A stretch of DNA of 52,100 nucleotides from Pseudomonadota bacterium (GTDB lineage Bacteria > Desulfobacterota > Desulfovibrionia > Desulfovibrionales > Desulfovibrionaceae). The stretch spans positions 1 through 52,100 of the forward strand of contig JAHIUD010000052.1 in NCBI GenBank assembly GCA_018817515.1. The letters are read 5' to 3'. Below are positions 1 through 52,100 of this stretch, piece after piece (the first letter of the stretch is position 1; the number at the start of each line of letters is the position of its first letter). The notes beneath the pieces are model-generated. The model was not told the DNA's origin. It did not search any database and saw nothing but the letters and a program-made list of their open reading frames with translations. The translations under genes and the position numbers were made by a program.

Positions 1-2
1 TC

Positions 3-848
3 GTCCATGCTCGGCACCTCATTGAAAAAGAAGGCGCCAGCGGCGGCAGCAAAGCCGGCAGCGAGACCGGCGCAGGCATCAGCCCGGAGACGGGTCTGAA
101 CATCCTGCGCATCCACGACCGCATGAATCGCACCAGCCTTCTGGCCCAGGCCAAGGCGGGCAAGGCCGTGGCCTGCACCTCCTGCCACGCCGACCCGCTC
201 ACGGGCGCCGAGGGCAAGGCCGGGCTCATGGGCGTGTCCAGCGCCCTGCACGGCTTCCACGCCAACACCTTGAGGGGGCGCGGCGCCGAGGCCTGCGCCC
301 GCTGCCATTCCAGCCGCCCCGATGGCGCGACGCGCTTTTTGCGCGGCCTGCACGGCCAGATCGGCCTGGACTGCACCACCTGCCACGGCGCCCTGGAAGA
401 CCACGCCGTGGGCCTGCTCAAGCGCGAGCTTGAAGGCGGCAAGCGCGGGGCCAAGCGCCTGCTCACCCAGATCACCCCGCAGAACATGCCGCAGAAGGAC
501 ATCCCCCCGCGCACGGCCTGGGCGCAAACCCCGGATTGCCTGGCCTGCCACCAGGAGTACGCCGCGCCCGACCCCAGCCGGGCCTTCGGCAACTGGACCA
601 AGGCCGCGCCGGACCGCTTCAAGAGCCGCCTGGACGAGATGGGCGCGCTGTCGTGCCCGGCCTGCCACGGGGCGCAGCACGCGCTCTACCCGGCGCTCAA
701 TCCCTACGGCCCGGACCGCGACAACATCCAGCCCCTGCAATACCAGAAGCTGGCCCGGCCCATGGGCTCGCAGGGCAACTGCCCGGTCTGCCACAAGGTG
801 GCCAAGACCGACTCCCTGCACCACCCGAACATGATCCGCAAACCCTAG
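3..848 (+). CDS. Multihaem c-type cytochrome, 3' part (5' end outside window)
   Basis: The frame is open from the window edge, so the gene starts upstream; the first in-frame ATG at 123 is internal. The visible part carries six CXXCH haem-binding motifs (CTSCH, CARCH, CTTCH, CLACH, CPACH, CPVCH) and several extra histidines that could be distal haem ligands. Proteins of this kind are exported and matured in the periplasm, where they carry electrons between membrane complexes, hydrogenases or external acceptors. The missing N-terminus would hold the signal peptide and perhaps more haems, so the subfamily cannot be named. The C-terminus lies 5 nt before the next gene, which suggests co-transcription. 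Cytochrome c identity is certain; the specific role is unknown. Confidence 0.9.
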   Translation, partial: VHARHLIEKEGASGGSKAGSETGAGISPETGLNILRIHDRMNRTSLLAQAKAGKAVACTSCHADPLTGAEGKAGLMGVSSALHGFHANTLRGRGAEACARCHSSRPDGATRFLRGLHGQIGLDCTTCHGALEDHAVGLLKRELEGGKRGAKRLLTQITPQNMPQKDIPPRTAWAQTPDCLACHQEYAAPDPSRAFGNWTKAAPDRFKSRLDEMGALSCPACHGAQHALYPALNPYGPDRDNIQPLQYQKLARPMGSQGNCPVCHKVAKTDSLHHPNMIRKP

Positions 849-853
849 CGGCC

Positions 854-1186
854 ATGCTCGCGCGTGAATGGAAATGCCTGTGCCCCCGGCGGCACCGCGA
901 AGGGTTCCTCAAGCACCTGGAGCTTACCGGTGTGCGCGAGGCCAAGGCCACCCCGGGCTACCTGGGACACCAGATCCTGGAGCGCCTGTGCGAGACCTGC
1001 CCCACGGGGCGGTCCAGCAGCGTCGAGCTTGCGCTCGTCACCTATTGGGAGTCCATGCAGGCGGTGCAGGCCTTTGCCGGGCCCGACCCCGAGCACGCCG
1101 TGCTCTATCCCGGCGATGAGCGCTTCGAGATCGTGCCGGACAAGCACGTGCGCCACTATGAGGTGCTGGAACAGGAGATGAAGTAG
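854..1186 (+). CDS. ABM-like (antibiotic biosynthesis monooxygenase superfamily) protein
   Basis: A 110-residue single-domain protein beginning MLAREW and ending in VRHYEVLE. The layout fits the dimeric alpha-beta barrel ABM/YgiN superfamily: an Ala-Arg-x-Trp first strand, a middle strand-helix with YWESMQAVQAFAG, and a late YPGDERFEI segment. Members are small cofactor-free monooxygenases, haem-degrading enzymes or proteins of unknown role. The ATG lies 5 nt after the cytochrome stop and has no clear Shine-Dalgarno, so translational coupling is likely. It has more cysteines near the N-terminus (C8, C10) than usual. Family placement is by eye; substrate is unknown. Confidence 0.6.
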   Translation: MLAREWKCLCPRRHREGFLKHLELTGVREAKATPGYLGHQILERLCETCPTGRSSSVELALVTYWESMQAVQAFAGPDPEHAVLYPGDERFEIVPDKHVRHYEVLEQEMK

Positions 1187-1266
1187 CCAGGGGATGCGGC
1201 TTCTTGTCGTTGCCGATGCTTGCCCCAGGCCAGAGGGAAGATATGCCGACTCGGCTGGGAGGCCCC

Positions 1267-1614
1267 ATGCAAAAGAGCGTGCTTTTCGCATTCCGCGATG
1301 ATGCCATGTGCTTCATCCATGTGTTGCTCACCGCCCTGGACATGCACGCCAAAGGCTTCGAGGCGGGCATTGTGCTGGAGGGGGCGGCCACGAAGCTCGT
1401 GGCCGAGCTGGCCACGCCTGGCCATGCCCTCAACCCGCTTTATGCCAAGGCCAAGGCTCAGGGCCTGATCTTCGGCGTGTGCAAGGCCTGTTCGGCCAAG
1501 CTGGGCGCGCTGGCAGCGGTCCAAGCCGAGGGCCTGCCTCTGCTGGACGACATGGCCGGGCACCCCGGCATGGCGGGGTACCTGGAGCGCGGGTTTACGG
1601 TGCTTACCTTCTAA
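1267..1614 (+). CDS. DsrE-like small cytoplasmic protein
   Basis: A 115-residue protein. The ATG at 1267 is chosen over the upstream ATG at 1204 because GGGAGG sits just before it and the family fold begins at QKSVLFAF. The beta-alpha pattern, the FGVCKACSAKLGAL segment with a C-x-x-C pair, and the terminal GFTVLTF strand match the DsrE/DsrF-like superfamily. Relatives include sulfur-relay proteins and many stand-alone proteins of unknown function in anaerobes. The Cys pair could carry persulfide or be structural; this is inference. The gene is the last of a plus-strand run and is followed by the hairpin at 1638. Confidence 0.65.
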   Translation: MQKSVLFAFRDDAMCFIHVLLTALDMHAKGFEAGIVLEGAATKLVAELATPGHALNPLYAKAKAQGLIFGVCKACSAKLGALAAVQAEGLPLLDDMAGHPGMAGYLERGFTVLTF

Positions 1615-1637
1615 TCTCCAACCAAAACCCACCCAAA

Positions 1638-1682
1638 GCCGAAAGGGCTGTTTCAGGAGGAACCTGAAACAGCCCTTTCGGC
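1638..1682 (+). terminator. H1 hairpin, copy A
   Basis: A 20-bp perfect stem with a 5-nt AGGAA loop, 23 nt after the DsrE-like stop. There is no U-tract directly after it, so it is not a textbook intrinsic terminator. The same 45-nt hairpin occurs at 37811-37855 and, on the other strand, at 41046-41090. This copy differs from those by one G-C to A-T change that preserves pairing on both arms. Confidence 0.8.
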
Positions 1683-1780
1683 GTAATGGGGATGCCAAAG
1701 GGCCTTAAGGCCCTTTGGCGGGGGTGCCGGGGGCGGTAGCCCCTGGGAGGGGCCAGGGGCAACGTCCCTGGCTCTTCTCC
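1638..1780 (+). repeat. Dispersed intergenic element, partial copy A
   Basis: Fills the gap between the convergent DsrE-like and RNase R genes. It holds hairpin H1, then a perfect 26-bp palindrome at 1694-1719 (GCCAAAGGGCCTT and its complement), then GC-rich GGGGCCAGGGGC-type repeats up to about 1780. The palindrome and H1 recur at the other intergenic copies. The middle modules seen at 19600, 37811 and 40834 are absent here. Confidence 0.75.
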
Positions 1781-1785
1781 TGGGC

Positions 1786-4260
1786 CTAGCGTCCGCCCCG
1801 TTTGCCGCCCGGCTTGCCGCCTGACTTTGGCCCGCCCGCTTTGGGGCCACCGGACTTTTTGCCGCCGACCTTCTGGCCGATGGCGTTGCGTCCGCCCGGG
1901 CTCTTGGGCCCGGAGCCTTTGCCCTGGCGTTTTTGCCGGGCCTGTTCGGTACGGCGGCGGTCATCCCTGGCCTGCTGTTCGCGGCGGGTGGGGCGGGCCG
2001 GGCGCGTCGCGCCGTCGCCGTCGCCTGCCTTGCGGTCCAGCACCATCTCCAGGTCGATCTCCAGGCGGTCCAGGTGCGCGCCGAGGAGCTTCACGCGCAC
2101 GGCCTGCCCGGCCTTGATGATGCGCCCGGTGCGGCTGCCCACGAGCATCTCGCGCTCCTTGAAGTAGCCGTAGTAGTCGTCGAGCATGGTCGAGAGGCGG
2201 ATGAAGCCCTCGGACAGAACCTCGGTGAGCTCCACCCAGAATCCGTAGTCCATGAGCCCGGTGACCACGCCCGCGAACTCGCGCCCTTCCTGGCCGCGCA
2301 GCACCATGCAGACGTAGCGCTTGTGGCATTCGCGCTCGGCCTCCTGGCTCACGCGTTCGCGCGCGGAGAGGTGCTGGCCCATCTCGGCCAGCTTCTTGAA
2401 GCCGGGCACGGGCATGGACGCATCGCCCAGGGCGCGCTTGAGCAACCGGTGCACGATGAGGTCGGAGTAGCGCCGGATGGGCGAGGTGAAGTGCGCGTAG
2501 GATTCGCTGGCCAGGCCGTAGTGGCCCTCGTTGTCCGGCTGGTACTTGGCCTGCTTCATGCTGCGCAGGACCAGGCGGTGCACCAGGAATTCGCGCTCGG
2601 TGCCCGCCACCGAGGCCAGCATGCGGCCCAGGGCCTGGGGCGTGAAGTCCTCGTCGCTGAAGCGTCCGGGCTTGGCCTTCTTGGGCGCGGCCTCGCCGGC
2701 CAGGCGTTCCAGCAGGGTGTACAGGGTCTCCAGCTTCTCGCGGTCGGGCGCGGCGTGCACGCGGTACAGGCAGGGCAGGGCGTGGGCCTGGAGGAACTCG
2801 CTCACGGCCTCGTTGGCGGCGATCATGAACTCCTCGATGAGCTGGTGGGCGAAGTGGCGCACCTTGGGGATGACGGAAGTGGGCTGGCCGTTCGTGTCGA
2901 ACTGGACCTCGCCTTCAGGCAGGTCGAAGTCCAGGCTGCCGCGCTCGATGCGGCGGCTACGCATCTTGCGGGCCAGTTCCTCGGCGATGTCGAGCATGGA
3001 CAGGACATCCTGCCCGGCCTTGGCGCCCAGGGTGGCCTTGACCTCGTCGAGCAGTGCGGTGCGGGCCTCGGGCAGCTTGTCCACGCAGATGTCGCGCGCG
3101 CGGGAATAGGTGAGCCGGGCGTGGCTGTTGATGACCGCGTTCATGACGCGCACCTCGCCGGGGGTGCCCCGGTCGGTGAAGTCCAGGCGCACGACCATGG
3201 ACAGCCTGGGCACGCCGGGGTTCAGGCTGCACAGGCCGTTTGAAAGCGCTTGGGGGAACATGGGCTCCACCGAGGACGGGAAGTAGTAGGAGTTTCCGCG
3301 CTCGTAGGCCTCGCGGTCCAGCGCCGAGCCCAGCGGCACGTAGTGGGCCACGTCGGCGATGGCCACCCAGAGCACGTAGCCCTTGCCCTTGCGTTCGCCC
3401 CCAGCTCGTTCAACATAGATGGCGTCGTCGAAGTCCCGCGCGGTCTTGCCGTCGATGGTCACAAAGGGCGTGGCGCGCAGGTCCTCGCGGTTGGCGAAGT
3501 CCGGCCCGGAGGGCACCTTGGGCAGGCTCGCGGCCTCCCTCAGGGCATCGTCGGGGAAGGTGGTGGGCACGCCGTGGTTGGCCTTGACCAGCGCCTCCTG
3601 GACCTGGGCCTCGGACTCCGGCCCCAGGCGCGAGAGGATGGTGCCGGCCCAGAGGGCGGCGTCCACCTGCTCGCCGGGGGCGCACAGCGCGATGTCGCCC
3701 TTTTGCAGGCCCAGGGCCGGGTCCACGCCCTCCACCAGGATGGCGAAGTCCAGGCGCGGGTCCGTGGGCTTGCAGAGCAGGCTGTCCTGCCCGGCGGAGC
3801 GCATGACGCGCACGGTGAGGACGCTTCTGCCGCGTTCCACGATGCGCACCACGCGGCCCTCGTGGTTGCGGGTGGCGTGCTCGCGGGTGATGGCCACGGC
3901 CACGCGGTCGCCGTTCCAGGCTCCGGCGGTGTCCTGGCCCAGGAACACGTCCTTGCGCCTGGGGTCGTCGGGGATGAGGAAGGCCACGCCGGAGCGCTGG
4001 ATCTGCACCTTGCCGGTGATGAGGTTGACCTTTTCGATGGGCGCGTAGGCCCGGCCAAGCTGGATGAGCTTGCCCTCGGCCACCAGGTCCTTGAGCATGT
4101 CCTCGACCTCGCCGACCTTGCGGCGGTGGAGGCCGAGTTCGGCTACGAGGTCGTCTGGCGCCAGGGGGCGCTTGGCCTCGCGCAGGAGCTTCAGGAGTGT
4201 CTTGTGGTCGGTGGGCAGGGGCGGCCTGCTCGGATTCTTGTTCTTTTTCTTCATGCTCAT
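1786..4260 (-). CDS. rnr: Ribonuclease R (RNB-family 3'-5' exoribonuclease)
   Basis: An 824-residue protein from the ATG at 4260 (MSMKKK), with two cold-shock/OB-type regions, a full RNB catalytic domain and a C-terminal S1 domain. The RNB signature IDGKTARDFDDAIYVE carries the metal-binding aspartates at about residues 269-279; FTSPIRRYSDLIVHR is the second hallmark, and the S1 domain begins near GREFAGVVTGLMDYGFW. The enzyme degrades structured RNA and helps rRNA quality control in the cytoplasm. The last 80 residues form a very basic tail ending in about 30 residues made almost only of Gly, Lys, Pro and Arg, likely an RNA-binding extension. The longer upstream ORF start (4356) is not preferred because the family begins near the Lys-rich segment. 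It lies 175 nt downstream of lpxK on the same strand. Confidence 0.95.
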   Translation of the reverse strand: MSMKKKNKNPSRPPLPTDHKTLLKLLREAKRPLAPDDLVAELGLHRRKVGEVEDMLKDLVAEGKLIQLGRAYAPIEKVNLITGKVQIQRSGVAFLIPDDPRRKDVFLGQDTAGAWNGDRVAVAITREHATRNHEGRVVRIVERGRSVLTVRVMRSAGQDSLLCKPTDPRLDFAILVEGVDPALGLQKGDIALCAPGEQVDAALWAGTILSRLGPESEAQVQEALVKANHGVPTTFPDDALREAASLPKVPSGPDFANREDLRATPFVTIDGKTARDFDDAIYVERAGGERKGKGYVLWVAIADVAHYVPLGSALDREAYERGNSYYFPSSVEPMFPQALSNGLCSLNPGVPRLSMVVRLDFTDRGTPGEVRVMNAVINSHARLTYSRARDICVDKLPEARTALLDEVKATLGAKAGQDVLSMLDIAEELARKMRSRRIERGSLDFDLPEGEVQFDTNGQPTSVIPKVRHFAHQLIEEFMIAANEAVSEFLQAHALPCLYRVHAAPDREKLETLYTLLERLAGEAAPKKAKPGRFSDEDFTPQALGRMLASVAGTEREFLVHRLVLRSMKQAKYQPDNEGHYGLASESYAHFTSPIRRYSDLIVHRLLKRALGDASMPVPGFKKLAEMGQHLSARERVSQEAERECHKRYVCMVLRGQEGREFAGVVTGLMDYGFWVELTEVLSEGFIRLSTMLDDYYGYFKEREMLVGSRTGRIIKAGQAVRVKLLGAHLDRLEIDLEMVLDRKAGDGDGATRPARPTRREQQARDDRRRTEQARQKRQGKGSGPKSPGGRNAIGQKVGGKKSGGPKAGGPKSGGKPGGKRGGR

Positions 4261-4435
4261 AGTCGTCTCGCTTACGTTGGAGGAAATTTCAGGGGGGGCC
4301 GCCGGAGATGTCAGGGAGAGGGCGGCCAGGAGGGCCCGGCCAGGAGGGGCTGGCAAGAGGGGCCTGGCAGGATGGTCAGTCAGGAGCGGCGGCTGGCGCT
4401 TGTCGCCGGGGCGGCTCCGGTTTGGGGGCTGGCTT

Positions 4436-5548
4436 TCAGGCCAGCTCCTTTTGCATGGCCTCGCGATAGACCTGGCGGTGGTGTGTGGCGAATTCCTCGA
4501 AGCGCGCGCCGAACCAGTCGTCGAAGTCAGCGTCCGTGTTGTACTTGGGGCCGAAGCGAACCTCAGTGCGCAGGGTCCAGAAGCTGCCTGCGCTGTCGAG
4601 CAGCCGCAGCTTCACGGCGTCCTTGGCCGTCACCACCACGTGCGCGCCGTCTTCGGTCTTGGCCAGTTCGCGGATGTTCTCCACGTCGGCCTGGCTGAAG
4701 GCGTGGTGGTCGGCGAAGGCCAGGACCTGCCGCGGTTCGCGCCCGAGCAGCTTGGCCGCGGTGGCCGCCACCTGGGCCGGGTCGGCGATGCCGGTGGCCA
4801 GGATGTAGTCCTCGCCGTCCAGGTCCGCCGCGCGGCCCGAGCCGTCCAGACGCGCCAGTCCCTTGGGCTTGAGCGCGAAGGTGAAGATGGGCTTGCCCAG
4901 GGGCTTCAGGCGCGTCTCTATGGCTTCGGACAAACCGGGCTGCTTGCCGGGCACCACCTTGATCAGGAAGGCTGAGGCCCGTGTCAGGGCGCCCTCGCCC
5001 TCGCGCCAGGAGCCCGCCGGGCACACGCGCGCCCAGCCGTCCAGCAGGTCCTGGGGCGTCAAGAGCACCAGGTCGATGTCGCGAGCCACGGGCAGGTGCT
5101 GGAAGCCGTCGTCCAGGAGCACGAAGTCCGGGTCGAAGCGCTCGCAGGCCCAGACTCCGCCGCGCCTGCGTTTGGGGTCGACCACGATGCGCGCCAGGCG
5201 GTGGTTCTTGGCCAGGAGCAGGGGCTCGTCGCCCGCCTGGGCCGGGTTGGCCGCGGGGGTCACGAGCAGGGGCAGGCGTTTTGGCTTGGCTCCATAGCCC
5301 CGGGTGAGCACCACGCCGTGCTCCTCGCGCTTGCCCGCCCAGCGCAGGATGTGTCCGCACAGCGGGGTCTTGCCGCTGCCGCCCCAGCCGATGTTGCCCA
5401 CGCTGATGCTTGGGCACGGCGGCCGCCAGGCCGAGAGTGCGCCGCGCTCAAAGAGCCAGCGCCGCAAGCGCAGGACCAGGGAGTACAGCGCGCCGAGGGG
5501 CAGCAGGAGGGGCCGGAGGCGGCGTTGCAGGTCGGGGATGTTCGGCAT
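4436..5548 (-). CDS. lpxK: Tetraacyldisaccharide 4'-kinase (lipid A biosynthesis)
   Basis: A 370-residue protein matching LpxK length. It has an N-terminal hydrophobic/basic membrane-associating segment (PLGALYSLVLRLRRWLF), then the Walker A-type P-loop GNIGWGGSGKTP at residues 51-62, and later the family motifs LTRGYGAK, LLDDGFQHLPVARDIDLVLL and VVTAKDAVKL. LpxK adds the 4'-phosphate to the lipid A disaccharide at the inner membrane, so this is a Gram-negative envelope gene. It sits alone among non-lipid-A genes, between the BI-1 protein and RNase R on the same strand. Assignment is firm. Confidence 0.96.
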   Translation of the reverse strand: MPNIPDLQRRLRPLLLPLGALYSLVLRLRRWLFERGALSAWRPPCPSISVGNIGWGGSGKTPLCGHILRWAGKREEHGVVLTRGYGAKPKRLPLLVTPAANPAQAGDEPLLLAKNHRLARIVVDPKRRRGGVWACERFDPDFVLLDDGFQHLPVARDIDLVLLTPQDLLDGWARVCPAGSWREGEGALTRASAFLIKVVPGKQPGLSEAIETRLKPLGKPIFTFALKPKGLARLDGSGRAADLDGEDYILATGIADPAQVAATAAKLLGREPRQVLAFADHHAFSQADVENIRELAKTEDGAHVVVTAKDAVKLRLLDSAGSFWTLRTEVRFGPKYNTDADFDDWFGARFEEFATHHRQVYREAMQKELA

Positions 5549-5621
5549 GGGGGCATCGCCCTGGCCGCCCCCCTCCGGCGCATGCCGGTGCTTGGTGGAG
5601 GGCGGCCAGCGCAGGGTTTGG

Positions 5622-6335
5622 CTAGTCGCGGCTGGAGCCGAACAGGCGCAGCATCATCAGGAACAGGTTGAGGAAGTCCAGGTACAGGGTCAGCGCGCCC
5701 AGGATGGTGCCCCGGCGGATGGCGGTGCCGTCGTTCAGCGGCATGGCCTCGCCCATGTACTTGAGCTTCTGGGTGTCGTAGGCGGTGAGGCCTACGAAGA
5801 CGAACACGCCGATGATGGAGATGGCGTAGCTCATGGCCGAGCTCTTGACGAACATGTTGACCACGGACGCCAGCACGATGCCGATGAGGCCCATGAACAT
5901 GAAGCTGCCCAGGCTCGTCAGGTCGCGCTTGGTGACCATGCCGTAAACGCTCATGGCGCCGAACATGCCCGCCGTGACCACGAAGGCCTGGAAGATGCTG
6001 GCCATGCTGTACACGAAGAAGATGGACGAAAGCGTGACCCCGGTGAGCGCGCTGTAGACCAGGAACATCAGCGAGGCCGTGCTGGCCGAGAGTTTGTTGA
6101 TGGCGGCTGACAGGCCGATGACCAGGCCGAACTGCGCCAGCACCAGGACCATGACCAGGCCGGGGCTCTGCAGCAGGCTGACGCCGAACTGGCTGTTGGC
6201 CGTGAGCCAGGCGGCACAGGCGGTGATCAGCATGCCGGTGCTCATCCAGCCGTAGATGCCGCGCATGAAGGCGTTGATGGTCTCGGCTCTGGAGACGCTG
6301 GTCTGCGCGCCGGGGTAGGAAGGATATCCTGCCAT
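5622..6335 (-). CDS. BAX inhibitor-1 family membrane protein (YbhL/YccA-like)
   Basis: A 237-residue, seven-helix membrane protein. The ATG at 6335 (MAGYPSYPG) follows CAGGAGGAAC, a near-perfect Shine-Dalgarno, so the long upstream in-frame extension is not coding. Typical features are the NAFMRGIYGWMSTGML entry helix, the GLTAYDTQKLK loop and the C-terminal LYLDFLNLFLMMLRLFG. Bacterial relatives include the pH-sensitive calcium leak channel BsYetJ and YccA, which modulates FtsH. Role here is unproven. A good sigma-70-like promoter lies just upstream at 6403-6431. Confidence 0.92.
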   Translation of the reverse strand: MAGYPSYPGAQTSVSRAETINAFMRGIYGWMSTGMLITACAAWLTANSQFGVSLLQSPGLVMVLVLAQFGLVIGLSAAINKLSASTASLMFLVYSALTGVTLSSIFFVYSMASIFQAFVVTAGMFGAMSVYGMVTKRDLTSLGSFMFMGLIGIVLASVVNMFVKSSAMSYAISIIGVFVFVGLTAYDTQKLKYMGEAMPLNDGTAIRRGTILGALTLYLDFLNLFLMMLRLFGSSRD

Positions 6336-6402
6336 GTAAAGTTCCTCCTGAAAGGAATGGGTGTCGAGGTTTCGGGGCGGATGAGTCCGCCAGAACTTTC
6401 GT

Positions 6403-6431
6403 AAGATAAGCCCTGCCGGGTACTTTGGCAA
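6403..6431 (-). promoter_or_regulatory. Sigma-70-type promoter for the BI-1 family gene
   Basis: On the minus strand TTGCCA and TATCTT are separated by exactly 17 nt, about 65 nt before the ATG of the BI-1 gene. Inference from consensus only. Confidence 0.6.
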
Positions 6432-6475
6432 GGGGGGGTGGCTTGGCCCGCCTGGCGCTGGCTGCCTGGGCAGGC

Positions 6476-7693
6476 CTACTCCACAGGGTCGGCGGGTTCC
6501 GGGTGGTCCATTGACTCCTTGGGCTCCGGGCGCTCGGGAGCTGTCGGGCGGAAGCGCCGCTTCCAGGCCGCCAGGGCCTCGGTCTTGGGCCCGGTCCAGC
6601 ACAGCGGGGTCTCGCGGGCCGGGGTCACGGCCATCTCGGTGACGGTCTCGCTTTCGCCCTTGCCCTGGCGCACCAGCACCACCACCGGGCGTTCGGCTTC
6701 GGTCCCTTCTTCGGATTGGGAGCGGCCCTTGGGCGAATACGACGCGACAAAGGCCGCAGCATCGGCCAGCACGTCGTTTGGCCATTTTTGCGGGCTTGCG
6801 CCTGGCTTGACCCCGGCGGCAGGCTCATACTGCCGGCCCAGGGCCATGGGGCCGGGCAGATCGCGCAGGCGCAGCAGGATGTCCGTGGGCCTGCGCGCGT
6901 TCTCCAGGGCCTGGTTGTCGTGCTGGTTGCGGCCGATGGACAGCCAGTAAGGCCCGGCCCAGTACTGCCGCCCCAGGTGCGAGAGGCTGAAGTCGCGCGC
7001 GGCGGGCTCGGCCAGGTTCTGCAGGATGGGCAGGTAGCGCGCGGCGGGTTCGGCCTCGGCCAGGTTGCAGCCCCCGGCGGGCGTGGGGATGACGGTGATG
7101 CCGAAATGCGCGGCCAGGGCCAGTTGGTCCTTGCGCCCCCGGCCCCAGAAGCCCGGCAGGCGCGAGCGGTCCACCAGCCCGGACTCCTCCATGGGCGTGG
7201 GGCCGAGCTTCTGGGCCGACAGCGGGCGCAGCAACAGCTCCTTCACGCCCGCATCCTTGCGGATGAGGTTCAAGGTGTCGGCGCGCTGGCTCATGGGCCG
7301 CTGGCCCAGCACCTCGCCGGAGACCAGGAAGCTGGCGCCGTACTTTGGCAAAAGCGTCTTGGCGTGGGCCAGCATGAGGATCTTGCAGTCCACGCAGGGA
7401 TTCATGTGCTTGCCGTAGCCGTGGGCGGGCTTGACCAGCATCTCCAGGTAGCTCTTGCGGATGTCCACGTTGACGGCCTCGATGCCGTACTCCTCGCGCC
7501 AGTGGCCGATGAGGTGCGGCTTGCCGAAAAAGGGGCTGACAAAGTGCAGGCCCAGCACGCGCAGGCCCTGCTCCTGCAGGACCTTGATGGCCAGGATGCT
7601 GTCCAGGCCGCCGGAGAGCAGCGCCAGGGCGTGGTATTTCGGCTCAGGGGCGTCGGGGCCGTCGGGGGAAGTGCCGGGGGAAGTGTCGTGCAT
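6476..7693 (-). CDS. PP-loop (ThiI/MnmA-like) ATPase with NFACT-R-like C-terminal domain
   Basis: A 405-residue protein. Residues 20-240 form a PP-loop adenylating domain: LLSGGLDS at about 25-32, then MNPCVDCKILMLAHA with a C-x2-C pair, then GEVLGQRPMSQ. This resembles tRNA-thiolating enzymes (ThiI, MnmA/TtuA-type). From about residue 245, YWLSIGRNQHDNQAL, DILLRLRDLPGP and a downstream DVLADAAAFVASYS segment match the NFACT-R (DUF814) RNA-binding domain. The combined protein would bind an RNA, probably tRNA, and modify it with ATP and a sulfur or other nucleophile. The last 50 residues are proline- and glutamate-rich and probably disordered. The exact modification is unknown. Confidence 0.75.
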   Translation of the reverse strand: MHDTSPGTSPDGPDAPEPKYHALALLSGGLDSILAIKVLQEQGLRVLGLHFVSPFFGKPHLIGHWREEYGIEAVNVDIRKSYLEMLVKPAHGYGKHMNPCVDCKILMLAHAKTLLPKYGASFLVSGEVLGQRPMSQRADTLNLIRKDAGVKELLLRPLSAQKLGPTPMEESGLVDRSRLPGFWGRGRKDQLALAAHFGITVIPTPAGGCNLAEAEPAARYLPILQNLAEPAARDFSLSHLGRQYWAGPYWLSIGRNQHDNQALENARRPTDILLRLRDLPGPMALGRQYEPAAGVKPGASPQKWPNDVLADAAAFVASYSPKGRSQSEEGTEAERPVVVLVRQGKGESETVTEMAVTPARETPLCWTGPKTEALAAWKRRFRPTAPERPEPKESMDHPEPADPVE

Positions 7694-7762
7694 GGCGCGC
7701 TCTTACGTCAGGGCAGGCCGGAGGGCAAGTGTTCCTGTTTGGGAGGAATTGTGAGGTGTCGT

Positions 7763-7789
7763 CCGGCCCCTGCATGGGGCAGGGGCCGG
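7763..7789 (-). terminator. GC hairpin after the universal stress gene
   Basis: CCGGCCCCTGC and its perfect complement form an 11-bp stem with a 5-nt loop, 18 nt beyond the usp stop. No U-tract follows on the minus strand, so termination efficiency is uncertain. Confidence 0.5.
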
Positions 7790-7806
7790 GGTTCATTTTC
7801 TGGTGC

Positions 7807-8214
7807 CTAGCGCGCCACCAGCACCGAGCAGGGGGCCTGGGCCACCACCCGGCTGGCCACGCTGCCCAGGCGCAGTCCGCCCTTGCCCTTCTTGCTGCGC
7901 GTGCCCATGACCACCAAGTCGAAGCCGCCCTTCTCGGCCATGTCCACGATGATCTCCTCGGGCGAGACGCCGGTTTTGAGCACGATCTTGGGCTTGGCCC
8001 CGGTAGCCAGGGCCTTGGCTGCGTCCAGAGCGCCCGAGGCGCGCTCCTTCATGCGCTCGGTGGCCTCGTTGCCGAACAGGTTCTCCATGTCCTCGAAGGT
8101 CTCGGCCACGGCCAGCAACGTCAGCTGCGCGCCTTCTTTCCTGGCCATCTCGGCGGCCATGGTCACGGCGACGTGCGTGGAATCGGACGGATCAACAGCG
8201 ACGAGAATTTTCAT
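7807..8214 (-). CDS. Universal stress protein (UspA family)
   Basis: A 135-residue single-domain protein from the ATG at 8214 (MKILVAVDPSDSTHVAV), preceded by AAGGGGG. The N-terminal strand with DPSD, the acidic VSPEEIIVDMAEKGGFDLVVMGTRS segment and the GLRLGSVASRVVAQAPCSVLVAR C-terminus are typical of the family, including the glycine-rich nucleotide-binding loop. Such proteins are induced by starvation, respiratory arrest or oxidative stress. It is monocistronic, with its own promoter at 8361-8389 and a candidate CRP/FNR-family operator inside that promoter, so regulation by redox or nitrosative state is plausible. Confidence 0.92.
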   Translation of the reverse strand: MKILVAVDPSDSTHVAVTMAAEMARKEGAQLTLLAVAETFEDMENLFGNEATERMKERASGALDAAKALATGAKPKIVLKTGVSPEEIIVDMAEKGGFDLVVMGTRSKKGKGGLRLGSVASRVVAQAPCSVLVAR

Positions 8215-8360
8215 GCTAACCCCCTTGAAGACGACCTTGCGACCTATTGTCACCGCCTGAAACCACATGATTTCAGACGGATGAAACCAACAGGATAGAC
8301 AAATCCACAGACGCCAGGGGGGGGTGGCGGTGGGAGTGGAAGAATTTCATCCTATACAGA

Positions 8361-8389
8361 AATATATTGTGAATTTCGTCACAAGTCAA
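8361..8389 (-). promoter_or_regulatory. usp promoter with embedded CRP/FNR-family operator
   Basis: On the minus strand TTGACT and TATATT are spaced by 17 nt, close to the sigma-70 optimum. The spacer is almost entirely the 18-nt palindrome TTGTGACGAAATTCACAA (8367-8384), which fits TTGTGA-N6-TCACAA. That is the motif predicted for HcpR in sulfate reducers and resembles the CRP consensus. A factor bound between -35 and -10 would be expected to repress. The leader to the usp ATG is about 140 nt. The rest of 8215-8524 shows no gene. Confidence 0.7.
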
Positions 8390-8524
8390 GGGCGATGGCT
8401 TAAATTATTCGCGTTGGGTGGAAGATCCAGGCCTGGGGCCCGGGCCTCCAGCGGGGGGGCGAGGGGCGGCTGCGGCCTTGCCCTCAGGCTTGAACGCCAG
8501 ATACTGGAGGCCTGCAGCTGACGG

Positions 8525-9019
8525 TCAGGCCCCGAAGGCCAGGGTCAGGACGTTGGCGTCGCCCAGGCGGGCGTAGGAGGCCTTGGCCAGGGTGCGCAGC
8601 AGGAACAGGCCCATGCCGCCCAGGGCGCGGTCATCCAGGTCCGCGTCCAGGTTGGCCTCCAGCCCGGCCTCCAGCCCCGGGTCCTCCGGGGCCAGGGGGT
8701 CAAACGGCACGCCCCAGTCCGTCAGGGTCAGGCTGAGCCGCCCCGGCGAATCGCCCTGTCCAGGGGAAAGCAGGGCCAGCTCCACATCGCCAAGCTCGCT
8801 GGGGTAGGCATAGTGGAAGATGTTCATGAGCATCTCCTCCAGCACCAGGTCCACGCGCGGCTCGACGTCGTTCGGCAGCCCGGCCTGATGGGCCCAGGCC
8901 AGGGCCAGCTCGCGCAAGCGCGGCAGGCTCTCCTGGTGGGCTGGCAGGCGCAGACGGTTCTGGCCGGAGCTGGCCGTTGCCGGGGTGCCTGTTGCCTTGT
9001 TGTCCTGTGCCGGGGGCAT
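8525..9019 (-). CDS. Anti-sigma-factor-type HATPase (RsbW-like)
   Basis: A 164-residue GHKL ATPase/kinase of the HATPase_c_2 type. The N-box LEEMLMNIFHYAY carries the E-x-x-x-N pair (Glu62, Asn66), DWGVPFDPL is the G1 box, and GGMGLFLLRTLA the G2 box. In partner-switching systems this protein phosphorylates the STAS antagonist and binds a sigma factor or other target. It is the last gene of a minus-strand operon, 6 nt after the STAS stop. An acidic insert (EAGLEANLDADLDD) precedes the G2 box. No sigma factor gene lies nearby, so the target is unknown. Confidence 0.88.
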   Translation of the reverse strand: MPPAQDNKATGTPATASSGQNRLRLPAHQESLPRLRELALAWAHQAGLPNDVEPRVDLVLEEMLMNIFHYAYPSELGDVELALLSPGQGDSPGRLSLTLTDWGVPFDPLAPEDPGLEAGLEANLDADLDDRALGGMGLFLLRTLAKASYARLGDANVLTLAFGA

Positions 9020-9025
9020 ACGCTT

Positions 9026-9358
9026 CTAGCTCCGGGCCAGGGCCTCTTCGCGCGTGGCGTAGACCGGCAGAAGCTTGGCGAAGCCGGACACGGTGAAGAC
9101 CTCGGCCACGATGCCGGACAGGCCGCAGAAGGCCAGGTCGCCGCCGCCAGCCTTGAGCTTCTTGGCCGCGGACAGGATGCTGCGCAGCCCCGCGCTGCTG
9201 ATGTACTCCAGCCCCCCCAGGTCAGCCACGACACGCGTGTCCCCGGCCTCCAGGCAGTTCATGCACTCGGTCTCGAAGCCCTGAGAGGTGAGGGCGTCCA
9301 TGCGTCCGCTGACCTCAAGCACGAAGAACGCGCCCTGCTTGCTTCCCTTGCATTCCAT
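9026..9358 (-). CDS. STAS-domain anti-sigma-factor antagonist
   Basis: A 110-residue STAS protein starting MECKGSK, with GGAGGGAG just upstream. The phosphorylation loop LEYISSAGLRSILSA places Ser54/Ser55 where RsbV/SpoIIAA-type proteins are phosphorylated by the kinase and dephosphorylated by the PP2C phosphatase. Both partners are its direct neighbours: the SpoIIE-type phosphatase upstream and the HATPase downstream. An open frame continues upstream through the phosphatase gene in another frame, but the SD and STAS boundary fix the start here. Confidence 0.92.
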   Translation of the reverse strand: MECKGSKQGAFFVLEVSGRMDALTSQGFETECMNCLEAGDTRVVADLGGLEYISSAGLRSILSAAKKLKAGGGDLAFCGLSGIVAEVFTVSGFAKLLPVYATREEALARS

Positions 9359-9396
9359 AAGCTCCCTCCTGCGGGGCTGGTCGCCCGCGTGTTGTT

Positions 9397-11535
9397 TCAG
9401 TTCTTGCCGTCTGTCTTGCTGGCGGCCGCGTTCAGGCCGTTGTAGCGCAGCACCAGCATGGTGATGTCGTCGGACTGCTCGGCCCCGTCGGCAAAGGCGT
9501 GCACGTCCTCGGCCAGGGCCTGGCAGGTCTCGCGCACGTTCATCTCGCCCATCTTCGCCAGCCGCTCCACCAGCCGGTCCTCGCCGTAGAGCTCCTGGGC
9601 CGGATTCATGGCCTCGGTGACGCCGTCGGTATAGAGCACCAGCGCGTCGCCGGGGTTCAGAGTCAGGGTGTCGGTGGTGAATTCCACGCCGGTCATGGCC
9701 CCGGCCACGGGGTCGCCGTGGGTGGGCAGATACTCTGGCGCGGCGCCCGCGCGCAGCAGCACGGGCGGGTTGTGCCCGGCGCTGGCGTAGTGCACCTCGC
9801 CGGTGGCGAAGTCGAGCACCGCGCAGAACACGGTGACGAACATGCACGACTCGTTGTCCTCGGCCAGGCCGTTGTTGGCCCGGGCCAGGATGTGGCCGGG
9901 GTTGGGGATGCGGCGCTGGCTCTCGCTTGCATTGGCGCCGGGCTGGGCGCTGTGGCGGTCCGCCCCGCGCCTTCTGCCCGCGCCCGCCACGGACTCGGCC
10001 ACGGCCTTGATGAGCGTGCGCGACACGGCCATGTAGAAGGCCGCGGGCACGCCCTTGCCTGATACGTCGCCGATGAGGAAGCAGAAGCAGTCCGGGCCGC
10101 AGGGGAAGAAGTCGTAGAAGTCGCCGCCAACCTCGCGGGCCGGGGTCAGGCTGGCGTAGAGCTCGAACTCGGTGTGCCCCGGCAGGGGCGGGAAGGTCTT
10201 GGGCAGGATGCCCAGCTGGATCTCGCTGGCGATGCGCAGCTCGCTCTGGATGCGCTCGCGGCTGGCCGTGGCCGAGGTAAGGTCGCGGATGTGGTCCTTC
10301 AGCGATTTCTGCATGTTGGCGAAGGCCTCGGCCAGGTCGCGCACCTCGTCGCGGCTCATGACCTCGGGCATGGCGGCGTCCAGGTGCCCGCCCGCCACCT
10401 CGCGCGCGGCCCCGCGCAGGCGTCTCAGCGGCCTGGTGATGCCTTGGGCGATGATGGCCACCAGCCCCGCCAGCAGCAGGAAGCCGCCGCCGCCAAGGGC
10501 CGCGCTCACCAGGGCCAGGCGGTTGACGTCGGCCATGAGCTCGTCGCGCGGGGAGAACACGCCCAGCGACCAGCCGGTGCTGGGCAGGGGCGCGTAGACC
10601 AGAAAGCCCGGCTTGCCCGTGTGCAGGCTGGTGGTCTCCACCAGCTTGAAGCCGCCCCGGATCATGTCCTGGCCGATGCGCCGCAGCTCCGGGTCGTGGT
10701 TCTCCTCGGCCCGGCTGAAGATGGTCTCGTTGAAGGCCACGCCCGGGGCCGGGTGGGTCACGTAGGTGCCGTTTCTGGTGATGAGCCAGGCGTAGCCGGT
10801 ATCCAGCACCTGCACGGAGGCCACCAGCCGCTTGAGCCAGTCCAGGGACACGTCCGCCGTGACCACGCCGGCCACGCGCCTGTCCCTGCCCTGGCCCTTG
10901 TAGAAGGGAGCCGAGCAGGTGGCCATGAGGGTGTTGCCGCCGCCCTCGTCGAAATAGGGCTCGCTCCAGATGATCTCTTTGAGCTCGCGCGGGATCTGGT
11001 ACCAGTCCATGGCGTGGTAGCGGTAGGCCGGTCCGCCCAGGCTGGTGTGCGTGATGCCCAGCGGCGCGCGGAAGGTGTATGGCGCGAAGTATTCCTGGTC
11101 CGCATGGCGGCCGAAGGGCTCGAAGGCGGCGGCCATGCCGAAGATCTCCGGGTTGTCCAGGAGCATTTGGCGCTGGCGGCGCAGGATGCCCGCGTCGTCG
11201 AGCAGGCCGTCCGAAAGCTCGTAGCCCAAGCCCAGGGGTACGCGGCTGATGGGCGCCAGCCGGGCCTCGATGCGCTGCACCAGGGCCTGGGCCTGGGTGC
11301 GGGCGCTCTGCTCGGCGTTCTTCAGCAGCGCCTCGCGAGCCATGAAGTACGTGGCCGTGCTCATGACCACGAAGATGGCGCCCACTGCGGAGAGCACCAG
11401 GGCCGAAAGCCGGAAGGCAATGCCGTGGCCGAAGCGGATGGAAGAAGCGTTGTTTCCGCCTGTCGGCGCGCTGTTCGATGTGGTCATTGGTCCTTTGCCC
11501 GGCTCCGTGCCTGGCTGGATGTCCGGCGTGCTCAT
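9397..11535 (-). CDS. Membrane Cache-HAMP-PP2C (SpoIIE/RsbU-type) serine phosphatase
   Basis: A 712-residue sensor phosphatase. A first membrane helix (residues 41-63) and a second (about 345-367) bracket a periplasmic Cache-type sensor containing YAPYTFRAPLG, DWYQIPRE and the GVVTADVSLDWLKRLV strand-helix. A HAMP segment (ITRPLRRLRGAAREVAGG) leads to the SpoIIE domain with REVGGDFYDFF, IGDVSGKGVPAAFYMA, YTDGVTEAMN and the metal-binding EQSDDITML. It should dephosphorylate the STAS protein encoded 38 nt downstream when the sensor is engaged. Its ATG overlaps the TGA of the binding-protein gene (ATGA), so the periplasmic binding protein is probably its ligand-presenting partner. An ATG at residue 17 could be an alternative start. 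Confidence 0.92.
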   Translation of the reverse strand: MSTPDIQPGTEPGKGPMTTSNSAPTGGNNASSIRFGHGIAFRLSALVLSAVGAIFVVMSTATYFMAREALLKNAEQSARTQAQALVQRIEARLAPISRVPLGLGYELSDGLLDDAGILRRQRQMLLDNPEIFGMAAAFEPFGRHADQEYFAPYTFRAPLGITHTSLGGPAYRYHAMDWYQIPRELKEIIWSEPYFDEGGGNTLMATCSAPFYKGQGRDRRVAGVVTADVSLDWLKRLVASVQVLDTGYAWLITRNGTYVTHPAPGVAFNETIFSRAEENHDPELRRIGQDMIRGGFKLVETTSLHTGKPGFLVYAPLPSTGWSLGVFSPRDELMADVNRLALVSAALGGGGFLLLAGLVAIIAQGITRPLRRLRGAAREVAGGHLDAAMPEVMSRDEVRDLAEAFANMQKSLKDHIRDLTSATASRERIQSELRIASEIQLGILPKTFPPLPGHTEFELYASLTPAREVGGDFYDFFPCGPDCFCFLIGDVSGKGVPAAFYMAVSRTLIKAVAESVAGAGRRRGADRHSAQPGANASESQRRIPNPGHILARANNGLAEDNESCMFVTVFCAVLDFATGEVHYASAGHNPPVLLRAGAAPEYLPTHGDPVAGAMTGVEFTTDTLTLNPGDALVLYTDGVTEAMNPAQELYGEDRLVERLAKMGEMNVRETCQALAEDVHAFADGAEQSDDITMLVLRYNGLNAAASKTDGKN

Positions 11536-12530
11536 GGGCGCTGCCCCTTGAAGAAGGCGTCCAGGCTGGGCCGGGTGTGGATGAGTTTCTGCGCCCAGAG
11601 CGCCTCGATGATGCGGGCGAAGTCCGCCGGGTCAAGGCTTCCGAGCTTGGCCCCGGTCATGATGTCCTGCATGCGCGCCAGCATGAAGCGCTGATGCGCG
11701 CGGCTCGTGGGCAGGTGCGCCTCGCGCATGCGGTTCTGCACGATGTCCAGGGCCTCGTCCGGGTGGGCGAAGGCATACTCCCAGCCGCGCAGGCTGGCGT
11801 CCGTCACGGCCCGGCAGAGGTCCGGGTCGCCCTTGAAGGTGCTCTCCAGGGTGTACAGGCCGTCCTCGGGGAAATTCAGGTCCAGGTCGCGGTAGAAGAA
11901 CACGCGCAGCTCGTCCTGGTCCAGGCCCGAGGCCAGCAGGCTGTGGAACTCGTTGTACCACATGGCCGAGGCGGCATCGACCCCGCCGCGCAGGAACAGG
12001 TTCAGCGTGTTGGACTGCGGCACGATGACCGGGTGGATGCCCAGGCGCTGGAACAGGGCCTGGGGTTGCAGGCCGAATTCGTTGTCCCACACGCCCATGC
12101 GCTTGCCGTCCAGGTCCTTGGGGGTCTTGATGGACGAGCCTGCGCGGGTGATGATCATCAAGGCCGAGCGCTGCACCAGCTGGGCCAGTAGCACAACGGG
12201 CAGGCCGTTTTTGCCCTGGCCTTGGAGAAAGTCCGCGCGGCGTTCGATGCCGGTGGCCAGGAACATGGTGGCGAACTGGGCGCGGCCGGAGGCCAAAAGC
12301 TTGGAGGCCACCACGTCCGGCCCGCCGGGGATGATCTTCATGTCCACCCCGGCCTCGGCGTAGAAGCCCTTCTCCTTGGCCACGTAGAACCCGGCGAACT
12401 GGGCCTGGGGCTGCCATTGCAGGACCAGCGCGGCGTGCTTGAGTTCCCCGGCCCGGGCCGGCAGGCTCAGGCAGAAGGTGGCAAGCAGAAGGGAGACAAG
12501 GCGCAACGCGCAGGACATGAATTTGGCCAT
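11532..12530 (-). CDS. NMT1/THI5-like periplasmic substrate-binding protein
   Basis: A 332-residue protein with a clear signal peptide (MAKFMSCALRLVSLLLATFCLSLPARA). The mature part begins ELKHAALVLQWQPQAQFAGFYVAKEKGFYAEAGVDMKIIPGG, the classic NMT1/THI5/SsuA start, followed by VVLLAQLVQRSALMIITRAGS and KRMGVWDNEFGLQPQA. Relatives bind pyrimidine precursors, sulfonates or similar ligands for ABC importers. No permease or ATPase gene is linked. Instead the gene overlaps the sensor phosphatase by 4 nt, so a sensory role is more likely than transport. The ATG at 12530 fits the signal peptide; the longer upstream start is rejected. Confidence 0.9.
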   Translation of the reverse strand: MAKFMSCALRLVSLLLATFCLSLPARAGELKHAALVLQWQPQAQFAGFYVAKEKGFYAEAGVDMKIIPGGPDVVASKLLASGRAQFATMFLATGIERRADFLQGQGKNGLPVVLLAQLVQRSALMIITRAGSSIKTPKDLDGKRMGVWDNEFGLQPQALFQRLGIHPVIVPQSNTLNLFLRGGVDAASAMWYNEFHSLLASGLDQDELRVFFYRDLDLNFPEDGLYTLESTFKGDPDLCRAVTDASLRGWEYAFAHPDEALDIVQNRMREAHLPTSRAHQRFMLARMQDIMTGAKLGSLDPADFARIIEALWAQKLIHTRPSLDAFFKGQRP

Positions 12531-12891
12531 GGTTGTGTGTAGCCGGAAGGCCGCAAAGTGTCCAGGTTCAAGGCTGGGCAAGAGTGCTTGTCGCCAGGGA
12601 TTGTGCTGGCGGCCAGCGCTCTTCCCACGCCCGCCCGGTTGACCGGCTCATCAACGCGAGTCACCGTGCCAATCCGTGTTCCCGCCCTTTGCGCCCAGCT
12701 GGTTGAGAGCGGTGAAGCGCCCGGTGTCGGGGTCAGGCGTGCGGCGGGGCCCAGCGGCGTGCGGAACCGGTCGGCCGGGGTAGCATGCATGTCCCCCACC
12801 GTTGACCCCGCCCCTTGGCGTCTGTTATCCTTTTTGCTGGCTCCCCCGCAGCTTTGATGTCGCCCACCTCTCGCCACAGGAGGTTCTGCCC
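12531..12891. other. Divergent intergenic region, binding-protein operon / ligase operon
   Basis: A 361-nt gene-free stretch between divergent operons. It contains the candidate plus-strand promoter at 12802-12831. No convincing minus-strand promoter, tRNA or riboswitch was recognised. Confidence 0.6.
12802..12831 (+). promoter_or_regulatory. Candidate promoter of the ligase-ACP-hydroxylase operon
   Basis: TTGACC and TATCCT lie 18 nt apart on the plus strand, about 60 nt before the ligase ATG. The AGGAGG ribosome site follows at about 12879. Consensus match only. Confidence 0.5.
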
Positions 12892-14412
12892 ATGATCCAG
12901 CCGGAGAACGTGGCCGCAGGGCTGCTGGCCCGCAACCTGGAGCGCTGCCCGGACAAGGCCGCCTTTCTGTGCGCGGACGACACCCTGACCCATCGCGCCC
13001 TGGCTGCGGAAGCGGCCCGCTTCGCCAACCTGCTGCAGGCGCGCGGCGTTGGCCCAGGCCAGCGCGTGGTGCTGGTCCTGCCCGACAGCTTCGCCTATCC
13101 CAAGGCCTTTCTCGGTGCCATGCTCCTGGGCGCGGTGCCCGTGCCCGTGAGCGCCATGCTCGGAGCAGAGGACTACGCCTTCATCCTGGCCGATTGCTCG
13201 GCCTCGGCCCTGGTCACCTGGGAGGACTCGCCCGCAGCCGAAGGCGCGCGCAGCACTCCGGGCGTCGCTGTGGTGCTATTCTGTGGCCTTGACGGCCCCT
13301 GGGGTCTGTCTGGCCATTCCGCGGAGTTCGAGCCCGCGGCGCATGCAGCCGGGCAGCCGGGCTTCATGCTCTACAGCTCCGGCTCCACGGGCCGCCCCAA
13401 GGGCGTGCCCCACGCGGCAGCGGACCTCCTGGGCCCGGCCGATCCCTGGGGCTCGGACATCCTGGGCGTCACGGCGGAGGACGTGGTGTTTTCAGCCAGC
13501 AAGATGTCCTTCGCCTACGGACTCCTGTCCAGCCTGACCCTGCCGCTGGCCTTTGGCGCCACGGCCGTGCTCTTTGCGGGCAAGCCCGGTCCCTATGAAC
13601 TCTTCGAATGCATCGCCCGGCACAGGCCGAGCCTGTTTTTTTGCGTCCCCACCCTATACAACCTGATGCTGCGCGCCTTTGAACCCGGCACGCCGGGCTG
13701 CGATCTGTCGAGCCTGCGCCTGTGCTATTCCGCGGGCGAGGCCCTGCCCGCCACCCTGTGCCAGGAGTGGATGTCCCAGACGGGCGTGGAGATTCTGGAC
13801 GGCATCGGCTCCACCGAGGCCTTCAACCTGTTCTTGTCCAACCGCCAGGGCCGCGTGCGCTGCGGCGCCAGCGGCGAAATCGTGCCCGGGTTCGAGGCGC
13901 GCCTGATTGCCGCTGGCGGCAACGCAGACAGCCCGGAGGTGCCCGACGGCACGCCCGGCAACCTGCTCATCCGCGGTCCTGGGCTGGCCCAATCCTACTG
14001 GGAGCGCCCGGAAAAGACCGCCGAGACCATGCTGCCCGGCGGCTGGCTGGCCACGGGCGACGTCTACGTGCGCGAGCAGGGCGTGTTCTCCCACCAGGGC
14101 CGCAGCGACGACATGCTCAAGGTGGGCGCGCACTGGGTTTCGCCCGTGCAGGTGGAGGACGCCCTGCGGCAGCACCCGGCCGTGGCCGAATGCGCCGTGG
14201 CCGCCCTGCGCGTGGAGGGGCTGCTGCGGCCCTGCGCCCATGTGGTCCTGAAGGATCCGGGCCAGGCCCAGGCCCTGCTGGGCGTGGAAATCCTCAAATG
14301 CGCTCGCGAGCTGCTGCCGACATACATGTGCCCGGTGCGCGTGGTCTTTCACAACGATCTGCCCAAGACCCCCACGGGCAAGATCCAACGTTTCCGCCTG
14401 CGCAACGCGTAG
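12892..14412 (+). CDS. Benzoate-CoA-ligase-like acyl-adenylating enzyme
   Basis: A 506-residue ANL-superfamily enzyme. The ATG at 12892 follows CAGGAGGTT. The P-loop is YSSGSTGRPKGVPH (161-174); LGVTAEDVVFSASKMSFAYGLLSSLTLPLAFGAT is very like benzoate-CoA ligases; GIGSTEAF is the adenylate motif, WLATGDVYVREQGVFSHQGRSDDMLKVG the hinge, and Lys497 in PKTPTGKIQRF the catalytic lysine. It should activate an aromatic or related carboxylate as the acyl-AMP. Because a free-standing carrier protein follows 26 nt downstream, the acceptor may be that protein rather than CoA, as with benzoate:ACP ligases of natural-product pathways. It leads a six-gene operon. Confidence 0.85.
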   Translation: MIQPENVAAGLLARNLERCPDKAAFLCADDTLTHRALAAEAARFANLLQARGVGPGQRVVLVLPDSFAYPKAFLGAMLLGAVPVPVSAMLGAEDYAFILADCSASALVTWEDSPAAEGARSTPGVAVVLFCGLDGPWGLSGHSAEFEPAAHAAGQPGFMLYSSGSTGRPKGVPHAAADLLGPADPWGSDILGVTAEDVVFSASKMSFAYGLLSSLTLPLAFGATAVLFAGKPGPYELFECIARHRPSLFFCVPTLYNLMLRAFEPGTPGCDLSSLRLCYSAGEALPATLCQEWMSQTGVEILDGIGSTEAFNLFLSNRQGRVRCGASGEIVPGFEARLIAAGGNADSPEVPDGTPGNLLIRGPGLAQSYWERPEKTAETMLPGGWLATGDVYVREQGVFSHQGRSDDMLKVGAHWVSPVQVEDALRQHPAVAECAVAALRVEGLLRPCAHVVLKDPGQAQALLGVEILKCARELLPTYMCPVRVVFHNDLPKTPTGKIQRFRLRNA

Positions 14413-14438
14413 GGCCTAGCGAACACAAGGATGATGGC

Positions 14439-14684
14439 ATGGCAGTCACTGGACAGGAACTCAAGGCGATGCTGGAGGAGATCGGGGTGAAGCCCGAGGT
14501 GGTGCGCGTGCTGGATCCTGCGGCGCCGCTGCTCAAGCAGGGGCTGGACTCCGTCGATTTTCCGGCCTTCTGCGCCCTGGTGGAGGAGCGCTTCCACCTG
14601 AGCCTGGACGATGCCTTCGCGCTCAAGCTGCGCACACTGGAGGACTTCGCCGCCCACATCAACCAGGCAGGGGGCAACCCGTGA
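14439..14684 (+). CDS. Stand-alone acyl carrier protein
   Basis: An 81-residue four-helix carrier protein. The phosphopantetheine site is GLDSVDFPAF with Ser38. Acidic helices and the terminal RTLEDFAAHI are typical of ACP/PCP domains. A neighbouring ATG at 14431 is out of frame with it; the ATG at 14439 is the in-frame start. It is not next to fatty-acid synthesis genes, so it is probably a dedicated carrier for the product of the upstream ligase. Its TGA overlaps the GTG of the next gene (GTGA), implying coupled translation. No phosphopantetheinyl transferase gene is present in the window. Confidence 0.9.
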   Translation: MAVTGQELKAMLEEIGVKPEVVRVLDPAAPLLKQGLDSVDFPAFCALVEERFHLSLDDAFALKLRTLEDFAAHINQAGGNP

Positions 14685-15814
14685 CGCGCGCCGAGGCCAT
14701 CGCCGCGTTGCGCGCCAGCGTCCACGACCTGACGCCCGGCCAGAAGATCCAGGTTGACGTCTTCCGGCCCGGGGACGCCCCCGGCGTGGGGCGGTTGTTC
14801 CTGCAGATCTACGGGGAGGACTACCCCGTGGACGAACCCTACGTGCCGGAACTGCTCATCGAAGCCAACAAGACCGGACGCATCCACACCCTCGTGGTCC
14901 GCGCGGCGGACGGCTCCGTGGTGGGCCAGGCGGGCATCTACCAAAGCTCCCCGCCCAACCGGCGCATGTACGAATACGGCCAGATCCTGGTGGACAAGGC
15001 CTACCGCAACACCTTCGCGGCCTTTCGCCTGCACAAGTTCGCGGAGCAGCACATGTTCGGGAAGCTCCCCAACGTGGACGCCCTGTACGGCGAGGCCGTG
15101 TGCCACCACCTGGTGACCCAGAAGATGTCCCGCAGCTGCGACTTCTTCGAGTGTGGCCTGGAGGTCGGGCTCATGCCCGAGGAGGCCTACGCCGGCGAGG
15201 GCGTCACGGGGCGGGTCAGCTGTCTGATGCAGGTGCGCGTGGATCATGACCGTCCGGGCGATTTCTTCGTGCCGGACTGCTGGGGCGCGCAGGTGCGGGC
15301 CATCCTGCCGTCCTGGCCGCTCACGCGCAACGTCAAGCAGGGCCTGTCCGGGCGTGTTCCGGCGGCGGACGAGGTCACGGACATGGCCGTGCAGCAGTTC
15401 GGCTTCGCCGGGGTCATGCGCTGCAACGTGGCCGAGGTGGGCGCGCAGTTTGCCGAGCGCGCGGAGCAGGAGATTCGCGAGTCCGGCGAGCTGGGCCATG
15501 ACCTGATCCAGTTTTACCTGCCCCTGGGCTCGCCGTCCGTCGGCTTCGCGGCAGAAGCACTGCGCCAGGCCGGGTGCTTCTTCGGGGGCATCGCGCCGCT
15601 GTGGTTCGGCGAAGCCGGGCAGGGCCCGGACGCTCTGCTGGTGCAGCGCTTCCTCCGGCCTGTGCCCCTGGCGGTCATCAAGACCCAGAGCGAGGCCGGG
15701 GCGGCTGTGGTGCGGATGGCGCTGGAGGACATGAATCGAGCCGGGCGAGAGTTCGGTTCGCCTATGGGCGTGGTGCCCGTGAATGTGGAGGCCGTGGGCG
15801 CGGAGCCCGCATAG
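14681..15814 (+). CDS. GNAT-like acyltransferase linked to the carrier protein
   Basis: A 377-residue protein starting at GTG, overlapping the ACP stop by 4 nt. Residues about 25-180 look like a GNAT fold: VDVFRPGDAPGVGRLFLQIYGED, a VVGQAGIYQ central strand, and YEYGQILVDKAYRNTFAAFRLHKFAEQHM corresponding to the acetyl-CoA-binding region. The C-terminal half (about 190-377) also has a mixed alpha/beta pattern that could be a second degenerate GNAT unit. Sandwiched between an ACP and a molybdenum hydroxylase, it may move the carrier-bound acyl group to or from an acceptor. The substrate is unknown, and no close named family was recognised. Confidence 0.6.
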   Translation: MTRAEAIAALRASVHDLTPGQKIQVDVFRPGDAPGVGRLFLQIYGEDYPVDEPYVPELLIEANKTGRIHTLVVRAADGSVVGQAGIYQSSPPNRRMYEYGQILVDKAYRNTFAAFRLHKFAEQHMFGKLPNVDALYGEAVCHHLVTQKMSRSCDFFECGLEVGLMPEEAYAGEGVTGRVSCLMQVRVDHDRPGDFFVPDCWGAQVRAILPSWPLTRNVKQGLSGRVPAADEVTDMAVQQFGFAGVMRCNVAEVGAQFAERAEQEIRESGELGHDLIQFYLPLGSPSVGFAAEALRQAGCFFGGIAPLWFGEAGQGPDALLVQRFLRPVPLAVIKTQSEAGAAVVRMALEDMNRAGREFGSPMGVVPVNVEAVGAEPA

Positions 15815-15853
15815 TGCCGGGGCCGCCAGGCCCGCCCAAAGATTAGGAGACCA

Positions 15854-18178
15854 ATGCACCTCAGATCCTCGCCCCCCCCGCGAGCCGATGCCCTGGCCAA
15901 GGCCACGGGCGCGGAGCGCTACGTCCTTGATTTCGCGCCTGCGGAGTGCCTCTCTGCCGGGGCCTATCGTCCCGGTGCGGCCCTGAACATCGCCCATGGC
16001 CGGGTGCTCGGGGTGGACGCCAGCGCAGCCCTGGCCGTGCCCGGAGTGCTGCGCGTGCTCACAGCGGCGGATGTTCCGGGCACGAACCTCCAGGGCATCG
16101 TGCACAAGGATCAGCCCGTGCTCTGCGGCGAGGTCATCCGCCATGCGGGCGACCCCGTGGCCCTGGTCCTGGCCGAGTCCGCCGAGTCCCTGCGCCGGGG
16201 GCTGGCCGCCTTGCGCGCGGACATCGAGCCCCTGCCCGGAGTCTTCGACCCCGAGGCGGCGCTGAAAAAGGACGCGCCGCTTGTCCACCCCCAGCACAAG
16301 GGCGGCAACCTGCTGCTTGGCGCGCGCATCGAGAAGGGCGATGCCCGCGCGGCCCTGAAAAACGCGCCCGTCGTCGTGCGCGGCGAGTTCTCCACCCCCA
16401 TGCAGGAGCACGCCTTTCTGGAGACCCAGTGCGGCTTCGCCCGGCTCCTGCCGGACGGCGTCCTGGACATGACCGTGAGCACCCAGGCCCCGTTCCGCGA
16501 CCGCTTCGAGATCGGCCATGCCCTGGCCCTGAACCCGTTTAAGATCCGCATCCGCGCGCCCTACCTGGGCGGCGGTTTTGGCGGCAAGGACGGGGCCACG
16601 GTGCAGTGCCTGCTGGCCCTGGCCGCGCTCAATGCCGCAGGCCGCCCGGTGCGCATGTCCTGGGAGCGTGAGGAGAGCATCCTGGCCGGGTACAAGCGCC
16701 ACGCCGTGCACCTGCGCTACACCCTGGGCGCGGAGCGGGACGGCACGCTGCTGGCGCTCTCCTGCCGCCTGACCTACGACACCGGGGCCTACGCGCACCT
16801 GGGCTGCGAGGTCATGGAGCTGGGCATGGAGCACGCCGCCGGGCCGTACCGCGTGCCGCACACGCACATCGAGGGCCGCTGCGTGTATACCAACAACCCC
16901 ATCGCCGGGGCTTTCCGGGGCTTTGGCGTGGCCCAGGTCAGCCCGGCCTTCGAGGGCCTCATGGACGCCCTGGCGGCGAAGCTTTGCCTGGACCCGCTGG
17001 AGCTGCGGCGCAAGAACGCGTTGCTGCCGGGCGATGAAAACTGTTCGGGCGTCACGCTCACCAGCTCCGTGCATCTGGCCGAATGCCTGGACGAGCTGGC
17101 CGCGCATCCGCTTTGGACCACGCGCCAGGCCTGGCGCGCCGCCGCGCCGCGCTTCACGCGCCGGGGCGTTGGCCTGGCCGCAGTGTTCAACGGCATGGGC
17201 TATGGCCGGGGCCTGGCGGACATGGCCATCGCCAAGCTGGAGCTCACTGAGGCGGGCGAGTTTCTGGTCTACAACAGCGTGGCGGACATGGGCCAGGGCA
17301 ACGCCGCGGCCTTTGCCCTGCTGGCGGCGCAGGAGCTGAACCAGTCGCTGGCGGAGAACCCCGGGGCCGTGCGCCTTCTCCAGCCCGACACCGAACGCTG
17401 CCACCCCTCGGGCTCGTCTTCGGCCGGGCGCACCACCTACACCTTTGGCAACGCGCTGCTCAAGGCGTGCGCGGCCATGCGCGAGAAGCTACTGGCCCGG
17501 GCCGCCATGGCGCTTTTCGTCGACGAAACGCAGGCCCTGGAGCTGGCGCCCGGCGCGGTGCTGCACCCGGCCTCGGGCCGCAGCCTGCCGCTCACCGCCC
17601 TGGCGCGCTTCCTAAAGCGCGACGACCGGGTCTGCGTGGGCGAGTTCCTCATGCCCGTGGCCCAGGACCCGCCGGACACCGGGCGGGCCTTCCAGATCGG
17701 CTTCCCGCACCTGTTCTTCTCTTACGGGGCGCACCTGGCGCGCATCGAGGTGGACGAACTCACTGGCCGTGTGCGCGTGTGCGACTTTCTGGCCGCCACC
17801 GACGGCGGGCGCGTGCTGGACCGCTCCTGTTTCGACCAGCAGGCCCAGGGCGGCGCGGCCCAGGGCATCGGCTACGCCCTCCTCGAGGAATTCAAGACGC
17901 GCGGCGGCCTCATCCAGACCGCCGACCTGTCCACCTGCCTGATCCCCACGGCGCTCGACCTGCCGGATATCCAGTCCCTGGCCGTGGACGGCCACGAGCC
18001 CACGGGCCCGCGCGGGCTCAAGGGCGTGGGCGAGGTGGGCCTGAACGGCCCGGCCCCGGCCCTGGCCTCGGCCCTGGAAGACGCCACCGGCGAACGTCTG
18101 CGGGACTTTCCCCTGACCCCGGAACGCGTGCTGGCCGCCCTCAACAAACGCAGACCGCCCAGCCGGAGGCGCGCATGA
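15854..18178 (+). CDS. Molybdenum hydroxylase large subunit (xanthine dehydrogenase family, Moco-binding)
   Basis: A 774-residue Moco subunit. Family marks are ADALAKATGAERYVLDF at the start, the GGGFGGKDG molybdopterin loop (about 236-246), NNPIAGAFRGFGVAQ, VADMGQGNAAAFALLAAQEL, the HPSGSSSAGRTTY segment, and GLKGVGEVGLNGPAPAL containing the expected catalytic Glu727. It lacks the AYRCSFR-type loop of CO dehydrogenase. Enzymes of this family hydroxylate, or in 4-hydroxybenzoyl-CoA reductase dehydroxylate, aromatic and N-heterocyclic substrates. Linkage to a benzoate-type ligase and ACP suggests an aryl or heteroaryl acyl substrate; this is inference. Its TGA overlaps the ATG of the Fe-S subunit. 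Confidence 0.88.
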   Translation: MHLRSSPPPRADALAKATGAERYVLDFAPAECLSAGAYRPGAALNIAHGRVLGVDASAALAVPGVLRVLTAADVPGTNLQGIVHKDQPVLCGEVIRHAGDPVALVLAESAESLRRGLAALRADIEPLPGVFDPEAALKKDAPLVHPQHKGGNLLLGARIEKGDARAALKNAPVVVRGEFSTPMQEHAFLETQCGFARLLPDGVLDMTVSTQAPFRDRFEIGHALALNPFKIRIRAPYLGGGFGGKDGATVQCLLALAALNAAGRPVRMSWEREESILAGYKRHAVHLRYTLGAERDGTLLALSCRLTYDTGAYAHLGCEVMELGMEHAAGPYRVPHTHIEGRCVYTNNPIAGAFRGFGVAQVSPAFEGLMDALAAKLCLDPLELRRKNALLPGDENCSGVTLTSSVHLAECLDELAAHPLWTTRQAWRAAAPRFTRRGVGLAAVFNGMGYGRGLADMAIAKLELTEAGEFLVYNSVADMGQGNAAAFALLAAQELNQSLAENPGAVRLLQPDTERCHPSGSSSAGRTTYTFGNALLKACAAMREKLLARAAMALFVDETQALELAPGAVLHPASGRSLPLTALARFLKRDDRVCVGEFLMPVAQDPPDTGRAFQIGFPHLFFSYGAHLARIEVDELTGRVRVCDFLAATDGGRVLDRSCFDQQAQGGAAQGIGYALLEEFKTRGGLIQTADLSTCLIPTALDLPDIQSLAVDGHEPTGPRGLKGVGEVGLNGPAPALASALEDATGERLRDFPLTPERVLAALNKRRPPSRRRA

Positions 18179-18675
18179 AGCTTTCCTTTACCCTGAACGG
18201 CGTGCTGGTGCGCGCGGACGCGGACCCGGACGAACGCGCCGTGGATCTGCTGCGCGACCTGGGCGCTCTCGATGTCAAGGAAGGCTGCGGCACCGGCGAG
18301 TGCGGAGCCTGTTCCGTGCTGGTGGACGGCGTGCACAAGCTGTCCTGCCTGCTCCTGGCCGCCCAGCTCGCTGGCCGCGAGCTGACCACCGCCGCAGGGC
18401 TGGGCACTGTGGCCGCGCCGCATCCCATCCAGCGGGCCTTTGCCGAGCATGGGGCCGTGCAGTGCGGGTTCTGCACGCCGGGCATGACCATCGCCGCAGC
18501 CGCGCTGCTGGCCCGGAACCCGGAGCCCTCGCGTCTGGACGCGCGCCGGGCCATCTCCGGCAACCTCTGCCGCTGCACCGGCTACGTGAAGATCGTGGAC
18601 GCCGTGTGCGCCGCTGCCAGTGAATTGAGCGAAGCCCCGGGCGGTGAAACGCCCGGTGCGGAGGACCAGGCATGA
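18175..18675 (+). CDS. Molybdenum hydroxylase small subunit, two [2Fe-2S] clusters
   Basis: A 166-residue CoxS/XdhC-type subunit. The plant-ferredoxin-like cluster uses Cys38, Cys43, Cys46 (EGCGTGECGAC) and Cys58. The helical-domain cluster uses Cys97, Cys100 (QCGFCTPGM) and Cys132, Cys134 (GNLCRCTGY). All eight ligands are present, so electron transfer from Moco to FAD should be intact. The gene overlaps both neighbours by the ATGA arrangement, indicating tight co-translation of the three-subunit enzyme. Confidence 0.95.
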   Translation: MKLSFTLNGVLVRADADPDERAVDLLRDLGALDVKEGCGTGECGACSVLVDGVHKLSCLLLAAQLAGRELTTAAGLGTVAAPHPIQRAFAEHGAVQCGFCTPGMTIAAAALLARNPEPSRLDARRAISGNLCRCTGYVKIVDAVCAAASELSEAPGGETPGAEDQA

Positions 18676-19589
18676 ACGTGGTCTTCCCGCGCAACATGGC
18701 GGCATTGTTCAAGGCCCTGGATGAGCCCGGCGCTCGCGTGCTGGCGGGCGGCACAGACCTGCTGGTGCGCCTGCGCTCGCATCCTGATTCCGGCCCGGCC
18801 ACGCTGGTCGGCCTGGACAGGCTCCCGGCCCTGCGCGGCGTCGCGGAAGACTCCGGCTGGGAGCCGGGTCTCGGGACCAAAGATGGTCGGGGCGATGGTT
18901 CTCCGTCCGAAAGCGTCGGGCCGGGGACCCTGCACCGGGCGCTGCGCCTGGGCGCGGCCACGACCCACGCGGAACTCCTGGCCCATCCGCTCATCCGCGC
19001 CCGGCTGCCCGTGCTGGCCCAGGCCCTGGCCGACCTTGGCTCGCCGCCCATCCGCAACATGGGCACCCTGGGCGGCAACATCTGCACGGCCTCGCCCGCT
19101 GGCGACACCCTGCCGCCGCTCCTGGCGCTGGGCGCGGAGGTGGAGCTGGCCGCCAAAACCGGAACCCGTCGCCTGCCCCTGGCCAGTTTCCTCCTCGGAC
19201 CGGGACGCACCGCCCTCAAGCCCGGAGAAGTACTCGCCGCGGTATGCGTGCCGGTGCCCGGCGTGGACGTCCGCCAACATTTCGAGAAGGTGGGTCGTCG
19301 GGACGCCCTGGCCGTGGCCGTGGTCAGCCTGGCCGCGCTGGTGCGCACCGGGCACGGCGGAAAAATCGTCGAGGCGCATCTGGCCTGGGGCTCCGTGGGG
19401 CCCACCGTCTGGCGTTGTCCCGAGGTCGAGGCCGCCCTGGCCGGACGCAAGCTGTCCCTCACCGCCCTGACCGAGGCCGCCAGCATCGTGCGCAGCCAGG
19501 TCCAGCCCATCGACGACGTCCGCGCCAGCGCCGACTACCGCCGTGAAGTGGCAGGCAACTTGCTCCTGCGTCTGGCGATGCTGGAGTAA
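18672..19589 (+). CDS. Molybdenum hydroxylase medium subunit, FAD-binding
   Basis: A 305-residue CoxM/XdhB-type subunit. The FAD pyrophosphate loops are VLAGGTDLLVRL (about residues 21-32) and RNMGTLGGNICTASPAGDTLPPLLALGA. Between them lies a low-complexity insert (GLGTKDGRGDGSPSESVGPG) not usual for the family. It lacks the cysteine-rich insertion that binds the extra [4Fe-4S] cluster in 4-hydroxybenzoyl-CoA reductase HcrB, which argues against classic benzoyl-CoA-type reductive dehydroxylation. It closes the operon and is followed by hairpins of the dispersed repeat. Confidence 0.92.
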   Translation: MNVVFPRNMAALFKALDEPGARVLAGGTDLLVRLRSHPDSGPATLVGLDRLPALRGVAEDSGWEPGLGTKDGRGDGSPSESVGPGTLHRALRLGAATTHAELLAHPLIRARLPVLAQALADLGSPPIRNMGTLGGNICTASPAGDTLPPLLALGAEVELAAKTGTRRLPLASFLLGPGRTALKPGEVLAAVCVPVPGVDVRQHFEKVGRRDALAVAVVSLAALVRTGHGGKIVEAHLAWGSVGPTVWRCPEVEAALAGRKLSLTALTEAASIVRSQVQPIDDVRASADYRREVAGNLLLRLAMLE

Positions 19590-19599
19590 AGCCGAGAAG

Positions 19600-19905
19600 T
19601 GCCTCCGGCGGCCAGGGGCGCTGCCCCTGAACCCCGCCAAAGGACCTTAAGGCCCTTTTGGCTTTCTTTGGTAATCACGGGAGAACGTCTTTCCCTCGGC
19701 CTCTTTACCAACCCTCTCCAAAGGGCCAACCGTGTTCGGATTTTCGAGGGTCCCCCCTCGAAAATCCGAACACATTGCCAGGCCCAGCCCAGCCGACGCC
19801 TTTGCCCGCACCGCCCAGGCCCAGGCCAATGGGGGGGCCGGGGGCCTCAGGCCCCAGGCGGGGTCCAGGGGCAGCGCCCCTGGCTCAGCAGGCCCCAGGC
19901 CGGGG
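19600..19905 (+). repeat. Dispersed intergenic element, copy B
   Basis: Lies between the convergent FAD-subunit and MFS genes. In order: GCCTCCGGCGGCC; a CAGGGGC/GCCCCTG hairpin that can terminate the hydroxylase operon; the CCAAAGG palindrome; box 1 TCACGGGAGAACGTCTTTC (19675-19693); box 2 GGGCCAACCG; a perfect 18-bp stem with a TCCC loop (19733-19772); box 3 starting CATTGCCAGG (19773-19817); and further GC-rich hairpins. H1 is missing. The same order occurs at 37811-38117 and, inverted, at 40834-41090. Confidence 0.75.
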
Positions 19906-19917
19906 GGCTTCCCAACG

Positions 19918-21153
19918 CTACGCTGCGCCGCGCAGTTCGCGTCCCACGGGCAGTATGCACAGTGCGGCGGCCAGCATCATTGCTCCGCTCACGCAGAACA
20001 GTCCGACGTGGCTCCAGCCAGCGGCCATGAGTGCGCCGCCGATGAACGGCCCGATGAAGAAGCCCGCGTCCACGGCCACCATCATCAGGTTGGCGTTGTA
20101 GGCCCGCAGTCTTGGCGGCGAGACTTGAAGCATGCTGGCGTTCAACAGCGGCATGGAAAGGGCGATGCCCGAGCCGTAGAGCCCGGCCATGCTGAAGAGC
20201 ACCAGCGGCCCGGTCGCCCAGCTGAAGAGCGGCACCAGCACGGCCAGTTCGAGGAAGGCGATGAACAGCAGGCGGCCCTTGTCTATGCGGTCCAGCAGGT
20301 GTCCGCAGGCGACGCGCAGGGTGATGGTTGCGGCGTTGGAGTAGGTGAAGAACATGCCGGGGTTGCCCGCGCCGAGGAGCACGGCGAAGTCGCGCATGAA
20401 GAAGAAGACGATGGAGTGCCCGGCCACCAGGAACAGGTTGGCCAGGATGAGCAGGGACACGGACGGTGCGCGGAGCCCCTGGCGCACCTCGGCCCAGCTG
20501 GGCTTTTGCAGGTGCGAGGGGTGCAGGGTCTGGGCCAGGGCGCGGGTCCTACGGTCGAGCGGCCGCAGCAGCAGGAAGGCCGGGAGCATGAGCGGCGCTG
20601 CCACGGCGTAGGCCGCGCCGTGTCCGGGCAGGTAGGGCAGCACCAGCTCCACGAAGGGCGGCATGAGCGCATAGGGCAAAAGGATGGTCACGGAGAACAG
20701 GCCGAAGCCTTGGGCGCTCTTTTCGCGCGGGAGCAGCGCCGTGAGCACGCCCGTGAGCCCGCCCACGAGAATGACGAAGCCCAGGCCGTGCAGCACGCGC
20801 ACCAGCGCCAGCAGGGGGATGGACGTGGTGAAGGGGTAGCAGAGCAGGGCCGCCGTGGCTATGCACAGGCCCACGCGCATGAAGCGCACGCTGTTGCCTA
20901 GCGTCAAAAATCGGCCCAGGAAGGGCCGCACCAGAAGAGCGGTGAAGGGCTCCAGGGCGAGCAGCGGCCCGCGCCAGACCGGGGGGATGCCCAGTTCGGT
21001 CAGGTAGGTGTAGAAGCTGTAAAAGATGGCGATGTTAGAGAAGGCCAGCACGCTGATGGCGCAGAGGGACAAGAATTCGAAGGTCCAGATGGTCGACTGG
21101 CCCTCTGGTGCTGCGCCGGGCTGTGGAGCAGGCGTTGCGTTTTCCTGGCTCAT
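19918..21153 (-). CDS. MFS transporter
   Basis: A 411-residue protein with about twelve hydrophobic segments and the MFS loop marks RPFLGRFLTLGNSVRFMRVG after helix 2 and LLDRIDKGRLLF in the second half. The N-terminus is polar and probably cytoplasmic. Major facilitator proteins use ion gradients to move small molecules; direction and substrate cannot be read here. Its ATG overlaps the stop of the HisC-like gene by 4 nt, so it is the third gene of an operon and may export or import the product or substrate of that aminotransferase. Confidence 0.88.
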   Translation of the reverse strand: MSQENATPAPQPGAAPEGQSTIWTFEFLSLCAISVLAFSNIAIFYSFYTYLTELGIPPVWRGPLLALEPFTALLVRPFLGRFLTLGNSVRFMRVGLCIATAALLCYPFTTSIPLLALVRVLHGLGFVILVGGLTGVLTALLPREKSAQGFGLFSVTILLPYALMPPFVELVLPYLPGHGAAYAVAAPLMLPAFLLLRPLDRRTRALAQTLHPSHLQKPSWAEVRQGLRAPSVSLLILANLFLVAGHSIVFFFMRDFAVLLGAGNPGMFFTYSNAATITLRVACGHLLDRIDKGRLLFIAFLELAVLVPLFSWATGPLVLFSMAGLYGSGIALSMPLLNASMLQVSPPRLRAYNANLMMVAVDAGFFIGPFIGGALMAAGWSHVGLFCVSGAMMLAAALCILPVGRELRGAA

Positions 21154-22277
21154 GCCGGATCGCCGCCCACCACGGCGAGGACCTCGCGAAAGGCCGCGAG
21201 GAAGTCCTGCATCACCGGCAGTTGGACCGTGCTGATGCGGATCCAGTTGGGGAAGCGGAAGCCGGTCATGGTGCGCACCATGATTCCCCGGCGCATGAGC
21301 TGGCGGTAGATGAGCGAGTCCGAGGCCGGGGTTTCGACCATGACGAAGTTGCCCGCGTTGGAAACGTAGTTGAGCCCCAGCTCGTCAAAGGCGGGCAGCA
21401 GGAGCCCCTTGGCCTCGGCCACCATCAGGCGGGTGGCGGCGATGTGTTCGGCGTCGTCCATGAGCGCGGCTGCTGCGGCGGGCTGGCCCATGGCGTTGAC
21501 GGAATAGACGATGTGCGTGCGCCGGATGTAGTCCACGACCTCTTTCTGCCCGCAAACGTAGCCCACGCGCAGGCCGGCCAGCGCATACATCTTGGAGAAG
21601 GTTCGGAAGACCACCACGTTCTTGTGGCGCTCCATGAGCTCCATGCCGTCCGGGAAACGCTCGTCGTCCACATACTCGCAGTATGCCTCGTCAATGACCA
21701 CGATGGCCCGGCCCCCGACCCCGCGCAGGAAGCGCTCCATGGTGTCGCGGTCCCACCACGTGCCCGTGGGGTTGTTGGGATTGCAGACAAAGAGGATCTT
21801 GGTGCGGCTGTCCATGGCCGCCAGCATGGCGTCGGGGTCGAAACCCCAGTTGTTGAGCGGTATGAGCCGGGCCTCGAAGCCCGAGAACTCGGCCACCCAT
21901 TCGTACACGGCGAAGGTCTTGTCCGCGGTGATGATGTTGTCGCCCTTTTCGCAAAAGGCCTTGATGACGCTGGCGATGACCTCGCAGGAGCCGTTGCCCA
22001 CCAGGAACCGCTCGGGATCCTTGCCGAAGCGTTCGGCCAGCACGGTGCGCAGGGCGTAGGAGTCGCCGCTGGGGTAGATGGCCGAGCGCATGGACTCGAA
22101 GGCCTCGATGACCTTGCGCGCGGCGGGCGGCGGGCCCAGCGCGTTCTCGTTGTTGTTCAGGCGGTGCAGGTGGTCCACCCCGTACTGGCGCATGAGCACC
22201 GGGTCCGGGCGGCTTGGCGTGTACGCCTCAAAGGCCCGGATGTACTCCGGGACGAGCTCAGCTATGGACGGGGGCAT
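21150..22277 (-). CDS. HisC-like class I/II PLP aminotransferase
   Basis: A 375-residue fold-type I aminotransferase starting at the ATG at 22277 (MPPSIAELVPEYIRAFEAYTP), inside the 3' end of the upstream gene. It shows NNNENALGPPP, the NGSCEVIASV cofactor loop, CNPNNPTGTWW, IDEAYCEYV and the Schiff-base lysine in FSKMYALAGLRVGY. These match histidinol-phosphate aminotransferases and their aromatic relatives. No other histidine gene is nearby, and it is co-transcribed with a transporter, so it may be a paralogue acting on another amino acid. Substrate is open. Confidence 0.82.
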   Translation of the reverse strand: MPPSIAELVPEYIRAFEAYTPSRPDPVLMRQYGVDHLHRLNNNENALGPPPAARKVIEAFESMRSAIYPSGDSYALRTVLAERFGKDPERFLVGNGSCEVIASVIKAFCEKGDNIITADKTFAVYEWVAEFSGFEARLIPLNNWGFDPDAMLAAMDSRTKILFVCNPNNPTGTWWDRDTMERFLRGVGGRAIVVIDEAYCEYVDDERFPDGMELMERHKNVVVFRTFSKMYALAGLRVGYVCGQKEVVDYIRRTHIVYSVNAMGQPAAAAALMDDAEHIAATRLMVAEAKGLLLPAFDELGLNYVSNAGNFVMVETPASDSLIYRQLMRRGIMVRTMTGFRFPNWIRISTVQLPVMQDFLAAFREVLAVVGGDPA

Positions 22278-23619
22278 GTTGGCACACCAGGATGTCGGAG
22301 TCGCCCGCGTGGGGCAGCACAAGCCTGGGCGCGAAGCCGCAGGCGCTCAGGGCCGGGAACAGCGCGCCCTGCCAGGGCTCGGCGAGGTCCAGGTGCAGCA
22401 GGATGTCGCGCATGTCCTGCTCGCGGATGGCCTCCACATGGGCCTTCAGGTTGGCCTCAAAGTCGCGGCCGTCGAGCATGGGCCGCAGCACGGCAAGGCC
22501 GCGCAGGCGGTCCAGGGTGGTGGCCAGCAGCGAATGCGCGGGCAGGCGCGCCGGGGCTGTGGGCTCGGCGGCCAGGAGATCGCGGGAGAAGGCCAGGCGG
22601 TCGTACTCGCGCCGCAGGAAGGGGAAGAGGTCCGGGTGCGCCCAGACCGCGGCGCCCGCGTCCTCGCGCAGGTGCCGGAAGAAGGCTGGCTGGTCGACCG
22701 GCTGTGCTTCGCCTTTTCCGTCATCGCCGCCATCGGGCGCGCCGTGCAGGGTCAGGCTGCCCAGGGCCTCGAACCAGCCGTGCGGCAGGTCCTCCGTGGG
22801 CCGCTCGCTGAAGGCGCACAAGGCCTCGGTGCGCGCCACGCGGGCCAGGAAGCCCTCGGTGAGCAGGCGCGCGGTGTCCTGGGCCAGGGCTGGGTCGAAA
22901 ACGTAGGGGCCGGAGAAAACCACCGCGCGCCGACCGGAGTTGCGCCAGCAGATGAGCCCGGCCGGGCGGCCCACGGTGTCCAGGGCCAGCAGGACCTGGT
23001 ACTGCCCCGTGGCTACCATGTCCGCAAAGCGCGCGGGCCGGGAGAAGCTGTGCGGCCGCAGGCGCGCGGGATAGCGTCCGGCGGCCAGCAGCGCGGCGTG
23101 CTGCACGACCCCGGAGGCGGGCGCGGGTTCCAGGCGCAGGGGCGCGGTCAGGTGCTGCGGAGCGCTCTGAGGCTCGGCCTCGGGATAGGCGCGGTCGACC
23201 TCGGCGCTGACGTGGAACACGTCCGGGCCGGAGCGCGTCAGGCCGCAGCGGTCCGTGGTGCGCGCGGCCACAAGCAGGCCCAGTTCGGCGTCCTCGCCGG
23301 AGTCCATGTCGACGCTGGCGGCGAAGTTGAGCGCGCGCAGGCTGACCTCCCCGGCCCGGAAGCGGAAGTCCGCGCGGGTGAGGGTGCCGCCGTCGGACAG
23401 GGTCAGGCGGATGGGCTCCTCGCGCCCGGCGTGGCGGCAGAGGTAGGCAAAGAATTCCTCCACGGCCAGGGCCAGGCGCAGGGCGCCGTTCCGGTCCAGG
23501 CCGAAGACCTGGGCGGCGTTCTCGGCGGCGGCGGCGGCAGAGGGCAGAAAGGCCGTATCGGACGGCAGCTCCAGCACGAGCTGGTGCTGGGCGGAGTGAT
23601 TCGAGGTCGATGCGGACAC
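22258..23619 (-). CDS. Degenerate HATPase_c-like domain fused to GNAT-like domain
   Basis: A 453-residue protein; GTG at 23619 is chosen because it follows a GAGG and because upstream sequence is alanine- and proline-rich noise. Residues about 12-150 resemble the RsbW-type HATPase fold (LRLALAVEEFFAYLCRHAG, then DAELGLLVAARTTDRCGL). The N-box asparagine is replaced (Glu55-Phe-Phe-Ala-Tyr59), so ATP/Mg binding is doubtful. Residues about 230-453 look like an acyltransferase-type alpha/beta domain (GQYQVLLALDTVGRPAGLICWR, a glycine-poor loop, then a long C-terminal module ending LPHAGDSDILVCQ). It leads an operon with the aminotransferase and the MFS transporter. Confidence 0.55.
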   Translation of the reverse strand: MSASTSNHSAQHQLVLELPSDTAFLPSAAAAAENAAQVFGLDRNGALRLALAVEEFFAYLCRHAGREEPIRLTLSDGGTLTRADFRFRAGEVSLRALNFAASVDMDSGEDAELGLLVAARTTDRCGLTRSGPDVFHVSAEVDRAYPEAEPQSAPQHLTAPLRLEPAPASGVVQHAALLAAGRYPARLRPHSFSRPARFADMVATGQYQVLLALDTVGRPAGLICWRNSGRRAVVFSGPYVFDPALAQDTARLLTEGFLARVARTEALCAFSERPTEDLPHGWFEALGSLTLHGAPDGGDDGKGEAQPVDQPAFFRHLREDAGAAVWAHPDLFPFLRREYDRLAFSRDLLAAEPTAPARLPAHSLLATTLDRLRGLAVLRPMLDGRDFEANLKAHVEAIREQDMRDILLHLDLAEPWQGALFPALSACGFAPRLVLPHAGDSDILVCQHAPVHS

Positions 23620-24067
23620 GGCGTCCTCGCTTGCTTGTGGTGCGGGCCGACAACGCGGGCCCGATGTTGGCGTGATAGCAGAGCATCGCCCGGCGGGCAA
23701 CCTGCCAGGAGGCTGGGCTGCCCCCGCGCGGGGAGAGAGCCCGGCCAGGGCGTCGCTTCCGTGCGCACGCTTTGGCGCTGCTGCGATAACTGCCGGAATT
23801 GGCAAGTCAGGTGTACCTGGCAAGGTCTTGCACCTTGGCGAGTGTCATTTTCGCCAACAAAATTTCGTGTCATTTCCGGTTTTGGAAGGCAATTGCTACA
23901 ATTTTGTCATAACGATGGGCAGATTTGGCTTTGCAGGAGCCAAAATTGTGGCTAAGAAGATTCCGCCGCCACGCGGGGCAGGCGGCATCCCTCATTCTTC
24001 GGCATTTCCCGGCTGGCGTCATCTGCCGGGAGCCGCTCACCGTGCCCCATGCAAAGGGAGAGTCCGC
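23620..24067. other. Divergent regulatory region upstream of amt
   Basis: A 448-nt gene-free region. An AT-rich core (about 23845-23950) contrasts with the GC-rich flanks and holds an 8-bp inverted repeat (ACAAAATT ... AATTTTGT), a TACAAT -10-like box, and a small hairpin TTTGGCT-N7-AGCCAAA near 23925. Two TGG...TTGC pairs resemble sigma-54 promoters but have the wrong spacing. No start site can be fixed by eye. Confidence 0.45.
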
Positions 24068-25330
24068 ATGACCCAGGTGCCCACGATCCAGGCGGGAGAC
24101 ACCGCTTTCATCCTCGTCAGCGCCGCGCTGGTGCTGCTCATGACGCCGGGCCTGGCCCTGTTCTACGGCGGCATGGTGCGCGGCAAGAACGTGCTCGGCA
24201 CCATCATGCAGAGCTTCTTCCTCATCGCGCTCATCAGCATGGAGTGGGTGGCCCTGGGCTATTCCATGAGCTTCGGGCCGGACGTGGCCGGAGTCACCGG
24301 CAGCCTGGCCTGGGCCTGGGTCACGGGCGTAGGCGCGGCCCCAAACGCCGACTACGCCGCCACCATTCCGCACTCGGTGTTCATGATCTACCAGTGCATG
24401 TTCGCAGTCATCACCCCGGCGCTCATCACCGGCGCCTTTGCCGAGCGCGTGCGCTTCGCGCCGTTTCTGGTGTTCAGCCTGCTCTGGGCGGTGCTCGTGT
24501 ACAACCCGGTGTGCCACTGGGTCTGGGGCGCGGGCGGCTGGCTCAAGCTTCTGGGCGTGGTGGACTTCGCTGGCGGGCTGGTGGTGCACCTGACCTGCGG
24601 CGCGGCGGCCCTGGCCGCGGTGTTCGTCATCGGCCCCCGGCGCGACTACGGCAAGCGCCAGTTCTTCCCGCACAACCTGCCCATGACGCTGCTCGGCACC
24701 GGGCTTCTGTGGTTCGGCTGGTTCGGCTTCAACGCGGGCAGCGCGCTTGCGGCCGACGGCGTTGCGGCCACGGCCTTTGTGGCCACGCACATGGGCGGCA
24801 TGGCCGGCATGGCCATGTGGATCATCGTGGAGTGGTGGCACCGGGGCAAGCCCACGACGCTGGGCGCCGCCTCCGGCGCTGTGGCCGGGCTGGCCACCAT
24901 CACCCCGGCGGCCGGGTTCGTCACCGCGCCCTCGGCCATCTGCATCGGCCTCATCGCGGGCGCGGCCTGCTACCTGGGCGTGATGTTCAAGGCGCGCCTG
25001 GGCTACGACGACAGCCTCGACGTGGTGGGCATCCACGGCCTGGGCGGGCTTATGGGCACGCTGCTGGCGGGCCTGCTCGCCACCAAGGCCGTGAACCCGG
25101 GCGGCGTGGACGGCCTGTTCTACGGCAACCCCAGCCAGTTCGGCATCCAGGCCCTGGGTGTTCTGGCCGTGGGCGCCTACGCCCTGGTGGTCAGCTGGGC
25201 GCTGCTCAAGGCGGTCAACGTCACCATGGGCCTGCGCCTGACCCCGGAGGCCGAGTACACCGGCATGGACCAGGCCGAGCACACCGAGACGGCCTACTCC
25301 GACAGCCTGGACGCTGGCGCGCGCAGGTAG
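24068..25330 (+). CDS. amt: Ammonium transporter (Amt/MEP family)
   Basis: A 420-residue, eleven-helix membrane protein; the ATG at 24068 follows AAAGGGAG. It has the LLMTPGLALFYGGMVRGKNVL entry, the twin pore histidines in DFAGGLVVHLTCGAAALAA and DVVGIHGLGGLMGTLLAG, and LWFGWFGFNAGSALAA. The C-terminus LTPEAEYTGMDQAEHTETAY is the conserved cytoplasmic tail that gates the trimer. Amt brings in ammonium and is normally controlled by a GlnK/PII protein encoded next door. No PII gene follows here; the next gene is a LUD-domain protein with its own promoter. Confidence 0.96.
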   Translation: MTQVPTIQAGDTAFILVSAALVLLMTPGLALFYGGMVRGKNVLGTIMQSFFLIALISMEWVALGYSMSFGPDVAGVTGSLAWAWVTGVGAAPNADYAATIPHSVFMIYQCMFAVITPALITGAFAERVRFAPFLVFSLLWAVLVYNPVCHWVWGAGGWLKLLGVVDFAGGLVVHLTCGAAALAAVFVIGPRRDYGKRQFFPHNLPMTLLGTGLLWFGWFGFNAGSALAADGVAATAFVATHMGGMAGMAMWIIVEWWHRGKPTTLGAASGAVAGLATITPAAGFVTAPSAICIGLIAGAACYLGVMFKARLGYDDSLDVVGIHGLGGLMGTLLAGLLATKAVNPGGVDGLFYGNPSQFGIQALGVLAVGAYALVVSWALLKAVNVTMGLRLTPEAEYTGMDQAEHTETAYSDSLDAGARR

Positions 25331-25442
25331 CTCCCGGTCTCCTCCGGCAATCAGCCCCCGGCGTGGCCCTTTCCATCTATGTGGAGGGTCTGCGCCGGGG
25401 GCTATCTTTGCGTGACGGTCAGCCGTGTGCGTGTGCTCCGCG

Positions 25443-25471
25443 TTGACTGCCTCCCGGCCAGGCTGCATAGT
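25443..25471 (+). promoter_or_regulatory. Sigma-70-type promoter for the LUD-domain gene
   Basis: TTGACT and CATAGT are separated by 17 nt, about 47 nt before the ATG. It separates the LUD gene transcriptionally from amt. Confidence 0.6.
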
Positions 25472-25517
25472 CGCGTCAGGAATTCTGGCCCCCCACCTAC
25501 GGACGAGAGGAGAAGGC

Positions 25518-26174
25518 ATGGACAAGAATCTGCTGGCCCAGCGCGAGAAGCAGGCCGACAAGATCATCAAGAACCTGAACCGCCGCAAGATGGCGGGCAG
25601 CTTTGTGGCCACGGCGGCGGAGGTGAAAGCCGAGGTGCTTTCCCTCATCCCCAGCCCGGCCAAGGTCATCCGCTGCGGCAGCGAGTCCGTGGGTGGGCTC
25701 GGCCTGTGGGCCGCCATCGCCGAGAAGCCCGGCGTGACCCTCATGGATCCCTACGCCCCGGGTCTGAGCAAGGAGGCGGCGCTCGACGTCCGCCGCCAGG
25801 GCCTGCTGGCCGACGTCATGGTGGCCAGCACCAACGCCATCACCCTGGACGGCCGCCTGGTGAACCTGGACGGCACGGGCAACCGCGTGGCGGCCATGAC
25901 CTTCGGACCGACCAAGGTCATCCTGGTGGTGGGCATGAACAAGGTGGCCTGGGACTTGGAGGCCGCGTATGCCCGGGTGCGCACCGTGGCCGCCCCGGCC
26001 AACAACATCCGCCTGGCTGCGGCCTACGGCCTGAAGAACCCCTGCCTGGAGGACGGCCGCTGCCACCAGTGCATGAGCGAGACCAAGATCTGCAACATCT
26101 GGTCGGTCATCGAGGGCTCCAGCGTCACGAACCGCATCCACGTGGTGCTGGTGGGCGAGGATCTGGGCTTCTAG
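25518..26174 (+). CDS. Stand-alone LUD-domain (LutC/YkgG-type) protein
   Basis: A 218-residue LUD (DUF162) protein with GAGGAGAAGGC upstream of the ATG. Its start LLAQREKQADKIIKNLNRRKMAGSFVATAAEVKAEV, the GSESVGGLGLWAAI nucleotide-like loop, ASTNAITLDGRLVNLDGTGNRVAAM and IVLVVGMNKV-like strand are typical. Near the C-terminus a cysteine cluster (C-x5-C-x2-C-x6-C, in PCLEDGRCHQCMSETKIC) suggests a metal or Fe-S site. LUD proteins act in lactate oxidation (LutABC), but many are solitary. No LutA or LutB gene is near, so the role is unknown. Confidence 0.88.
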   Translation: MDKNLLAQREKQADKIIKNLNRRKMAGSFVATAAEVKAEVLSLIPSPAKVIRCGSESVGGLGLWAAIAEKPGVTLMDPYAPGLSKEAALDVRRQGLLADVMVASTNAITLDGRLVNLDGTGNRVAAMTFGPTKVILVVGMNKVAWDLEAAYARVRTVAAPANNIRLAAAYGLKNPCLEDGRCHQCMSETKICNIWSVIEGSSVTNRIHVVLVGEDLGF

Positions 26175-26218
26175 GGCCCGCTTCCCAAAGCGTCTTTGCC
26201 ACCTTTCGCGCAAAGAAA

Positions 26219-26242
26219 AAGGCCCCGGACAACCGGGGCCTT
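26219..26242. terminator. Bidirectional terminator between the LUD gene and purM
   Basis: A 10-bp perfect stem AAGGCCCCGG / CCGGGGCCTT with an ACAA loop; an A-run before it and TT after it suit both the plus-strand LUD gene and the convergent purM. Confidence 0.75.
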
Positions 26243-26271
26243 CTGCCATTTTGGGGGGCTCGCGGGCGGGC

Positions 26272-27330
26272 CTAGTCTTCCGGGAAGATGACCTGCACCT
26301 GCTCCTCGTCGCCGACGCGGGGCGCGGTCTCGCCGATGACGAAGGCGGGCGTGTCCATGGCGCCCAGCCGGTCCATGACGTCGTTGACGGCGTCCTTCTT
26401 GACCACGAGCGTGAAGCCGATGCCGGTGTTGAAGATCTGCAGCATCTCCGGCCAGGAGAGCTTGCCCTGGTCTTTCAGCCACTGGAACACCGGGGCAACC
26501 GGCCAGGAGCCGAAGCGCACATGCGCCGTGACGCCGCTGGGCAGCACGCGCGGCAGGTTGTCGTAGAAGCCGCCGCCGGTGATGTGGCACATGCCCTTGA
26601 CCGGCAGGTCGCGCAGGACGTTCAGCACGGGCTGCACGTAGATGCGCGTGGGGGCCATGAGCGCCGCCGCCACGGTCTCGGTGCCGCCGGGCAGCATGTC
26701 GTCGCCCTTGAGGCCCGAGGCGTCATAGATCTTGCGGATGAGTGAGTAGCCGTTGGCGTGCGGCCCGCTGGAGGCCAGGCCGATGATCACGTCGCCGTGG
26801 CCGATGCGCGAGCCGTCGATGATGTTGTCGTAGTCCACCATGCCCACGCAGAAGCCGGAGAGGTCGTACTCGCCGTCGGCGTAGAAGCCGGGCATCTCGG
26901 CGGTTTCGCCGCCCAGAAGCGCGCATTTGGACTGGTTGCAGCCCTCCACGATGCCTGCCACGACCCGCACGGCGACATCGGAGTCGAGCTTGCCGGTGGC
27001 GAAGTAGTCGAGGAAGAACAGGGGCTTTGCGCCCTGGACCAAAACGTCGTTGACGCTCATGGCCACCAGGTCGATGCCGATGGTGTCGTGCCCGCCAAAG
27101 GCGAAGGCCAGCTTGAGCTTGGTGCCGCAGCCGTCCGTGCCGGATACGAGCACCGGGGCATGAATGTTGCTGAGGTCAGGTTTGAACAGGCCGCCGAAGC
27201 CGCCGATTCCGGAGAGAACGCCCTTGCCGTGAGTGCTCTGGGCCAGGGCCTTGATGCGCTCCACGAACTGGTTGGCCTCGTCGATGTTGACCCCGGCGGC
27301 CTTGTAGGCATCGGCGCGGTTGGTGGACAT
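26272..27330 (-). CDS. purM: Phosphoribosylformylglycinamidine cyclo-ligase
   Basis: A 352-residue AIR synthase of normal length. It shows YKAAGVNIDEANQFVERI, GGFGGLF, VSGTDGCGTKLKLAF, DLVAMSVNDVLVQGAKPLFFLDYFA, the GGETAEMPGFY motif and HITGGGFYDNLPRVLP. It closes the imidazole ring in purine synthesis, using ATP, in the cytoplasm. It is monocistronic here, divergent from the small secreted protein at 27467. purB lies 3 kb away on the other strand. Assignment is firm. Confidence 0.97.
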   Translation of the reverse strand: MSTNRADAYKAAGVNIDEANQFVERIKALAQSTHGKGVLSGIGGFGGLFKPDLSNIHAPVLVSGTDGCGTKLKLAFAFGGHDTIGIDLVAMSVNDVLVQGAKPLFFLDYFATGKLDSDVAVRVVAGIVEGCNQSKCALLGGETAEMPGFYADGEYDLSGFCVGMVDYDNIIDGSRIGHGDVIIGLASSGPHANGYSLIRKIYDASGLKGDDMLPGGTETVAAALMAPTRIYVQPVLNVLRDLPVKGMCHITGGGFYDNLPRVLPSGVTAHVRFGSWPVAPVFQWLKDQGKLSWPEMLQIFNTGIGFTLVVKKDAVNDVMDRLGAMDTPAFVIGETAPRVGDEEQVQVIFPED

Positions 27331-27466
27331 GCTCCGTGATCCTTTGTTTGCTGCGTGGCCCGCACTTGGGCCGTTGCGTTACTATGATTGTAAAGCATAT
27401 ACTCAAACGGGGCGCAATTCAAACCCTAAATCCCGGGCCTGGCGGCCCGGAGGCCCCGGAGGCACC

Positions 27467-27913
27467 ATGCGTCAGAAATTCGGCGGGTTCGCGTTGGCGG
27501 CGGCATTTCTCCTGCTTTTCCCAGCCCTGGGTCCGGCCCAGGACAACAGCGTGCGCATCCCGGTCGTGCCGCCTGCGCCGGAGCAGCCCGCGCCGCCGCC
27601 GGTGCGCATGGAGTTCAAGTCAAAGGGCAAGGCTGGCGCACAGTCCAATGCCCAGCCGGGTGCCCAGCCGGGTGCCCAGCCGAACAACACGCAGGACGAA
27701 GAGGTGCGGCCTTCGAAGTTTCCGAACATCGACACGGCCAAGAACCGCCAGGATTATGAAATCAGTACGCCCAAGGCCGACGGCATCCGCCTGGGCCGCG
27801 ACGAGGAGACGGGCGATACCATCATGGGCACCACGCCGCGAAAAAAGAAGCCGCAGGTCGATCCCTACGCCAACACGCCCATCGAGGTCAGGCCAATCAT
27901 CCGGGGATTCTAG
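27467..27913 (+). CDS. Small secreted proline/glutamine-rich protein, function unknown
   Basis: A 148-residue protein with an AT-rich shared upstream region and CCGGAGG before the ATG. The N-terminus (MRQKFGGFALAAAFLLLFPALGPAQ) is a signal peptide. The mature part is hydrophilic and probably disordered: a VPPAPEQPAPPPVR stretch, a short imperfect PGAQ tandem (NAQPGAQPGAQP), then DYEISTPKADGIRLGRDEETGDTIMGT and a basic RKKKPQ patch. No domain recognised. Location should be periplasm or outside. Confidence 0.7.
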   Translation: MRQKFGGFALAAAFLLLFPALGPAQDNSVRIPVVPPAPEQPAPPPVRMEFKSKGKAGAQSNAQPGAQPGAQPNNTQDEEVRPSKFPNIDTAKNRQDYEISTPKADGIRLGRDEETGDTIMGTTPRKKKPQVDPYANTPIEVRPIIRGF

Positions 27914-27968
27914 CGAGCCGGGGAGTGGTGCCGGGCCGCTGCGGAGTAGCGTGCGGGCGCTTCTCGCG

Positions 27969-28847
27969 CTAGGCCCCGCCGATGCCCTTTTCGCGGTAGA
28001 GGTCGAGATTCCACTTGAAGATGAACTTGCCCAGGCCGCCCACCTCGTCGAACCGGAGAGGCCGCCAGACCAGGCGCCTGGTCTCGTCGACGAAGCCCTC
28101 GGAGATGAATTCGAAGCCCAGCGCGGTCTCGCCCTTCTGCGTGTCGCTGAAGACGTTGCGCAGGATGGCGTTGACCCAGAAGGTCGCCCCCGGGGCGCCG
28201 GGCTCGGTCACGGCCTGGAAGTGGAAGGAGAAGTGCTCGCCCTTGCGCTGCTCGGGCAAGGCCTCGTGCATGAGGGCGTTGGCCACCAGCAGGCGCATGC
28301 CGTTGGCGGAAAAATTGTCCACCTTGAGCCCGCGCGCGGCGTCGGTTTCGCTGTTCAAAAGCGGCTTCGCGTCCGAGACCAGGATGCCCGAGGGCAGCTC
28401 GCGCCAGACCTTGAGCGTGGGCACCTTGCGCTGGTCCACGCTGACGCGCACGCTCCGGCGCAGTTGCGCGCTCTTGACGGTCTCGGGCAGGGCCATGATG
28501 AAGTGGACCATGCCGCTTGGGCGCTTCTCCACGCCGGTGATGCGCGTGTCAAAGGTCAGGAATTGCTCGCGGCTGCGGACCTCGCGGTCGTGGATGCGAA
28601 AGAAGCAGGAGACCTCGGACCCGATCCACGTGCCGGAGGCGCCCTTCAGGGCGGAGACTTCCAGGGTCAGGCTCTGGTCGTCATACTCCATGAGCGTGGC
28701 CGTGATCTCCTTGATGCTGGTGACGCTCTCCTCGAAGTCAAGCTTGACCTTGGCGCGCTGGTCGCGGATGTCCTCCAGCAAATCCAGCACGAGCCTGCGC
28801 TTGCGCGAGGCGTCATCCTTGTCGTCCTTGGTCCAGAGTGCGCACAC
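27969..28847 (-). CDS. PilZ-domain c-di-GMP receptor, YcgR-like
   Basis: A 292-residue protein starting at GTG (28847), with only a weak ribosome site. The N-terminal part (residues 30-125) resembles the YcgR-N/flagellar-brake beta-barrel. The PilZ domain follows: R130-RSV-R134 supplies the RxxxR loop and N178-FSAN-G183 the [D/N]xSxxG motif, both needed for c-di-GMP. The C-terminal FISEGFVDETRRLVWRPLRF helix is usual. It should adjust motility or surface behaviour to c-di-GMP, but no flagellar gene is linked. Confidence 0.85.
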   Translation of the reverse strand: MCALWTKDDKDDASRKRRLVLDLLEDIRDQRAKVKLDFEESVTSIKEITATLMEYDDQSLTLEVSALKGASGTWIGSEVSCFFRIHDREVRSREQFLTFDTRITGVEKRPSGMVHFIMALPETVKSAQLRRSVRVSVDQRKVPTLKVWRELPSGILVSDAKPLLNSETDAARGLKVDNFSANGMRLLVANALMHEALPEQRKGEHFSFHFQAVTEPGAPGATFWVNAILRNVFSDTQKGETALGFEFISEGFVDETRRLVWRPLRFDEVGGLGKFIFKWNLDLYREKGIGGA

Positions 28848-28896
28848 CTAGGAGAACCTCGTCCAATGTTTTCGGGTGGTGGAAAATGCCTCCAGA

Positions 28897-28913
28897 CCTG
28901 TTGGGGGAACAGG
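28897..28913 (-). terminator. Small hairpin between two minus-strand genes
   Basis: CCTGTT-N5-AACAGG, downstream of the 28961-29461 gene and upstream of the PilZ gene. Weak stem with no U-tract; could be an attenuating hairpin or chance. Confidence 0.3.
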
Positions 28914-28960
28914 CCCAATCATGGAAATTTCTTATGCAAATCGCGGTCCATGCGCAAGGG

Positions 28961-29461
28961 CTAGTGCACGCAGGCGCTGGAGGGCTGGTTGGGATCGCCC
29001 CCGCCGGCCTCCAGCTTGCGCCGATATTCCTTGACCTGGTCCAGCGACTTCCAGCCGTCGTACATCTCCAGCCATTCGGCAAAGGGCAGTCTTTCGGCGT
29101 CGAGGAAGGACTCATGGCCTTTCATCCACACGCCGAAGACGTACATCTCGATCTTGAAGGCCTTGCTGTCCAGGGTGCGCGAGATGACCTCCGGGCCGTA
29201 CTTGGAGCCGTCGAAGCGCGCGCCCACAAAGGCGCAGACCATGGCCTGGCACTTCTCGTAGGAGATTTCGCCATTGTTCAGCATGTCGGCCAGCCCTGCA
29301 AGGCCCGTCTGCTTGCCGTGGATCTCCGTCAGGTCGTCCTGGGGGATCTCGATGAACAGCTTGCCGTCACGCTCGACGACGAAATAGTGCCGCAGCCATT
29401 GTTCAAACATGAACACCTGGGCGATGTCTGCCACCGCCGAGGCGTATTGGTCGCCTGCCAT
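28961..29461 (-). CDS. Conserved-looking protein of unknown function
   Basis: A 166-residue soluble protein starting MAGDQYASAVADIAQVFMFEQWLRHYFV, with TTTTAGGAGAAGCTC before the ATG. It is mixed helical with many aromatic residues (YVFGVWMKGHESFLD, LEMYDGWKSLDQVKEYRRKLEA) and two central cysteines (YEKCQAMVCAFVG). No signal peptide or membrane helix, and no motif I can name. It has its own good promoter at 29514-29543. The fact that it is full-length with a clear start and SD supports a real gene; function is unknown. Confidence 0.8.
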   Translation of the reverse strand: MAGDQYASAVADIAQVFMFEQWLRHYFVVERDGKLFIEIPQDDLTEIHGKQTGLAGLADMLNNGEISYEKCQAMVCAFVGARFDGSKYGPEVISRTLDSKAFKIEMYVFGVWMKGHESFLDAERLPFAEWLEMYDGWKSLDQVKEYRRKLEAGGGDPNQPSSACVH

Positions 29462-29513
29462 GAGCTTCTCCTAAAATGAGGAATTATTCGCGGCACCGTG
29501 GCCCCGCTTATGC

Positions 29514-29543
29514 AATAATGGGCATCATCCGGGCCTGCGTCAA
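29514..29543 (-). promoter_or_regulatory. Promoter for the unknown gene at 28961-29461
   Basis: On the minus strand TTGACG and ATTATT are 18 nt apart (17 nt to CATTAT), with a 50-nt leader carrying AGGAG. Confidence 0.55.
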
Positions 29544-29652
29544 GTCAAACGAAGGGGCCTTGGCAAGGTGCGGACGCTTTACAAGGGTCGCGATGTGCGC
29601 TAGGAACCGACGCATCAAAGGCGCGCCAGACGCGCATTTCCCAGGAGGAACC

Positions 29653-29769
29653 ATGGGCAAGCACAAGAAAGTTGAACGCATGAAGGAAATCGGACGCCGC
29701 CGCAAGCGTCGTGAAGAGCGCCTCAAGGCGCGCATCCTCGAAGCCAAGGCAGCAGCCAAGACCAAATAG
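29653..29769 (+). CDS. 38-residue highly basic protein
   Basis: Starts MGKHKKVERMKEIGRRRKRR and ends with an alanine/lysine stretch. The CCAGGAGGAACC just before the ATG is a near-perfect ribosome site, which fixes the start. Roughly half the residues are Lys or Arg with a few Glu, in a pattern that would form one long amphipathic helix. Small proteins like this may bind ribosomes, RNA or DNA. It lies 86 nt before the FmdB gene. No named family is claimed. Confidence 0.75.
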   Translation: MGKHKKVERMKEIGRRRKRREERLKARILEAKAAAKTK

Positions 29770-29779
29770 GCAAAGTCAG

Positions 29780-29801
29780 GCGGGCGGCTCTCGGGCCGCC
29801 T
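29780..29801 (+). terminator. Hairpin after the 38-residue gene
   Basis: A GGCGGC / GCCGCC-type stem, then TCATCCTTT. Could attenuate transcription before the FmdB gene. Weak support. Confidence 0.35.
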
Positions 29802-29855
29802 CATCCTTTCAGAAGCCCGCGCAAGCGGGCAGACCCCCCGTCTGGAGGAAGAAAA

Positions 29856-30179
29856 ATGCCCATCTACGAGTACAGCTGCCAGGACTGCAAGCAGATCTTC
29901 GAGGACTGGCAGAAGGACTACGAGGAGCGGGACATCCCTTGCCCGGTTTGCAACGGCAAGGCCAGCAGGCTCATCTCCAGCACGAACTTCGTGCTGAAGG
30001 GCGGCGGCTGGTATGCCAGCGGCTACACGGACAGGCCCGCCCCTCCGGAGACCGCCTCTGCGGCCTCTGGCGCTGCCCCGGTCAAGGTCGCCGAGACCCC
30101 GGCCCCGACGTGCGCCTGCCCCGGCAAGGCCGAGCCTGCCGAGACAAAGCAGGCGACGCCAACAGCGGTGGCAAGCTAG
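29856..30179 (+). CDS. FmdB-family zinc-ribbon protein
   Basis: A 107-residue protein; GGAGGAAG precedes the ATG. The first 45 residues (MPIYEYSCQDCKQIFEDWQK ... IPCPVCNGKASRLISS) form the FmdB regulatory zinc ribbon, with Cys8, Cys11, Cys29 and Cys32 as ligands. The remainder is an Ala/Pro-rich tail with a CACPGK cysteine pair. FmdB was first linked to formamidase control, but most members have no known function. A strong terminator follows. Confidence 0.88.
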   Translation: MPIYEYSCQDCKQIFEDWQKDYEERDIPCPVCNGKASRLISSTNFVLKGGGWYASGYTDRPAPPETASAASGAAPVKVAETPAPTCACPGKAEPAETKQATPTAVAS

Positions 30180-30190
30180 AGCAAAGAAAC

Positions 30191-30216
30191 AAGGCAGCCC
30201 CCCGGCTGCCTTTTTC
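30191..30216 (+). terminator. Intrinsic terminator after fmdB-like gene
   Basis: GGCAGCC-N4-GGCTGCC followed directly by TTTTT, 12 nt after the FmdB stop. Confidence 0.85.
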
Positions 30217-30324
30217 ATGCCTGCGGCGCACCCCAAAAGCGCCTTCCCCTGAGCCCAATGACCCTGCACCAGGCGGCCGCCCCCCCAGCGTCGCCAGAAC
30301 CTTGTACCCCACTGGAAGAAAAGC

Positions 30325-31629
30325 ATGATCGACCGCTATTCCCGTCCCGAAATGGCAGCACTGTGGACCATGGAAGCCCGCTTCGGCTCCTGGCTCGAGG
30401 TGGAGCTGGCCGTGTGCGAGGCCTGGGCCAAACTTGGCGTCATCCCCCAGGCGGAACTGGGCGAGATCCGCGCCAAGGCCGCCTTTGACGTGGCGCGCAT
30501 CCTCGAGATCGAGGAGAAGACCCGCCACGACGTCATCGCCTTTTTGACCGCAGTGGAGGAGAAGGTCGGCCCGGCCGCGCGCTTCATCCACCTGGGCTGC
30601 ACCAGCTCGGACATCGTGGACACGGCCAACGCGCTCCTGCTTGTGCGCGCGGGCAAGATGATCCTGGCCGACATCGACAAAGTGCTCGCCGTGCTCAAAG
30701 ACATGGCCATGGCCCACAAGGACCAGCTGTGCATGGGCCGCACCCACGGCATCCACGCCGAGCCCACCAGCTTCGGGCTCAAGATGGCCGGGTTCTATGC
30801 CGAGTTCGCCCGCCACAAGGAGCGCTTCATCGCCGCAGTGGAGAACATCCGCGTGGGCAAGATTTCCGGCGCGGTGGGCACCTACGCCCACCTTTCGCCC
30901 GAGCTGGAGGCCCACGCCTGCGAGATCCTGGGCCTGGCCGTTGATCCGGTGAGCACCCAGATCGTCCAGCGCGACCGCCACGCCCACTACTTCACCAGCC
31001 TGGCGCTTTTGGGCGGCGGGGTGGAGCGCCTGTGCACGGAGCTTAGGCACCTGCAGCGCACCGAGGTGCTGGAAGTGGAGGAGGGCTTCGCCAAGGGCCA
31101 GAAGGGCTCCAGCGCCATGCCGCACAAGAAGAACCCCATCAGCGCGGAGAACCTCTGCGGGCTCTCGCGCTTACTGCGCACCAACGCCATCGCCAGCATG
31201 GAGAACATGCCGCTGTGGCACGAGCGCGACATCAGCCACTCCAGCGTGGAGCGCGTCATCATGCCCGACTCCACCATCCTGGCCGACTACATCTTGAACC
31301 GCCTGGCCGGGCTTTTGAAGAACCTGCGCGTGATCCCGGAAAACATGGCCCGCAACCTGGACAGCTCGTTCGGGCTGTTCTACTCCCAGCGTGTGCTGGT
31401 GGGCCTGCTGGACCAGGGGCTGCCCCGGCAGCAGGCCTACGAGATGGTCCAGGCAGCGGCCATGCGTTCCTGGGACCAGCGCCGCCCCTTCCGGGACGAA
31501 GTTCTCGGCGATGTGGAGATCCGTAAAATATTAAGTCTAGAAACTCTTGAAAGATTGTTTGACCCCTGCTATTACCTGCGTCACATATCAACAGTGTACC
31601 AACGCGTGTTTGGTGAGAAACAGGGGTAA
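30325..31629 (+). CDS. purB: Adenylosuccinate lyase
   Basis: A 434-residue member of the fumarase/aspartase superfamily. It begins MIDRYSRPEMAALWTMEARF and carries THGIHAEPTSFGLKMAGFYAE and the signature SSAMPHKKNPISAENLCG, whose serine is the catalytic acid/base, plus HERDISHSSVERVIMPD. It acts twice in purine synthesis: on SAICAR and on adenylosuccinate. It is 2 nt from pyrE, so purine and pyrimidine steps share a transcript. Codon use shifts to AT-rich at the very 3' end (31525-31625), where the pyrE ribosome site lies. Confidence 0.97.
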   Translation: MIDRYSRPEMAALWTMEARFGSWLEVELAVCEAWAKLGVIPQAELGEIRAKAAFDVARILEIEEKTRHDVIAFLTAVEEKVGPAARFIHLGCTSSDIVDTANALLLVRAGKMILADIDKVLAVLKDMAMAHKDQLCMGRTHGIHAEPTSFGLKMAGFYAEFARHKERFIAAVENIRVGKISGAVGTYAHLSPELEAHACEILGLAVDPVSTQIVQRDRHAHYFTSLALLGGGVERLCTELRHLQRTEVLEVEEGFAKGQKGSSAMPHKKNPISAENLCGLSRLLRTNAIASMENMPLWHERDISHSSVERVIMPDSTILADYILNRLAGLLKNLRVIPENMARNLDSSFGLFYSQRVLVGLLDQGLPRQQAYEMVQAAAMRSWDQRRPFRDEVLGDVEIRKILSLETLERLFDPCYYLRHISTVYQRVFGEKQG

Positions 31630-31631
31630 TT

Positions 31632-32192
31632 GTGAATGATTTGAAGGCCAAGCTGGCGCGCCACCTCATGGCGCTGTCCTACGTCAAGGGTGAGGTTACA
31701 CTCACTTCGGGCCGGAAGAGCGATTATTATTTCGATTGCAAGCAGACGGCGCTCCATCCAGAGGGTGGATATCTCATCGGCAAGCTGTTCCTTTCCATGC
31801 TCAAGGGCTCGGACGCCAGCGGCGTGGCCGGCATGACTCTGGGCGCCGACCCGCTGGTGGCCGCCGTGAGTTTGCTCTCGCACCTTGAGGGCTGCCCGTT
31901 GCCAGCCATGATCATTCGCAAGGCCTCCAAGGGCCACGGCACCGACCAGTACCTCGAAGGGCTCAAGAATTTCCAGCCGGGCGCCACGGTGGCCCTGCTG
32001 GAGGATGTCGTCACCACCGGGGGCACGCTCGTCACCTCTGCCGAGCGCCTGCGCGCGGCCGGGTTCAAGGTCGGCTCCGTGCTCTGTGTGCTGAACCGCG
32101 AAGAAGGCGGGGCCGAGCGCCTGGCCGAAGCGGGGCTTACGCTGCAGTCCATTTTTACGCGCAACGAGCTTTTGGCAGCGGCCAAGGGCTAG
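31632..32192 (+). CDS. pyrE: Orotate phosphoribosyltransferase
   Basis: A 186-residue type I phosphoribosyltransferase beginning at GTG (31632), with AGGGG in the end of purB as ribosome site. It has GEVTLTSGRKSDYYFDCKQTALHPEG, the substrate-binding IIRKASKGHGTDQYLEG and the PRPP loop VALLEDVVTTGGTLVTSAERL. It makes orotidine monophosphate from orotate and PRPP. The order purB-pyrE with a 2-nt gap suggests coupled translation. Confidence 0.96.
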   Translation: MNDLKAKLARHLMALSYVKGEVTLTSGRKSDYYFDCKQTALHPEGGYLIGKLFLSMLKGSDASGVAGMTLGADPLVAAVSLLSHLEGCPLPAMIIRKASKGHGTDQYLEGLKNFQPGATVALLEDVVTTGGTLVTSAERLRAAGFKVGSVLCVLNREEGGAERLAEAGLTLQSIFTRNELLAAAKG

Positions 32193-32253
32193 TCTTCCAA
32201 CAACGGGCGTCCCCTTGTCGCGCGGGACTTTTTGACCGGACGCCGAAACAGAC

Positions 32254-33564
32254 GTGGAAGAGCCTTTGAAAGTGCTACGCATCGCAATACTCCTCGCCTC
32301 CGTGGCGCTGCTGCCCAGCCTTGGCCTTGCCGCTGGCCCTGCGGCCGGCCCGGCCCAAGGCGCGTCCGGTTGGGTCACCCAGGTCTCCTCGCACACCGGG
32401 GTGCCGGAGTTCATGATCGGCATCGACAAGGACACCCAGACCTTCTTCATGTTCACCAAGAAGAGCCCGCTTGAGGTCACGCGCAAGCTGCCCTGCACCA
32501 CGGGCTCCGCCCAGGGCGACAAGATGCGCGAAGGCGACATGCGCACGCCCGAGGGCGTGTACTTCGTGGAGGAAAAGGTCCCCGGCAAGCTGGACTTCGG
32601 CCTCTACGGCGACCACGCCTTCAGCCTGAACTACCCGAACCCGGTGGACCGCCTCAAGGGTAAGACCGGGCACGGCATCTGGATCCACGGCCGGGGCAAG
32701 CAGTTCGTCAGCAACGACACCAAGGGCTGCGTGGCCTTGACCGCCCAGGACATTTCGGCCTTGAACGGGCACATTCCCTCCGGTACGCCCGTGGTCATCG
32801 CCAAAAAGCTCTCCTGGACCAAGGAGGCTGGCTCCTCGGAGCAGACCGCGCACCTTCTGGCAGAGCGCGTGCGCCACTGGGCCAGCGACTGGCAGAAGAA
32901 GAGCGACCATTTCTTCGACTATTTCCAGCCCGAGAAGTTCGCCCAGACCGAGGGCATGAGCTTTGCGGCCTTCAAGAGCCACAAGCAGGGCATCTTCAGC
33001 CGCCAGCCCTGGATCAACGTCATGGTCGACAACGTGCGCGTCCTCCAGGGCCCGGACTACTGGGTCACCACGTTTGAGCAGTACTACCGCACCCAGGACC
33101 TCATTTCGGCCGTGGGCAAGCGCTTCTACTGGCAGAAGGACAAGGACGGCGCCTGGCGCATCGTGGGCGGCGAGTACACCGAGGCCTCCCCCGGGCTGGA
33201 GGCCCGCTACCTCTCCTCCAAGCGCGCCGAGATGGACCGCCTGCTCAAAGGCTGGCTGGAAGCCTGGCTGGCGGCGGACGTGGACAAGTACATGAGCTAC
33301 TACGCCGAGGGCGCAAGCAACGGCAAACAGACCAACGCCAAGGCCATGCGCGAGTACAAGGCTGCGCTGTGGGCCAGCAAGACGCCCACGCGCATCGCCG
33401 CCGACAAGGTCGAGGTGGCCATGCACCAGAAGGGCTTCAAGGTCAGCTTTGTGCAGACCTATGAGGACTCCGCCGGGCAGTCGGACAAGGGCCGCAAGAT
33501 CCTGATCCTCGAGCCCAAGGGCGATTCCTACGTCATCCTGAGTGAAACCTGGAGTTCGATGTGA
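32254..33564 (+). CDS. YkuD-domain peptidoglycan carboxypeptidase/transpeptidase with NTF2-like regions (Csd6/Pgp2-like)
   Basis: A 436-residue exported protein. The start is uncertain among GTG 32254, TTG 32266 and GTG 32272; a signal peptide follows in each case. The YkuD catalytic domain shows HGIWIHG (His140 and His145) and TKGCVAL with the nucleophile Cys159. After it come two stretches that look like NTF2/SnoaL-type cone domains: about 205-315 (WASDWQKKSDHFFDYFQPEKF ... WRIVGGEY) and about 325-436 (WLEAWLAADVDKYMSYYAEG ...). YkuD plus NTF2 is the layout of Helicobacter Csd6 and Campylobacter Pgp2, which trim muropeptides to make helical cells. The Csd4-like partner is two genes downstream. 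Confidence 0.82.
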   Translation: MEEPLKVLRIAILLASVALLPSLGLAAGPAAGPAQGASGWVTQVSSHTGVPEFMIGIDKDTQTFFMFTKKSPLEVTRKLPCTTGSAQGDKMREGDMRTPEGVYFVEEKVPGKLDFGLYGDHAFSLNYPNPVDRLKGKTGHGIWIHGRGKQFVSNDTKGCVALTAQDISALNGHIPSGTPVVIAKKLSWTKEAGSSEQTAHLLAERVRHWASDWQKKSDHFFDYFQPEKFAQTEGMSFAAFKSHKQGIFSRQPWINVMVDNVRVLQGPDYWVTTFEQYYRTQDLISAVGKRFYWQKDKDGAWRIVGGEYTEASPGLEARYLSSKRAEMDRLLKGWLEAWLAADVDKYMSYYAEGASNGKQTNAKAMREYKAALWASKTPTRIAADKVEVAMHQKGFKVSFVQTYEDSAGQSDKGRKILILEPKGDSYVILSETWSSM

Positions 33565-34238
33565 CCAAGGACAGCAATTTCAGCGTCCTGTTCATGCGCG
33601 ATGACTCGGATGTGAAGACGTATCGGGTCAGTCCCCGGCGGCTTAAGGTGTTGCTCTGGGTCGCCGGTGTTGTGGCCCTGTTGATGCTGATCGCCCTGGC
33701 CGTGGGCCTGCGCTCCTTTGTGGGCTACCGCGCGCTGTTGACCGAGCGCCGCGACCTGGAGTCCAGCCTGGCTGAAGCCCAGGTGAACCTGGAGCGCCTG
33801 GGCAACCTCGACAAGATCCAGAAGTCCCAGGGCAACTCCAAGGAGCCCGGCGCCAAGGGCCAGGCCGACGCCAAGGCCGCGCCCGTCTCCGCCCAGCGGG
33901 TCTTCACCCAGGTGAACACCGGGGCCATGACCGTGGAGAACTTCCGCGGCCAGGTGAACGCCCAGGCCCTGAACATCACCTTTGACCTGAATAACCGCGC
34001 CAGCGGTGCGCTTTCCGGCGACATCCGCCTGCTGCTCCTGCGCAGCGACGGCAGCCTCATCCCGCTGGAGGCCCCGGCCCAGGACCTGAGCTACCAGATC
34101 CAGCGCTTCAAACGCATCTCCACCAGCGCCCCCATCCCCGAAGGCCTGACCCGCCGAGAGGCCCTGGGTCTGCGCATCGAGATCAAGACCTCCGAGGGGG
34201 AGCTCATCTTTGGCGAGACGTACGCACTGGGCAATTAG
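33561..34238 (+). CDS. Single-pass membrane protein with coiled coil, unknown
   Basis: A 225-residue protein starting at GTG and overlapping the upstream TGA by 4 nt. A short cytoplasmic head (FSVLFMRDDSDVKTYRVSPRRLK) precedes one membrane helix (about 29-50), then a periplasmic coiled-coil segment (RALLTERRDLESSLAEAQVNLERL), a low-complexity linker and a beta-rich end (VNAQALNITFDLNNRASGALSGDIRLLLL). The gene lies between two predicted peptidoglycan-trimming enzymes and overlaps the second by 29 nt, so it may tether or regulate them. No family recognised. Confidence 0.75.
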   Translation: MTKDSNFSVLFMRDDSDVKTYRVSPRRLKVLLWVAGVVALLMLIALAVGLRSFVGYRALLTERRDLESSLAEAQVNLERLGNLDKIQKSQGNSKEPGAKGQADAKAAPVSAQRVFTQVNTGAMTVENFRGQVNAQALNITFDLNNRASGALSGDIRLLLLRSDGSLIPLEAPAQDLSYQIQRFKRISTSAPIPEGLTRREALGLRIEIKTSEGELIFGETYALGN

Positions 34239-36390
34239 CCTCCTCGTCCTCGCGGCCGCCTTCCTCGCCTCCGCTGGACCGTGCCAGGCCTCCGCAAAGA
34301 GCGGCTTCGTGTTCTTCGAGGGCACGCAGTATCCGCTTGGCGTGGTCTTCATCCAGGGCGAGGCCCCGGGCCCCACGGTCATGATCCAGGGTGGCATCCA
34401 GGGCGACGAGCCCACGGGATTCCTCTCCGCTCAGATCCTGGCCGAGAGCCGCGTGCTCAAGGGCAACCTCATCGTGGTGCCCCGCGCCAACGTGCCTTCC
34501 ATCCACGCGCACCAGCGCGCCGTCAACGTGGACATGAACCGCCGCTTCGACCGCGACTACAACCAGTTCTATGAGGACCGGCTGGCCCGGGTGGTGCGCT
34601 TCCTTTTGTCGCAGTCAAGCGCCTTCATCCACCTGCACGAGGGCAGCGGCTTCTACGATCCCGTCTACGTGGACGCGCAGCGCAACCCCACGCGCTGGGG
34701 CCAGTCCATCATCATCGACGCCAACACCCACGAACGCCTGGACCTGGCCCGGCTGGTCAACTCGGCGCTGTCCGAGATCAACAGCAGCGTCAGGGAAAAG
34801 GACCTCCAGTTCAAGCTGTTCAACACCCGCACGTTTGAGCCTGACAGCCAGTATGCCAAGGAGATGCGCAAGTCGCTGACCTTCTACGCCCTGGCCAACT
34901 TGAACATCCCGGCCATGGCCGTGGAGGTCAGCAAGAACATCGGGGCGCTGGGCTGGAAGGTCAAGCACCAGGTCTTCGCCACCAGCGTGCTGCTGCGGCA
35001 CTGCGGGGTGGAGATAGTGCCCCCCCATGTGGACGCCGACGAGATCATGCGCCTGCACGAACGCGACCACCGTGTGAAGATCAACGGCAAGTCGCTGGAC
35101 GGCCAGGCTCTGGCCCTGCCCCCGGGCGGCACCCTCAAGGTGGACCCCGGCAGCGCGGGCAAGGAGGCCCACGGCCAGGTGGTGGCGGTGTTCGCCTCGG
35201 ACCGCCAGGGCGTGAACCTCGTGGACTCCCCGCGCATGGCCCTGGAGCGCTTCCAGGAGCTGGAGACGCGCGTGGACGGCCGCAAGGTCAGCACCACCTC
35301 CGTGCGCTTCGCCGGAGAGATGCCGCCGCCCCTGCCCAGCGGCCCGCCGGTGTTCATCTGCTGGCTCAACGGCAAGGCCGTGCAGGTGAAGCAGGGCGAG
35401 GTGCTGCACGCCGTGGTGGGCGACCAGTTGCTCATCGACGGGGTGCTCGGCAGCAAGTGGAAGGAGATCCTGAATTTCAAGGGCTACGCCGCGCGGCCCT
35501 GGTCCAACGACGGCCAGGACATGGGCTGGGAGATCATCCTCGACCCGGAGAGCTTCATCGACAAGTACCGCCTGCCCGGCAGCCGGAAGGACGTGGCGCG
35601 CTATCAGGTGGTGCGCGAGACCGTGGGCGCGCGCCCGGCAAGCTTTTTCGTGGACATCGAGCCGCGCCTGGTCCAGAGCCTCAAGCTTGTGGATGCCAAG
35701 GGGCAGAGCCTCAACGTGCACTGGACCTCCGGCGGCGAGATGCCTCTGGCGCCAGGCGAATACGCCATGGCCGACGCCTCCAGCAACGGCCCGGCCAACC
35801 GCCTCCTGCCCGTGCTGGGCAACCGCCCGCTCAAGACCGGCGAGAAGTTCCGCGTGGAGTCGGGCCGCACGCAGCTCTTGACTCTGCGCCAGTCCACGAC
35901 CTTTGCCGGGCTTGGAGCCATGACCATTGTGCCTGCGGCGGCGCATAAATCCGCCGAGAAGGTCGCAGCCAAAGTGGAAGCAAAGGTTGAGGCCAAGGCT
36001 GACGACAAGCCCGAGGGCAAGTCCGAGATGCGGGCTGAAGTCAAGCCCGTGGCCAAGCTCGCCGCCAAGCCCGTCGCCCAGGCCAGCACCAAGCCCGTCG
36101 CCCAGGCCACCGCCAAGCCCGTTGCCAAGGCCGCCGCCAAGCCCGTTGCCAAGGCCGCCGCCAAGGCCAGCACCAAGGCTGCGACCAAAATTGCAGACAA
36201 GCCCGTTGTCAAACCTGTTGGCAAGCCCGCTGCCAAGACCATCGTCAAGGCCGTGGCCAAGCCCGAGACCAAGCCCGGCGCCAAGCCCGAGGCCAAGGCC
36301 AGCGCCAAGCCCGTCGCCAAAGCTGACGCCAAGGCCCTGGCAACAGCCAAGCGCCTTACGGCCAACCCCGACCGCACCGAGCATTTCTAG
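34210..36390 (+). CDS. M14-family carboxypeptidase, Csd4/Pgp1-like, with long AKP-rich tail
   Basis: A 726-residue exported protein: signal peptide MARRTHWAISLLVLAAAFLASAGPCQASA, then an M14 metallopeptidase domain. The zinc motif is GGIQGDEPTG, i.e. Gln64-x-x-Glu67 instead of His-x-x-Glu; FIHLHEG supplies His143 (or His141), and AMAVEVSKN a candidate catalytic Glu239. A Gln-Glu-His site is the known oddity of Helicobacter Csd4, a DL-carboxypeptidase that cuts muramyl tripeptides to dipeptides and sets helical shape. NVDMNRRFDRDY is the usual M14 arginine region. After a middle beta-rich part, residues 577-726 are an alanine/lysine/proline repeat tail. Neighbours are the Csd6-like protein and a membrane coiled-coil protein. 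Confidence 0.82.
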   Translation: MARRTHWAISLLVLAAAFLASAGPCQASAKSGFVFFEGTQYPLGVVFIQGEAPGPTVMIQGGIQGDEPTGFLSAQILAESRVLKGNLIVVPRANVPSIHAHQRAVNVDMNRRFDRDYNQFYEDRLARVVRFLLSQSSAFIHLHEGSGFYDPVYVDAQRNPTRWGQSIIIDANTHERLDLARLVNSALSEINSSVREKDLQFKLFNTRTFEPDSQYAKEMRKSLTFYALANLNIPAMAVEVSKNIGALGWKVKHQVFATSVLLRHCGVEIVPPHVDADEIMRLHERDHRVKINGKSLDGQALALPPGGTLKVDPGSAGKEAHGQVVAVFASDRQGVNLVDSPRMALERFQELETRVDGRKVSTTSVRFAGEMPPPLPSGPPVFICWLNGKAVQVKQGEVLHAVVGDQLLIDGVLGSKWKEILNFKGYAARPWSNDGQDMGWEIILDPESFIDKYRLPGSRKDVARYQVVRETVGARPASFFVDIEPRLVQSLKLVDAKGQSLNVHWTSGGEMPLAPGEYAMADASSNGPANRLLPVLGNRPLKTGEKFRVESGRTQLLTLRQSTTFAGLGAMTIVPAAAHKSAEKVAAKVEAKVEAKADDKPEGKSEMRAEVKPVAKLAAKPVAQASTKPVAQATAKPVAKAAAKPVAKAAAKASTKAATKIADKPVVKPVGKPAAKTIVKAVAKPETKPGAKPEAKASAKPVAKADAKALATAKRLTANPDRTEHF
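35937..36345 (+). repeat. AKPVAKA-type coding repeat, tail of the Csd4-like gene
   Basis: Imperfect tandem units of about 7 codons (KPVAQAS, KPVAKAA and variants) with GCCAAGCCCGT-type repeats at DNA level. The encoded segment is strongly basic, like histone-H1-type tails, but on an exported protein. Confidence 0.85.
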
Positions 36391-36504
36391 CCTCACCCCC
36401 GTGTCGCCCGCCATGTCGCCCCACATGTCACTCTTTGGTCCGGCCCGGCCCGGCTCCGCTCCGGCCCTTGCCACCCGGCTGTGGCGGGTGTATCCACCCT
36501 GCCC

Positions 36505-37743
36505 ATGACAACCCGCGCGCGCACCCCACGTTTTCCCCTGGCCTTGGCAGCCCTGCTGGCGCTGTTGGCTCTGCTCCCCGCCTGCGCCGAAAAGACCGTG
36601 GCCCCGCTGCCCGGACCCGTGGTGCTCGCGCCTGCCGTGCTGCCCCCGCCTGCGCCCGCCGCACCGCAGAACTGGCTGCGGCCAAGCCTGTTATATGCCA
36701 CCAGCCGCAACGTCATCGACCCCGGCACACGCACCCGCAGCGCCCGCTACGGGGGCCTGCGCTCGCGCGAGACCTCCTATGGCGAGATCAAAATGAGCCT
36801 GGCCGGCACCGGAGCTGGCGCCGCAGACCGCATGGACGTCCAGGTGGGTCTGGAGAGCACCAGCCGCGTCACCCGCACGGGCTTCTTGACCGAGCTTGAG
36901 CGCGCCGCCGCGCGCACGCCTGGACGCGAGGTGCTGCTCTTTGTCCACGGCTTCGACAACAGCTTCGAGGACGCGGCCAAGACCGCAACGCGCATCACCC
37001 ACGGCGTGGGCTTCCAGGGTGCGGCGCTGCTGTACAGCTGGCCCTCCGCCGGGAGCGCCGCCAGCTACCTGCAAGATCGCAATAACGCCTACTGGGCCGT
37101 CCATTATCTGAAGCAGCTCTTGTCCGATGTCCTGGCCGACCAGTGGATCGGCCGCGTGAGCGTGGTTGTCCACAGCATGGGCAACGAGGTCTTCATCCGC
37201 GCCTACAGCGATCTGGCCGACGAATGCGCGCGCGCGGGCAATGGCGACCTGAGGAAGATCCGCAACATCGTGCTGGCCGCGCCCGACGTTGACCGCGAGA
37301 TCTTCCTGGACCAGCACGCGCTGAAGCTCATGAGCCAGGGCGCGCGCATCATCCTGTACGCCTCGCGCTCGGACATGGCCCTGTCCGCCTCGTCCTTGGT
37401 CCAGGGCGGCGACTACGAGCGCCTGGGCAAGAATGTCGTCTGCATCCCCGGCCTGGCCGTCACCGACGTCTCCGACGTGCGCACCGACCTGCTTGGGCAT
37501 TCCTGGATCGGCGACAGCCGCTCCGTCCTGACCGATCTGCGTTGTGTGCTCTCCGAGGGCTGCAACCGCTACGCGGGCAAGCTCCTGCAGGAGTATGTCT
37601 GCCCGACAAGCTCCCGCTATTTCCTGCCCGCGCCGGACAGCTCCGACCGCGCCACCAACGGCAAGTCCTTCTGGCGGCTGCAGGTCAACGACGCCGCGTC
37701 CGGGCCCAGCCTGGGCGGCTACAAGCTGAATTTGCCCTGGTAG
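36505..37743 (+). CDS. Alpha/beta-hydrolase lipoprotein (DUF900-like)
   Basis: A 412-residue protein. The ATG at 36505 is preferred to the GTG at 36481 because it gives a compact lipoprotein signal (LALLALLPAC, lipid on Cys27). After a proline-rich linker, a DUF900-type alpha/beta-hydrolase domain begins at LLYATSRN; the oxyanion strand is VLLFVHGFDNSFEDA (His148) and the nucleophile is Ser224 in VVVHSMGNEV, with Asp in IVLAAPDVDREIF as a likely triad member. It should be an envelope esterase or lipase of unknown substrate. It follows the Csd4-like gene by 114 nt and may be co-transcribed. Confidence 0.85.
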   Translation: MTTRARTPRFPLALAALLALLALLPACAEKTVAPLPGPVVLAPAVLPPPAPAAPQNWLRPSLLYATSRNVIDPGTRTRSARYGGLRSRETSYGEIKMSLAGTGAGAADRMDVQVGLESTSRVTRTGFLTELERAAARTPGREVLLFVHGFDNSFEDAAKTATRITHGVGFQGAALLYSWPSAGSAASYLQDRNNAYWAVHYLKQLLSDVLADQWIGRVSVVVHSMGNEVFIRAYSDLADECARAGNGDLRKIRNIVLAAPDVDREIFLDQHALKLMSQGARIILYASRSDMALSASSLVQGGDYERLGKNVVCIPGLAVTDVSDVRTDLLGHSWIGDSRSVLTDLRCVLSEGCNRYAGKLLQEYVCPTSSRYFLPAPDSSDRATNGKSFWRLQVNDAASGPSLGGYKLNLPW

Positions 37744-37804
37744 GCCACAAGCCAAGGGCCTCCGCCCCTTGATCCCGCCGGGGGCAGCGGCCCCCGGACC
37801 CCCA

Positions 37805-38117
37805 TAGTACGCCGAAGGGGCTGTTTCAGGAGGAACCTGAAACAGCCCCTTCGGCTTTATTGGGTCAGGGAAGTCACGGGAGAGCGTCTTTCTCTTTGTC
37901 TCTCGTCTCCGCTTTAAAAGGGGCCAACCGCGCGCGGGGCTTTTTTGCCCGAAGCACTGCCAATCATCCAGCCACAACCCCCTGAAACCCCGCAGGAGGC
38001 GCGCGCATTGCCAGGGCCAAGCCGAGCCAAGGCCTTTGCCCGCGCCGCCCATGGCCCAGCCCATATGGGGATTCCAAAGGGCCTCAGGCCCTTTGGCCGC
38101 CGGAGGCATCTCTCGGC
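37805..38117 (+). repeat. Dispersed intergenic element, copy C
   Basis: The fullest plus-strand copy, in the gap between the convergent hydrolase and dehydrogenase genes. Order: H1 (37811-37855); box 1 TCACGGGAGAGCGTCTTTC (37874-37892); box 2 GGGGCCAACCG (37920-37930); a short GGGC-T6-GCCC hairpin; about 50 nt of unique sequence; box 3 from CATTGCCAGGGCCAAGCC (38006-38050); the CCAAAGGGCCT palindrome (38074-38096); and GCCGCCGGAGGCATC. Long reverse-strand open frames across it are repeat artefacts. Confidence 0.8.
37811..37855 (+). terminator. H1 hairpin, copy C
   Basis: A 20-bp perfect stem with an AGGAA loop, 67 nt after the hydrolase stop, with TTTATT following. It is identical over all 45 nt to the minus-strand copy at 41046-41090. 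Confidence 0.85.
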
Positions 38118-38140
38118 TCCGACCGCCGGAGGCTATTGGC

Positions 38141-39034
38141 TCAGGCGGACAGCTTCTGGAGGGCCAGGAACAGCGCCTGGGTGCCGTCGCGGCCATGCCC
38201 GTCCTTGGCGGCCTGGCTGTAGAGCCCGTGCATCAGCTCAAGTCCCGGCAGCTTGAGGCCCATGCGCCGCGATTCCTCCAGGGCGATGCCCATGTCCTTG
38301 ATGAAGTGGTCGATCATGAAGCCCGGCGCGAAGTCGCCCTTGAGGATGCGCGGGGCCAGGTTCTCCAGGCTCCAGCAGCCTGCCGCGCCCTTGGAGATGG
38401 ACCCGAGCAAAACCTGGGGGTTTAAGCCCGCGCGCGTGGCGTAGAGCAGGCTCTCGCACACGCCGATCATGCTCCCGGCGATGACGATCTGGTTGCACAT
38501 CTTGGTGTGCTGCCCAGCCCCGGCCGCGCCCTGGTGCAGGATGATCCTGCCCATGCGCTCGAACAGCGGCCGCACCTGCGCGAAGACCGCCGCCTCGCCG
38601 CCGACCATGATGGACAGGGCCGCGTTTTTCGCGCCCACGTCCCCGCCGGACACTGGCGCGTCCAGGGTGTGCTGGCCGTTATTGCGCGCAGCCGCGAAGA
38701 TCTCCACGGCCAGGCTGGGGCTGGTGGTGGTCATGTCCACGGCGATGGCGCCGGGCTTGAGGCCTGCCAGCACGCCGTCCGCGTCCAGATAGACGCGGCG
38801 CACGTCGTCCGGGAAGCCCACGATGCTGAAGACGATGTCCGAGGCCTGGGCCACCTGCTTGGGGCTGTCGGCCCAGGCCGCGCCGCGGTCCAGCAGGGGC
38901 TGGGCCTTGGCGCGGGTGCGGTTGTGGACCGTGGCCGGGTGCCCGGCGGCCATGAGGTGACCGCACATGGACAAACCCATGACTCCGGTGCCGATCCAGC
39001 CGATGCGTAACGCCTTATCTTGGGTGGGGTTCAT
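38141..39034 (-). CDS. Beta-hydroxyacid dehydrogenase (3-hydroxyisobutyrate / tartronate semialdehyde reductase family)
   Basis: A 297-residue NAD(P)-dependent enzyme. The Rossmann motif IGWIGTGVMG is at 11-20, followed by VHNRTRAKAQPLLDRGA; the substrate loop is DAPVSGGDVGAKNAALSIMVGG, and the catalytic lysine sits in AGQHTKMCNQIVIA. Family members oxidise 3-hydroxyisobutyrate or reduce succinic/glyoxylic/tartronic semialdehydes. An Arg/Asn mix after the second strand suggests NADP(H). It is 8 nt after the aminotransferase stop, so the two likely run sequential steps on an amino-acid-derived semialdehyde; substrate not known. Confidence 0.88.
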   Translation of the reverse strand: MNPTQDKALRIGWIGTGVMGLSMCGHLMAAGHPATVHNRTRAKAQPLLDRGAAWADSPKQVAQASDIVFSIVGFPDDVRRVYLDADGVLAGLKPGAIAVDMTTTSPSLAVEIFAAARNNGQHTLDAPVSGGDVGAKNAALSIMVGGEAAVFAQVRPLFERMGRIILHQGAAGAGQHTKMCNQIVIAGSMIGVCESLLYATRAGLNPQVLLGSISKGAAGCWSLENLAPRILKGDFAPGFMIDHFIKDMGIALEESRRMGLKLPGLELMHGLYSQAAKDGHGRDGTQALFLALQKLSA

Positions 39035-39042
39035 TGCTTCTC

Positions 39043-40236
39043 CTAGGCCTTGGCCTTGGCCAGGGCGCGTTTGAAGCCGTCTGCGGCGCGGCGGATGACG
39101 TTTTCGCCCACGCAGAAGGCCAGGCGGAAGTGCCCCGGGCAGCCGAAGCCCTTGCCGGGCACGGCCAGAATGCGTTCTTCCAGCAGCAGCTGCACAAAGG
39201 CCACGTCGTCGCCGCCGGGCGCCTCGGGGAAGAAGTAGAACGCGCCGCGCGGCATGGGGTACTTGTAGCCTGCGGCATCGAGCACGTCGCGCATGGCGTC
39301 GCGCCGGGCGGCGTAGATCTGCGCGTCCACCTGGGAGCCCAGGGTCTTGGCCAGGAGCTTCTGGGCCAGGGCGGGCGCATTGACGAAGCCCAGGATGCGG
39401 TTGGCCAGGATGATGCCGCCCAAAAGCTCGGCCTTGTCCTGCATGGCCGGGTTCACCAGGGCGTAGCCCACGCGCGCCCCGGCCAGCGAGAGGTTCTTGG
39501 AGAACGAGCTGACAACCACGGTGTGCGGGTACAGCGGCAAGAGCGAGGGCACCTCAGCGCCGTCAAAGGCCAGGAAGCGGTAGGGCTCGTCAGCCAAAAG
39601 GAAGATGGGGCGCTTGCGCCCGGCGCTCTTGCGCTTGAGCATTTCGCAGAGCTCCACCAGGGTCGCGCGCGGGTACACCACGCCGGTGGGGTTGTTGGGC
39701 GAGTTGATGAGCAGCACGGCGGTCTTGTCGGTGATGGCGGCCTCCAGCGCGGCCACGTCCAGGTCAAAGGTGCCGGGTTTGGCCGGGGCGGTCTTCAGCA
39801 CGGCGCCGTGGTTCTCCACGTAGAAGCCGTACTCCACGAAGTAGGGAGCGGGGCAAAGCACCTCGTCGCCGGGTTCGAGCACGGCGCGGTAGAAGGCGTT
39901 GATGGCCCCGGCCGCGCCGCAGGTGATGACCAGGTCGGTGGCGGCCACGTCAACGCCCTGCTCCACGCCCACGACCTTTGCCAACGCCTCACGCACGTGG
40001 GGGTAGCCGAAGTTCGGCATGTAGCCGAAGGCGAACGGCGCGTCGGCCTCGTCGGCGATCTCGTGCAGGCCCTGGCACACGCAGGAGGGCGGCGGCAGGT
40101 CGGGGTTGCCCAGGCTGAAGTCGCAGACCTGGTCCTCGCCAAACTGTTTCTTGAGCTCGATGCCGGCCTCGAACATGCGCCGTATCCAGGACGAGCGCTC
40201 CATGTAGCTGGAAACCTGGGCGGAAAGTAGGGTCAT
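39043..40236 (-). CDS. Class I PLP aminotransferase
   Basis: A 397-residue aspartate-aminotransferase-like protein. The ATG at 40236 follows GAAGGAGCC. Motifs: VCDFSLGNPDLPPP, NFGYPHVREALAKVVG, the cofactor loop ITCGAAGAINAFYRAVLEPGDEV, NSPNNPTGVVYPRATL, ADEPYRFLAFDG and the Schiff-base lysine in VVSSFSKNLSLAGARVGY. GCPGHFRLAFC carries the carboxylate-binding arginine. Amino donor not readable from sequence. It forms a pair with the downstream beta-hydroxyacid dehydrogenase. Confidence 0.9.
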   Translation of the reverse strand: MTLLSAQVSSYMERSSWIRRMFEAGIELKKQFGEDQVCDFSLGNPDLPPPSCVCQGLHEIADEADAPFAFGYMPNFGYPHVREALAKVVGVEQGVDVAATDLVITCGAAGAINAFYRAVLEPGDEVLCPAPYFVEYGFYVENHGAVLKTAPAKPGTFDLDVAALEAAITDKTAVLLINSPNNPTGVVYPRATLVELCEMLKRKSAGRKRPIFLLADEPYRFLAFDGAEVPSLLPLYPHTVVVSSFSKNLSLAGARVGYALVNPAMQDKAELLGGIILANRILGFVNAPALAQKLLAKTLGSQVDAQIYAARRDAMRDVLDAAGYKYPMPRGAFYFFPEAPGGDDVAFVQLLLEERILAVPGKGFGCPGHFRLAFCVGENVIRRAADGFKRALAKAKA

Positions 40237-40385
40237 AAGTGGCTCCTTCAAGCGTGGCCCATGGGCCGTGGTGTGGGCGCAAGACTAGCCAAAGCCGGGT
40301 GGAAAGCCAAGGAGGGGGCGCCCGCTCGCGCAGTCCCCCCATCGGTCTTTTCCGTTGCTGACGGCGCGGTCGCTTGCTGCGGGTA

Positions 40386-40739
40386 TTATTCGACGCGCTC
40401 CGCAGGCCAGACGAGCATGAACACTTCCTTCTGGCCACAGTTGTTCTTGAGGTAGCCCTTTATCTCCTTGGCGACGTTTTTGGGCGCGGCGACGGTATAG
40501 CTCAGGTTCTCCGGGCTGTAGTCCCTGCCCAGGCTGCCCATGGTTCCCCCCATGCTGCGCGAGGCCGTAAAGCCCCCGGCTGTCTTGATGAGGAAATCGT
40601 TGAGGCTGGAGAGCTGCTCGGCGGGGATGGACTGCGGCACCACGAAGAAGTGCACCGTGGCCTTGCGCGCCAAAGCGGCGGACGCAAGCAGCAGAACCAG
40701 CCCAAGGCTCAAGGTCAACAAAAGACAGACGCGTTTCAT
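40386..40739 (-). CDS. Small exported protein, unknown function
   Basis: A 117-residue protein with a signal peptide (MKRVCLLLTLSLGLVLLLASAALA) and AAGGAGCGCTCC before the ATG. The mature part is about 93 residues: KATVHFFVVPQSIPAEQLSSLNDFLIKTAGGFTASRS, a glycine-rich middle, and GYLKNNCGQKEVFMLVWPAERVE. It has a single mature cysteine and an alpha/beta look. No family recognised. It has its own candidate promoter. Confidence 0.75.
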   Translation of the reverse strand: MKRVCLLLTLSLGLVLLLASAALARKATVHFFVVPQSIPAEQLSSLNDFLIKTAGGFTASRSMGGTMGSLGRDYSPENLSYTVAAPKNVAKEIKGYLKNNCGQKEVFMLVWPAERVE

Positions 40740-40769
40740 GGAGCGCTCCTTGGTGAGAATGTTTTGGCG

Positions 40770-40798
40770 ACACTAGCCGGGCCGGGCTGCGTTGCCAA
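40770..40798 (-). promoter_or_regulatory. Candidate promoter of the small exported protein
   Basis: On the minus strand TTGGCA and TAGTGT are 17 nt apart, about 30 nt before the ATG. It sits right at the border of repeat copy D. Confidence 0.45.
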
Positions 40799-40833
40799 GG
40801 ACAAAGCCTGGAGCCTGGAGCAGGGGGCAGGGG

Positions 40834-41090
40834 GATGCCTCCGGCGGCCAAAGGGCCTGAGGCCCTCTGGACTCCCCGTTGGCCTGGGCCAGGGGCGGCG
40901 CGGGCAGAGGCCTTGGCTTGGCTTGGCCCTGGCAATGCGCGCGGTTTTTTCGAGGGGGAACCCCTCGAAAAGCCCCGCGCTCGGTTGGCCCCTTTTTGAG
41001 AGTGTTGGGAAAGGCAAAGACGCTCTCCCGTGGCATCCCACACAAGCCGAAGGGGCTGTTTCAGGTTCCTCCTGAAACAGCCCCTTCGGC
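40834..41090 (-). repeat. Dispersed intergenic element, copy D (inverted)
   Basis: Read on the minus strand, from the glgP end: H1 (41046-41090), box 1 (41016-41033, CACGGGAGAGCGTCTTTG), box 2 (40982-40992), a TTTTCGAGGGG hairpin (about 40937-40980), box 3 (40893-40937), the CCAAAGGGCCT palindrome with one mismatch (40848-40870), and GCCGCCGGAGGCATC. Box 3 differs from copy C at only 2 of 45 positions. Between glgP and the next minus-strand gene. Confidence 0.8.
41046..41090 (-). terminator. H1 hairpin, copy D
   Basis: Reverse-orientation copy of H1, 63 nt after the glgP stop. On the glgP sense strand the loop again reads AGGAA within CAGGAGGAACC. Confidence 0.85.
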
Positions 41091-41100
41091 GTAATGGGGG

Positions 41101-41133
41101 CGGCTGGGGGGCTTCAAGCCCCCCAGCCGCCGG
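41101..41133 (-). terminator. GC-rich hairpin right after glgP
   Basis: CGGCTGGGGGGCTT and AAGCCCCCCAGCCG form a strong stem (about 41101-41130) between the glgP stop and H1. No U-tract. Confidence 0.55.
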
Positions 41134-41152
41134 AGGCCAAGTCTTGCAAGCG

Positions 41153-43648
<2,496 letters not shown>

Positions 43649-43775
43649 GACATCCTCGGGGGGCGGTTGGAAGGTTTCGCGAAAGATACTTATTTTTTGC
43701 CCGTGTTTCCAGAAAAATGCAAGCTGCCTGAGGACAAATCCTTGTATAACGCTTTGGGCTGCGCTTTTTTTGCGT

Positions 43776-43828
43776 TTGACTTGACTGGTGCGGAGAAGTG
43801 TGTATCATTATGGTACCCCCTCCGGGTA
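43776..43828 (+). promoter_or_regulatory. Promoter and CsoR/CstR-like operator of the YeeE pair
   Basis: TTGACT (43781-43786) and TATCAT (43803-43808) are 16 nt apart; an overlapping TTGACT starts at 43776. Just downstream, over the expected start site, lies TACCC-CCTCC-GGGTA (43814-43828), an inverted repeat with a C/G-rich centre like operators of CsoR/CstR (DUF156) repressors. CstR senses sulfane sulfur and often controls YeeE/YedE genes, which are what follows. No such repressor gene is in the window. Confidence 0.5.
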
Positions 43829-43854
43829 TCTATACTATAGCAGGAGGAATCGAG

Positions 43855-44376
43855 ATGTTTGCAAGCGAACGCTCAAAACCTTGGAACCCGTACATCGCGG
43901 GGGCCCTGGCCGGGCTCTTGCTGGTGCTCTCTGTGTGGGTCGCGGGGAAATATTTCGGCGCGTCCACAACCTTTGTGCGCGCGGCGGGCATGATGGAACA
44001 GACCGTGGCCGCCGAGCGCGTGGCGTCCATGCCCTATTTCATGAAGGAGACGCCCAAGATCGACTGGCAGTGGATGTTCGTGGTGGGCATCGCGCTGGGT
44101 TCGTGCGCGGCGTCGTTTTTAAGCGGCACCTTCCGCCTCCAGGCGGTGCCGGACCGTTTCGCAGCGCGTTTCGGGCCGGGCCTCGGCAAGCGCTTCGGCG
44201 TGGCCTTTCTCGGCGGCGCGGTGGCCATGTTCGGCGCCCGCCTGGCCGATGGCTGCCCCAGCGGGCACGGCCTGTCGGGCACGCTCCAACTGGCGGCCAG
44301 CGGCTACGTGGCGCTGATCTGCTTCTTCGTCGGCGGGGCCGTGGTGGCCCGGCTGCTTTACGGAAAGGGGAGGTAG
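43855..44376 (+). CDS. YeeE/YedE family protein, first half-unit
   Basis: A 173-residue membrane protein with about four or five helices; CAGGAGGAATC precedes the ATG. The hallmark GARLADGCPSGHGLSG places a conserved Cys in a loop that in the E. coli/thermophilic YeeE (TsuA) relays thiosulfate. Fused family members carry two such half-units; here the second is the next gene, 4 nt downstream. The pair probably assembles into one sulfur-compound importer at the inner membrane. Confidence 0.88.
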   Translation: MFASERSKPWNPYIAGALAGLLLVLSVWVAGKYFGASTTFVRAAGMMEQTVAAERVASMPYFMKETPKIDWQWMFVVGIALGSCAASFLSGTFRLQAVPDRFAARFGPGLGKRFGVAFLGGAVAMFGARLADGCPSGHGLSGTLQLAASGYVALICFFVGGAVVARLLYGKGR

Positions 44377-44380
44377 CGGC

Positions 44381-44905
44381 ATGGATCTCACCTTCGGACT
44401 CATCACCGGCATTCTCTTTGGCGTATTGCTGCAGCGCTCGGAGGTCATCCGCTATGACCGCCAGCTGGGCGCCCTGCTTTTCCAGGACATGACCATCGTC
44501 AAATTCATGCTGACCACCGTGCTGGTGGGCATGGTGGGCGTGCACCTCCTGGTGGACCTGGAGCTGGCCAAGCTGTCCATCAAGCCGCTGATCCTGGGCG
44601 GCACGGTACTCGGCGGGTTGACCTTCGGCGTGGGCTGGGGGCTTCTGGGCTACTGCCCGGGCACCTCTGGCGGGGCCCTGGGCGAGGGCCGCGTGGACGC
44701 CCTGGCGGGCATAGCCGGGATGCTGGTGGGCGCGGCGGTGTTCGCCGAGGCCTACCCCACGCTCAAGGCCACGGTGCTGACCTGGGGCGACTACGGCAAG
44801 GTGACCGTGCCCCAGCTCCTGGGCCTGTCCCACTGGGTCGTCGTTCCCGTGTTTTGCCTGCTGGGCTACGCGCTGCTGCGCTGGATCGATAAGCGCGGCC
44901 TGTAG
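44381..44905 (+). CDS. YeeE/YedE family protein, second half-unit
   Basis: A 174-residue membrane protein, 4 nt from the first half-unit, with GGAAAGGGGAGG before it. The diagnostic loop is GWGLLGYCPGTSGGALGEGR, with the conserved Cys. Helices at about 5-20, 43-60, 70-95, 100-120 and 145-170. It should pair with the preceding protein to build a complete thiosulfate/sulfide-type transporter. A bidirectional terminator follows. Confidence 0.88.
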   Translation: MDLTFGLITGILFGVLLQRSEVIRYDRQLGALLFQDMTIVKFMLTTVLVGMVGVHLLVDLELAKLSIKPLILGGTVLGGLTFGVGWGLLGYCPGTSGGALGEGRVDALAGIAGMLVGAAVFAEAYPTLKATVLTWGDYGKVTVPQLLGLSHWVVVPVFCLLGYALLRWIDKRGL

Positions 44906-44926
44906 CGCCGGGCTGCTTCCACAAAA

Positions 44927-44958
44927 AACGCCGCCAGGGGAAAGCTCCTGGCGGCGTT
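44927..44958. terminator. Bidirectional terminator after YeeE genes
   Basis: A 12-bp perfect stem AACGCCGCCAGG / CCTGGCGGCGTT with an 8-nt loop, an A-run on its left and TTGTTG on its right; it serves the plus-strand YeeE pair and the convergent PilZ gene. Confidence 0.8.
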
Positions 44959-44982
44959 GTTGCGTGTCCGGGGGGCGTACGG

Positions 44983-45819
44983 CTAGTGGTTCAGAAACTC
45001 CAGCAGGCCGCCGACGTAGCTGTTGACCTGTTCCGTGGTCTCGGGGGTCATGTCCACGAATTGCGCGCCGATGTACAGCAGGCCTTTCTCCGCCACCACG
45101 CGGCGCAGCTCCACCGGCGCCACGATGGGCAGACTGCAGCCCATCTCGCAGTTCAGCACCAGGCGGTCGCCCACCTGGGCCTCGCGCAGGGGCGACTTCA
45201 GGTCGACTTTGGCCGAGAGCTGGCAGCCGGTGGGGGTCATGTCCTGGACCATGACCTTCTGGTCGCCGTACTTGCCGTTCAGGGTTCCGGGCAGATTGAC
45301 GCTCACGCGTTGGTTGTGGCGCAGCACGATGCGGTCCACGCTGTCCGGAAAGCCCAGGAACAAGAGCGCCGCCGGGTTTGTGATGTTCTTCAGAAGTTCG
45401 GTGCGGAAGCCGAAGACCATGCCGCCAGCGTGGTGCTGGGCCACCATGCTGGTGCCTCCGGCGGCCTGGGCCAGGACATCCTGCGGCAGCCGGGCCAGCA
45501 CGATGACGAAGGAGTAAGGCTCATAGCCCACCACTTTGCCCTCGTACTTTTTGCCCAGCATGGGAAAGTGCAGGACGATGGGGCCGCCGATGTTGAGGTC
45601 CAGGTGGACGCCCGGCAGGCGCTCGGGGCGGCGTGGCTCCTCGCGCGGGGCTTCGGGCTCGGGGATGTCCATGGCCTTGGCCGCTTTTGGCGCGCGCGGC
45701 GCGGGCGCAACGCTTGCCGCTGCGGGCGTAGCCCCGGCTGCGGCGCCGGAGGCGTTGTCGGTCCGGGGGGCCGCTGCGGTGTCGGCTGCGGTGTCGGCGG
45801 TATCGAGTTGATTTGTCAT
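44983..45819 (-). CDS. PilZ-domain protein with alanine/proline-rich N-terminus
   Basis: A 278-residue protein. Residues 1-65 are a low-complexity Ala/Thr/Pro linker ending in EPEAPREEPRRPER. A YcgR-N-like barrel follows (LPGVHLDLNIGGPIVLHFPMLGKKYEGKVVGYE), then PilZ with R167-HNQ-R171 (RxxxR) and D193-MTPT-G198, where the usual Ser is Thr. It should bind c-di-GMP. It differs clearly from the other PilZ protein at 27969 and is not linked to motility genes. Monocistronic. Confidence 0.83.
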   Translation of the reverse strand: MTNQLDTADTAADTAAAPRTDNASGAAAGATPAAASVAPAPRAPKAAKAMDIPEPEAPREEPRRPERLPGVHLDLNIGGPIVLHFPMLGKKYEGKVVGYEPYSFVIVLARLPQDVLAQAAGGTSMVAQHHAGGMVFGFRTELLKNITNPAALLFLGFPDSVDRIVLRHNQRVSVNLPGTLNGKYGDQKVMVQDMTPTGCQLSAKVDLKSPLREAQVGDRLVLNCEMGCSLPIVAPVELRRVVAEKGLLYIGAQFVDMTPETTEQVNSYVGGLLEFLNH

Positions 45820-45906
45820 GTGTGGCGTCCAGGGGTTTGCGTCTGATGGTGCATTGTAGATTTCAATAGCACCTTGCGCACGCTTTTGGCAAGACGTTCC
45901 CCGGAT

Positions 45907-46821
45907 TTATGTCCTGCCCAGGGCGGCCTTCATGTCGTCGAGCACCTTGCCCGGCACGTACAGCCCGCCCCGGCCCCGGCCCAGGCGCACGCCGGGCTTC
46001 ACGGTCCCGTGGAAGTCCGAGCCGCCGCTCTTGAGCAGACCCAGGGAATCGGCCAGGCGCGCCACCTCAATGGTGTAGCGTTCGGAATGCTCGGTGTAGT
46101 AGACCTCCACCCCGTCCAGGCCCAGCGCCATCAAGTCCTTGAGGATGGCCTCCAGGTGGCGCGAATGCAGGGTGAGCAGACAGGGGTGCGCCAGGATGGC
46201 CAGGCCGCCGTCGGCGTGCACGGCGTCGATGGCCTCCCCGGGCATGAGCTTCTCCTTGGGGATGTGGGCCAGGCCGCCGTTGCCCAGGAAGCGCCCGAAG
46301 GCTTCGTCGAAGGTCTTGACCACCCCGGCTGCGAGCATGGCCTTGGCGATGTGCGGGCGGCCCACCTGGCCGCCAGCGTGCCGGGCCACGTCCTCCATGC
46401 GCAGGTGCACGCCCACGGTGCGCAGCTTTTCCAGCATGCGCTCGTTGCGTGTCTCACGCGCCTGTTGCACGCGGCTGAGCTCCCCGGCCACGGCCCCGGC
46501 GGGGTTGTCCACGAACAGGGCCAGCATGTGCGTGGGCAGCCCGGAATATTCCAGGGAAAGCTCGCAGCCGGGCACCAGCTCGATGCCGAGAAGCTCCGCT
46601 TCGGCGCGGGCCTCGGGCAGTCCGGCCAGGGTGTCGTGATCGGTGAGGGCGATGGCCGCCAAGCCCGCCTCGGCGGCTGCGCGCATGAGCTCCGTGGGGC
46701 TCAGGGTTCCGTCGGAGACGGTGGAGTGGGTATGCAGATCGACGCGTGGCTGCACGGGCGCTCCCATTGCGGTTTCTTTGCCTGAGCCTGAAGGCGTGAT
46801 TATGTCTCGAATGATAGACAC
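45907..46821 (-). CDS. PHP-domain phosphoesterase (RNase AM / YciV-like)
   Basis: A 304-residue protein from GTG (46821), which follows GGGGGAGGAAAA, a very strong ribosome site; an ATG at 46767 (MGAPVQP) would also include the whole domain. Metal motifs are VDLHTHSTVSDGTLSP, IALTDHDTLAGLPEA, PGCELSLEY, AILAHPCLL and SGGSDFHGTVKPGVRLGRG. Relatives hydrolyse 3',5'-nucleoside bisphosphates or trim rRNA/short RNA 5' ends. Metal ligands look complete, so it should be active. Confidence 0.9.
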   Translation of the reverse strand: MSIIRDIITPSGSGKETAMGAPVQPRVDLHTHSTVSDGTLSPTELMRAAAEAGLAAIALTDHDTLAGLPEARAEAELLGIELVPGCELSLEYSGLPTHMLALFVDNPAGAVAGELSRVQQARETRNERMLEKLRTVGVHLRMEDVARHAGGQVGRPHIAKAMLAAGVVKTFDEAFGRFLGNGGLAHIPKEKLMPGEAIDAVHADGGLAILAHPCLLTLHSRHLEAILKDLMALGLDGVEVYYTEHSERYTIEVARLADSLGLLKSGGSDFHGTVKPGVRLGRGRGGLYVPGKVLDDMKAALGRT

Positions 46822-46903
46822 TTTTCCTCCCCCTGCGTCAAGGTCGGGCCAGGGCCGAACCAGGGCCGTGCCAGGGCTTTTGTCCAGCGGAGAGCCTGCG
46901 GAC

Positions 46904-46932
46904 TTGTGCCCGGCCCCAGGCTCGGGTATGCT
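46904..46932 (+). promoter_or_regulatory. Promoter for the Trm112-like gene
   Basis: TTGTGC and TATGCT are exactly 17 nt apart, about 27 nt before the ATG with CCGGAGGTG as ribosome site. Confidence 0.5.
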
Positions 46933-46959
46933 CCGCGCACAATGCCCCGGAGGTGATTC

Positions 46960-47160
46960 ATGGCTTTGAATACGGAACTTTTGCGCCTGTTGGTCTGCCC
47001 CAAGTGCCTTGGCGCGCTGGCCATCCTGCCAGCCCAGGACGGACTTCTCTGCGCGGCCTGCGGCGTGGTCTATCCTGTGAGCGGGGACATCCCGGTCATG
47101 CTGGTGGACGAGGCCTGCGCGCTGGCCAAGTGGACCGGCAGCCAGCCTGCGGCCGAGTAA
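46960..47160 (+). CDS. Trm112-like (UPF0434) zinc protein
   Basis: A 66-residue protein with Cys13-x-x-Cys16 (LVCPKCLG) and Cys31-x-x-Cys34 (LCAACGVVYPVSGDIPVML). The YPV-x-DIPVML end is the UPF0434/Trm112p signature. Bacterial members may activate methyltransferases, as Trm112 does in eukaryotes, or act as zinc ribbons in other complexes. It lies directly before tRNA-Pro. Confidence 0.92.
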   Translation: MALNTELLRLLVCPKCLGALAILPAQDGLLCAACGVVYPVSGDIPVMLVDEACALAKWTGSQPAAE

Positions 47161-47237
47161 ACCGTGGCTTGGCCGGGCCTGATTTGAAGCCTTGATAGCG
47201 CGCGGGAATTCCCGTAGGGAAGAGCGCTCAAGACAAT

Positions 47238-47314
47238 CGGGGCGTAGCGCAGCTCGGTAGCGCGCCTGCTTTGGGAGCAGGATGTCGCATGTTCAAATCA
47301 TGTCGCCCCGACCA
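47238..47314 (+). tRNA. tRNA-Pro(UGG), CCA encoded
   Basis: 77 nt. The acceptor arm CGGGGCG pairs with CGCCCCG, with A73 and an encoded CCA. D-arm GCGC...GCGC encloses the AGCTCGGTA loop. The anticodon arm CCTGC-TTTGGGA-GCAGG carries TGG, reading proline CCN codons. The T arm GCATG-TTCAAAT-CATGT is complete. A terminator follows 10 nt downstream. Confidence 0.97.
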
Positions 47315-47324
47315 GCAATCAGTA

Positions 47325-47356
47325 GGGTTGAGAGGTTTTCCTCTCGGCCCTTTTTT
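47325..47356 (+). terminator. Intrinsic terminator of tRNA-Pro
   Basis: GGGTTGAGAGG-TTTT-CCTCTCGGCCC with two G-U pairs, followed by TTTTTT. Confidence 0.88.
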
Positions 47357-47496
47357 ATCCTGCCGGTCCTGGTTGCGAAGCCGCCTGCGGCTTTCCTTGC
47401 GCCGCCCAACCTGATATTTTGCGCTGGGCAGCCTGGCATTTCGCGCCAGGCGCTGTCCATCTGCGCGCACCACAAGTTCATCCTGGGAGGCCTGCC

Positions 47497-47976
47497 ATGG
47501 CGACGAAGTATTGGCTGCTCAAGTCCGAGCCGGGCTGCTATGCCATCGACGACCTGGCGGGCGAGCCGGACCAGACCACAAGCTGGAGCGGGGTGCGCAA
47601 TTTCCAGGCCCGCAATTTCCTGCGTGACCAGATGTCCGTGGGCGACCTCGCCTTATTCTACCATAGCGTCACTGATCCTTCTGCGGTGGGCGTGGTGCGC
47701 ATCGTGCGGGCCGCCCACCCCGACGAGACCGCGCTGGATCCCGGCGACAGCCACTTCGATCCCCGGTCCACGCCGGAGAAGCCCCTCTGGTTCGCCGTGG
47801 ACGTCCGCTTCGAGCGGAAGTTCGCCACCCCGGTTCCGCTGCGGGCCATGCGCGTGGTCCCGGCCCTGTCCGGCATGGAGCTCTTGCGCAAGGGCTCCCG
47901 GCTTTCGGTGGCGCCTGTGAGCCGAGCGGAGTTCGACATCATCTGCCGCATGGGCGAGGCCGCTTTCGGCGCGTAG
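47497..47976 (+). CDS. EVE-domain protein
   Basis: A 159-residue protein. The ATG at 47497 follows GGGAGG and gives MATKYWLLKSEPGCYAIDDL, the classic EVE start; the open frame further upstream is non-coding. The WSGVRNFQARNFLRD and VGDLALFYHS loops form the base-binding pocket seen in PUA-like EVE domains, which recognise modified bases in DNA or RNA. Full length for the family, stand-alone. It may have a role in RNA modification or in defence; no defence genes are near. Confidence 0.92.
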   Translation: MATKYWLLKSEPGCYAIDDLAGEPDQTTSWSGVRNFQARNFLRDQMSVGDLALFYHSVTDPSAVGVVRIVRAAHPDETALDPGDSHFDPRSTPEKPLWFAVDVRFERKFATPVPLRAMRVVPALSGMELLRKGSRLSVAPVSRAEFDIICRMGEAAFGA

Positions 47977-48335
47977 ACCGCGCCGTCCTGTCCGCCCGCC
48001 CTTTCCGTAAATCCGCCCAAAAATTCGCTGCGGCTGGACACAACCTCCGGTATAGGCCATAGTTAGCCTTGACCTGACGCAACGTGTGACGTCCAGGGCT
48101 CTTGCCCTGGCTCTCACAGGCAGGCCCCCGCAGGTGCTGGTGGCCTGCCCGCCCCCTCCACCGTCCTGGCACGACACCCCCCCCGCCCGGGTCTTTCGAC
48201 CCCGGCGAGACACATCAAGATCCCCCCTTTTCCGACTCCAGGGGGGGCGGAAAGGGTCGCCAGCGCGGCCCCGGTCATCTACAAACGTGGGCAGCCTGCC
48301 TTGTGCGGGCGCCGTGAACAAAGAGGAGCAAGCAT
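47977..48335 (+). other. Long leader region upstream of the SPFH gene
   Basis: A 359-nt gene-free stretch. It contains the candidate promoter at 48035-48063 and a hairpin CCCTTTTCCG ... CGGAAAGGG (about 48225-48256) inside the leader. A transcript from that promoter would have a leader of about 265 nt. No recognised riboswitch. Confidence 0.5.
48035..48063 (+). promoter_or_regulatory. Candidate promoter of the SPFH gene
   Basis: TGGACA and CATAGT are 17 nt apart. Consensus match only. Confidence 0.4.
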
Positions 48336-49205
48336 ATGAACGAAGTGTACCAAGAGAGGCCCAAGGAGTTTTTCGAGTCCATTTTGCGGAAGGTGCCGTC
48401 CGGCGTCATCGCCATGGTCGTGGCCGCCATTATCCTGCTGGTGTTCTTCACCCCCTGGGTGCAGGTGGGGGCGGGCCAGCGGGGCATTGTGCTGAACTTC
48501 GGCGCCGTGCAGGACAAGGTCCTGGACGAAGGCCTGCACCTGCGCATTCCGGTGATGCAGGAGATCGTGCTGATGGACGTGAAGGTCCAGAAGGTCGAGA
48601 CAGATGCGGCAGCGGCCTCCGCCGACCTCCAGGACGTCACCTCCCGGGTGGCCCTGAATTATCACATCATTCCGGACAAGGCCAACGTGGTCTACCAGAA
48701 GATCGGCGTCAACTTCCGGGAGCGCATCATCGACCCGGCCATCCTTGAGGTGGTCAAGGCCGTCACGGCCAAGTACACGGCGGAGGAGCTCATCACCAAG
48801 CGCCCGGCCGTGAGCGAGGCCATGCGCGTGACCCTGATGGAGCGCCTGGGCCACAACAACATCGCCGTGGACGCCTTCTCCATCGTCACCTTCAGCTTCT
48901 CCAAGGTCTTCACAGAGGCCATCGAGGCCAAGCAGACGGCGGAGCAGCTGGCCCTGAAGGCCCGGCGCGACCTGGACCGCATCAAGATCGAGGCCGAGCA
49001 GAAGGTCACCGCGGCCAAGGCCGAGGCCGAGTCCCTGCGCCTGCAGAAGGCCAACATCTCTCCGGACCTGCTGGAACTGCGGCGCATTGAGGCCAACATG
49101 AAGGCCATCGACAAGTGGGACGGCGTGATGCCGCAGGTGACGGGCTCGGGCGCCATGCCGCTCATCGGCCTGGGCAACCTGCAGAAGGGCGCACCGGCCA
49201 AGTAG
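48336..49205 (+). CDS. SPFH/prohibitin-family membrane protein
   Basis: A 289-residue protein; GAGGAGCAAGCAT precedes the ATG. A membrane helix (about 22-39) is followed by the SPFH/band 7 domain (VGAGQRGIVLNFGAVQDKVLDEGLHLRIP, ALNYHIIPDKANVVYQKIG, ERIIDPAILEVVKAVTAKYTAEELITKR) and a coiled coil (AKQTAEQLALKARRDLDRIKIEAEQKVTAAKAEAESL). The layout and the GSGAMPLIGL end match prohibitin-like proteins that form large rings and control FtsH-type proteases. Membrane-anchored with the SPFH domain likely outside the cytoplasm. Partner unknown. Confidence 0.9.
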   Translation: MNEVYQERPKEFFESILRKVPSGVIAMVVAAIILLVFFTPWVQVGAGQRGIVLNFGAVQDKVLDEGLHLRIPVMQEIVLMDVKVQKVETDAAAASADLQDVTSRVALNYHIIPDKANVVYQKIGVNFRERIIDPAILEVVKAVTAKYTAEELITKRPAVSEAMRVTLMERLGHNNIAVDAFSIVTFSFSKVFTEAIEAKQTAEQLALKARRDLDRIKIEAEQKVTAAKAEAESLRLQKANISPDLLELRRIEANMKAIDKWDGVMPQVTGSGAMPLIGLGNLQKGAPAK

Positions 49206-49237
49206 CCCTGCCGACGTCCAGCGATTGCGTAAGGAAT

Positions 49238-49270
49238 AAGGCCGGGAGGGTTGCCCCTCTCGGCCTTTTC
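49238..49270 (+). terminator. Intrinsic terminator after SPFH gene
   Basis: AAGGCCGGGAGGG / CCCTCTCGGCCTT stem with one G-U pair and a short loop, then TTTTC. Confidence 0.8.
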
Positions 49271-49281
49271 TGCGTGGCGGC

Positions 49282-49743
49282 TCAGGCCTCGCGTTCCAGA
49301 AAGATGAGGGTGAGCGCTGGACTGACGGGCCGGCTGCGCACGGGCAGGTAGCCCAGGCGCTGGTACAGGCGCAGGTTGCCCGCGCTCTTGTGGCCGGTGA
49401 AGAGCTGGAAGCGCCGGGCGGCTGGGAAGCTGGCCTCTGCGGCGCGCAAAAGTGCGGAGCCGAGACCCTGGCGCTGGTGCTCGGGATGGACCATGAGCCT
49501 GCCGATGCGGCAGACGTCGCCGTCCAGGCCCGCCCGGACAGAGCCGAGGAGCTCAGCGCCGGAGAGGGCCTTGAGCACCGTCAGCGTGGCCAGTTCCGCG
49601 CGCAGGTCCTCCAGGGTCTGGGTCAGCGGCGGGATGCCCCAGTCGTCGTACAGCCGGGCCTCGGCCTGGTAGGCCAGGCGCTGCAGGGCCAGGATGGCCG
49701 GGGCGTCCGCCACAGCGGCCCGGATGATCTTGACGGTCTCCAT
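49282..49743 (-). CDS. GNAT-family N-acetyltransferase
   Basis: A 153-residue single-domain GNAT. The ATG at 49743 follows GCAGGAGGAACG. It has METVKIIRAAVADAPAILALQRLAYQAEA, the acetyl-CoA motif IGRLMVHPEHQRQGLGSALLRAAE (Q/RxxGxG/A) and NLRLYQRLGYLPV. The acceptor is unknown; many such enzymes acetylate small amines or protein N-termini. Monocistronic between terminators. Confidence 0.92.
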   Translation of the reverse strand: METVKIIRAAVADAPAILALQRLAYQAEARLYDDWGIPPLTQTLEDLRAELATLTVLKALSGAELLGSVRAGLDGDVCRIGRLMVHPEHQRQGLGSALLRAAEASFPAARRFQLFTGHKSAGNLRLYQRLGYLPVRSRPVSPALTLIFLEREA

Positions 49744-49764
49744 GCGTTCCTCCTGCGCGGACCA

Positions 49765-49795
49765 CAAAAAAGGCCCGGAGTCTCCCCCGGGCCTT
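49765..49795 (-). terminator. Intrinsic terminator of malic enzyme
   Basis: On the minus strand AAGGCCCGG-N8-CCGGGCCTT leads into a run of six T, 28 nt after the malic enzyme stop. Confidence 0.85.
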
Positions 49796-49822
49796 GTACC
49801 TTTGGCGTTCTCGCCGTCCGGG

Positions 49823-51139
49823 CTACAGGTCGTAGCCGAAGGAGTCGACGATCATTTTGGTGCGGGCCTTGGAGGCGGTCATGCGCTCGCGCAGGTCCTT
49901 CTTGTACTGGGCGATGTCCAGCTTGATGGTGGCCACGCCGGAGTCCATGGCGGCCTGGGCCACGGCCGGGGATACCCACTCGAGCACGCGCGGGTCCAGG
50001 GCCTTGGGGATGATGTAGTCCATGCCGAACTTGAGTTCCTTGACGCCGTAGACGGCGCAGACTTCAGCCGACACCGGCTCCTTGGCCAGGGCGGCCAGGG
50101 CCTTGGCCGCGGCGAGCTTCATCTGCTCGTTGATGACCTTGGAGCGGACGTCCAGCGCGCCGCGGAAGATGAAGGGGAAGCCCAGCACGTTGTTGATCTG
50201 GTTGGGGTAGTCGGAGCGGCCGGTGGCCATGATCAGGTCGGTGCGGGCGCCCTTGGCCACGGGGTAGGCGATCTCCGGGTCCGGGTTGGCGCAGGCGAAG
50301 ATGACCGGGTTCTTGGCCATGGTCTTGACCTGGTCGGCGTTGATGACGTCCTTGCCGGAGAGGCCCAGGAACATGTCCGCGCCGTTCATGGCCTCGGACA
50401 GGGTGCAGGCCTTGCTTTGAGCGTAGTAGGTCTTCTCGGCGTTCATGTCGGTGCGGCCCAGGTGCAGCAGGCCCTTGGAGTCGAACATGTAGATCTGGCT
50501 CTTGTCCATGCCCATGGCCTCGTAGAAGCGCGAGCAGGAGATGGCCGCCGCGCCAGCGCCGGAGACCACGACCTTGAGGTCATTGATCTTCTTGCCGCTG
50601 ATTTCGAGCACGTTCATGAGGCCCGCGCCGGAGATGATGGCCGTGCCGTGCTGGTCATCGTGGAACACGGGGATGCCCATTTCCTTGATGAGGGTCTGCT
50701 CGATCTTGAAGCATTCCGGGGCTTTGATGTCTTCGAGGTTGATGCCGCCGAAGGTCGGTTCGAGCATCTTGCAGAACTCGATGACCTTGTCCGGGTCCAG
50801 CTGGCGGATGTTCAGGTCGTAGACGTCGATGTCGGCGAAGATCTTGAAGAGCACGCCCTTGCCTTCCATGACCGGCTTGCCGGCCTCGGGGCCGATGTTG
50901 CCCAGGCCGAGGACCGCCGTGCCGTTGCTGACGACGGCCACGAGGTTGCCCTTGTTGGTGTATTCGTAGGCTTTCTCCACGTCGGCGTGGATGGCCCGGC
51001 AGGCGTCGGCCACGCCGGGGGTGTAGGCCATGGAAAGGTCCCGCTGCGTCTCGCAGGGTTTGATGGACACGACCTCGAGCTTGCCCTTGCGCTTCATCGA
51101 ATGATACTTGAGGGCCTCTTCTTTGGTAAACAGCGCCAT
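49823..51139 (-). CDS. Malic enzyme, decarboxylating
   Basis: A 438-residue protein of the short bacterial type, without the phosphotransacetylase-like domain of MaeB. It has [13 protein letters not shown] (Tyr39 the acid), [38 protein letters not shown] with the catalytic lysine, [27 protein letters not shown] for metal and malate, and the Rossmann loop [16 protein letters not shown]. It converts malate to pyruvate and CO2 with NAD(P)+, supplying pyruvate or NADPH. A strong promoter is at 51200-51228. Confidence 0.95.
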
Positions 51140-51199
51140 GACGGTTCTCCTGTAAAAGGGTGGATTCCGGGGTAGTGCCGGGCGGCGGCACGAACCTGG

Positions 51200-51228
51200 A
51201 CTTTAGTTGGCCCGGGGGGCCCCGTCAA
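51200..51228 (-). promoter_or_regulatory. Promoter of malic enzyme
   Basis: On the minus strand TTGACG and TAAAGT are 17 nt apart; the spacer holds the palindrome GGGCCCCCCGGGCC, a possible operator. Leader about 55 nt. Confidence 0.65.
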
Positions 51229-51267
51229 GACCTCAGCCGGGAAGCGACACCAACTGTTGGAGCAAGC

Positions 51268-52086
51268 ATGCCTCTCGCCAATCTCGATATCGTCCTGTTC
51301 CGCCCCAAGTACCCGGAAAACATCGGCTCCGTGGCCCGGGCCATGCTCAACATGGGCGCAAGCAATCTTGTGCTGGTCGATCCCCAGGGCTTTGACCTGG
51401 AAAAGGCCGCGCCCCTTGCCACCAATCATGCCCGGCACATCCTGGAAACCGCGCGCTTCGTGCCGGACCTGCGCCAGGCGCTCTCGGGCACGGCCCTGGC
51501 GATCGGCACCACGGCGCGCACCGGCGGCTGGCGCAAGGGGCTGCTGCGCCCGGCCACAGCGGCGGAGGAGCACGTGCTCCCGCGCCTGGCCGAGGGGGGG
51601 CGCGTGGCCCTGGTCTTCGGCCCCGAGGACCGGGGGCTGACCAACGCCGAGACCAGCCTGTGCGACCATCTGGTGATGATCCCGGCGCACCCGGACTGCA
51701 CCTCGCTCAATTTGTCGCAGGCCGTGCTGATCCTGCTCTATGAGTGCTTCCAGCGCTCGCTCGAACAGCCCTTTGAGGCCAAGGGCCCGCCCAACGCCCG
51801 CGACGCCTCCTTTGAGGAGCGCGAGACGCTGTTCGTCAGCCTGCAGGCCGCCCTGTCCGACATCGGCTACCTGAAGGACCAGAACCAGGACTACTGGATG
51901 CTGCCGGTGCGCCGTTTCTTCGGGCGCTTCCGCCTGCGGCGCAACGAATTCAACCTGCTCATGGGCGTGTGCCGGCAGGTGCGCTGGGTGGCCTCGCGGG
52001 CCGGCGCGCAGGGGCAGACCGCCGCCGCCGGGGAGCTGTGCCAGGAACCCCGGCAGGCGGCGAAGGTTGATTTTTCCGGAAAATAG
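51268..52086 (+). CDS. trmJ: SpoU-family tRNA 2'-O-methyltransferase, TrmJ-like
   Basis: A 272-residue SPOUT-class methyltransferase. The ATG at 51268 follows TTGGAGC; the upstream frame is discarded because the fold starts at LANLDIVLFRPKYPENIGSVARAMLNMG. Motif 2 is VALVFGPEDRGLTNAE and motif 3 is CTSLNLSQAVLILLYECF, which make the knotted SAM site. TrmJ methylates the ribose at tRNA position 32. A C-terminal helical extension (RRFFGRFRLRRNEFNLLMGVCRQVRW) is usual, with a disordered tail. It is the last complete gene before the window edge. Confidence 0.92.
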   Translation: MPLANLDIVLFRPKYPENIGSVARAMLNMGASNLVLVDPQGFDLEKAAPLATNHARHILETARFVPDLRQALSGTALAIGTTARTGGWRKGLLRPATAAEEHVLPRLAEGGRVALVFGPEDRGLTNAETSLCDHLVMIPAHPDCTSLNLSQAVLILLYECFQRSLEQPFEAKGPPNARDASFEERETLFVSLQAALSDIGYLKDQNQDYWMLPVRRFFGRFRLRRNEFNLLMGVCRQVRWVASRAGAQGQTAAAGELCQEPRQAAKVDFSGK

Positions 52087-52100
52087 GCAGAGAGAAAACA

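What the first reader, a model, noticed from the sequence alone, without database searches (positions are those of the whole stretch)
37811..37855. Repeated 45-nt 3'-end hairpin (H1) with compensatory change and an AGGAGGA loop
Three copies follow stop codons within 23-67 nt (1638-1682, 37811-37855, and inverted at 41046-41090). Each is a perfect 20-bp stem with a 5-nt loop. The last two are identical; the first differs at two positions that turn a G-C pair into an A-T pair on opposite arms, so pairing is conserved while sequence changes. On the sense strand of the upstream gene every copy reads CAGGAGGAACC across the loop, which is a Shine-Dalgarno sequence. None has a U-tract. This could be an unusual 3'-UTR element: an RNA stabiliser, a ribosome-binding decoy, a Rho or RNase landing site, or a mobile palindromic unit.
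Basis: partly seen in the sequence, partly recalled or inferred. Interest (0 to 1): 0.75.

Follow-up and report, generated by a model that had tools for sequence, protein, structure and literature searches.

The report
Repeated gene-end terminator hairpin family
A near-identical stem-loop is stamped behind dozens of genes in one genus of sulfate-reducing bacteria, where it most likely serves as a ready-made stop signal for transcription; the open question is how it spread and why its sequence stays so uniform.

Summary
The 45-nt hairpin is real and at the stated coordinates. It is no three-copy curiosity. The genome (genus taken to be Humidesulfovibrio) holds 41 close matches and 58 model-matched places including divergent stems; 6 of 14 congeners carry 5-43 close copies and 8 none. 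Of 109 copies examined none lies inside a gene. 94 of 105 follow a same-strand gene end, mostly by 40-100 nt. Pairing is kept in 99.3% of cells, with 34 doubly compensated cells against 15 unpaired.

A T-rich tail follows the stem on the gene side in 102 of 109 copies, against 9 of 109 on the other side. At sister loci other paired stems occupy the same slot before a similar tail. The SD-like loop is not essential: it varies, is inverted in about 8 copies, and is absent from several alternative stems.

Best reading: a dispersed intrinsic-terminator element, often one half of a modular cassette between convergent genes. A second, strongly covarying hairpin (H2) lies on the facing gene's side. 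It works like the pneumococcal SPRITE repeats. No RAYT transposase, target duplication or experiment is in hand. How near-identical copies spread or stay uniform is unsolved. New variant of a known kind.

The parts
37811..37855 (+). H1 hairpin copy 2, 20-bp stem, AGGAA loop; follows the + gene ending at 37743 (DUF900 hydrolase)
37856..37866 (+). T-rich tail of copy 2 (TTTATTGGGTC)
   Evidence: tail statistics
37778..37797 (+). A-type GC-rich hairpin between the stop codon and H1
37924..38012 (-). degenerate H2 region of copy 2 (CCAACCGCGCGCGGGGC ... CGCGCGCATTGCC with an insert in between); no intact H2 by the search rule used
38074..38096 (-). A' hairpin in inverted orientation, facing the convergent gene that ends at 38141
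41046..41090 (-). H1 hairpin copy 3, downstream of glycogen phosphorylase (41153-43648 -)
41037..41045 (-). T/G-rich tail of copy 3 (TTGTGTGGG on the minus strand)
41099..41131 (-). A-type hairpin of copy 3 between stop codon and H1
   Evidence: I8
40931..40990 (-). H2 hairpin of the copy-3 cassette
40847..40869 (-). A' hairpin at the far end of the copy-3 cassette
   Evidence: D11
1638..1682 (-). H1 hairpin copy 1, between convergent genes ending at 1614 (+) and 1786 (-); flanking modules face the minus-strand gene, the loop is inverted relative to them
1695..1718 (-). A-type hairpin belonging to copy 1, on the side of the minus-strand gene
   Evidence: D11
19636..19671 (+). sister locus: a different hairpin in the H1 slot, followed by the TTTCTTTGG tail
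19724..19779 (+). H2 hairpin of the sister locus (without H1)

Best explanation
H1 is a dispersed intrinsic (Rho-independent) terminator element. Shown by sequence: after the stop codon come a GC-rich hairpin (A), a C-rich linker (CCCCATTRC), the 20-bp H1 stem, and a short T-rich tail (TTTCTTTGGGG type) on the gene-sense side. In convergent gene pairs the same intergenic space usually also holds a second hairpin, H2, on the side of the facing gene. Inferred: when polymerase has transcribed the H1 stem and reaches the T-rich tract, the very stable hairpin (about -39 to -41 kcal/mol) releases the transcript and leaves a protected 3' end. H2 is inferred, less firmly, to do the same for the opposite gene. 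Copies arose by spread within the genus, by a means not identified. Pairing is kept by selection.
For: Position: 0 of 109 copies inside genes; by flank orientation 94 of 105 follow a same-strand gene, one of them (L034) at 3.4 kb. Tail asymmetry: 102 of 109 against 9 of 109. Covariation: 34 doubly changed cells, 0 of 500 shuffles as high. Slot exchange: in H2-bearing loci without a canonical H1, and in model-matched places, other paired stems (a GCGAAAGG..CCTTTCGC family, an A-like stem, GCTCTGTTTC variants, GGGCTGGGCC and GGGCCGGGGC stems) sit in the same slot, most of them before a T-rich tail. Module retention follows gene orientation: H2 in 51 of 70 H1 loci that face a convergent gene, against 8 of 28 that do not (Fisher p 8e-5; 6 of 28 and 4e-6 after two hits judged false by eye). 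A close relative has an ordinary hairpin-plus-TTTTT terminator between the orthologous gene pair where this genome has H1 (L111 vs L053). Desulfovibrio desulfuricans G20 is listed among genomes that use intrinsic termination widely (PMC1852404, passages seen).
Against: The T-tract is short and imperfect: mean 4.1 T in the first 8 nt. A plain terminator needs pairing, not one sequence, yet H1 is far more uniform than A, H2 or the linkers. At 19 non-independent orthologous pairs H1 is 95% identical against 79% at 4-fold sites (partly ascertainment, since copies were picked by core sequence). 11 of 105 copies do not follow a same-strand gene by my gene caller. No transcript ends were measured. 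The simple terminator scan flagged copy 2, but found 6 sites in its region where shuffles gave 6.0, so it carries no weight. H2's own tail passes the cut-off in only 31 of 70, so its role as a terminator is weaker.
Confidence: 0.8

Rival explanations
1. H1 is mainly an mRNA 3' stabiliser or processing end (block to 3' exonucleases), with termination by Rho or by other sites further downstream.
For: A very stable 20-bp stem just after stop codons; imperfect U-tract; REP-type hairpins are known to do this (recalled).
Against: The strand-asymmetric T tail and its presence behind exchanged stems are not needed for a stabiliser.
Confidence: 0.12
2. H1 is part of a selfish or domesticated mobile repeat (MITE- or REP-like) that merely tolerates gene 3' ends; the terminator function is secondary. 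(Not exclusive of the best explanation.)
For: Genus-limited, patchy copy numbers 0-43; H1 and H2 coupled in one cassette, 291-409 bp in the 10 loci measured, bounded by inverted A modules; the same convergent gene pair carries the cassette in opposite orientations in two species (L005 vs L083).
Against: Y1 transposase (RAYT) family in 0 of 15 genus genomes (other transposase families were not searched); flanking direct repeats of at most 1 nt in 12 readings of 10 cassettes; no match of one cassette in plasmid or phage collections and one viral contig; no clean empty site found.
Confidence: 0.35
3. The AGGAGGA loop acts as a ribosome-binding decoy or anti-SD sponge.
For: Sequence resemblance; relative to the flanking modules the loop has one orientation in 101 of 109 copies.
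Against: Loop variants AAGAA, AAAGA, ATGAA break the motif; about 8 inverted loops; three bases of AGGAGG are paired in the stem; several slot-mates lack it.
Confidence: 0.03
4. H1 arms are DNA uptake signals that happen to pair, as in Neisseria and Haemophilus.
For: Paired uptake signals form terminators in those genera (PMC1852404, passages).
Against: In the whole own genome 72 of 74 exact 12-nt arms lie in an H1 hairpin; the other two lie within 3 nt of contig ends. Uptake signals number about 1000 or more per genome.
Confidence: 0.02

Closest known systems
[quoted passage not shown] PMC3049150, section 5 and passages read)
   Same: Short dispersed repeat limited to a few related species; long stem (18 bp there, 20 bp here) followed by a U-rich tract; tens of copies; close to gene 3' ends and enriched between convergent genes; no transposase or target duplication identified; thought to be co-opted as terminators.
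   Different: GC-rich not AT-rich, shorter imperfect T tract, no AAAA/TTTT ends; here embedded in a modular cassette with exchangeable stems and an opposing hairpin H2; strong covariation. The two sequences were not aligned.
Paired uptake-signal terminators of Neisseria and Pasteurellaceae (PMC1852404, passages seen)
   Same: One stereotyped sequence repeated as terminator hairpins, enriched in tail-to-tail regions; in Neisseria long stems with fewer T in the tail.
   Different: Arms do not occur singly here; tens of copies; no link to DNA uptake.
BOX elements (PMC3049150, section 5 and passages read)
   Same: Modular intergenic repeat of several structured parts, variable in size.
   Different: No tandem middle module seen here; each half tied to a gene 3' end.
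REP/BIME with RAYT (PMC3733652, passages seen)
   Same: Intergenic palindromes, mostly downstream of genes, between convergent or unidirectional ones.
   Different: No GTAG/CGTC tag in the consensus, no RAYT gene in the genus genomes, T tail present.

Membership tests
Intrinsic (Rho-independent) terminator | stable GC-rich hairpin | tested here: met
   20 perfect pairs, -38.9 and -41.3 kcal/mol for window copies; 99.3% of cells paired
Intrinsic (Rho-independent) terminator | T-rich tract right after the stem on the transcribed-sense side | tested here: met
   tail score <= -2.5 in 102/109 sense vs 9/109 antisense, random 8.2%; 97 vs 14 if oriented by the loop alone; the tract is imperfect
Intrinsic (Rho-independent) terminator | downstream of a same-strand stop codon | tested here: met
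   94 of 105 with a known upstream gene; 0 of 109 inside genes
Intrinsic (Rho-independent) terminator | releases RNA polymerase at that site | not testable with these tools
   no transcript data for the genus in reach
SPRITE-type dispersed terminator-like repeat | sequence homology to SPRITE | not tested
   no SPRITE sequence was aligned; the paper describes SPRITE as AT-rich (28% GC) with AAAA/TTTT ends, which H1 is not, so it is said to work like SPRITE, not to be one
SPRITE-type dispersed terminator-like repeat | enrichment between convergent genes | tested here: met
   70 of 98 vs 14 of 46 gene ends in the window, Fisher p 4.5e-6; p 5e-7 with the window's own H1 spacers removed. Background is one window only
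REP element mobilised by RAYT | RAYT (Y1 transposase) gene in the genome | tested here: not met
   PF01797 in 0 of 15 genus genomes; controls rang in 5 of 14; some of these genomes are incomplete
REP element mobilised by RAYT | GTAG or CGTC tag at one end | tested here: not met
   consensus flanks are CCCCATTGC and TTTnGTGGG
MITE | target-site duplication | tested here: not met
   0-1 nt in 12 readings of 10 cassettes; true element borders uncertain
MITE | terminal inverted repeats | tested here: inconclusive
   the cassettes measured start GCCTCCGGCGG and end with its complement, but this motif also occurs in genomes of the family without H1
DNA uptake signal | many unpaired copies across the genome | tested here: not met
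   72 of 74 exact arms in the own genome lie in H1 hairpins, the other two at contig ends
Known Rfam family | match above gathering score | tested here: not met
   only a tRNA in the window; sub-threshold matches only in 37700-41200

The most novel reading that the evidence does not exclude
The tail-to-tail regions of this genus are built from a copied, asymmetric double-terminator cassette (A-H1-tail ... H2-A'). It is multiplied and kept uniform by DNA-level exchange between copies rather than by a transposase. Whole stems are swapped in concert while the tail stays, the 45-nt palindrome can flip in place (about 8 copies), the cassette can invert between its A ends, and each half survives where a gene end needs it. 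That would make terminators units of concerted evolution.
Probability: 0.25. Interest if true: 0.65.

Novelty: new variant of a known kind. Interest (0 to 1): 0.42.

Why it matters
It shows that bacterial terminators can be dispersed, near-clonal repeats with exchangeable stems, outside the uptake-signal genera. It gives a natural series (same slot and tail type, different stems; flipped loops; both orientations of one cassette) in which to test what a terminator needs and how such elements spread without an evident transposase. It also supplies ready markers of gene ends in a poorly studied sulfate-reducer genus.

Tried and rejected
Rejected after test: RAYT-driven REP, uptake signal (an earlier count of 189 of 190 arms used loci chosen for having H1 and is biased), plasmid or phage cargo (one cassette as query; the single viral contig carries H1 with its A module and the same flank as host locus L041), Rfam family, ribosome decoy (loop variation), target duplications.

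Led nowhere or needed repair: my first genome pattern had one base too many and found nothing. The first H2 regex had an off-by-one in its hairpin check and was redone. One search printed nothing because of a module-name clash. In one search part of the ortholog listing was read on the wrong strand, so it was used only as a first look; the systematic comparison is. No clean empty/filled site was found: among the orthologous neighbouring-gene pairs compared, 11 had H1 on both sides and 2 on one side alone (L111/L053 and glgP in G001), and both of these differ throughout the spacer.

Rows dropped: of 41 own places, one (C89) has the same flanks as C9 at contig ends and was merged, leaving 40. 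Five matches with no H1-type outer stem (L016, L018, L049, L073, one in L058) were dropped before counting 109 copies. Four more (L034, L037, L052, L059), whose 3' arm is shifted or truncated, were left out of the 105-row alignment only; with them 26 of 2180 cells are mismatched. Two H2 hits in non-convergent loci (L027, L054) were judged false by eye; the raw figure is 8 of 28. Two matches judged not H2 (L149, L153, from H1-less genomes) were left out of the H2 alignment although they passed the energy filter. Of 17 further model places in the own genome 16 were examined; one partial match at a contig edge was not.

Gene positions rest on my own codon-usage caller trained on this genome, not on an annotation. 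The genus name and the link of unnamed handles to named records (e.g. G002 = PHAR, G003 = MGTN, G008 = JAVHLD) are inferred from matching contig lengths.

Full report
WHAT WAS CHECKED. The core, up to 3 mismatches allowed, occurs three times in the window and never in 100 dinucleotide shuffles. One statement is wrong: a T-rich stretch does follow the stem. It is short and interrupted by G or C (e.g. TTTATTGGG, TTGTGTGGG, TTTCTTTGGGG), which is why it is easy to miss.

HOW MANY AND WHERE. In the window's own genome (3.6 Mb, 114 contigs) the arm pattern with up to 3 mismatches gives 41 places, 40 of them distinct. A covariance model of 105 copies finds 58 distinct places there (114 strand hits, one partial at a contig edge; only 150 of 1749 first-look candidates were scored). 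The pattern with up to 2 mismatches is in 7 of 15 genus genomes: own 39, G002 43, G003 26, G012 19, G008 13, G013 8, G011 5. Eight congeners have none, three of them 99-100% complete (G001, G004, G009) and the others 81-86%. Outside the genus three single matches with 2 mismatches turned up among 25 genomes. The model is less strict: at E <= 0.001 it also gives 2-7 strand hits in five H1-less congeners (best 5.6e-11, G014), i.e. other long hairpins of similar build. Of 59 family genomes scored with stricter filters at 1e-8, the own genome, G002 and weakly G055 (4.7e-9) matched. A scan of 84,980 species genomes gave 67 stretches: records titled Deltaproteobacteria, Desulfovibrionales, Proteobacteria or Humidesulfovibrio MAGs, plus one 'Bacillota' MAG contig with two full copies (L045), and two chance hits without the H1 outer stem (L049, L073).

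POSITION. With a codon-usage gene caller, 0 of 40 own copies and 0 of 109 copies in all lie inside genes. For own copies with a called upstream gene, 35 of 38 follow a same-strand gene; 26 of 40 lie between convergent genes and 9 between co-directional ones. For all 109, read by the flanking modules, 94 of 105 follow a same-strand gene; read by the loop alone it is 91 of 105. Of 87 distances from gene end to stem listed (copies not flagged as inverted), 76 are 40-100 nt; one is 3.4 kb.

STRUCTURE AND TAIL. On 103 distinct rows 99.3% of 2060 cells are paired. 34 cells are changed on both sides against a shuffled mean of 2.5, with none of 500 shuffles as high, and 15 cells are unpaired. Compensated changes sit at six pairs, above all the seventh from the base (A-T 84, C-G 11, G-C 7, G-U 1). 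The tail score (weights 0.9/0.6, formula recalled; cut-off -2.5 as quoted in PMC12306157, passages seen) is passed by 102 of 109 copies on the gene side, 9 of 109 on the other side, and 8.2% of random 15-mers. For the 8 copies flagged as inverted the side was set by the flank motif, a mild circularity; without them it is 96 and 8 of 101, and by loop alone 97 and 14 of 109. The stem plus asymmetric tail at the 3' end of genes is the anatomy of an intrinsic terminator.

THE LARGER UNIT. H1 is one module of a longer arrangement: stop, often GCCTCCGGCGG, a variable GC-rich hairpin (A), CCCCATTRC, H1, T-tail, a conserved linker (GGAAGTCACGGGAGAGTGTCTTTC...AAAAGGGGCCAACC type), a second hairpin H2, ATTGCCAGGGCC..., and an inverted A' before the convergent gene. 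H2 varies strongly in sequence but keeps pairing: 14 of 21 pairs show changes on both sides among 70 copies. With an exact pattern, H2 hairpins turned up in G000 (31), G002 (14), G003 (7), G008 (6) and G012 (6), all of which have H1; single matches in G004, G007, G010 and G013 were judged not to be H2 by eye, and G011 (which has H1) gave none. In 58 convergent pairs with H1, 43 have H2 facing it and none has a second H1 within about 500 nt by the core pattern. H2 is present in 51 of 70 H1 loci facing a convergent gene, but in 8 of 28 others (p 8e-5; 6 of 28 and 4e-6 after removing two hits judged false). Conversely, nine of the 31 own H2 places have no canonical H1. Five of them have a same-strand gene ending within 300 nt upstream: the slot holds an intact stem in four, and only a remnant arm in the fifth (L180). 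Of the other four, one (L179) holds an intact stem. Each half thus tends to persist where a gene end can use it; the last numbers are small.

EXCHANGEABLE STEMS. The slot between the C-rich linker and the T-tail also holds GCTCTGTTTC variants, a GCGAAAGG..CCTTTCGC family, an A-like stem (window 19636-19662) and several GGGCTGG/GGGCCGG stems, perfectly or nearly perfectly paired, most followed by a T-rich tail. Of the 16 further model places examined, 12 follow a same-strand gene, 3 do not and 1 has no called upstream gene. Pairing and, mostly, the tail are what they share. This is the strongest sequence argument that H1 acts as a stem before a T-tract, and against a needed role of the AGGAGGA loop.

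HISTORY. Fourteen own sites share an orthologous upstream gene with H1 sites of G002, G003 or G012 (one, L102, on a 31-residue fragment), so part of the set is inherited. One convergent gene pair carries the cassette in opposite orientations in two species (L005 vs L083; L093 agrees with L005). Another pair has H1 in this genome but an ordinary hairpin-TTTTT terminator in G002 (L111 vs L053). At 19 non-independent orthologous pairs H1 is 95% identical against 79% at 4-fold sites; spacers range from 39 to 94%. Copies were picked by sequence, so this contrast is biased upwards. About eight copies have the 45-mer inverted within otherwise normal flanks (L068 is symmetric and ambiguous), which hints at DNA-level processing of the palindrome. 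No RAYT gene, no target duplication in 12 readings of 10 cassettes, and no plasmid or phage match were found. Single arms are not scattered about: 72 of 74 exact arms in the own genome lie in H1 hairpins, and the other two abut contig ends.

RELATION TO KNOWN THINGS. The nearest known kind is SPRITE of Streptococcus pneumoniae: a dispersed, species-limited, terminator-like repeat with an 18-bp stem and U-rich tract, over-represented between convergent genes, with no transposase or duplication identified (PMC3049150; section 5 and passages read). Paired uptake signals in Neisseria and Pasteurellaceae are another case of stereotyped terminators (PMC1852404, passages). REP elements differ by tag and transposase (PMC3733652, passages). 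A word search in two surveys of stem-loop repeats (PMC1590033, PMC2267715) found no mention of Desulfovibrio in their main text. Searches for Desulfovibrio with intrinsic terminators, transcription terminators plus start sites, Term-seq or REP, for Humidesulfovibrio, and for repeat or bidirectional terminators showed no title or abstract start that describes this family (listings only, open-licence PMC papers only).

VERDICT. Ordinary in likely function, unusual in form: a genus-specific, repeated terminator with exchangeable stems, often half of a two-sided cassette. Unexplained: how it spreads, and why H1 stays so uniform when pairing alone should suffice.

Noticed in passing
window 19724-19779, 40931-40990; 70 copies in alignment A2: H2, a second dispersed hairpin with strong covariation (14 of 21 pairs with double changes), on the side of the facing gene of convergent pairs; no Rfam match in the window.
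   Followed up: partly
genus and family genomes: GCCTCCGGCGGC, the start of the A module behind stop codons, is abundant in several genera of the family (e.g. 68+67 in G019, 68+85 in G023 against 1-6 control hits), also where H1 is absent: an older, wider motif.
   Followed up: no
L045 (record JAHIVB010000016.1): A contig filed under a 'Bacillota' MAG carries two complete H1 copies with A modules, so it is probably Humidesulfovibrio DNA in a mislabelled or mixed bin.
   Followed up: no
L239 (IMG/VR contig), 6160-6186: One viral-collection contig carries H1 with an A module and the same flank as host locus L041: host DNA next to a provirus, or a virus that carries the element.
   Followed up: partly
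own genome contigs C31 (both ends), C9 start and C89 end: Assembly contigs end in or next to H1 copies (C9 and C89 share the same copy), so the repeat seems to break assemblies and true copy numbers may be higher.
   Followed up: no
window 35944-36384: About 27 imperfect 12-nt tandem steps inside the ORF 34309-36390; similar repeats are seen beside the orthologous locus in G008 and G012.
   Followed up: no
window 1786-4260: The gene faced by the inverted-loop copy 1 encodes an RNase R/II-type exoribonuclease (RNB domain).
   Followed up: no
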